Shown: one piece after another, positions 1 to 35,830 of the stretch
Numbering within the stretch: position 1 is the first letter of the stretch
Layout of the letters: every line of letters starts with the position of its first letter
DNA from: Bryobacterales bacterium
GTDB lineage: Bacteria > Acidobacteriota > Terriglobia > Bryobacterales > Bryobacteraceae
DNA length: 35,830 nucleotides
NCBI GenBank assembly: GCA_003169195.1
Contig: PMQB01000249.1
Span: forward strand, 5,927-41,756
Direction: 5' to 3'
The notes under the pieces: generated by a model
What the model saw: the letters and a program-made list of their open reading frames with translations, nothing else
What the model was told of the DNA's origin: nothing
Databases searched by the model: none
Made by a program: the position numbers and the translations under genes

Positions 1-3000
1 CACCCTGTTGGCCGCCTTGTTGCTGCCCTCCCTGTTGACCTTGTTGTCCCTGCTGGCCTTCACGCGACAGATTCTGCTCAGAGTCCTGCCTTTGTCCCTG
101 CTGTCCACGCTGGTTTTGAGCCCGTTCCAACATCTGGCGCAAGTTGCGAACTTCCGACAAGGCCTCGGCATTCTTATCGCCACCCTGTCCGTTCTTGCCG
201 TTGGCCTCGCCCGCTTCCACGGACTTCTGTACATCCTGCAAGTCGCGGCTGAGTTGTTCCAAACCTTCTGCCATCTTTGTTTCCGCACCAATGTTGCGGT
301 CGCCGTAGCCTTGCTTCATCCACTCGGCCGTCTTTTGCATTCGCATCGCCAATTCTTTTTGCTCTGCCTCCGAAAGTGCCTTGCGCATTTTCGAAGAAGC
401 TCCCGGTTGTGCCGATGCCAGCGCGCGCTCCTGTTGCTGCATGTCGCGCTGCAAGTCCTGGATACCCTTGGCTAAACGGGCTTTCTCATCAGCCATGGCA
501 CGCTCTTGCTCCGTCGGATTGTGCGGCGGTGGTAGATCGGGTTCCCAATTGCGCCGGCGGTCGTAACCGTAGTAGCGCGGCGACGCAGGATCTTTCAACT
601 CAGGTAAATCGTTTGGTCCCGCTTCCGGTTGACCCGGCCGCATTCGACGAAAAGGCGAGGAAGCCTGCTGTTGTTGCTCGCCGTACATGCGCTTCAGCGA
701 ATTCGCGATATCGCGCTGCTGATTCGCCATCTCTTGCGCCTTCTGCGAAAGTCCGGCAACCGAATTACCCGCTTGCTGCTGTAATGACTTATTCAGCAAG
801 CTTTCGGCTTCCGCCAGATTCTCTGCTGCACGCCGCTGCGCAGCCGGATCTTGCTGACTCACCGCTTTGCGCATTTCATCTTCCGAACGCCGCAGCGCTT
901 CCATCGATTTCCGAAGTGCCTCGTTCATCTGACGCTGCTGTTGCTGGCCGCCTTGCTTACCCGATGCCGATTGGCCGGAGGACGATTGACCCGTGCTTGA
1001 GGACGATTGCTGGCCGCTTTGCTGTTGCTGTCCCGATTGCGATTGCTGCTGCTGTTGCGATTGGTTCTGCGCCATTTCCTGCATCTGCTTACGCAACTCT
1101 TCGGCTTCTCTACGCAGTTGTTCTTCCTGCCACCGCTGTTCAAAAGCCTGTTGCTGCGGCCGTTGCGCCGCTAATTCTTGCTGCCTCTTCGCAAGTTCCT
1201 TCAACTTCTCAAGAGCTTCATCGACAGCCTTCTGCTGATCTTTCTGTTGCTCTTCCGGAGTCTGCTGACCCGTTTCGTACTGGTTCTTGCTGGTGTCCAG
1301 CTCAAGATCAAACATGCGCGCTAAATCGCGCTGGGCACCGCCGCCTCCTCCACCACCGCCGCCGCGTTGTCCAAAAGCTATCTGAATATCACGGAACAAC
1401 GACATAGCCCGCAACAGCGATTGCAATGCCTTCTGCTCTGTCGGCAACGCCTCGCCCCATTTACCCGGCTTGAGTTGGTTCGCCGCTTCACCCATCTGGC
1501 CCGAAGCTTGCGTCATCAACTTTGAGAAATTGGCGAATGCCGAACCAGCGCCACCCATCTCGCGGCTTGCCATCCGCTCCGACAGAGTCTGCGCTTGCGC
1601 GGCTAGCTTGGCTTCAGTATCGGACAGGAATTTCGCGTTCTCCTGCAAGGCCGCGCGATTCTTTCCCGGCTCACGCTCCTGGTTCCAAGTGGCCGCAATA
1701 ATCTGCTTTTGCCTCTCGGAAATATCGTTGTCCATTCCGCCCATGCCACCGCCACCACCTCCGCCAGACTGCTGCGATTGGCTGAACTTGAAATCGAACG
1801 GCTCGGCTTGTGCGAATACAATTTCGCTGCGAGTGGTATGCGTGGCATCTTTCGCCGTCGCGTATAACGAAACCAAATCGCCGGGCACGAGCTTGAAATC
1901 TTCCAGCGATAACAGCTTCGTTCCGCTGGCTTCTTTCACGCCCTTCGCCTTTAAAAGCGGCACCACTTGCTCCGGGCCACCATTCACCGAATAGTGTAGA
2001 TCCAAAGCTTCCACGCCGAAGTCGTCCGTGGCTTCAATCGTGACGGGCACTTCTTCAATGGGGGACACCTTGGGATCTTTTCCAGGGTTTGTGATGCGAA
2101 CCGAAGGCGGCTCATCCTTGCCCGACTCTATGAAATAGTCGTCACTAATGCGGATGGCTTCGCCGTTGTCTAGAGCGGCAACGTGGTAGGACCCGTCCTT
2201 ATGAATGTCCATTTTCGCCGTAAGCCAGTTTCCTTCGGCTTTCGACAACTCGAGCTTAGAGCCATCTTCCATCATCAAGACGCCATGTTCGAGGGGCTTA
2301 TCTGTGAGCACTGAAATGCCCGCCTGCGTTCCTTCCACGGCGCGAATATCCCCGCCCGGATCTTGCACGGCATCCTTTATACGCAAGTCGGCCGGAAAGT
2401 GCAGCGCCACCTTCACCCGCTTCACGCCAGGCAAATCGCGCACAGCTATTTTGAAATGCTTTGATTCTGTTCCATCCGCCTGAATGTAGTACTCAACGGG
2501 ATCGGATAAGCCAACGAACTTGAATTGATACGCATTGCCATCGGTGCCCGATTGCATGGCGGTAGCGTCCCACTTTGTGGCATCGCCATACTTGGCATGC
2601 AGTGTTACCTGATGCGCGTTGAACCCGAGCAGATGAGCCGTAATCATCTGATCGGACTTCCGCCGGATCGTCTTATTCCCTGGCTGAACCGTCAGCTCGT
2701 ACAGCGGTTTCTTGGTCGCATTCCCACTGCCCGTCCAGAACAACGAAGAGCCGTAGCCCAAATAGCCCGGACCGGCGGCAATCAGCCACACCAGGACACC
2801 CAACGCAACAACGGCAATACCCAACGCTCCAAATAGAACTTGCGAATGCGCAAACTGCTCCGGTGCGTGTTTTTGCGCAACACCCATGGCGTCTTCGGCT
2901 ATCAGCTCAATAAATGGATTAGCGTCGTCGCGTCGCTCGGTCACGGTGAGCAGCCGTTCACCAAAGCTGGGTTCCTTCTGCTCCGCCAGTTTCGTGACGA

Positions 3001-3253
3001 ACTTGCGGTTGAGTTTGGCCAAGGGGATTGCCAGCGTGAAAGCAATCGCACAAGCCAACGCCGCGAACAAAACGAGGCGTAGCGGCCAGACAACGTCTTC
3101 TACAAAACGGTATTGATTAGCGATCCAAACGAACAGAAGAGTCAGGGTGAGCGCCGCCAGGGCTGTCACCGCAGCACCGCGCGACGCCGCCATAAACCTT
3201 AGCCGCGATTCCACGCGTCGAAGATAATCATCCAGTTGAACAATTGCCGTCAT
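1..3253 (-). CDS. DUF4175-like large membrane protein, Gln/Gly-rich, 3' end outside window
   Basis: The ORF track misses this gene because it has no stop inside the window. I translated it from the ATG at 3253 down to base 2 and saw no stop in the segments checked. About 1084 codons are visible. Three hydrophobic segments lie in the first ~150 residues. A beta-rich stretch follows, then a long, charged, Gln-rich region likely to form coiled coils, with a run of nine Gly (near 1337-1363) and Gln/Gly repeats at the window edge. This layout resembles the DUF4175 family found beside MoxR/VWA genes; its function is unknown. The ATG overlaps the stop of the upstream BatA-type gene (ATGA), and GGGAGG sits just before it, so translation is probably coupled. 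The family assignment rests on architecture and context only. The shadow ORFs at 277-1407 and 1470-1994 are antisense to it. Confidence 0.85.
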   Translation of the reverse strand, partial: MTAIVQLDDYLRRVESRLRFMAASRGAAVTALAALTLTLLFVWIANQYRFVEDVVWPLRLVLFAALACAIAFTLAIPLAKLNRKFVTKLAEQKEPSFGERLLTVTERRDDANPFIELIAEDAMGVAQKHAPEQFAHSQVLFGALGIAVVALGVLVWLIAAGPGYLGYGSSLFWTGSGNATKKPLYELTVQPGNKTIRRKSDQMITAHLLGFNAHQVTLHAKYGDATKWDATAMQSGTDGNAYQFKFVGLSDPVEYYIQADGTESKHFKIAVRDLPGVKRVKVALHFPADLRIKDAVQDPGGDIRAVEGTQAGISVLTDKPLEHGVLMMEDGSKLELSKAEGNWLTAKMDIHKDGSYHVAALDNGEAIRISDDYFIESGKDEPPSVRITNPGKDPKVSPIEEVPVTIEATDDFGVEALDLHYSVNGGPEQVVPLLKAKGVKEASGTKLLSLEDFKLVPGDLVSLYATAKDATHTTRSEIVFAQAEPFDFKFSQSQQSGGGGGGGMGGMDNDISERQKQIIAATWNQEREPGKNRAALQENAKFLSDTEAKLAAQAQTLSERMASREMGGAGSAFANFSKLMTQASGQMGEAANQLKPGKWGEALPTEQKALQSLLRAMSLFRDIQIAFGQRGGGGGGGGGAQRDLARMFDLELDTSKNQYETGQQTPEEQQKDQQKAVDEALEKLKELAKRQQELAAQRPQQQAFEQRWQEEQLRREAEELRKQMQEMAQNQSQQQQQSQSGQQQQSGQQSSSSTGQSSSGQSASGKQGGQQQQRQMNEALRKSMEALRRSEDEMRKAVSQQDPAAQRRAAENLAEAESLLNKSLQQQAGNSVAGLSQKAQEMANQQRDIANSLKRMYGEQQQQASSPFRRMRPGQPEAGPNDLPELKDPASPRYYGYDRRRNWEPDLPPPHNPTEQERAMADEKARLAKGIQDLQRDMQQQERALASAQPGASSKMRKALSEAEQKELAMRMQKTAEWMKQGYGDRNIGAETKMAEGLEQLSRDLQDVQKSVEAGEANGKNGQGGDKNAEALSEVRNLRQMLERAQNQRGQQGQRQDSEQNLSREGQQGQQGQQGGQQQGGQQG

Positions 3254-5241
3254 GCCGCCTCCCTTTCTTCCTTCAGATACCGCGCCGCAAATACACTCTC
3301 CACACAAGCCGCTAGCAGAACCAACAACAACACATAGCGCCACAAACTCCAAGGCGTGCCCGAACTTTGCCCGGCAGCGGTTTTCTCCACCGGAGTCTTG
3401 CTACCAGTATTGCGCCACAAATCGAGCGTTTCGTCCGGTATGGTCGTCAGGTCCGATTCCCGGCGATCCGCGTGCACTGCCATCAATGATCTGCGGCCGC
3501 TGGCACTCTGCACTTCATAGAACCCGGCTTGCGTCAGACTGAACGTCATAGCCTTGCCGGCATCGCTCAGCGCGAGTTCGTGTTTGCCTGATGGCCCGAC
3601 GACATCGGCCGCAGTCGTCTCACTTTTCGCATGCCGCAAGGTTGCCGGCGACCCAACAACCACACTCGATGGAACATCGCTCGCCCCCGCCAGGTATAAA
3701 CCGGATTGCACAACAAATGGAACATAGGAGGCATGCAACGGAAAATCGCTATTCGAACTGTCGAGCATGGCGGCCAACGTGAGCACGCGCCCTTCGCCCA
3801 CCCGTTCCTCTAGCAACAGCGGCGATCCATCTGCAAATTTCGCAACCACGTTCGCCCCTGCGTTCGGCTGAACCGTGGCGCTGCGTAGAAATTGCACGTT
3901 GTCAAATCGGCCAGCTTCAGCCAAAGCAGGATGTTGAGTATCGGCTTCGCCCTCAGCCTGCGCGGCATTGCTGGGGCTCACCTTGTCACCAGTCACCGGA
4001 ATCGCGCCGGAGCGAGTTGTATCAAGGCCTGCTGCGACAAAAAGGCCACCGCCCTTCTCCACGTAAGAACGCATTTTTCGGGCAACGTCGGATTCCAGTT
4101 CGCCCGGATCACTGAGTACGACAAACACAAACTTTGTCAAATCGATATTGGAAGCCTGCTCCAATGCTGCTTGATCAACCAATAGCCCTGAGTTCGAGGA
4201 AGACTCCATGGCCGCTTTGTAGAAAAATCCTTCGCGGCTTCGTCCGCCCGCATAAAGGAACAAGACACGCCGCGGGTCGGCGCGTTCCACTGAAAACAAG
4301 TAGGTGTCATCTTGCGCCAACGAATCGTGCGGCTCAATCCGGATTTCGCCGCGATTCTCACCATAAGGAACATCAAACCCTAGAAACTCAACCTGCGCGC
4401 GCCCGTTCGCTGGAATCGCCAGGCTCTTGGTAGCAACGGTGCGATTATTCAGAACGAGCGCCACTTGGCGAGTTGTGGCAGACGTTTGCCAGCCCGCAAC
4501 GGTGGCCGTTAATCGGCTCTTCTTTGGATCAAAAATCTGCGGTGCAACCGTGACACTCTCCACGGCCCAATTCTCTTTCTTGGGCTCGGCGACCGAATGC
4601 AGCTCAAACGCCGTTCCCGGCTCCAATTGCAAATCGTGAAACCCATTTGCGGGCATGGAACTCTGTTGCATGTCGCTAATCAGATGCGCATCAATCTGCA
4701 TGTTGGCCGTCTTATCCAGCAATCGTAGGGCGCGCGCCAATTCACCGTACGAACTCGTTTGGTCTCCGGCGGTTATTCCGTCGATCGCGGCGTTTAAAGG
4801 CGCACGATCGGTCTCATTGCCGGTCAGCGTTTCCAGATGCGAATCCAACGCAGCAATTTGCGCAACAAATCTGCTGGGCAGATTTCGAACAAGCTTCCGT
4901 GCTTCTTCCTTGGCGCGCTCCATATGCTCGCCATCGCGCATGCTGAATGAGCGATCAATGGCGATCACCGTAAGGTGCCTGCGGTTCTGCGAAGCCGTAC
5001 TCCGCATTAGATAGGGATTGGCGAATGCCAGCACCAGTAGCGCCAGCAGAGCAAGCCGAAGCGCCAGCAACATCAAATAACGCAAGCGCCTGTGCCGTAC
5101 GGAACTCTGCACGCGTCGCTCAAAAAACATCAGCGAGCTAAACGGCTGCGGCGTGCGCTTGAATTGCCGCAACAAGTGCAGCCACAGAGGAAGTCCTATT
5201 GCCACCAGCCCAGCCAGGAACCACGGCGAGAGAAATCCCAT
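3250..5241 (-). CDS. BatA-type membrane protein with VWA domain
   Basis: This 663-residue protein starts with the paired membrane segments typical of the BatA N-terminal domain (residues ~5-25 and ~55-75), with a basic stretch between them. A von Willebrand factor A domain follows, with the metal-binding DxSxS motif as D96-R-S98-F-S100. The middle and C-terminal parts look like beta-sandwich domains plus an amidotransferase-like fold, and a last membrane helix lies near residues 640-655. Proteins of this kind act at the membrane with MoxR ATPases and DUF58 partners, probably in assembly or quality control of envelope complexes. The ATG directly abuts the DUF58 stop and has AGGAAG upstream. 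Its own stop overlaps the next start (ATGA). Confidence 0.9.
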   Translation of the reverse strand: MGFLSPWFLAGLVAIGLPLWLHLLRQFKRTPQPFSSLMFFERRVQSSVRHRRLRYLMLLALRLALLALLVLAFANPYLMRSTASQNRRHLTVIAIDRSFSMRDGEHMERAKEEARKLVRNLPSRFVAQIAALDSHLETLTGNETDRAPLNAAIDGITAGDQTSSYGELARALRLLDKTANMQIDAHLISDMQQSSMPANGFHDLQLEPGTAFELHSVAEPKKENWAVESVTVAPQIFDPKKSRLTATVAGWQTSATTRQVALVLNNRTVATKSLAIPANGRAQVEFLGFDVPYGENRGEIRIEPHDSLAQDDTYLFSVERADPRRVLFLYAGGRSREGFFYKAAMESSSNSGLLVDQAALEQASNIDLTKFVFVVLSDPGELESDVARKMRSYVEKGGGLFVAAGLDTTRSGAIPVTGDKVSPSNAAQAEGEADTQHPALAEAGRFDNVQFLRSATVQPNAGANVVAKFADGSPLLLEERVGEGRVLTLAAMLDSSNSDFPLHASYVPFVVQSGLYLAGASDVPSSVVVGSPATLRHAKSETTAADVVGPSGKHELALSDAGKAMTFSLTQAGFYEVQSASGRRSLMAVHADRRESDLTTIPDETLDLWRNTGSKTPVEKTAAGQSSGTPWSLWRYVLLLVLLAACVESVFAARYLKEEREAA

Positions 5242-6138
5242 TCACTTTCTTCCTTGCCGGATGGTCAAATACTCGCGCAACGCCTGATCCAATGGCCGGT
5301 CTGTTCGCAACAGAAAGTAATCGATGCCCGCAGCCTGCGCCTTGGTACGAAGTTCTTCAATATGCGCTTGAATCTTCTGGCGGTACTCGGTTTTGGCGTA
5401 GTCGGGCGTGGATTCCAATGCTTCGCCGGTTTCCATATCTACCAGCAGGGCACCGTCATCCAGTTTGAGCTCAATTTCACCAGGATCAAGCACATGAAAC
5501 AGAATGAGTTCGTTGCCGCGAAAGCGCAACGGCTCTACGGTCTTGACCACCACCTCCGGTTTTTCAAAGAAATCGGATATGAGCGCCGTCACGCCGCGCC
5601 GCTTCATGAACTGCTGCAATTCAAAAAATGGCTTTACGAAATTCGTACGCTTGCCCAGTTCCGCTTCGTCAATTCCGTGCAAAAGCCGCATCAATTGGCC
5701 CTGGCGCGATGAAGGTCTTACAAAGTTGGCGACATCATCATGAAAAACAACCAGCCCAGCGCTGTCACGCTGCAAATGCGCCATATATACCAACGAAGAA
5801 GCCAAATACTTTGCATATTCGAACTTTTTCACCTTACCGCCAAATCCCATGCTGGCGCTGGCATCGAGCAGGACGATAGTAGATGTATTCGTTTCGCCGC
5901 GGTAGCGTTTCAGATAGGCGCGTTCAGTTCGTGCGTACACATTCCAATCCACGTGCCGCAAATCATCTCCCGGTGAATAAGCGCGGTACTCTTCGAACTC
6001 CTGACTGAAGCCGAAATCCGGCGACCGGTGCAGCCCCGCCAGGAACCCATCCACCACCGTTTTCGCGATCAGGTCCAGGCCGGAAATTCCAGCCAACACT
6101 GCGGGATCTAGAAACCTGTTTGAGACTTGGGCTGGCAC
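5242..6138 (-). CDS. DUF58 domain protein (MoxR partner, VWA-like)
   Basis: This is a DUF58 protein of about 298 residues. It carries the typical segment SPGDDLRHVDWNVYARTE and a VWA-like DxSxS motif (DASAS). DUF58 proteins are usual genetic partners of MoxR ATPases. The ORF track starts it at 6237, but that start lies 77 bases inside moxR and adds a basic, unconserved-looking leader. I prefer the GTG at 6138, just after the moxR stop, with GGAG about 11 bases upstream; the family-like sequence begins shortly after it (NRFLDPAVLAGIS). The gene ends exactly where the BatA-type gene begins. No membrane segment is evident, so it is probably cytoplasmic or membrane-associated through partners. 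Confidence 0.9.
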   Translation of the reverse strand: MPAQVSNRFLDPAVLAGISGLDLIAKTVVDGFLAGLHRSPDFGFSQEFEEYRAYSPGDDLRHVDWNVYARTERAYLKRYRGETNTSTIVLLDASASMGFGGKVKKFEYAKYLASSLVYMAHLQRDSAGLVVFHDDVANFVRPSSRQGQLMRLLHGIDEAELGKRTNFVKPFFELQQFMKRRGVTALISDFFEKPEVVVKTVEPLRFRGNELILFHVLDPGEIELKLDDGALLVDMETGEALESTPDYAKTEYRQKIQAHIEELRTKAQAAGIDYFLLRTDRPLDQALREYLTIRQGRK

Positions 6139-6160
6139 TGGTATGTAGGCTCCGTGAGTC

Positions 6161-7189
6161 TTAGCCGCGCGGCGCTTGCTTCCAATCGAGCAACCGGCGC
6201 AAGATCTCGTCCGTATTGATGCGAGCCGATTCTGCATGGAAATTCAGCAGCACACGGTGGCGCAGAACCGGAGCTGCCAATGCGCGAATGTCGTCGTAAG
6301 AAACGTGAAAGCGGCCTTGCATGAGTGCGCGGGCCTTGCCGGCCAAAACTAGAAATTGTGCCGCACGAACGCTGGCGCCGAAATTGACATATTGCTGGAC
6401 GAAGTCCGGCGCTTCGCCTTGTGTCGGCCGGGTGGCACGCACTAAATCCACGGCATAGCGGGCCACCGAATCAGCAATGGGCGTCATTCGAACCAACTGT
6501 TGAAAACCTAAAATCTCTTCACCCGTGGTAACGGTATTCGCTTCGGCGCGAGTCGTAGTTGTGGTCAGGTCGAGCACCTTCACTTCTTCTTCGGCGGGCA
6601 AATAGTCCAAAACAGCATTAAACAAAAAGCGATCCAACTGCGCTTCCGGCAGCGGATAGGTTCCTTCCAACTCAATGGGGTTCTGTGTAGCTAATACGAA
6701 AAAAGGCGGCTCAATTTTATACTGATTGCCGCGCACCGTGCATGACAGCTCCTGCATCGCCTCCAGCAGTGCCGATTGCGTCTTCGGCGGGGTTCGGTTG
6801 ATTTCATCGGCAAGAAGAACGTTGGAGAATATCGGACCCGGCACGAACGTCCAAGTTCGGTGACCGGTCGTTGTATTTTCCTCAATGATGTCAGTACCGG
6901 TAATGTCGGACGGCATCAAATCAGGCGTGAACTGAATGCGATTGAACCGCAAGCCCAACGTTCGCGACAGCGTACGCACGAGCAAGGTTTTGGCTGTTCC
7001 AGGCAGACCTGTCAACAAGCAGTGGCCGCCGACAAACAGGGCAATCAGCACACTGTCGATCACGTCATCCTGCCCGACGATCACTTTATGAATTTCATTG
7101 CGAATCACATTCTGTGCGTCGTGAAAGCGTTTGACGCGTTCACGCACCTCAGACGAATCAACGGGCGTTGCGGTAGAAGTGGTTGACAT
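6161..7189 (-). CDS. MoxR-family AAA+ ATPase
   Basis: This 342-residue AAA+ ATPase has Walker A GLPGTAKT (residues 61-68), Walker B LLADE (125-129), and the sensor-like stretch FVLATQNPIELEGTYPLPEAQLDRF typical of MoxR proteins in full. MoxR ATPases act as chaperone-like remodelers, often inserting metal or maturing the VWA proteins encoded beside them. Here it is followed by DUF58 and BatA-type genes and preceded by a secreted peptidase-like gene whose stop is one base away. No good ribosome binding site precedes the ATG, which fits coupled translation. Length and motifs are normal for the family. The substrate cannot be read from the sequence. Confidence 0.95.
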   Translation of the reverse strand: MSTTSTATPVDSSEVRERVKRFHDAQNVIRNEIHKVIVGQDDVIDSVLIALFVGGHCLLTGLPGTAKTLLVRTLSRTLGLRFNRIQFTPDLMPSDITGTDIIEENTTTGHRTWTFVPGPIFSNVLLADEINRTPPKTQSALLEAMQELSCTVRGNQYKIEPPFFVLATQNPIELEGTYPLPEAQLDRFLFNAVLDYLPAEEEVKVLDLTTTTTRAEANTVTTGEEILGFQQLVRMTPIADSVARYAVDLVRATRPTQGEAPDFVQQYVNFGASVRAAQFLVLAGKARALMQGRFHVSYDDIRALAAPVLRHRVLLNFHAESARINTDEILRRLLDWKQAPRG

Positions 7190-7190
7190 T

Positions 7191-9365
7191 TTATTGGCTC
7201 AATTGAAGAAGTAATTGCTGTGCGGGCTTAAACCCCGGGGCGGCTTCGAGAGCCAGTACGACTTGGTCTTTTGCTTCGCTCAGACGGCGTGCCGCCTTGA
7301 GCGCCTTGGCCAATTCGTAATGCGATTCGGCGGTGTCGACGGGCTGCAATGCTAAAAGCGCCTTCGCTTCTTTCACCGCTCCTTCTGCATCGCCTGCATC
7401 CAACAGCAAACTGCCTAGTCTTCGATGTGTCTCCTCGTCTTCGGGATAGATGTAGTTTAGTTTCGCAAGTGTGTTTCGAGCCTGCTTGGCGTTTCCGGCC
7501 TCTTGCTCCCATTCGGCCAGTTTCTTTAACGATTCCACCGAAGTGCCGCCGGCGCTGCTATATTTCTCCAACTCCGCCATGGCTGCCTTCTGATCGCCTT
7601 TGTGTTTATAGGCAGCTGCTAGCGCTTCGTAGGCGCTTCCATTGCCTGTGTAGTCGGGATACGAATCACGCACGGCAAGAGCATCACGAATTACGTCGTC
7701 GAACTTGCTGGCTTCCAGTTCCTCGTTCATGGTTTTCATGCCTTTTTTCCATTCGGAGAAATGCTTTACGGTGTTCTCCGTTTTGGAACTGAGCCAGGAC
7801 TGGAACTCTTTGTCAAAGGCCGTCGCAGTCTCATGCAGATTCGTTTGAATGGCTTCTTCTGTGGTTTTGCGGTCGGCGAAGGAATGGATCATACCTAACA
7901 GCGCGTCATCGCCCCACTTCTTGTCGATGAAATCGCAGATCTTCCCGGCTTCGAAATAGGACACCATCACCTGCAGAGGAAACGTTGGACGCACAAATCC
8001 TTTATCCAGTTCCAATACCGGCAGAAGCTGTTTTTTCTCCAGAGCTGACACAATCTCGGGAGTCAGTCGGTCGCCCCAATCGGGCGACGCGGCACCTTCT
8101 TCGTGGACCGCGAGGCCTTCTGTAAACCACCGCGGCACCAGATGATGCGTCTCAGTCAGTACAAACACATGGCTAAATTCATGCCACATCGTGCTGGCCC
8201 AGCTGAACTCTCCTGGTGGACGCGCGGTGGGGCTATCCATTGTCACCGTGAGCCCGAAAGTAACGCCCAACAACCCGCCCTGTCCCGGCACACCGAGCGT
8301 GCGCACAATAAAGTCATCGTGGTTCGGATACATCTCTAAGTGCACCGGCCCGGGCAGTTTCATCTTGTATTTGCGTTCGTAGGTTGCGATAGCGCGCTGC
8401 ATTTCGGCCTCAACATAAGGCCGTAACAGCGCCGATTCCTTTTTGCTTAGCAACAATTCGGTGTTCGCTGTTTTGAAGATCTCGTAATTGCCAAAACTGT
8501 CCAGCAGCCGCAGTGAATTTCTAGTTTCGGCGTTGCGGTAATAGGTATTGAAACACTGCTCCAACTGTTGGTGCGCCTCCGCGTCGGAGCCCTGACGCAT
8601 AAGATTCACACCCAATTGGGACCGTGCCGCTCTTAGTGAAGGATCTAAACTGAGCGCCTTTCGGTAATAGGAGATGGCTTCGTCGTAACGCCGGTTAATC
8701 TCGAAAAAATGCGCGCCCGTGGCATAAGCTTGGCCATAAAAAGGATCGATTTTTAGAATCCGCTGCATCCATTCGCTGGGCTCTTTGTTATTCAGCCAGT
8801 CCATGGAAGCCAGCACTGACATCGCATCCAGCGCTTCGTTCGAAATCGCCAGCGCTTTTTGTGCTTCCTCTGACGCTTTCTTTGTGTCGCTGTCTTCCAA
8901 CGCCAGATACGCCAGCAACTCATGAGCCTGGTACAGTTTTGGATCATGCTTTAAAGCCTGTTCAGCGGCTTCTGCGGCTCTCGGGTCGAATCCCTGCGCT
9001 GCCGCGCGCGCCAATCCTAAGAAAGCTTGGGCATCGTTTCCATCGGCCACAATCGCTTGCGCAAACGACTTCGCAGCATCGCCCGGCTGACTGGCTTCCA
9101 AGAAGAAAGATCCCCACTCCGTGTTAAAGTCGGCCGAAGCCAGGCCGCCTTTCTCCGCAGCCTTAAATTCGTTGTTAGCATCCAAATATTGATAAAGTCC
9201 CCAGGAACCTTCAGCTCGAGCAAAAGCGTCCCCACTGCGCAACAAGGCCGTAAAACAAGCCCGGGCCTCCTTTATCTGACCGTGGCGATGCAGAGTCTTA
9301 CAACTCTCTCCAGGCACTGCCGCAAAAGCAAGCCCACTGACCATCAGGAAAAGCAACGCCTTCAC
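7191..9365 (-). CDS. Secreted TPR protein with peptidase MA-like (HExxH) domain
   Basis: This 724-residue protein begins with a signal peptide (LLFLMVSGLAFAAVP). Many TPR-like helical repeats fill residues ~25-290. A zinc-peptidase-like segment carries H395-E-F-S-H399 and a downstream WFTEGLA with E416, which fits the gluzincin pattern of the peptidase MA family. A second TPR block fills residues ~560-720. The catalytic residues appear intact. The GTG start overlaps the stop of the caspase-like gene by two bases (GTGA) and has GGAG eight bases upstream. It probably works in the periplasm, either as a protease or as a peptide-binding scaffold. The substrate is unknown. A peptidase between a caspase-like gene and moxR suggests proteolysis is part of the operon's job. 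Confidence 0.88.
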   Translation of the reverse strand: MKALLFLMVSGLAFAAVPGESCKTLHRHGQIKEARACFTALLRSGDAFARAEGSWGLYQYLDANNEFKAAEKGGLASADFNTEWGSFFLEASQPGDAAKSFAQAIVADGNDAQAFLGLARAAAQGFDPRAAEAAEQALKHDPKLYQAHELLAYLALEDSDTKKASEEAQKALAISNEALDAMSVLASMDWLNNKEPSEWMQRILKIDPFYGQAYATGAHFFEINRRYDEAISYYRKALSLDPSLRAARSQLGVNLMRQGSDAEAHQQLEQCFNTYYRNAETRNSLRLLDSFGNYEIFKTANTELLLSKKESALLRPYVEAEMQRAIATYERKYKMKLPGPVHLEMYPNHDDFIVRTLGVPGQGGLLGVTFGLTVTMDSPTARPPGEFSWASTMWHEFSHVFVLTETHHLVPRWFTEGLAVHEEGAASPDWGDRLTPEIVSALEKKQLLPVLELDKGFVRPTFPLQVMVSYFEAGKICDFIDKKWGDDALLGMIHSFADRKTTEEAIQTNLHETATAFDKEFQSWLSSKTENTVKHFSEWKKGMKTMNEELEASKFDDVIRDALAVRDSYPDYTGNGSAYEALAAAYKHKGDQKAAMAELEKYSSAGGTSVESLKKLAEWEQEAGNAKQARNTLAKLNYIYPEDEETHRRLGSLLLDAGDAEGAVKEAKALLALQPVDTAESHYELAKALKAARRLSEAKDQVVLALEAAPGFKPAQQLLLQLSQ

Positions 9366-10282
9366 TTATCAATCTCCGCCTGTGTGCGCGCCAATTCCAG
9401 CAGGAGCGCCGTTAATTGCTGCTTGTACTCGTTTTCCTCCATGGCAGCTTTCTCATATTTCAGCCGGTCAATCTTCGCTTCCAAATCTTCTTTCTTGCTC
9501 ACCAGCTTTTGTTTTTCAGGCCCCAGTACTTTTGCGCCTTCTGTGCGCGCATGAATCAAAATGAAGGATGCGGCCAGCAATCCTTGTCCATTCTCCGGTT
9601 TCGGATCACGCACGCCGTTCGTGTTCGCGGTATCGGTGATAATGGCGTGCTCTGTGGCCAGCAACTTCTCCGCTTCAAAGTAAGCGGTTGTTTTGCGATC
9701 GGCATAGCGAAACGCTTCTAACGCTGAAATGGACCCGTTCTTATCGGTGTCCGCACTCGGATCGTGCAACGCATCCACCCAATAACGCGCAAAGACCGGA
9801 GCGTTCTTCTCTGTCCCTGATTTTGTCGCGGAGATGACGACGCGATCTTTCTTAGCTAGCGCCGTGAGTGAAGCGCCGCTACAACTGGTCATATTTACTA
9901 CCAGCTGCCGATGCGCGGTTATCCGATTCAACGCCTTGGCCAATTCCACTGCCGTCATGTCAGGTCCAGGCAAATTAATCTTGTAATCCACACCGTCAAA
10001 GCTTCCATGCCCAATTAGAAAGAGCGCAAAGCTATCGGTCGCGCTGCTTTCGCTCGCCACCTTGTTCAAGGCTTGTTCCACCTGCTGCTTCGTAGCAGAA
10101 GATCCACTCAAAGTGATGACGTGTGCATCGACTCCCGTGTTTAATTCATGATCCAAATCCTGCGCCCATTTGACAAACTGCTTGTCATATTCAGGATCGC
10201 CTCCCAAACCAGCAACAGTAACGAAGTAATTAGCAGCATGCGCAACGAAACACCCGCACAGTAGTAGAAGACAAATCTTCAT
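9362..10282 (-). CDS. Secreted caspase-like (clan CD) protein with EF-hand loop
   Basis: I start this gene at the ATG at 10282, giving 306 residues. The longer ORF start at 10363 lies inside the upstream gene. The start overlaps the upstream stop (ATGA). A signal peptide ends near A-H-A (residues 14-16). A caspase/legumain-like core follows, with a His at H92 (LFLIGHGSFDG) and a Cys at C134 (VVNMTSCSGAS), each after a hydrophobic strand as expected for clan CD. Residues 178-189 (DTDKNGSISALE) match the 12-residue EF-hand calcium loop exactly at positions 1, 3, 5, 6, 8 and 12. The last ~60 residues look like a coiled coil. It may be an active or calcium-regulated cysteine peptidase in the periplasm. 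Activity is inferred, not shown. Confidence 0.85.
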   Translation of the reverse strand: MKICLLLLCGCFVAHAANYFVTVAGLGGDPEYDKQFVKWAQDLDHELNTGVDAHVITLSGSSATKQQVEQALNKVASESSATDSFALFLIGHGSFDGVDYKINLPGPDMTAVELAKALNRITAHRQLVVNMTSCSGASLTALAKKDRVVISATKSGTEKNAPVFARYWVDALHDPSADTDKNGSISALEAFRYADRKTTAYFEAEKLLATEHAIITDTANTNGVRDPKPENGQGLLAASFILIHARTEGAKVLGPEKQKLVSKKEDLEAKIDRLKYEKAAMEENEYKQQLTALLLELARTQAEIDK

Positions 10283-12534
10283 ACCACGCCCCACCGTCTG
10301 CGCAAAAGCCACTCTGTCGATTTCAGACCTAGGACAAGCAAGAAAACAGCGGGCATATCCCAAATCTCTTTCGTTTCGCGGCCAGTGATACCCGCCTCAG
10401 AGAATGAGATCTCTTTGGTCAGCGCTTTTGCGTCGCCCGGCGCATAATAGCGGCCGCCTGTCTGCTCTGCCAACTTTCTCAACAGTTCTTTATTCTGTTC
10501 TCGATGAAAGTTTTCAGCTTGCCCATCTTCGCGCCGAAACGTCAAGGCATCCTTGCCTAAGATCTTGTCACCCTGTCTTGCAGAAACTTCGGCCACGTAT
10601 GAGCCGGATTTCAATGCTTGCCAGTCGGCCGCGTACACCCCAGCCGTCAGGGGATCAGGATGCAGAGCCACGGTCTCTGACGAACCATCAGGATTAATGA
10701 TCTTCGCTTCCACCTGCGCATCACTCGCTGGCTGATATTGCTGATCTCTCACTTCGGCACGCAATGCTACGTTCCCTTCATCCTCAAGGTTTTCATCGGG
10801 AGTAGACGCCACAACTCGAGTGGGAGTTGCACCCACTACCCACCGCAGTAATTGCCTCCAGAATGTCTCCTGACTCACGTCCCCCAGCGGTTGTTGCATT
10901 CGCCATCGCCAACTGCCGGAAGTAGCGAAGACGCCGCTCCGCCCACGTCCGTAGTTTTCCGTTACTAACAAAGGAAGCCGTTTGCCACCGACGTCAACGT
11001 TCGCTAACACGACGGCGCCGGGTTTGGGAATGCCCATATCCTGATAATTTGCGAGATACGGCAGAATATCCCAATGCCGATTACTCTTTTCGGCATCATC
11101 TTCGATACGGCAAAGGAGGCTGCGCTTTCCCGCATCCGTCAGCTCCGCCGCTACAAAATTCCGTTGGAATGTGTCTTTCCGCTGCGGTAATTGAACGGGC
11201 AGCAGATCAGCAAACGGCGCCACATTATAACCACCGTCCGATAATGATGAGCGTCCAGCCAGAAATAATAGTCCTCCGCCGCGCCGATCGACAAAGTCTT
11301 TGATGGCCTGCGCCTGGCCCGCAGTGAAAAACGCTTCTTCGACGCTGCCTAGAATGATGCCTTCATACTCAAACAAATCTTCAGGCTTGCTCGGAAATCC
11401 TTCCGCTAACTCCTCTGGATTGCTAATGCCCTGCCGGTAAATCTTGTTCTGCGTGGTTCGCAGCATGGAGACGACGCTGATGGCTGGATCGTCATCCACC
11501 GCGCGGCGTAGAAACTTATACTCCCAGCGCGGTTCGCCTTCCACATAAAGCACGCGGTGTTTACCGCTTGTCACTAACAGCACGCGCGTGAGCTTGTTGT
11601 TTTCCAAATTTTGCTCACCGGGCAAAGGATCAAGGCGAACCTCCAAACTTTTCACACCACTCGCCCCGGCGCTGAACTCCAGAGTTTCCACTTGCTTGCC
11701 AGTGCCGCTGAAGACGATATCGCGAGAGGCCAAAACTTTGCCGCCGCCGGACAGATTCAAATGAGTGCGTTTTCCGCCAAAGCCGTTTTGCCGGATGGTT
11801 ACCTGCGCCTCCAAACGTGAGCCTTCCAGCGCCTTATTCGACACTTCAAAACCGTCCAACTCTACATCCGACGCAAGTTCCGTTTTGCCAAAACCGATCG
11901 TGTTTACGGGCAACCGGCGCCGTTGGAGTTCGGTCATGGTTTTGAGGTCGATGCCGCCTGCATTATCGGCACCGTCACTCACGAGAACAATCGCCCCAAT
12001 GGGCAGCGTGGCCGCTTCATCGGCAAGTTGTTGCAGCCCTCTGCCGATCTGGGTAGCTGACTGTTGCGCAGTCAATTGGGAAAGCGCATCAATGCGATCA
12101 ACTGAGGCACCAAGCCGGTACACCCTTACTTGATAATGGCTTTGCAAGTCTTTCAAGAGACCGCCCTCAAGCAAGTGCACCGCTTCCTGCTGACGCGATT
12201 GACCCGTGTCTTTCAGACCCATGCTGCGGCTATCGTCCACCACTACCGCAATAATATTTTGATTTTGTTTGAGTGCGGTCACCGAAATAGCCGGTTGCCA
12301 GAGTAGTAGTAACAATAGGGCGAGCAAAGCCCAATCGAGCGCCCACAACGCTACCCGCCGATAGCCTTGCAGCGCTTTCGTGAAATGCGCTTTCGGCTTT
12401 AGCAAAAACACGGCCAAGCCTACCGCCGCCGCCAAAATAGCCAGCACCAGCACCCAGCGCGGCCACGAACCTAGCAGCACAAGTTGACCCTTCGAAAAAA
12501 CGCTGAGCGGATATTTGAAGAAGAATTCAAACAT
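10279..12534 (-). CDS. VWA membrane protein with glutamine amidotransferase-like domain
   Basis: This 751-residue protein has two N-terminal membrane helices (residues ~26-46 and ~62-79) and a VWA domain with D100-D-S102-R-S104 as the metal-binding DxSxS motif and a later SDGAD loop. An amidotransferase-like Rossmann domain follows around residues 320-530 (VLYVEGEPRWEYKFL, then GGGLLFLAGRSS). A beta-sandwich and a C-terminal helix near residues 725-745 complete it. The amidotransferase-like part shows no obvious catalytic Cys, so it is probably structural. It is the second gene of the operon, 15 bases after the DUF4159 gene, and overlaps the caspase-like gene by four bases. It is the first of three VWA-type proteins in the cluster. 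Confidence 0.88.
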   Translation of the reverse strand: MFEFFFKYPLSVFSKGQLVLLGSWPRWVLVLAILAAAVGLAVFLLKPKAHFTKALQGYRRVALWALDWALLALLLLLLWQPAISVTALKQNQNIIAVVVDDSRSMGLKDTGQSRQQEAVHLLEGGLLKDLQSHYQVRVYRLGASVDRIDALSQLTAQQSATQIGRGLQQLADEAATLPIGAIVLVSDGADNAGGIDLKTMTELQRRRLPVNTIGFGKTELASDVELDGFEVSNKALEGSRLEAQVTIRQNGFGGKRTHLNLSGGGKVLASRDIVFSGTGKQVETLEFSAGASGVKSLEVRLDPLPGEQNLENNKLTRVLLVTSGKHRVLYVEGEPRWEYKFLRRAVDDDPAISVVSMLRTTQNKIYRQGISNPEELAEGFPSKPEDLFEYEGIILGSVEEAFFTAGQAQAIKDFVDRRGGGLLFLAGRSSLSDGGYNVAPFADLLPVQLPQRKDTFQRNFVAAELTDAGKRSLLCRIEDDAEKSNRHWDILPYLANYQDMGIPKPGAVVLANVDVGGKRLPLLVTENYGRGRSGVFATSGSWRWRMQQPLGDVSQETFWRQLLRWVVGATPTRVVASTPDENLEDEGNVALRAEVRDQQYQPASDAQVEAKIINPDGSSETVALHPDPLTAGVYAADWQALKSGSYVAEVSARQGDKILGKDALTFRREDGQAENFHREQNKELLRKLAEQTGGRYYAPGDAKALTKEISFSEAGITGRETKEIWDMPAVFLLVLGLKSTEWLLRRRWGVV

Positions 12535-12549
12535 GTGCAGTGATCAATC

Positions 12550-13428
12550 CTAATGTGTCATGGCGTAAACGAGATAGTCGACGCCAATGCGAAAACCTAA
12601 AGCAGAATACTGCTCCGGATAACGAGGATCGTCGGCATTCTCCCATGAATCTCCCAAATCCATGTTGTGGCAAATAGCCACCATGACGCGCTGCTTATCG
12701 TCATAGATGCCGCGCCATCGTGGGATAAAGCCATCCTTTTCAGGAATGCGGTGCGTTACGGTCACCTGCATGCCAGGCACTTGATAACGGTCGTCAAGAT
12801 CGTAGACAGTGTGGAAGATCGGATCACTGTTAGGCAAATCCACGATCGGGCGATCGGGAAATACTTTCTTCATGCTTCTGGTAAACGTATCCCACTCTTC
12901 ACTGCCGTGAAAATCGTCGCACATAAAGAAGCCGCCGCGTAGCAGAAAATCGCGCAGTTTGGCGGCCTGAAAATCCGTCAGGTCCCAATGCCCGACTTCC
13001 ACGCCATAGAGCCACGGCCAGTTGTAAATGTCGTCGCCATCTTCGGCCGCCACCGGTTCTTCTGCCGAGCGCGCTTGTATACGAGTAAGACGGCGCACAG
13101 CGGCAGAAAGGTGACGGTCAGAACGCGGATAATCAATGGTCCAGTTATTCCGGCGGATGCCCCACATGGGAACTGCGCGATACATAAAACGCGCAAAAAC
13201 CCATTCGCCCGGCGTGGCGTAATCGTCAGGAATCGGAAAATCGTTGTATTCCCAAGCTGGATACTCGCGGAAAACGCCAGGTTGTTGCTCTTTGCGTGTC
13301 GTTCGTTTCCCAACGTTGCCGGCATCGTTTGGCAGGGATTCCTGATCGGGCAGAGGAACGGTAGCGCAAATTGCGCTTAAGAGAGCTAGACCCGAAAAAA
13401 CCAGCAGGCAAATGCCACGCGCGCGCAT
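12550..13428 (-). CDS. DUF4159 domain secreted protein
   Basis: This 292-residue protein has an N-terminal hydrophobic signal segment (ICLLVFSGLALLSAICATV). Its body matches the DUF4159 pattern as I remember it: FARFMYRA, a tract around WPWLYGVEVGHWDLT, and LRDFLLRGGFFMCDDFHG. DUF4159 has an amidotransferase-like fold and commonly lies in MoxR/VWA clusters; its function is unknown. It is the first gene of the eight-gene unit. The 47-base gap upstream contains a perfect 10-base palindrome but no promoter that I can defend, so the unit may also be read from the promoter at 14352-14380. No clear ribosome binding site precedes the ATG. Confidence 0.88.
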   Translation of the reverse strand: MRARGICLLVFSGLALLSAICATVPLPDQESLPNDAGNVGKRTTRKEQQPGVFREYPAWEYNDFPIPDDYATPGEWVFARFMYRAVPMWGIRRNNWTIDYPRSDRHLSAAVRRLTRIQARSAEEPVAAEDGDDIYNWPWLYGVEVGHWDLTDFQAAKLRDFLLRGGFFMCDDFHGSEEWDTFTRSMKKVFPDRPIVDLPNSDPIFHTVYDLDDRYQVPGMQVTVTHRIPEKDGFIPRWRGIYDDKQRVMVAICHNMDLGDSWENADDPRYPEQYSALGFRIGVDYLVYAMTH

Positions 13429-13441
13429 AGGTATTCAGTGG

Positions 13442-13451
13442 CTGGCGCCAG
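13442..13451. repeat. 10-base perfect palindrome upstream of the DUF4159 operon
   Basis: CTGGCGCCAG is self-complementary and lies in the 47-base gap between the isomerase-like gene and the DUF4159 gene, 13 bases before the latter's ATG. It could be an operator half or simply chance in GC-rich DNA. No second copy was noticed. Confidence 0.35.
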
Positions 13452-13475
13452 AATAGCATGGCCAAACCAGACTAA

Positions 13476-14330
13476 TTACACGGTGCAAATATCTATGGCT
13501 TCGGCGAGCGAGGTGAGAGGGTCGCGTACCGGCGTGTATTCGTGTGAAATCACACCGGTGAAACCCAAATCCGCAATGGCCTGCGCCACTACCCGGTAAT
13601 TCAGCTCCTGCGTTTGATCAATTTCGTGCCGTCCCGGATTTCCACCGGTGTGAAAGTGCGCCAAATATTGGAAGTTTTCGCGAATGGTTCGCACAATATC
13701 GCCTTCCATAATCTGCAAATGGTAAATGTCGTACAAAAGTTTTACGCGCGGTGAATTGACTCGCTTCACAACACCCACGCCCCACGAAGTGTGGTCGCAC
13801 ATGTAATCTTTGTGGTTCACCTTGCTGTTCAGGAGTTCCATGCAGATGGTGACGCCCTTGTCTTCCGCTTGGGCTTTGACCTTATTTAAAAAGGTGACGC
13901 AGTTGTCGGCGCCTAAGTCATCTGACATGCCGCGGCGATTGCCGGAAAATGTGATGACATTCGGGCAGCCGGCTGCGGCGGCGATATCAATCGCTTCGCG
14001 CAGGGTCTTTTCGATGCGGTCGTGATTTTCTGTTCTGTTCAGCGCATCGGGAATCGTCCCGCCGAACGGCGGCGGCATCATTGTCGGCACTAATCCATAT
14101 TTTTTCAGGATGGACCAATCTTCCGGTTTGACTAAATCAAAACCGTAGATGCCCAAGTTGGCAGCCTCGCGACACATGTCATCCATAGACATTTGCTTGC
14201 CGCGAAAAACACCCGCCGTCACGCCCTGCTTGAGGCGCCCTTTCCGTTTTGCCGGCGCAGGGGCCAAATCTTGCGCACCCAACGCGATAGCCGCGCTAGC
14301 TATGGCTGGAAGAAAACCACGTCGCTTCAT
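13476..14330 (-). CDS. Tat-exported TIM-barrel sugar isomerase/epimerase (hydroxypyruvate isomerase-like)
   Basis: This 284-residue protein opens with KRRGFLPAIASAAIAL, a twin-arginine type export signal. The rest is an AP-endonuclease-2-like TIM barrel of the xylose isomerase-like family. Metal ligands are likely in CMELLNSK (Glu), LLYDIYHLQ (Asp and His) and VISHEYTP (Glu), which resembles the hydroxypyruvate isomerase branch. The substrate is not certain; a periplasmic sugar or keto-acid is a guess. A promoter (-35 ATAACA, 17-base spacer, -10 TAGAAT) and an AGGTGA ribosome binding site six bases before the ATG are readable. It lies upstream of the DUF4159 operon with a 47-base gap and divergent to deoC. 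Confidence 0.88.
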   Translation of the reverse strand: MKRRGFLPAIASAAIALGAQDLAPAPAKRKGRLKQGVTAGVFRGKQMSMDDMCREAANLGIYGFDLVKPEDWSILKKYGLVPTMMPPPFGGTIPDALNRTENHDRIEKTLREAIDIAAAAGCPNVITFSGNRRGMSDDLGADNCVTFLNKVKAQAEDKGVTICMELLNSKVNHKDYMCDHTSWGVGVVKRVNSPRVKLLYDIYHLQIMEGDIVRTIRENFQYLAHFHTGGNPGRHEIDQTQELNYRVVAQAIADLGFTGVISHEYTPVRDPLTSLAEAIDICTV

Positions 14331-14336
14331 TCCTAA

Positions 14337-14342
14337 TCACCT
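14337..14342 (-). promoter_or_regulatory. Ribosome binding site of the isomerase-like gene
   Basis: AGGTGA on the minus strand lies six bases before the ATG at 14330, which supports that start. Confidence 0.5.
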
Positions 14343-14351
14343 TCGCCATTG

Positions 14352-14380
14352 ATTCTATGCTGAAGCGTCTCGCGTGTTAT
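14352..14380 (-). promoter_or_regulatory. Candidate sigma70-type promoter for the isomerase-like gene
   Basis: On the minus strand, ATAACA (4 of 6 to consensus, 14375-14380) is separated by exactly 17 bases from TAGAAT (5 of 6, 14352-14357). The predicted start site would leave a leader of about 15-20 bases containing the ribosome binding site. It may drive the isomerase-like gene and perhaps the whole leftward operon. The rest of this 111-base divergent gap shows no equally clear promoter for deoC. Confidence 0.45.
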
Positions 14381-14441
14381 GCTGATCGCACGTGGGACCA
14401 AGTAACCGCCCGCGAATTTCCCCGTTTTTTGATCGCCGACC

Positions 14442-15167
14442 GTGACTGTAGAAGAGCATCTGGCGAGCACGCAATCCATCGCCAACCTAATTGACCAAAC
14501 GCTGCTGAAACCGGAAGCAAGCGGCGACGATATCGTTCGCCTCTGCCGCGAAGCCGCTGAACATAGCTTCTGTTCTGTTTGCATAAACCCGCATTGGGTT
14601 CGTTTGGCTCGCACCACATTGGGCCGCTCCTGTGTTCGCGTTTGTACAGTGATTGGTTTTCCGCTGGGTGCCAACAGGACCGAGGTGAAATCCGCAGAAG
14701 CGCGGTTGGCTTTGAGCGAAGGCGCGACTGAAATTGACATGGTTCAGAACGTTGGCGCGTTACGCTCGGCAGACCTCGATACCGTACAAAGCGAGATTGC
14801 TGAATTGGCTGAGATCGCACATGGAAGCAAAGCGCTGCTGAAGGTTATTCTCGAAACCTGCCTGCTGAATGACGATCAGAAGCGCGTTAGCTGCCACCTT
14901 GCCATTGCGGCCAAAGCGGATTTTGTTAAAACCTCCACCGGCTTCTCAACCTCGGGAGCCACTGAGGACGATATTCGGTTGATGCGAGCGGCCGTTGGGC
15001 CTGCAGTCGGAGTGAAAGCGTCCGGTGGTATTCGTTCGCTGGAGGCGCTGAGCCGCATGGTGGCGGCAGGCGCAACTCGGATCGGCACCAGTTCCGGTGT
15101 TCAGATTTTGCGCGAATTTCGCGAAGGCGCTGCTACTTCGCAAACCACCAATCCGGGCGCTTATTAG
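14442..15167 (+). CDS. deoC: Deoxyribose-phosphate aldolase
   Basis: This 241-residue class I aldolase cleaves 2-deoxyribose-5-phosphate into glyceraldehyde-3-phosphate and acetaldehyde in deoxynucleoside breakdown. The family markers are present: LIDQTLLKPEA near the N-terminus, FPLGAN, the Schiff-base lysine region FVKTSTGFST, and the second lysine in VKASGGIRS. The start is GTG at 14442; no ATG is available in frame before the conserved part. The stop directly abuts the start of the phosphatase gene, so the two are probably co-translated. The downstream neighbours (regulator, lysine synthesis, transport) do not belong to the same pathway. Confidence 0.95.
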   Translation: MTVEEHLASTQSIANLIDQTLLKPEASGDDIVRLCREAAEHSFCSVCINPHWVRLARTTLGRSCVRVCTVIGFPLGANRTEVKSAEARLALSEGATEIDMVQNVGALRSADLDTVQSEIAELAEIAHGSKALLKVILETCLLNDDQKRVSCHLAIAAKADFVKTSTGFSTSGATEDDIRLMRAAVGPAVGVKASGGIRSLEALSRMVAAGATRIGTSSGVQILREFREGAATSQTTNPGAY

Positions 15168-16958
15168 ATGAAGCAAACGCCCAAAGCGCAGGTGCGGTTC
15201 CGTGAACGCGCCGAACTTCTCGACTTCCTTTTGGAAGTGAGTGCCGTTACGGCCGAGACGCTGGATCTAGATCGCTTGCTGGCCAATGTCGCCGACATCG
15301 TCAAAGACGTAGTGCCGCATGAGCTGTTTGCCATTCTTCTCTACAACGAACGCACCCGCACATTGCGCATGCGCTACTCCATTGGGCATCGCGATGAAGT
15401 GGCGAAAAACCTTACCATTCCGCTCGGCGAAGGTCTAACAGGTACGGCCGCAGGCGCGCGCCAACCAATACTTGTTCACGACGTTCGCGCGGATGCGCGT
15501 TACTTGAACGCCCTGGACGCAGTGCGAGCCGAACTCGCCGTGCCGATGCTCGTGCGCAGCAAACTGGTGGGCGTAATCGATCTTCAATCGACGCGCCCGA
15601 ACGCCTTTACTGAGCAGCATCGCTCGCTGCTCGTGCTCATCGCGAGCCGCGTGGCCACGGCAATTGACAACGCTCGGCTTTACCGGCGTGTCGAGCGGCA
15701 GAACCGGACGCTGCGGGTTCTGGCTCATCTTTCGCAGGAATTCAGTTCGATTCTCGAGATTGATGAGTTGCTTACCAAGATCGCGGTCACGATTCGCGCG
15801 CTGATCAACTTCGATTCGTTCACGATCTTCCTGGTGGACGAACAGCAGAAGTTGTTGCGCTGCCGGTTCAGCCAGCGCTACGACCAAAAGGCAACTACTC
15901 AGAATGTACCTTTGGGGAAAGGCATTACTGGAGCGGCTGCCGAATCGAGACAAGTCGTAGTGGTGGGTGACGTAACAAAAGATGTGCGGTACATTGCCAG
16001 CGAAACGGAAATTCGCTCGGAAGTGGCTGTTCCGCTGGTTCTACATGACCGAGTGATTGGCGTGATGGATTTGGAAAGCGAGCGCCCTTCGTTCTTCACG
16101 GACGATCACGTGCGCGCGCTTTCTTTGCTGGCGCCGCAGATTGCCACATCGGTCGAAAACGCGCGTTTGTACGGCGAACTAGCGCAACGCGAACAACGGA
16201 TGGAGCAAGATCTGCACGCGGCCTTTAAGCTTCAGTCGGTTTTAGTGCCGCGCACGATGTCGGATGTGGATGGTGTGGAGGTCGGCATCAAGACCAGGCC
16301 GGCGCGGCAGATCAGTGGAGATTTCTACGATTTCTTTGAACATAGCAATGAGTACGCGCTGATTGCCTTCGGCGATGTAAGTGGCAAGGGCGCAGCCGCC
16401 GCACTCTATGCCGCGCTGATTTCGGGCTTATTGCGCATTCTTGCCCCGCGCCGCCGCAGCCCTTCCGACCTGATGAAGGCGCTGAACGAAGCGTTGCTCG
16501 AACGCAAGGTTGATGCGCAATACGCCACGCTGTCGCTCATTACGTGGGCCGCCAAAACACGGACCTTCAGTGTTGTGAGTGCGGGTACTCTGCCCCCCAT
16601 GCTTTACCGCAGCGGCAAAATTATCGAACTGCAAACCGAGGGCGTTCCTATTGGTCTGCTGGAAGATCAGCAATACGATCAGGTCACGATTGAGGCTCAG
16701 CCCAACGATTTTCTGCTTCTCTATTCAGACGGCGTGGAAGATCAGCTAGGCAAAGATGCCGCCTCGGTGGATGAAGTGACCGCTAGTGAAAAAGACATGG
16801 AAACGTACGGACGCACCCGCTTGGAAAAAGTTTTGAAAGCCAATCATCAAAAATCGCCGCAACAAGTGGCGGAGAAAATATTCACCGATATTGACAACTT
16901 CCGCGGCGCTACCTCACTGACTGACGATCAGACGATCATCGCGTTGCGGGTCCTATAA
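15168..16958 (+). CDS. GAF-GAF-SpoIIE (PP2C-type) serine phosphatase
   Basis: This 596-residue protein has two GAF sensor domains (about residues 20-170 and 190-340), a short helical linker and a C-terminal SpoIIE/RsbU-type PP2C phosphatase domain (about 365-595). Metal-binding aspartates are present in GDFYDFF (D385) and GDVSGKG (D403), and the end DDQTIIAL is typical of the family. Such enzymes dephosphorylate anti-anti-sigma factors in partner-switching control. No STAS or HATPase gene lies nearby, so the partner is encoded elsewhere. There is no membrane segment, so it is cytoplasmic. The ATG abuts the deoC stop. Confidence 0.93.
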   Translation: MKQTPKAQVRFRERAELLDFLLEVSAVTAETLDLDRLLANVADIVKDVVPHELFAILLYNERTRTLRMRYSIGHRDEVAKNLTIPLGEGLTGTAAGARQPILVHDVRADARYLNALDAVRAELAVPMLVRSKLVGVIDLQSTRPNAFTEQHRSLLVLIASRVATAIDNARLYRRVERQNRTLRVLAHLSQEFSSILEIDELLTKIAVTIRALINFDSFTIFLVDEQQKLLRCRFSQRYDQKATTQNVPLGKGITGAAAESRQVVVVGDVTKDVRYIASETEIRSEVAVPLVLHDRVIGVMDLESERPSFFTDDHVRALSLLAPQIATSVENARLYGELAQREQRMEQDLHAAFKLQSVLVPRTMSDVDGVEVGIKTRPARQISGDFYDFFEHSNEYALIAFGDVSGKGAAAALYAALISGLLRILAPRRRSPSDLMKALNEALLERKVDAQYATLSLITWAAKTRTFSVVSAGTLPPMLYRSGKIIELQTEGVPIGLLEDQQYDQVTIEAQPNDFLLLYSDGVEDQLGKDAASVDEVTASEKDMETYGRTRLEKVLKANHQKSPQQVAEKIFTDIDNFRGATSLTDDQTIIALRVL

Positions 16959-16961
16959 GAG

Positions 16962-18203
16962 ATGTTTCAGTATCTCCAGGGACAACTCTATTGCGAACAG
17001 GTCGATCTCAAGACACTCGCCGCACAGCATGGTACACCCGCTTACGTTTATTCCAAGAATGCCATCCTGGAGCGCTGGCATGAATATCAGCGAGCGTTGT
17101 GTAGCATTCCAAATCGCGTCTGCTATGCGGTGAAGGCGAATTCGAACCTTGCGGTACTGGCGACTCTGGCGCGGGCCGGCGCTGGCTTCGATATCGTCTC
17201 AGGCGGCGAACTGTTTCGCGTACTCAAGGCAGGCGGTGATCCGGCGTCCGTCGTTTTTTCAGGGGTGGGTAAAACCGCGAACGAAATTTCGTTTGCGCTA
17301 GAGCGTGGCATACATAGTTTCAACTGTGAGTCGGAGGCGGAGATCGCGTTAATCTCGCAAATCGCGTCCGCCAGCGGCCTCAAAGCATCCATCGCCTTGC
17401 GCGTGAATCCCGACGTTAACGCGAAAACGCATCCGTATATTTCCACGGGCCTGCGCGAACATAAATTCGGCGTCGATATCAATGCAGCCGAAGACATCTA
17501 CCGGCGCGCTGCCCTGCTTCCCGGCATCACGGCGGAAGGGGTGAGCTGCCACATCGGCTCGCAGCTCTTAGAACTTGATCCACTGTTGGAGGCGGCCGAT
17601 AAAACGCTCGCCTTGGTGGCTCGTCTGCGGGAGGGCGGTTTACCCATTCGCTTTCTTGATCTTGGCGGCGGTCTCGGCGTTAAATACCGACCGAACGAAC
17701 GCAATGCCAGCATCGCCGACTTCGCGGCTCGCTTACGGCCTAAACTCGAATCCTTGAATCTGACGCTGATGCTCGAACCGGGCCGGTCCATCGTCGCGGA
17801 AGCTGGGATTTTGCTCACCCAGGTGTTGCTCATTAAGCGGAACGGCCAGAAGACTTTCGTGATTGTCGACGGCGCGATGAACGATCTGCTCCGACCTGCG
17901 CTTTATCAGGCTCATCACGAAGTCACACCGGTGATCGAAATGCCGGCCGAAACAATGACCGCCGACGTTGTTGGGCCTGTTTGTGAAACTGGCGACTTCT
18001 TCGCGCGTGATCGTCGCCTCCCTGCACTCCAGCCAGGCGACCTCATCGCTCTCCGCACTGCCGGTGCCTATGGCTTCGTTCTCTCTTCGAACTACAACTC
18101 TCGTCCTCGCCCATGCGAGCTTCTGATTGATGGACGGCGCGTCTTTGTCGCCCGCAGTCGCGAGACCTTCGACGATCTCATGCGTGGCGAATCGCTACCA
18201 TAG
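16962..18203 (+). CDS. lysA: Diaminopimelate decarboxylase
   Basis: This 413-residue fold-III PLP enzyme makes the last step of lysine synthesis, converting meso-diaminopimelate to lysine. PLP binds K58 in YAVKANSN. Other family motifs are HKFGVD, CHIGSQ, LDLGGGLGV, EPGRSIVAEAG and the active-site CETGDF near the C-terminus, where CESGD is more usual. The Thr for Ser change is conservative. Length is normal. It starts three bases after the phosphatase stop and ends five bases before the ABC ATPase gene, so it is part of the same transcript run. Confidence 0.94.
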   Translation: MFQYLQGQLYCEQVDLKTLAAQHGTPAYVYSKNAILERWHEYQRALCSIPNRVCYAVKANSNLAVLATLARAGAGFDIVSGGELFRVLKAGGDPASVVFSGVGKTANEISFALERGIHSFNCESEAEIALISQIASASGLKASIALRVNPDVNAKTHPYISTGLREHKFGVDINAAEDIYRRAALLPGITAEGVSCHIGSQLLELDPLLEAADKTLALVARLREGGLPIRFLDLGGGLGVKYRPNERNASIADFAARLRPKLESLNLTLMLEPGRSIVAEAGILLTQVLLIKRNGQKTFVIVDGAMNDLLRPALYQAHHEVTPVIEMPAETMTADVVGPVCETGDFFARDRRLPALQPGDLIALRTAGAYGFVLSSNYNSRPRPCELLIDGRRVFVARSRETFDDLMRGESLP

Positions 18204-18208
18204 TCAGA

Positions 18209-19141
18209 ATGGCTCGCTCCACTTGTATCTCGGTAGAAAATCTTCACAAATCCTACGGCGACTTCGAAGCGGTCCGCGGCATTGACCTCGAAGTAAAAAG
18301 CGGTGAGGTGTACGGGCTGCTTGGCCCTAATGGTGCCGGCAAAACAACGACGCTGGAAATCCTGGAAGGCTTGCGGCCGCGCACAAGCGGCGCAGTCTCG
18401 GTTCTAGGTCTCGATCCCGCAGAACAAAGTAACGAAATCAAAGACCGCATCGGGGTTTGCTTGCAGGCTACTAATCTCCCCGACAAGATGAAGGTACATG
18501 AAGCACTAGATCTATTTGCGGCGTTCTACACAAAGAACGCGGACCGTGATCAACTTCTAAAACGGTTGCAGCTTTGGGACAAGAAGGACGCGCTTTACAA
18601 ATCGCTTTCCGGCGGACAGAAACAGCGAGTGGCACTGGCGCTCTCGCTCGTTAACGATCCCAGCCTCCTTTTCCTGGATGAACCTACCACGGGCCTCGAC
18701 CCCCAGGTTCGCCACGAAATCCACAATGTGATTCAGGAACTCAAGGAGGATAAACGCTCGATCCTCATCACCACCCATTACATCGAAGAAGCGGAACGGC
18801 TCTGTGACCGGGTAGCCATTGTTGACGCCGGGAAAATCATCGAACTCGGTACTCCGCGCGAGATTCAAGAACGAGTCCTTGGCCACACGCAAGTGGAGGT
18901 CACAACAGAGCGCCCTTTGCCACTTGAGAACCTTCCGGAAAAAATCCGCAATGAGAAGCATACGTCTCGTTTTGCGGGGCGCACGCTCTCTGTTCAAAGC
19001 CCGACACCTGCGGCACTCATTGTTGAGTTGGTTCGCTGGATTGATCAGCTTGGCTTTGAATTGCAAGACATCCACATGAAGCGTCCCACGCTTGAAGACG
19101 TTTTTATTGAACTTACCGGAAAGCGACTCCGCGAATCATGA
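18209..19141 (+). CDS. ABC transporter ATP-binding protein (ABC-2 type partner)
   Basis: This 310-residue ATPase has Walker A GPNGAGKTTT, signature LSGGQKQR, Walker B LLFLDEPTTGLDP and the switch His in ITTHYIEEA. A C-terminal extension ends in PTLEDVFIELTGK, typical of ATPases paired with ABC-2 permeases for export of drugs, lipids or polysaccharides. Its stop overlaps the start of the permease-amidohydrolase gene (ATGA), so the two are surely partners. The substrate is unknown. Confidence 0.94.
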   Translation: MARSTCISVENLHKSYGDFEAVRGIDLEVKSGEVYGLLGPNGAGKTTTLEILEGLRPRTSGAVSVLGLDPAEQSNEIKDRIGVCLQATNLPDKMKVHEALDLFAAFYTKNADRDQLLKRLQLWDKKDALYKSLSGGQKQRVALALSLVNDPSLLFLDEPTTGLDPQVRHEIHNVIQELKEDKRSILITTHYIEEAERLCDRVAIVDAGKIIELGTPREIQERVLGHTQVEVTTERPLPLENLPEKIRNEKHTSRFAGRTLSVQSPTPAALIVELVRWIDQLGFELQDIHMKRPTLEDVFIELTGKRLRES

Positions 19142-21345
19142 AACCCTACATCGCTCAAACCGCCAGCAATCTCCGCCTCATGGGGCGCGATCCGGCTGTG
19201 TTGTTCTTCAGCGCACTATTCCCCATGGTCTTCTTCTTCGTGTTTGCGCAGGCATTCCACGCCGGATCTAGCTCTGGCGCCATGGCGCAAGTAATCGCGA
19301 GCGTAATGATTATTGGAGTGCTCGGAAATGGTTTTTTTGGCGCCGGCATCCGAACCGTAGTGGATCGTGAAACTAACGTATTGCGCCGCTTCAAAGTGGC
19401 TCCCATCAACGCCGGACCCATTATCGTGGCATCGATGATATCGGGTTGGGTGGCATACATGCCAACGGTCTTCCTGTTTTTGCTTTTCGGCAAATTCCTT
19501 TACGGTGCACCGTTTCCGGCCCACTTGCTGTCGCTTCTCTTTTTCATAACGATCGGCTTGTTAGCTTTTCGTGCCATGGGCATGATCATTGCCGCTGTCG
19601 TGAATTCTCAACAGGAAGCAACAATTCTGATCCAGTTGCTTTACCTGCCCATGCTGTTTTTAAGCGGCGCGACGTTTTCGCAGGAAATGATGCCCAATTG
19701 GCTGCAACAGATCGCCGCCTTTCTTCCCGCCACTTATCTCTACCAAGGAATGAAATCAATTCTGCTGGGAGGAGAGGACGCAACCTCTAAAGCAAACCTT
19801 ATTTCCGCTCTCTGTCTAATCACTGCGATGGCAGTTGCCCTGTTTGTAGGAATCAAACTCTTCCGCTGGGAAAAAGAAGAGAAGATCTCCGGCAAGGCCA
19901 AGCTCTGGGTTCTGGTTGTGCTGGCGCCGTTCTTCATCATCGGCGTATATCAGGCAAAGACCAAGCAAAGCATCGATAGAGAAAAGCAAATGGACCGAGC
20001 GGCATCACAAATGCGCACCGTCCTTTTCAACAATGTCAATATTTTTGTTGGCAACGGCGAAACCATTCAAGGCGGGTCGGTGCTAATCAAAGATGGCAAA
20101 ATCTCGCAAGTCTTTCGCAAAGCACCGCAAGACACCAAAGCACTCAACGCAGATGTAGTTGAAGAAGCCGGTAAGACGTTGATGCCCGGCTTGATTGACA
20201 TGCACGTCCACGTAGGCGCGCCCGGCGGCGTTTTCTCCAATCCTCAAAGATACGCGGACACAAGCCTCGAGACCCGGCGCCTGGCAGGCTATCTGTATAG
20301 CGGAGTCACCGCAGTTCGCAGCACCGGCGACCTACTCGAAGGTGCAATTGCCCTCCGCCAAACAATGGCTTCCGGAAAATACGAAGGCGCAGAATTCTTT
20401 ACCTGCGGCCCTCTCTTCACTGCCGCTGGAGGGCATCCAGAAGAACTTCTCGAAAACTTCCCCGAATTCATGCGCAAAATGGCGAAGGAACAGTTCCTGC
20501 GCCAACCCAAAACCGCAGACGAAGCCCGCGCTCAAGTTGCGGCGCTCAAGCAAGCCGGCGTTGATTGCGTCAAAGCCGTGCTGGAAGCGGGCAACCCAAC
20601 GTGGGGGAAGTTTAATCATCTCGATCCAATCATCTACCAGGCAATCATCTCTGAAGCCGCCAAACAGGGCCTACCCACTGCGACTCACACCGGCAATGCA
20701 GCCGACGTGAAGCTCGCTGTTGACGCCGGCAGCAATAGCATTGAACATGGCTCTACGGTTGATCTCATTCCTGACGAAACCTTCGCCGCCATGAAGGCAC
20801 ACGATCTCGTATACGACCCAACGCTGAGCGTGTTCGAAGCCTTCTCAGCCATGGGCCAGGGAAACGTCCAACTCCTGAACCGGCCATTGCTCCAACAGGT
20901 TGGTCCCCCAGACCTACTAAGCAACACGAAGACAGTTTTCTCCAAACCGCCAAAGAATACTGGCCCCGTTCGACTGAACGCCTTGCTTGAAACAGCGAAT
21001 CAAAACCTGCTGCATGCTTATCAAAGCGGCGTCACGCTCATCACCGGTTCCGACGCCGGCAACATGCTGGTGATTCACGGCCCCACCGTGCAGCATGAAC
21101 TTGAACTCTGGGTGAACGCCAAAATTCCCGCGGCGGTAGCTCTGCAGGCCGCCACGTATAACGCAGCCAAAACGTTGCACCAAGACAATCGCATCGGTCT
21201 CATCAAAAAAGGCATGGACGCCACCTTCATCGTCTTAGACGGAGACCCATTGCAAGACATCTCCGCCACGGAACACATTAACGCTGTCTATCTACGCGGC
21301 GAACACATTGACCGGGGTGACTTATTCGACCAGTTCAAGCCGTAA
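19138..21345 (+). CDS. ABC-2 permease fused to a metal-dependent amidohydrolase
   Basis: One uninterrupted 735-residue frame encodes two full proteins. Residues 1-245 form an ABC-2 permease with six hydrophobic segments and the usual LSGATFSQEMMPNWLQ region. Residues ~256-272 form a seventh hydrophobic segment. Residues ~292-735 form an imidazolonepropionase-like amidohydrolase with all metal ligands: H356 and H358 (DMHVH), K479 (likely carboxylated), H517, H537 and D639. Permeases of this type have both ends in the cytoplasm after six helices, so the seventh helix should place the enzyme in the periplasm. Codon use and composition do not change at the junction by eye. The start overlaps the ATPase stop (ATGA). 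The substrate is unknown; a link between export and hydrolysis is inferred. Confidence 0.9.
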   Translation: MKPYIAQTASNLRLMGRDPAVLFFSALFPMVFFFVFAQAFHAGSSSGAMAQVIASVMIIGVLGNGFFGAGIRTVVDRETNVLRRFKVAPINAGPIIVASMISGWVAYMPTVFLFLLFGKFLYGAPFPAHLLSLLFFITIGLLAFRAMGMIIAAVVNSQQEATILIQLLYLPMLFLSGATFSQEMMPNWLQQIAAFLPATYLYQGMKSILLGGEDATSKANLISALCLITAMAVALFVGIKLFRWEKEEKISGKAKLWVLVVLAPFFIIGVYQAKTKQSIDREKQMDRAASQMRTVLFNNVNIFVGNGETIQGGSVLIKDGKISQVFRKAPQDTKALNADVVEEAGKTLMPGLIDMHVHVGAPGGVFSNPQRYADTSLETRRLAGYLYSGVTAVRSTGDLLEGAIALRQTMASGKYEGAEFFTCGPLFTAAGGHPEELLENFPEFMRKMAKEQFLRQPKTADEARAQVAALKQAGVDCVKAVLEAGNPTWGKFNHLDPIIYQAIISEAAKQGLPTATHTGNAADVKLAVDAGSNSIEHGSTVDLIPDETFAAMKAHDLVYDPTLSVFEAFSAMGQGNVQLLNRPLLQQVGPPDLLSNTKTVFSKPPKNTGPVRLNALLETANQNLLHAYQSGVTLITGSDAGNMLVIHGPTVQHELELWVNAKIPAAVALQAATYNAAKTLHQDNRIGLIKKGMDATFIVLDGDPLQDISATEHINAVYLRGEHIDRGDLFDQFKP

Positions 21346-22103
21346 AAAGGGCTCCAAACCAGCCCGAGCGCAAACTTAAGACACTCGACCGCATCCTATC
21401 GAAAGCCGGCCTCGGCTCTCGCACCGAAGCGCGTAGTTGGATTGGCAGCGGCCGCGTCAAGGTAAATGGCAAGCTAATTCAATCGCCCGATCATTGGGTA
21501 GATGTCGATCGCGATTGGGTCACTCTCGATGGCAAGCCTCTCGTCAAGCAGGAACTCCGTTACATTCTGCTGAACAAACCGAAGGGCTATCTCACAACCT
21601 ACAAAGATCCCGAAAATCGGCCAACCGTGTACGATCTCATTCCTGGCCTCGGTCAATTTGTCGGCACCGTAGGTAGGCTTGATCTGGAAACCTCCGGCCT
21701 GTTGCTCCTGACAAATGACAACGCCCTAGCCGAGGGGATGACCAATCCCGCATACAAGCTCGAAAAGACTTACTTGGTGAAGGCATCCACGCTCTTGACC
21801 GATGAACAACTCTCCCAACTTGCAAAGGGAGTCGAGTTAAGCGATGGCATAACTGCGCCAGCCATCGTCAAGCGCGAGCGCGACTCCGAAAAATATACGT
21901 TCCTAGAAATCACCATTCGCGAAGGCCGCAACCGGCAAGTCCGTCGCATGCTCGAAGCTGTCGGCAGTAAAGTACTAAAACTCGTGCGCGTGCGCATTGG
22001 ACCACTCACTCTCGATGGCTTGCAAATGGGAAAGTGGCGCGAGCTTGAACCCGCTGAAGTGGTCAAGCTCCGCAAACTCACACGGGCTAAAGAAAGGTCT
22101 TGA
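21324..22103 (+). CDS. RluB/RsuA-family rRNA pseudouridine synthase without a canonical start
   Basis: The ORF track begins this at 21627, but the same frame is open back to 21321 and encodes a normal S4 RNA-binding domain (LKTLDRILSKAGLGSRTEAR) and the family segment LLNKPKGYLTTYKDP. The catalytic Asp is in GRLDLETSG. No ATG, GTG or TTG occurs in frame between the stop at 21318 and residue ~100. The best candidate is ATT at 21324, three bases after GGGGTGA, giving 259 residues, a normal length. This start would lie inside the end of the fusion gene. Alternatives are a frameshift from the upstream gene or a sequence error. The 3' end overlaps ychF tail to tail by 17 bases. Confidence 0.8.
   Translation: MRPVQAVKRAPNQPERKLKTLDRILSKAGLGSRTEARSWIGSGRVKVNGKLIQSPDHWVDVDRDWVTLDGKPLVKQELRYILLNKPKGYLTTYKDPENRPTVYDLIPGLGQFVGTVGRLDLETSGLLLLTNDNALAEGMTNPAYKLEKTYLVKASTLLTDEQLSQLAKGVELSDGITAPAIVKRERDSEKYTFLEITIREGRNRQVRRMLEAVGSKVLKLVRVRIGPLTLDGLQMGKWRELEPAEVVKLRKLTRAKERS
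21349..21365 (+). repeat. Small GC-rich hairpin after the fusion gene stop
   Basis: GGGCT and AGCCC form a 5-base stem with a 7-base loop, directly after the TAA of the fusion gene and AAAAA. No T-run follows, so it is not an intrinsic terminator. It lies at the point where rluB translation must begin or be entered. Confidence 0.35.
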
Positions 22104-23190
22104 ACTCAATCACGTCGCCATCTTGCACGACGTATTCCTTTCCCTCGGTGCGCAACTTGGCCTGTTCTCGTGCGCGCGCAAACGACCCACAAGCCACCAA
22201 GTCCGTATAAGACACACATTCCGCCGAAATAAAGCTCTTTTCGAAATCGGAGTGAATCACTCCAGCAGCCACTGGCGCCTTGTCCCCAGTGTGAATTGTC
22301 CACGCACGCGTTTCCTTCTCACCGGTCGTTAGATACGTGCGCAAACCAAGCAGATGATACGCCTCGCGAATTAAATTGCTCGCACCCGTATCCTTCACTC
22401 CCAACCCAACCAAGTACTCTTGGCGCTCTTCCTCCGAAAGCGTTACTAACTCCGACTCAATCTCGGCCGAGACAACCACCGCGCTCGTGTCATGGTGCTC
22501 CCTCACATAGGCGCGCACTTGTTTCACATACTTGTTGTTATCCGCGTCAGCCAAATCGCCCTCGGCCACATTGCAAGCAAACAAAGTCGGCTTACTCGTC
22601 AGCAGGAAAAACGTCTTCGCCAGCGACTTCTCTTCCGGCGTCAGATCCATCGTCACCACGGTCTTGCCTGTGTTTAGATGCGCTTCCAGCTTTTCACAAA
22701 GTTCCACTTCCGCCAGCGCCTTCTTATCGCCTCCCTTTGAAGCTTTCTGCTGCTTCGCTTTGCGCTTTTCCACCGCTTCCAAATCAGAAAGGACCAACTC
22801 GGTGTTGATGATCTCGATGTCCCGCACCGGGTCAACCGTATCCATCACGTGCTCAATGTTCGAATCTTCAAAACAGCGCACCACCTGGATCAGCGCGTCC
22901 ACTTCGCGAATATGGCCCAGAAACTGATTACCCAGCCCTTCGCCTTTGCTCGCGCCTTTCACCAGCCCCGCGATATCGACAAACTCAAACACCGCCGGTA
23001 TCAGCTTCACTGATCCACTCAGCTTGGAAAGCACTTCCAGCCGTTCGTCCGGCACCGTAACTACTCCGGTATTTGGCTCAATTGTGCAAAATCGATAATT
23101 CGCGGCCATCGCTTTGCGGGTTTGTGTCACCGCATTAAACAGGGTGCTTTTCCCAACATTGGGCAGACCCACAATTCCAGCTCTTAACAT
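22087..23190 (-). CDS. ychF: YchF/OLA1-family ATPase
   Basis: This 367-residue OBG-family nucleotide-binding protein has the P-loop GLPNVGKST, the switch region FVDIAGLVKGASKGEGLGNQFL in family form, and a C-terminal TGS domain ending in EGKEYVVQDGDVIEF. YchF prefers ATP over GTP and binds ribosomes; it is linked to stress and redox responses. Length is normal. The segment ANYRFCTIEPN has Arg where Pro is more usual (from memory of the family). GGAGG lies a few bases before the ATG. It is divergent to rsmG and convergent with rluB. Confidence 0.95.
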   Translation of the reverse strand: MLRAGIVGLPNVGKSTLFNAVTQTRKAMAANYRFCTIEPNTGVVTVPDERLEVLSKLSGSVKLIPAVFEFVDIAGLVKGASKGEGLGNQFLGHIREVDALIQVVRCFEDSNIEHVMDTVDPVRDIEIINTELVLSDLEAVEKRKAKQQKASKGGDKKALAEVELCEKLEAHLNTGKTVVTMDLTPEEKSLAKTFFLLTSKPTLFACNVAEGDLADADNNKYVKQVRAYVREHHDTSAVVVSAEIESELVTLSEEERQEYLVGLGVKDTGASNLIREAYHLLGLRTYLTTGEKETRAWTIHTGDKAPVAAGVIHSDFEKSFISAECVSYTDLVACGSFARAREQAKLRTEGKEYVVQDGDVIEFKTFL

Positions 23191-23247
23191 TCCCCTCCAT
23201 TTTCGCGTATCGGAGTTTCAAACAATTCAGATTGCGAATGTCATGAT

Positions 23248-23886
23248 GTGGATGTGGAGTTTGCCGCGGAGTTAAACCGTGTTCTTCCTGATGACATTCC
23301 GAACCGTGATCGCCTGATTGAAAAGGCGGCGGCGCACTTGACTCTCATTCTGGCGGCCAACGAACACTTCAATCTCACGCGCATTATCAATGCGCCGGAA
23401 GCCGCCATCAAACACGTCTTTGATTCAGTTGCACCGTGGCGCTATTTTGTAGGCGTCCGCCGCGTTCTCGACGCCGGAACGGGCGCGGGCTTCCCTGGTG
23501 TTCCCCTATCGCTCGTTTTGCCCGATGTCCGCTTCACCCTTGCCGAATCTACGCAAAAGAAGGCGCGCTTCGTCGACAGTGCGGTCGAATCTCTAGAACT
23601 ACATAACGTGGAAGTGTTGGGCGATCGCGCCGAACAAATCGCACTCGCCCAGCGCCCAGAAATCATCACCGCCCGTGCCGTCGCGCCACTCGACAGATTG
23701 TTAGATCTCTTCGCCCAGCCCATGAAACAAGGTGCAAAGCTGATTCTCTATAAAGGGCCCGAGGTGGAAACAGAGCTCGCCGCCGTCAAGAAATACCGAA
23801 TCAAAGCGCAACAACTCGATCGCTACGAACTTCCCGACGGCATGGGTACGCGCGTTCTTCTTTCCATTGAGGCCAACGCCCGCTGA
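23248..23886 (+). CDS. rsmG: 16S rRNA m7G527 methyltransferase
   Basis: This 212-residue enzyme (GidB) methylates G527 of 16S rRNA at N7. The SAM-binding motif LDAGTGAGFPGVPL is clear, and FNLTRI and TARAVAPL are family markers. The start is GTG at 23248; ATGs at 23243 and 23246 are out of frame, and a second GTG at 23254 is possible. No strong ribosome binding site is seen. The gene ends one base before the stop of the secreted protein on the other strand. It is not next to mnmG here. Confidence 0.92.
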   Translation: MDVEFAAELNRVLPDDIPNRDRLIEKAAAHLTLILAANEHFNLTRIINAPEAAIKHVFDSVAPWRYFVGVRRVLDAGTGAGFPGVPLSLVLPDVRFTLAESTQKKARFVDSAVESLELHNVEVLGDRAEQIALAQRPEIITARAVAPLDRLLDLFAQPMKQGAKLILYKGPEVETELAAVKKYRIKAQQLDRYELPDGMGTRVLLSIEANAR

Positions 23887-24576
23887 CTAATTCTTCGTTA
23901 CACTCAACCCACTCACTACCAAATCGGTATTGTGCGCCGCGCGAATCCCATAAATCCCATCCGTCGATTTCAGCTTGCCCGCCATCACTAACGCCGACTT
24001 GTTGTAACTGGCCACCACAGTGCCGTTGATCGAGCAATCCACCTTGTCACCTTTTACCGACATCGCGATCTCCTGCGTCACCGGTTCGCCCGGACCGGCC
24101 GCCTTATGAACCGCAGCATTCTCTTCGCTGCGCCTACCATTCATCTGGAATGGCGCCGGACCAAATCCGCGCACAATGAAACTGCCATTCCCGTACGCAG
24201 CGCAATAGAGAAAGCTTTGATCCCCGGTTCCCATATCATTGCCCGCAATCACAATCCCATAAGGATGCGGATGACTGTTCAAGTTCATATATTTCGGTTC
24301 GGTAAAAGTCGCCTTGACTATGTAATCGCCTTTCACCTGGTTCGCCGGATTCCAGTAAGTCACGGCCGGCCCAGTGACCATGTGGAGATCGTTGCCTTCC
24401 TTCGTCAGCTTCGCGTCGTTCAATGTCTTGCCCGACTTCTCTTCATTGGCATCAATCTTTCCCGTCCAACCAGGCACTGATACTCCTCCGCCCTCAACTT
24501 TGCGGGAAGTCTCATCCTGCGCCCGCACAAACGCCGCAGCGACAATCATCCCCGCCACAATACAAAAAACACGCAT
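23887..24576 (-). CDS. Small secreted protein, DUF1080/lectin-like fold suspected
   Basis: This protein has 229 residues from the ATG at 24576. I prefer this over the ATG at 24582 because AGGAG lies eight bases upstream of the former and only two from the latter. A signal peptide (VFCIVAGMIVAAAFVRAQ) is clear. The body is beta-rich with motifs such as GDYIVKATFTEP, PYGIVIAGNDM and YGIRAAHNTDLVVSGLSV, which resemble concanavalin-like DUF1080 domains common in Acidobacteria. No catalytic site can be named. A good -10 box lies upstream. It is divergent to the oxidoreductase gene. Confidence 0.8.
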   Translation of the reverse strand: MRVFCIVAGMIVAAAFVRAQDETSRKVEGGGVSVPGWTGKIDANEEKSGKTLNDAKLTKEGNDLHMVTGPAVTYWNPANQVKGDYIVKATFTEPKYMNLNSHPHPYGIVIAGNDMGTGDQSFLYCAAYGNGSFIVRGFGPAPFQMNGRRSEENAAVHKAAGPGEPVTQEIAMSVKGDKVDCSINGTVVASYNKSALVMAGKLKSTDGIYGIRAAHNTDLVVSGLSVTKN

Positions 24577-24584
24577 AATCATTT

Positions 24585-24618
24585 CTCCTGAGTAAATAAT
24601 TCGTCAGCTCGAATTATA
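24585..24618 (-). promoter_or_regulatory. -10 box and ribosome binding site of the secreted protein gene
   Basis: On the minus strand a perfect TATAAT (24613-24618) is followed by AGGAG (24585-24589), eight bases before the ATG at 24576. No good -35 is seen 16-18 bases upstream. The predicted leader is about 30 bases. Confidence 0.45.
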
Positions 24619-24681
24619 TGCAAACTTATCCAACACTATTCAGCCCAGAGCGAATCAAACTTCTTGGAGAGCCATTCACGA

Positions 24682-25587
24682 ATGAACGCAGTCCTATTAA
24701 ATGCCTACGGCGATGTTGATCAACTGATGTGCACCGAAGTTTCGACTCCCAAACCATCCGCAGGAGAGGTGCTGGTAAAAGTATCCGGTACCAGCCTCAA
24801 CCCCGTCGATTGGAAAATCCGCGCCGGGCATCTGAAGGAAGTCCTGCCGCTGCAACTTCCCGTCATTCTGGGTCGTGATGTCGCTGGCACCATAGTCGCC
24901 ATCGCTCCAGATGTTACTCGTTTCAAAGTAGGCGATAAAGTTCTCGGATTGGTTAACCACAGCTATGCCGAATTTCTCACGGCCAAAGCGGAGGATCTCG
25001 CGCTCATTCCAGAAGGTCTCGACATGGACCAAGCCGCTGTGATTCCACTGGTCGCCTTGACAGGCGCGCAGTTAATCGAAAAAGGCGTTCAACCCAAGGC
25101 CGGAGATCGAGTCTTGGTAACCGGCGCTCTGGGGGCGGTGGGCCGTACCGCCATCTATATTGCCAAACTACACGGTGCACTCGTGATCGCGGGCGTGCGC
25201 AAGAACCAGAAGGCCGAGGCACAAGTTCTTGAAGCGGATCAAATCATTGCTCTTGATGACGATCGCGAAATAGCAGGCCTTGCAGAGGTAGACGCCCTCG
25301 CCGATACCGTGGGCGGCCCCACCATCGATAAGCTTCTGCCCAAGCTCAAGAAAGATGGTGTACTAGGCACAGTTTTGGGCAAACCTTCGGCCGCAGGACA
25401 ATTTGCAATCCGCGTATCCGAGGTCTGGGCCCAGCCGGATGCCAAACGCCTTGCCGAATTAGCAGACGACGTTCTCGCCGGTGATCTGGTCATCCCCATT
25501 GGCAAGCGTTTTAAGCTCGGCGAAATTCGCGAAGCGCAAACTTCAGCCGAAAAAGGCGGCACCGGCAAAGTACTCATCACGCCTTAA
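24682..25587 (+). CDS. Zinc-independent NADP-dependent oxidoreductase (quinone reductase-like MDR)
   Basis: This is a medium-chain dehydrogenase/reductase of 301 residues from the ATG at 24682. The track's TTG start at 24664 is less likely. Markers are SGTSLNPVDWKIRAG, ILGRDVAGTIV and the nucleotide-binding VLVTGALGAVGRTAIYIAKL region. The Cys/His zinc ligands of classical alcohol dehydrogenases are absent, pointing to the quinone oxidoreductase-like branch that reduces quinones or enones with NADPH. It is followed by a cupin and a flavin monooxygenase, which may act on related substrates. The exact substrate is unknown. Confidence 0.9.
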   Translation: MNAVLLNAYGDVDQLMCTEVSTPKPSAGEVLVKVSGTSLNPVDWKIRAGHLKEVLPLQLPVILGRDVAGTIVAIAPDVTRFKVGDKVLGLVNHSYAEFLTAKAEDLALIPEGLDMDQAAVIPLVALTGAQLIEKGVQPKAGDRVLVTGALGAVGRTAIYIAKLHGALVIAGVRKNQKAEAQVLEADQIIALDDDREIAGLAEVDALADTVGGPTIDKLLPKLKKDGVLGTVLGKPSAAGQFAIRVSEVWAQPDAKRLAELADDVLAGDLVIPIGKRFKLGEIREAQTSAEKGGTGKVLITP

Positions 25588-25603
25588 CGCCTGGAATCTG
25601 AGC

Positions 25604-26167
25604 GTGAAGTTTATGGACGCGGGCGCCTCGATTTCGAACGATCACACCGGGGAAACTTTAACCATGCTTATTAGCAACGAGGCGAGACAACTCTATCGCG
25701 TGTTGCTACCTCCAGGAAGGCCCAGTCCGCCACTTCACTATCACGTCAAATTCACAGAAACTTTCAAGGTAATTGAAGGGTCGCTTGATCTCTATCTCGG
25801 TCGCGAGCGAAAGCTTTTAGCGCTCAATGCCGGCGACAGCTTCACCGTGCCCATTGGCCGCCCTCACACGTTCGCGAATTACCGCGCTACAGCATCTCTC
25901 ATCTCCGTCGAATCAAATCCAGCAGGCACCGTGGCGGAGGCATTTCAACTTGCGTATGCAGTGGCAAACGAAGGAGGAGCCTCGAAGGACGGGTTGCCGA
26001 AGAACATTCTTCTTCGCCTCCTGTTCATCCGAATTAGTCAGGGTTTCATTCCTGGCATTCCGCTCGTTTTTCAACAGGCGGTGCTTTCTGCGGCGTTTTT
26101 CTTATCTGAAATCAGTGGGCTGAAACGCTATCTCGTCAGGCATAACATTCACTTAGAGTTCAAGTAG
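25604..26167 (+). CDS. Cupin domain protein
   Basis: This is a protein of about 187 residues. The track ORF starts at 25481 inside the upstream gene; I prefer GTG at 25604 (or ATG at 25613), just after that gene's stop. A single cupin barrel has the metal-site pattern PPLHYHVKFTETFKVIEG and the second motif VPIGRPHTFAN. The last ~60 residues are hydrophobic and helical (FIPGIPLVFQQAVLSAAFFL), a tail also found in some cupin families. It could be an enzyme or a metal-binding accessory protein; nothing decides. It lies between two oxidoreductase genes. Confidence 0.82.
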   Translation: MKFMDAGASISNDHTGETLTMLISNEARQLYRVLLPPGRPSPPLHYHVKFTETFKVIEGSLDLYLGRERKLLALNAGDSFTVPIGRPHTFANYRATASLISVESNPAGTVAEAFQLAYAVANEGGASKDGLPKNILLRLLFIRISQGFIPGIPLVFQQAVLSAAFFLSEISGLKRYLVRHNIHLEFK

Positions 26168-26215
26168 GTACAACTGAGAATTGCGGGGATTGCTCTCGCT
26201 CCCCAAGATCAGGTA

Positions 26216-27766
26216 ATGAGTGACGAAACACTGATTGTCGGCGCAGGACCAACGGGATTAACTCTGGCCATTGAACTCCTCCGCTTCGGCGTCCCCGTTC
26301 GGCTGATCGACAAATCCGATCACGCAGCGAAGTGGTCGCAAGCGCTGGTGGTGCAAGCCCGCACGCTCGAGCAATTTGCTCGCTACCGGATTGCCGACAA
26401 AGCCGCCGCGAAAGGACACAAAATCGATCAAGTGAATTTCTGGAGCGACCGCAACCTAGTCGCATCTCTGCGCTTTGAAAAAATCCCGGGCCGCTATCCC
26501 TACGTCCTCCTCCTCCCTCAAAACGAGACGGAACAACTATTGATTGAGCATCTTCAATCAATGGGTGGAAAAATCGAACGTAATACGGAGTTGATCGCCT
26601 TTCAGCATTCGTTCGATGGAACCGGTGTCACGGCAGAGATCCGCCGTCCAGACGGAAAGGTTGAGCAAAATCGCTTTCGATGGCTTGCGGGCTGCGACGG
26701 TGCTCACAGCAAAGTCCGTAGCGGGCTAGGCGTCTCATTCGAAGGTGACACCGTGGGGTTGCATTTCTCACTCGGAGACCTGAAACTCCTGGGCGAAGAC
26801 GTTCCGGGAGATCAACTTGAGATCCATCTCCACAAGGGTGGCGACGTCTTGTTTATAGCCAAATTGCTTGGCAATATTCATCGAGTTATTGTCGCGTTGC
26901 ATGACCAGCAAAACGCTGATGCCCAACATGTGCCTGAATTGGCGGACTTCAACGGTGCATTTGAAAGCTACGGATTAAACATCCGAGCGCAATCCGCAAT
27001 TTGGCGCGCTCCCTTTCGTGTAAATCAGCGCAAAGCAGGGCAATACCGGGTAAAGAGCGTGTTTCTAGCTGGCGATGCGTCACATATTCATTCTCCAGTT
27101 GGAGGACAAGGAATGAATACCGGCATTCAAGACGCAGCAAACTTGGCTTGGAAGCTAGCGGCTGTCGCTAAAGGAGCCTCGGAGACCTTACTCGATTCCT
27201 ACAATGAAGAGCGCGGCAAAGTTGGCGACGCGCTCCTACGAGGTACGTCCCTTGGTCTTCGGGCCGCAACCTTAGCTAGTCCAGTACTTGAAAAGTTACG
27301 AGATTTTGTTTTGCACGGCGCCATTCAACTCGAAGCCGTCCAGGAATTGATCGCAAAAGGCATTTCTGAGACTTCCATCGATTACCGGGGATCGTCAATC
27401 GTTGTTGACAATAGCCACGAAGGCAAGATCCACGCAGGAGATCGAATGCCGGACGCGGATCAACATTCGTCAGGCAAAACACTACTATCAGCTTTAGGAT
27501 CAGGACAGCATCTACTTGTCGCGCTCGATGTACCGCCGCAAGATGTACCTCGCGAGCTGAATGGCGCAATTATATCGGAGATCAATTCTCAGGGTTCCGG
27601 GTGGGATCCCCCGATTGAATCTTTACTTGGGAAAGGTCCGCAGCTCTTTCTAGTTCGTCCTGATGGCTACGTCGGCCTCCACGGAAAAACTGGTGGTGAG
27701 GCGCTTCTCAAATATGCCCAAACCGTTGGGTTAGATAGCCTTGCGTCGAAATACACCCACCCCTAG
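26216..27766 (+). CDS. FAD-dependent aromatic-type monooxygenase
   Basis: This 516-residue protein belongs to the PheA/TfdB group of class A flavin hydroxylases. It has the N-terminal FAD motif GAGPTGLTLAIEL, the NADPH/FAD motif LAGCDGAHSKVR and the third motif LAGDASHIHSPVGGQGMNTGIQD in part. The C-terminal ~120 residues resemble the thioredoxin-like domain of this group and end in LFLVRPDGYVGLHG. Such enzymes hydroxylate phenols or related aromatics. No ring-cleavage genes lie nearby, so the role (degradation or natural-product tailoring) is open. It follows the cupin gene by 48 bases. Confidence 0.9.
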   Translation: MSDETLIVGAGPTGLTLAIELLRFGVPVRLIDKSDHAAKWSQALVVQARTLEQFARYRIADKAAAKGHKIDQVNFWSDRNLVASLRFEKIPGRYPYVLLLPQNETEQLLIEHLQSMGGKIERNTELIAFQHSFDGTGVTAEIRRPDGKVEQNRFRWLAGCDGAHSKVRSGLGVSFEGDTVGLHFSLGDLKLLGEDVPGDQLEIHLHKGGDVLFIAKLLGNIHRVIVALHDQQNADAQHVPELADFNGAFESYGLNIRAQSAIWRAPFRVNQRKAGQYRVKSVFLAGDASHIHSPVGGQGMNTGIQDAANLAWKLAAVAKGASETLLDSYNEERGKVGDALLRGTSLGLRAATLASPVLEKLRDFVLHGAIQLEAVQELIAKGISETSIDYRGSSIVVDNSHEGKIHAGDRMPDADQHSSGKTLLSALGSGQHLLVALDVPPQDVPRELNGAIISEINSQGSGWDPPIESLLGKGPQLFLVRPDGYVGLHGKTGGEALLKYAQTVGLDSLASKYTHP

Positions 27767-27781
27767 GATAATCTGTTTGGC

Positions 27782-29164
27782 GTGAGTCCCAACACATTTT
27801 CGGTCGGATTTATTCAATCAGAGTTGCGTACCAGCCTTCCGTATTTCGGTGTGGCCAGCATCGTCTTGGCCGCTGGAATATCCTCACTCGTTTTTTCAGT
27901 ACTTAGATCTCGCGACCGACTCCCCTTGTGGCTGCGAATCTTATCGATACTTTACGCTGCTCGCCTCTTCGGCGAGAACAGCTTGATGCGCACTGCAATT
28001 CACGAATCCGATCGGCAGCTTGCTTTGGTTACTTTTTGCTTGACGCTTCTCATTCCTATTCCGTTTGCTTTATTCATTCTCGAACTCCTCGGACGAGGTT
28101 GGAAGAAGTTGATACTACTTTGGCTCTGGGCTGAGATTGGCTTAGCCGTCCTAGCCATACCTGCGATTCTCTTCACCGGGCAGTGGCAAATCTGGAATGA
28201 AATCAATGGAATTGTGATCATTGGCGGAACACTTCTCATCTTGCTGAACGTCACTGTTATTCGCCAGAGTTCTTCATCCCTGGAGCGAAACCTAACCTGG
28301 CCACTCATCATCTTCGCCATCGTCGTGATTCTGACAAACAGAGGCTATCGGCCGGCAGGGTTGGATATAGAACCGTTTGGTTTCGTTATTTTGCTGGCCG
28401 CGCTAGCGGCAGCCGCTTTCCGTCACGCGGTCGCGCGCGAACGAAAACTTGTAGAGGTGGAAAACGAATTAACCACCGCCCGCCGTATCCAAACTGCGAT
28501 CATTCCCAATTCCCCTCCCAACGTGCCTGGCCTTGACATTGCCTCGCGTTACCAGCCTATGACTGCCGTGGCAGGCGACTTCTTTGACTTCCTGCAGACA
28601 ACCGAAACAGAATTGACAATTTTGGTAGCTGACGTTTCCGGGCACGGTGTCGCGTCAGCCCTTATCGCCTCCATGCTCAAGGTGTGCTTCGCCGCACAAC
28701 GCGAACACGCGCAAGATCCTGCGAAGGTCTTGGCTGGACTTAATAACATGCTTCGTGGCAGTCTTGGCGGCCAATATGTAACTGCTGCGTGTGCCGCTAT
28801 CGATCTGTCACTCGGAACTATCACTTATGCCGGAGCCGGGCACCCTCCCAGTCTGCTATTACGAACACATAAACGGGATGTGTTGCCGCTAGCAGAGAAC
28901 GGGCTGCTCCTAGGCCCTTTTCCGCAAGCCACTTATTCGAACATCTCCGTTCCCTTTGACCGGGGAGACAAACTGCTTCTGTATACCGACGGTATTCTCG
29001 AAGCAACCGGGCCAACGGGAGAAGAATTTGGCTTGACAAATCTAGAGCAATTGTTGCTCGACACGCAAAACTCTTCCCCAACTGAATTCATCGAGAAACT
29101 GTTTCGAAGGATTTTCACACCTTCTCAGCAAGATGATTTAACAGTCGTATTGACGCAGTTGTAG
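27782..29164 (+). CDS. Membrane-bound SpoIIE (PP2C-type) phosphatase
   Basis: This 460-residue protein has about seven hydrophobic segments in residues 15-215, a short helix (ERKLVEVENELTTARRIQTAI), and a SpoIIE/RsbU phosphatase domain to the end. Metal aspartates lie in GDFFDF (D266) and ADVSGHG (D284), and the end is DDLTVVL. It is probably a membrane sensor for a partner-switching circuit, the second such phosphatase in the window. The start is GTG at 27782, 15 bases after the monooxygenase stop. It is convergent with the ABC exporter pair, 22 bases apart, with no convincing terminator between. Confidence 0.9.
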   Translation: MSPNTFSVGFIQSELRTSLPYFGVASIVLAAGISSLVFSVLRSRDRLPLWLRILSILYAARLFGENSLMRTAIHESDRQLALVTFCLTLLIPIPFALFILELLGRGWKKLILLWLWAEIGLAVLAIPAILFTGQWQIWNEINGIVIIGGTLLILLNVTVIRQSSSSLERNLTWPLIIFAIVVILTNRGYRPAGLDIEPFGFVILLAALAAAAFRHAVARERKLVEVENELTTARRIQTAIIPNSPPNVPGLDIASRYQPMTAVAGDFFDFLQTTETELTILVADVSGHGVASALIASMLKVCFAAQREHAQDPAKVLAGLNNMLRGSLGGQYVTAACAAIDLSLGTITYAGAGHPPSLLLRTHKRDVLPLAENGLLLGPFPQATYSNISVPFDRGDKLLLYTDGILEATGPTGEEFGLTNLEQLLLDTQNSSPTEFIEKLFRRIFTPSQQDDLTVVLTQL

Positions 29165-29186
29165 TTCAACCACCAGCTACGGTAGC

Positions 29187-30986
29187 TTATCGGTACGCTG
29201 CTGCTTGTATCCCGTAAAGCTCGGCATACTTACCCGCCTTCGCCATCAGCTCTTCATGGCTGCCTGATTCCACAACTCTCGCGCCATCCAGCACTACAAT
29301 GAAATCCGCCATGCGCACTGTACTAAAGCGGTGCGAAACCAAAATCGTCACACGCCCATCAGAACCACCTTGTCGCGCTGCTGTAGCAAAGCGTTCGAAA
29401 AGCGCATGCTCCGTCTCTGCATCCAATGCGGCCGTCGGCTCATCTAGGATCATCAGCAGCGGCTGCTCTCTCATGAATCCGCGCGCGAGTGCGAGTTTCT
29501 GCCATTGGCCAAAACTAATTTCAACTCCTCCGGGCCAAGTTGGCCCCAATTGCGTCTGCAAGCCCGCTGACAGATGCTTCACCAAATCATCCGCGCCTGC
29601 TTGTCCCACAGCAGCAGCCACGGCCGGTTCATCCTCATGCTTGGGCAGATCACCCACGCCCACACTATTCAATGCCCTGAATTCGAAACGAAAGAAATCT
29701 TGAAATGCGCCGGCGAGCTTTGCACGCCAAGCCTCCGGCGCAATGCGCGATAGCTCCACACCGTCCACCAGAATGCGTCCGCTAGACGGCCGATAAAGCT
29801 GACAAAGCAACTTGACGAAGGTAGTCTTTCCCGCTCCATTTTCACCAACAATCGCAACCACCGACCCTGGCTTCAGACACAGATTCACATTCTCTAAAAC
29901 AATCCGATCCGTGCCCGGGTAGGAAAACATGACATTCTCAAACTCGATCCCGCGCTTAAGAACTTCTGGTGCAGAAGCATCAGCGCCACTCTGCAATGAC
30001 GCCACATAATCCTCCAGCCAGGCCAATCGTCTCGATCCATTCAGCCAGAATCCGCGGAGAAATCCAATCTCTCCAATCGCCGCCCCGATATACATAGACA
30101 AACGCGCGCCTGCCGCCAACACCAACAGCACCGAGCCTGGCGATGCTTTCAGTATTGACGTTACAAATACGACAGCTGCGACGTAACCCCCGGCGAAAAT
30201 CCCCCAACTCAGCGTTTGCCAACCCGCGCTGCCCATGCGCGCAGCAACTACAGGTCCAAACCAATGCTGCCAAGCCGAGCGCCGCTGAATCACCAAATTG
30301 GGGCCTATGCCGGTGACGCGCACTTCTTTGCCAGGTGATGCCGTAGTCGCCAGATCGAACAAATGTCGCGCTAACCGGTTCGCCCAGGCACCTCGCTCGT
30401 CTGCCTTTCGCTCAACTTCCGGTCGCCACGTTGAGGTGAACACTGTAGGCACGGCAAATATAGCAAGCAACGCTAGGACTGGATGAATGGAGATAAGCAG
30501 CGCCAAGGTCACAACTAAACGTAAGAGCCAACCGCAGGTGGTGAAGAGCGAAAAGTACATGTGATCAAGCACGAATACCTGGTTTCGCAGCATGGCAAGA
30601 CGGTCTACGTATTCCTGCCTTTCGTGATGCTCAATACTCGCTGCCGCTGCCTGCAAGCGCGCGACATGCGCCTCGAGCGAAATCGTAAGTCGCTCACGAA
30701 AGCGCCGCTGCGTGCGATCACTCACCACTCGCAGGAACCAAGTCGCGGCGGCAGATACGCCCAAGCCAACGGCCGCACTCAGAGCTTCCCCGCGTCTCCC
30801 GGCAACGATGCCGTTCGCTAAGAGGCTCAACCACAACGCGAGTAATGCATCAGGAAGCGCAGCTAGCAGCGCCAGGGAAAACGACACAGTCAGCAACAAA
30901 GGTTCTGCTTCCCGGGCACGCATCAGAGCGCGCCACATCGACGTCATCGCCCCCGGCATCGGATCGATCTCTTTTGCCGGTTTCAT
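29187..30986 (-). CDS. ABC exporter half-transporter (membrane plus ATPase), variant signature
   Basis: This 599-residue half-transporter has an N-terminal six-helix membrane domain (about 25-320) and a C-terminal ATPase. Walker A is GENGAGKTT, Walker B MILDEPTAALD, and the switch His is in LVSHRFSTV. The signature reads ISFGQWQ instead of LSGGQ, so one composite ATP site of a heterodimer may differ. It starts six bases after the stop of the next ABC gene, and the two probably form one exporter. The GQWQ form is common in exporters of peptides or unknown compounds. No precursor peptide is seen. Confidence 0.92.
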   Translation of the reverse strand: MKPAKEIDPMPGAMTSMWRALMRAREAEPLLLTVSFSLALLAALPDALLALWLSLLANGIVAGRRGEALSAAVGLGVSAAATWFLRVVSDRTQRRFRERLTISLEAHVARLQAAAASIEHHERQEYVDRLAMLRNQVFVLDHMYFSLFTTCGWLLRLVVTLALLISIHPVLALLAIFAVPTVFTSTWRPEVERKADERGAWANRLARHLFDLATTASPGKEVRVTGIGPNLVIQRRSAWQHWFGPVVAARMGSAGWQTLSWGIFAGGYVAAVVFVTSILKASPGSVLLVLAAGARLSMYIGAAIGEIGFLRGFWLNGSRRLAWLEDYVASLQSGADASAPEVLKRGIEFENVMFSYPGTDRIVLENVNLCLKPGSVVAIVGENGAGKTTFVKLLCQLYRPSSGRILVDGVELSRIAPEAWRAKLAGAFQDFFRFEFRALNSVGVGDLPKHEDEPAVAAAVGQAGADDLVKHLSAGLQTQLGPTWPGGVEISFGQWQKLALARGFMREQPLLMILDEPTAALDAETEHALFERFATAARQGGSDGRVTILVSHRFSTVRMADFIVVLDGARVVESGSHEELMAKAGKYAELYGIQAAAYR

Positions 30987-30992
30987 ATCGCG

Positions 30993-32795
30993 CTAGTCCA
31001 GGACATCGAGTGTTTGTTCCTCCGTTTCAAACCGCGAAGCTTGCAATTCAAACATCGTTTTATAACGCCCACCCGCCGCCATCAATTCGTCGTGGCTACC
31101 CAGTTCCACAACTTTTCCCTCTTCCAGCACACAGATGCGGTCCGCATGCCGAACCGTAGAAAAACGGTGTGAAATCAGAATCGTCGTCACATTGCGGGTG
31201 GCGGCCAAAATGCGCCGAAAGATCTCTGCTTCGCCGCGCACGTCCAGTTGCGCCGTTGGCTCATCCAGCAAAACCAACCCCGCGCCAAATCGCACCGCGC
31301 ATAGTGTCCGCGCAAGCGCAATCCGCTGCCATTGCCCGCCGGAAAGATCGGTGCCGTCTGGGTAGCCGCGCGCCAGAATTGTGTCAAGGCTCGCCACATG
31401 CGCCACGCCCGCGTCTTCCAGTGATTGACGGATCATCTCATCAGGCGCACCTGCCGGTGCCACGTTTTCGCGCAATGACAATTCGAATCGAATAAAATCC
31501 TGAAACACCGCCGTGATGCGCGAACGCCATCCTGCAATTCCCAAAGTTCGAATGTCTTTTCCATCCACTTCGATTGCGCCGCTTTGCGGATCGTACAGTC
31601 TACACAGCAGTTTGGCCATTGTCGTTTTTCCCGCACCATTCTGTCCAACAATCGCCAACGAAGTTCCAGCCGGAATCGTTAAATCGAAATCCTCCAGAAC
31701 TGGCTCGTTCGCTTGCGGATAGGCAAACGTCACATGTCTGAAGCGAATTTCCCGCGCAGGCATGCCTTGCGCCGATTCGTTGCCCGCTGCCAACGCGCCT
31801 TCTTTGGCCATGTTTCCCTGCAAGCGGAGCACGGCCGCAATCGGCGCCGCGGTTCCATCCAGCGCCCAAGACAATCCACCGAACGCAATCATGCTCGTAC
31901 CAATCACTGCGCTCGCAAACGTCACAAGGCGCGCTAAATCGAAATGCCCTGCCAGCGCCGCCGTTGCCATCGCCCAAAACACGATCACGTTTGCAGCCAG
32001 CACCAGAAGAATGCTCCATACCAGCGGACGCTCTCGCAAGCGTGTAGCCTCCCAACGCAGCTCAAATAATTTTTGCCGACGCGAACGAAAACGTTCCACT
32101 ACCCAGTTCGCCAAGCCAAACAGCCGCAGTTCCTTCGCGCCCGCAGGTTCCACCGCTAGCCTGTAGGCGTAGTCAGCATGGCGCTGCGCCTGCCTAACTT
32201 CGTCCGTGTTTCTGTCTTTCCAAATCGCACTTTCGCGCAATAACCAATGTGTCGCCATCCAAGCGCCGGCCAGCAAGATTGCAGCCCACCACATAAACAC
32301 CGCCACCAAAACCACCGATGCGATACCGCCCACCATCTCCACCAAACCTCCAGCGATGAAATCCATTGAGATGAACATCGGCGGGCCTGTAATGCCGAGA
32401 TCGAAATCACGCGCCATCGTTAGATCCGTTGTGAGCTTCGGATTTTCCAAATGACCCATGCCCGGTGGAAGTACACAGGCGTCGGTGAGTTTGTCGTAGA
32501 GCCACGCGGCCGTTCGGTTGCCCAGATTCGCGCCCACGGCCTTATGAATGGGAGGAAGGATTTGCAGTAGAACAAAAACGCAGCCGAAGAATGCCAGCGG
32601 CGTCAGAACGTTGGTCTTCTGCTGAACCGCCCCAACCAGCAAGCCCATCGCAATTGCAAAAACCGCCGGCAATAATCCGCGCAGGATGAGAACTGTCCAC
32701 CAAACAAGAGTGAGCATTCTATCCGCGCGTGGCAGTACTTCTGCAACCGTCCAAAGATTACTTGCTCGGAGTCTCTCAATCACAGAAGCGTTCAC
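30993..32795 (-). CDS. ABC exporter half-transporter (membrane plus ATPase), canonical signature
   Basis: This half-transporter has 600 residues from the GTG at 32795. The track start is a TTG at 32813, but GGAGGAG at 32805-32811 lies nine bases before the GTG and would fall inside the coding part of the longer version. The membrane domain is followed by an ATPase with Walker A GQNGAGKTT, signature LSGGQWQR, Walker B VLLDEPTAQLD and switch His in LISHRFST. It is the first gene of the exporter pair. Its leader can form a hairpin that includes the ribosome binding site. Confidence 0.92.
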   Translation of the reverse strand: MNASVIERLRASNLWTVAEVLPRADRMLTLVWWTVLILRGLLPAVFAIAMGLLVGAVQQKTNVLTPLAFFGCVFVLLQILPPIHKAVGANLGNRTAAWLYDKLTDACVLPPGMGHLENPKLTTDLTMARDFDLGITGPPMFISMDFIAGGLVEMVGGIASVVLVAVFMWWAAILLAGAWMATHWLLRESAIWKDRNTDEVRQAQRHADYAYRLAVEPAGAKELRLFGLANWVVERFRSRRQKLFELRWEATRLRERPLVWSILLVLAANVIVFWAMATAALAGHFDLARLVTFASAVIGTSMIAFGGLSWALDGTAAPIAAVLRLQGNMAKEGALAAGNESAQGMPAREIRFRHVTFAYPQANEPVLEDFDLTIPAGTSLAIVGQNGAGKTTMAKLLCRLYDPQSGAIEVDGKDIRTLGIAGWRSRITAVFQDFIRFELSLRENVAPAGAPDEMIRQSLEDAGVAHVASLDTILARGYPDGTDLSGGQWQRIALARTLCAVRFGAGLVLLDEPTAQLDVRGEAEIFRRILAATRNVTTILISHRFSTVRHADRICVLEEGKVVELGSHDELMAAGGRYKTMFELQASRFETEEQTLDVLD

Positions 32796-32804
32796 TAGGA
32801 TATT

Positions 32805-32838
32805 CTCCTCCAATTCGAATGGCGAGGAATTGGAAGAA
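32805..32838 (-). promoter_or_regulatory. Hairpin over the ribosome binding site of the ABC exporter mRNA
   Basis: In the minus-strand transcript, TTCTTCCAATTC pairs with GAATTGGAGGAG over 12 base pairs (two of them G-U) around a 10-base loop. The right arm contains the whole GGAGGAG ribosome binding site, nine bases before the GTG. The inner 8 base pairs are perfect. The two G-U pairs would be A-C mismatches on the other strand, so the full stem suits the exporter transcript. Confidence 0.55.
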
Positions 32839-32892
32839 TTTGACGCTCAAATGGAGCGCCCTAGGGTCTTGATTCTAAGCCACATATAAACG

Positions 32893-32923
32893 TTGACCGC
32901 AGCCGCTACATTCGTGCTATAAC
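32893..32923 (+). promoter_or_regulatory. Candidate promoter of the isc operon
   Basis: TTGACC (5 of 6, 32893-32898) and an extended -10 TGCTATAAC with TATAAC (5 of 6, 32918-32923) are 19 bases apart. The spacer is long, but the TG extension helps. The leader to the iscR ATG would be about 28 bases. The AT-rich stretch after it may hold an IscR site, but I cannot match a defined operator. Confidence 0.5.
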
Positions 32924-32957
32924 TATATAGGATACTTTCGGTCTTAGATCCCACCTC

Positions 32958-33482
32958 ATGCTGCGGCTTACCAAAAAAGCGGACTATAGCCTCATCGCCC
33001 TCAAGCACTTCGCGGCGGTTCGAGCGGTTGCCGGTTCTTCAGCATCGCCCGCACTCAGTGCCAAAGAGCTGGCCGAAAGCAGCGGCATCCCGTTACCGCT
33101 TCTGTCAAAACTTTTGCAGAAACTCGGCAAGACCGGTTTTCTCGTTTCAGAATACGGCACCAATGGCGGTTATCGTTTGGCGCGCGATCCGGGCGACATT
33201 TCCGCCTTGCAAGTGATTCGCGCGATCGACGGCCCCATTGTGCTGGCCAATTGCTTCACCTCCGCTACAGCTTGCGGACATTCCGATCGCTGCACCATCA
33301 AGAAACCGTTGCGTCGCATCCACGAAGGAATCTTGCGCCTCTTAGACAGCGTGAGCATCGAAGATATGTTACGAGATTCTGCGGAAGATCCGCACGAATC
33401 ACTCTCCGCTTCGCTGGTAGCGCTCGAAGGAGCCTCCGAAACTTCCGCCGCTCGGGAATCAACAAGGAAATTGACTTTATGA
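32958..33482 (+). CDS. iscR: Rrf2-family iron-sulfur regulator (IscR-like)
   Basis: This 174-residue winged-helix protein starts [15 protein letters not shown] and has [15 protein letters not shown] and [10 protein letters not shown], the Rrf2 DNA-binding core. Three cysteines, C99, C106 and C112 (x6 and x5 spacing), can bind a [2Fe-2S] cluster; the E. coli protein has x5 and x5. It probably represses the isc operon when it holds a cluster. The C-terminal tail is longer than the minimal form. The stop overlaps the iscS start (ATGA). No clear ribosome binding site precedes its ATG. Confidence 0.92.
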
Positions 33483-34693
33483 AGATGCCAATTTACATGG
33501 ACAATCACGCCACTACACGCATGGATCCGCGCGTGTTTGAAGTGATGAAGCCTTACTTCTTAGATATTTACGGCAATGCCGCTTCACGTAATCACAGCTT
33601 CGGTTGGGAAGCCGAAGAAGCGGTAGAAAAATCCCGCAAACAGATCGCAGATCTAATCGGCGCCACGCCGAAGGAAATTGTTTTCACCAGCGGCGCCACT
33701 GAATCCAACAACCTTGCAATCAAAGGCATCGCTCAGATGTACGCTGAGCGGGGCAACCACATCATCACGCAGGCCACGGAGCACAAGGCCGTGCTGGATA
33801 CCTGCAAGCGGCTGGAAAAAGAAGGCGTCCGAGTCACTTATCTGCCGGTAAAAACCGATGGCTTGATCGACCTCGACCAATTGCGCGACGCCATCACCGA
33901 CAAGACTATCCTTATTTCCATCATGTATGCCAACAACGAAATTGGCGTGGTGCAGCCAATGGCGGAGATTGCAAAGATAGCGAAGGAAAAGGGCGTACTT
34001 GTTCATAGTGACGCTGTGCAGGCTGTGGGAAAGATTCCCGTCAACGTAAATAAAGACGGAATTGACGTACTTTCGTTGACAGCTCACAAACTTTATGGTC
34101 CCAAGGGTGTTGGTGCCCTTTATGTTCGCCGTCGGAACCCGCGCGTTCAAATCACTGCCCAAATGGATGGCGGCGGTCATGAACGCGGCATGCGCTCCGG
34201 TACGCTCAATGTTCCTGGCATCGCTGGTTTAGGCGCGGCTTGCGAAATTTGCAGCAAGGAAATGGTGGAAGAAACTAAACGTCTCCGCTTCCTGCGCGAC
34301 AAACTCAAAGATCGTTTGATGAACGATCTCGATGAAACCTATATCAACGGTTCTTGGGAACATCGCCTTCCCCATAACTTGAATATCAGCTTCGCATACG
34401 TCGAAGGCGAGAGCTTGCTGATGGGCATTAACGATATCGCGGTTTCTAGCGGCTCTGCCTGTACATCTGCAACGCTCGAACCCTCTTATGTATTGAAGGC
34501 GTTGGGTGCCGGTGACGATCTGGCCCATTCTTCCATCCGCTTTGGCATCGGTCGCTTCAACACCGAAGAAGAAGTCGATTACGTCGGCAACAAGGTAGCC
34601 GAGGTGGTCAAGAAGTTAAGAGAGCTTTCTCCGCTGTACGAAATGGCGAAAGAAGGCGTCGATCTCTCGAAAGTATCTTGGACGGCTCACTAA
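33479..34693 (+). CDS. iscS: Cysteine desulfurase
   Basis: This is a protein of 404 residues from the ATG at 33479, with AAGGAA nine bases upstream. The track's 33251 start lies inside iscR and is wrong. It takes sulfur from cysteine with PLP and passes it to IscU. The PLP lysine is K204 in [10 protein letters not shown], and the active Cys is C328 in [15 protein letters not shown], in the long-loop IscS-type form. Length equals the E. coli enzyme. The start overlaps the iscR stop. Confidence 0.96.
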
Positions 34694-34719
34694 GACAATT
34701 TAGAAAAGGGACATAAAAC

Positions 34720-35136
34720 ATGGCTTATTCTGACAAAGTTCTCGATCATTACAACAACCCGCGCAATGTGGGTTCGATGGACAAAAACAGCCCCGACGTG
34801 GGCACCGGCATGGTGGGCGCCCCGGAATGCGGCGACGTGATGAAGCTGCAGGTCAAGGTGAATCCGGAAACCGGTGTCATTGAAGACGCGAAGTTCAAAA
34901 CGTTCGGCTGTGGCAGTGCAATTGCGAGTTCTTCGCTGGCCACCGAGTGGCTCAAAGGCAAGACGGTGGATCAAGCGCTCGAAATCAAGAACACCGATAT
35001 CGTGAACGAACTCGCGTTGCCTCCGGTCAAGATTCATTGCTCCGTGCTTGCTGAAGACGCCATCAAGGCCGCTATCGGCGATTACAAGAGCAAAAAGGCC
35101 GGCGTTACCAGCAACGAAGCCGTCGCTGTTCACTAA
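34720..35136 (+). CDS. iscU: Iron-sulfur cluster scaffold protein
   Basis: This 138-residue scaffold has cluster ligands C37 and D39 (PECGD), C64 (FGCGSA) and H106-C107 (KIHCSVL). The LPPVK motif (residues 100-104), which HscA chaperones recognise, is complete and fits the hscB gene two genes downstream. AAGGGA lies eight bases before the ATG. It assembles clusters with sulfur from IscS. The long antisense ORF at 34690-35667 is a shadow. Confidence 0.97.
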   Translation: MAYSDKVLDHYNNPRNVGSMDKNSPDVGTGMVGAPECGDVMKLQVKVNPETGVIEDAKFKTFGCGSAIASSSLATEWLKGKTVDQALEIKNTDIVNELALPPVKIHCSVLAEDAIKAAIGDYKSKKAGVTSNEAVAVH

Positions 35137-35142
35137 ATAAGT

Positions 35143-35520
35143 ATGTCCGAACTCACTCAACTTGGTGCGCCTGACGCTAAACACGTCGACGCACCTAAGC
35201 AAGTACACGTCACGCCGAAGGCGGTCGAAAAAATTCGCGCCGCTTTCGCCCGCGAAAAAGTGAGCGGTGGTCTTCGCCTCGGCGTGTTGGGTGGCGGTTG
35301 CTCTGGTCTCAGTTATCAGTTCAAGTTTGCGCCGGAACCGCGCCCGCGCGATCATGTGTTTGAATTCGAAGACGTCAAAGTGTTTGTCGATCCCAAGAGC
35401 ATGATCTTCCTTGATGGCATGACGCTCGATTGGAAAGACTCGCTCATGCAGTCTGGTTTTGTTTTTGAAAATCCGCACGCCACAAAGAGTTGCGGCTGCG
35501 GCACCTCCTTCTCGGCGTAG
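35143..35520 (+). CDS. iscA: A-type iron-sulfur carrier (IscA-like)
   Basis: This 125-residue protein has the three conserved cysteines of A-type carriers: one in GGGCSGLSY and two in SCGCGTSF at the C-terminus. It carries iron or clusters from IscU to target proteins. The N-terminus has an extra ~20 residues before VTPKAVEKI compared with the shortest family members. It lies six bases after iscU, and its stop abuts the hscB start. Confidence 0.95.
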   Translation: MSELTQLGAPDAKHVDAPKQVHVTPKAVEKIRAAFAREKVSGGLRLGVLGGGCSGLSYQFKFAPEPRPRDHVFEFEDVKVFVDPKSMIFLDGMTLDWKDSLMQSGFVFENPHATKSCGCGTSFSA

Positions 35521-35830
35521 ATGCCTATTCTTTCCAGAAACTTCTTCCAGTTCTTCGGACTGGAACCCAAACTGCGCTTGGATGCGGACGCGCTTCAGAA
35601 GCGGTTTTACGAACTGAGCCGCCAGTGGCACCCAGATAAATTTAGCCGCAAGAGCCCAACTGAACAAGCTGAGGCATTGGAAGCGACATCTATCCTGAAT
35701 GATGGCTACCGAACGCTGAAAGATCCTGTGAAGCGTGCCGAGTACCTCCTCAAAGAAGAAGGTTTTCCGATTGGCGAGCAGCGATCAAAAGATGTTCCGC
35801 CTGAGTTACTGGAAGAAGTTTTTGAGTTGA
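35521..35830 (+). CDS. hscB: Fe-S co-chaperone HscB, 3' end outside window
   Basis: 103 codons are visible. The J-domain has the HPDKF motif and starts FFQFFGLEPKLRLDADALQKRFYEL, typical of HscB in full. It stimulates the HscA ATPase to release clusters from IscU. The start abuts the iscA stop. hscA and a ferredoxin gene are expected further right but cannot be seen. Confidence 0.93.
   Translation, partial: MPILSRNFFQFFGLEPKLRLDADALQKRFYELSRQWHPDKFSRKSPTEQAEALEATSILNDGYRTLKDPVKRAEYLLKEEGFPIGEQRSKDVPPELLEEVFEL

Follow-up and report, generated by a model that had tools for sequence, protein, structure and literature searches.

The locus described here raises the question of whether a member of the Acidobacteriota exports a caspase-like enzyme that is controlled by calcium and tied to a MoxR system, as an earlier note on this DNA had proposed. 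The window, by which we mean the whole stretch analysed, comprises 35,830 nucleotides from a Bryobacterales bacterium, and the gene in question is a minus-strand open frame of 306 amino acids, opposite which the plus strand is full of stops. It shares four bases (ATGA) with the upstream gene and has a GTGA overlap with the downstream gene, and is thus most likely translated together with both neighbours. Its H92, C134, D178, D180, N182, G183, I185 and E189 are all found exactly where the note had placed them. The export signal that had been read in this protein also finds support, in a start (MKICLLLLCGCFVAHA, followed by AN) that is signal-peptide-like as judged by eye and by hydropathy. The A-H-A/A sequence that ends the hydrophobic stretch is a plausible signal peptidase I site, suggesting that the protein is exported. 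At the other end of the protein, a C-terminal helical hairpin has conserved K275, K278, Y286 and A298. Coordinates of all features are given in Table 1.

Table 1 Features of the C13-like gene and its operon, in positions of the window
Feature	Positions	Strand	Basis or detail
C13-like clan CD protein, P0001	9362..10282	-	306 aa
Signal-peptide-like N-terminus, residues 1-16 (MKICLLLLCGCFVAHA)	10235..10282	-	Sequence; hydropathy peak at residue 3
Clan CD (legumain/caspase-like) domain, about residues 18-245	9548..10231	-	Pfam, AlphaFold2, Foldseek
H92 of G-H-G	10007..10009	-	Invariant in 137/137 orthologs
D108 of the family-specific N-L-P-G-P-D	9959..9961	-	Invariant in 137/137 orthologs
S133, the usual alignment partner of the true clan CD nucleophile	9884..9886	-	Ser in 121/137, never Cys
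C134, nucleophile of the earlier note	9881..9883	-	Cys in 21/137
EF-hand-like loop, residues 178-189 (DTDKNGSISALE)	9716..9751	-	Sequence, orthologs
E211 of T-E-H	9650..9652	-	Invariant in 137/137 orthologs
C-terminal hairpin of two long helices, residues 255-305	9368..9520	-	AlphaFold2 model, ortholog conservation
DUF4159 protein, hydrophobic N-terminus	12550..13428	-	Pfam, hydropathy
VWA (MIDAS DDSRS) + GATase1-like membrane protein, two N-terminal hydrophobic helices	10279..12534	-	Pfam, motif, hydropathy
TPR + gluzincin (Peptidase_MA_2) protein	7191..9365	-	Pfam; HExxH kept in 78/78 loci
MoxR AAA+ ATPase	6161..7189	-	Pfam
DUF58 VWA protein, MIDAS DASAS	5242..6237	-	Pfam, motif; listed start probably too far upstream
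BatA-type VWA membrane protein, MIDAS DRSFS	3250..5241	-	Pfam, motif

The assignment to the caspase-like proteins of clan CD was upheld. The fold is well supported, because the protein passes the Pfam cut-off for PF01650 (Peptidase_C13; cut-off 22.8 bits, score 26.7 bits, E 5e-6), with a partial match over profile positions 94-192 of 258, and because its AlphaFold2 model, computed from an alignment of 58 orthologs, is confident (mean pLDDT 91.5) and matches legumains. Human legumain was the top Foldseek match in the PDB (E 5.7e-8, probability 1.00), with 4n6o among the legumains, and these were followed by MALT1, caspases and metacaspases; a Foldseek search of viral structures yielded giant-virus metacaspases, informative on fold class alone. 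A PDB search with the single protein sequence gave nothing meaningful, and a PDB profile search recovered GSU0716 and metacaspases weakly. Among the 58 orthologs, PF01650 was matched by 13 and PF00656 (Peptidase_C14) by 6 at E ≤ 0.01, the window protein itself having no PF00656 match. NCBIfam held no model for it, and PADLOC gave a weak generic 'caspase' match (E 5e-5). C13 is the closest named family.

Membership of the fold leaves the catalytic residues to be judged, and these were compared across 137 distinct ortholog sequences. The catalytic histidine of C13 is conserved throughout, as H92, whereas a conserved catalytic cysteine was not found. Residue 134, which the earlier note had taken for the nucleophile, is Ala in 77 orthologs, Ser in 32, Cys in 21, Gly in 3, Thr in 3 and Val in 1, and on a tree built without this region it has undergone at least 34 changes among small residues, and at least nine switches between Cys and other residues. 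The neighbouring residue 133, a Ser in 121, is Cys in none of the 137, and roughly one ortholog in ten has Ala, Gly, Pro, Asn or Glu there. The catalytic cysteine was probably lost or never kept in most members of this C13-like family, and the claim of a cysteine enzyme under calcium control is not supported. A nucleophile call from one sequence is unsafe, as the 'caspase-like' cysteine of the window protein is absent from most of its orthologs.

Which of the two columns corresponds to the true nucleophile depends on the alignment. The true-cysteine clan CD proteins of the phylum carry C-x-S-G, and the window family mostly [T/A/S]-S-[A/S/C]-S-G. Four MAFFT modes aligned the true Cys to column 133, and an HMM of 41 true-Cys proteins placed the nucleophile there in 41 of 54 scored family members, the remaining 13 being members with a Cys at 134 to attract the nucleophile column. 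By contrast, hhalign put the true nucleophile at C134, with a one-residue gap and at low confidence. In the structural models, the starts of the helix ahead of the strand and of the helix at S-G lie 24 residues apart both in the window protein (111 to 135) and in a true-Cys relative, L235 (137 to 161; model pLDDT 75.5), so that no gap is needed at the site. By our own estimate column 133 is the likelier of the two, and whichever column holds, the nucleophile is not a conserved cysteine in the sequences compared.

These data bear on the possibility that the window protein belongs to a clade of active cysteine peptidases, in which C134 would act as nucleophile through a C-x-S-G turn shortened by one residue, H92 would be the base and Ca2+ in the loop would stabilise or activate the enzyme, other lineages having been inactivated by replacement of Cys with Ala or Ser. 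Such an enzyme would account for the retention of C134 beside an intact H92 in the window protein, in 7/7 members of its own clade and in most of a second clade, as well as for the hhalign pairing and for a strand motif, V-N-M-x-x-C, that the window protein has in common with L235 (A-V-N-M-Q-Q-C). The first two of these observations also count against a non-catalytic protein. However, alignments of members that have no Cys put the nucleophile at 133, the equal helix spacing requires no deletion, residue 134 has interchanged repeatedly among C, A and S, and the operon is kept regardless of the cysteine. We therefore consider an active cysteine peptidase unlikely, even within this clade.

The site has nonetheless not been abandoned. 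H92, N-L-P-G-P-D108, A152-T153, E211 and D217 are invariant or nearly so, indicating that a site is still under selection. The strict retention of H92 is a further point against a non-catalytic protein, being uncommon among dead members of clan CD. One explanation would be a serine-type or otherwise re-purposed enzyme in which S133, H92, D108 and E211 make up an active site newly formed on the clan CD fold; S133 is the prevailing residue, the other three persist in every ortholog despite the missing Cys, and the motifs N-L-P-G-P-D and T-E-H, which the family conserves, do not occur in that form in the aligned true-Cys relatives. Against this stand the members, about a tenth, with Ala, Gly, Pro, Asn or Glu at 133, and we regard a new enzyme of this kind as very improbable.

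The second part of the original proposal concerned calcium. The EF-hand loop that it described is present, with the key positions as claimed. A single match to the strict pattern D-x-[DNS]-x-[DNS]-G-x-[ILV]-x-x-x-[DE] lies in the 69,558 residues of the six-frame window translation, which thus holds no second, paired loop, and the pattern arose in 163 of 200,000 shuffles of the window protein (0.08%). Alignment of the loop residues, together with a check for its absence from relatives, showed that the loop is present in all 137 orthologs, which conform to D-x-[DNS]-x-[DNS]-x-x-[ILVT]-x-x-x-E at constant length, with D178 and E189 invariant, positions 3 and 5 always D, N or S, and position 8 Thr in 7. 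Position 6, a Gly in the window protein, is Gly in 58/137, so the loop is not canonical throughout the orthologs, and this weakens the case for calcium. Of the 41 true-Cys clan CD relatives in the phylum, 26 have a loop of a looser form 48-88 residues past the Cys, against about 5% per domain in shuffles. The loop is thus common in the bacterial clan CD proteins of this phylum and has been kept here though the cysteine was not. Our literature search found no description of an EF-hand-like loop embedded after a clan CD Cys.

The ligand pattern suggests that the loop most likely holds a structural Ca2+. A chance motif, or a purely structural turn that binds no calcium, would fit the variable position 6 and the single, unpaired loop. 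It fits poorly with the retention of ligand positions 1, 3, 5 and 12 in 137/137 orthologs (N, D or S being allowed at 3 and 5) and with the frequency of the loop at the equivalent place in true-Cys relatives, and we hold it to be distinctly unlikely. A calcium-controlled caspase-like enzyme, as originally envisaged, does not follow from these findings either, since the loop is no peculiarity of this protein and the cysteine is unconserved; an embedded EF-hand-like loop alone is no sign of a calcium-switched protease in this phylum.

The proposed tie to a MoxR system was confirmed by gene order. The operon runs VWA/GATase-like gene, C13-like gene, TPR-metallopeptidase, MoxR, DUF58 and BatA, and is most likely translationally coupled; by Pfam, motif and gene order, the MoxR ATPase adjoins VWA proteins with MIDAS motifs. 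Neither a VMAP, iSTAND, FtsH or beta-propeller component (by Pfam) nor a convincing match to a defence system was found among the neighbours. The TPR-gluzincin protein retains HExxH, with a PRW-x-x-EG motif after it, at 78/78 loci, and thus has the look of an exported zinc-peptidase that is functional. The listed frames of MoxR and DUF58 share 77 bases (6161-6237), the DUF58 start probably lying further downstream.

We next consider how widely the gene and its operon are kept. Because a whole-genome PF01650 search misses the window gene itself and so undercounts, counts were taken from protein and profile searches. Orthologs were present in 141/150 genomes of the window's family; in a phylum-wide draw, a single-sequence search found them in 69/247 genomes. 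A profile search gave matches in 149/396, some of them weak hits on other clan CD proteins. Among the organism names listed, close relatives were from Bryobacterales, Bryobacteraceae and Acidobacteriaceae. Outside Acidobacteriota the search covered a plasmid collection, which yielded one relative, on a 1.1-Mb replicon of Gemmatirosa (Gemmatimonadota), with an identical operon order. Most of 20 distant acidobacteriotes drawn from across the phylum kept the MoxR-VWA operon order, with few exceptions (L074, L081 and L082), and in these genomes DUF4159 genes lie upstream or between the TPR and MoxR genes. Five loci (L071, L072, L079, L080 and L083) have at least two DUF4159 genes, of which one precedes the VWA/GATase gene and another lies in the interval between TPR-peptidase and MoxR.

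Co-occurrence was examined in 48 genomes picked to include both carriers (10) and non-carriers (38) of the C13-like gene. TPR-peptidase and VWA/GATase genes were present in 10/10 carriers; among non-carriers the TPR-peptidase was absent from 38/38 and the VWA/GATase gene from 36/38; in the other two its frame is truncated, as would be expected at a contig end. The three genes thus behave as one unit in gain and loss. Gene order and co-occurrence together make the C13-like protein a candidate partner of its neighbours.

These cumulative results lead us to consider it probable that the protein is a mostly non-catalytic, exported clan CD protein, stabilised by calcium, that serves a MoxR-VWA module as a binding or regulatory subunit in the periplasm. 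The EF-hand-like loop, located ahead of the final helix in the core domain, would hold a structural Ca2+, the former substrate cleft would have become a peptide or ligand site, and the C-terminal helical hairpin would serve as a docking arm. By these means the protein could join a periplasm-facing MoxR-VWA assembly of VWA membrane proteins and the intact TPR-zinc-peptidase. It may present substrate to the zinc-peptidase or restrain it, two putative directions of regulation; if the module is proteolytic, the zinc-peptidase is the better candidate, given that its HExxH is kept in every locus. A bolder proposal, which we think improbable, is that the clan CD cleft was rebuilt phylum-wide around His92, Asp108, Glu211, mostly Ser133 and an obligatory calcium loop, such that a ligand is bound or processed for a MoxR-VWA-zinc-peptidase envelope machine and the old cysteine is dispensable.

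Catalytically dead caspase homologs (PMC6426788) and inactive caspase domains in MoxR-vWA systems (PMC7159879) are already known. In the MoxR-vWA-centric ternary systems, MoxR, VWA and caspase-fold domains are linked, about 70% of the caspase domains in effector position are reported to be inactive, and these were proposed to be peptide binders or dominant-negative regulators (PMC7159879). By analogy, we prefer a peptide- or ligand-binding role for the protein described here. The ternary systems, however, centre on VMAP, iSTAND, FtsH or beta-propeller partners, whereas the present module is Bat-like (DUF58, BatA, DUF4159), with a TPR-zinc-peptidase and an exported, stand-alone clan CD protein. 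Elsewhere, MoxR-VWA pairs are described as chaperone pairs that remodel complexes (PMC7159879), as is NorQ/NorD (PMC9976466). Bat (aerotolerance) operons resemble this one in that MoxR adjoins BatA-type VWA proteins, but the portion of PMC3557215 consulted describes no clan CD protein in them, and it states that Bat protein function has not been elucidated.

Pseudo-orthocaspases are bacterial clan CD proteins of family C14 that have no His-Cys dyad and are presumed non-catalytic; they occur mainly in Alphaproteobacteria and Cyanobacteria, with Tyr-Ser most commonly in place of His-Cys and a His-Ala variant mentioned (PMC6426788). The window family differs from them in its invariant His, C13 as best Pfam match, export-type start, MoxR-VWA operon and phyla (Acidobacteriota and Gemmatimonadota). 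With C13 (legumain and GPI transamidase, clan CD) it has in common the fold, the GHG histidine and a PF01650 score above the cut-off, but it is bacterial, has no conserved catalytic Cys, and has a built-in EF-hand-like loop and a C-terminal helical hairpin; identity between the window protein and legumain is about 10%. Searches of the open-access literature for MoxR with caspases in Acidobacteria, and for bacterial legumain-like proteins with EF-hands, turned up no description of this family. The family is a candidate, amenable to testing, for a caspase-like fold that has a conserved role other than catalysis outside the cytoplasm and is linked to MoxR-VWA operons.

Several other clan CD proteins were encountered in the phylum. 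The genome of the window encodes a second one (L221; G000 contig C594, 44067-44726), in a frame of 893 aa; its site, M-D-S-C-Y-S-G, is regular, and it too has an EF-hand-like loop, DLDHNGVITASE. A true-Cys relative at a contig edge (L121, G501:C87:1-667) has stops within the match and may be a decayed gene. Three paralogs from one family of the phylum (L124, L125 and L126) carry an acidic low-complexity insert of up to about 60 residues directly before the EF-hand-like loop.
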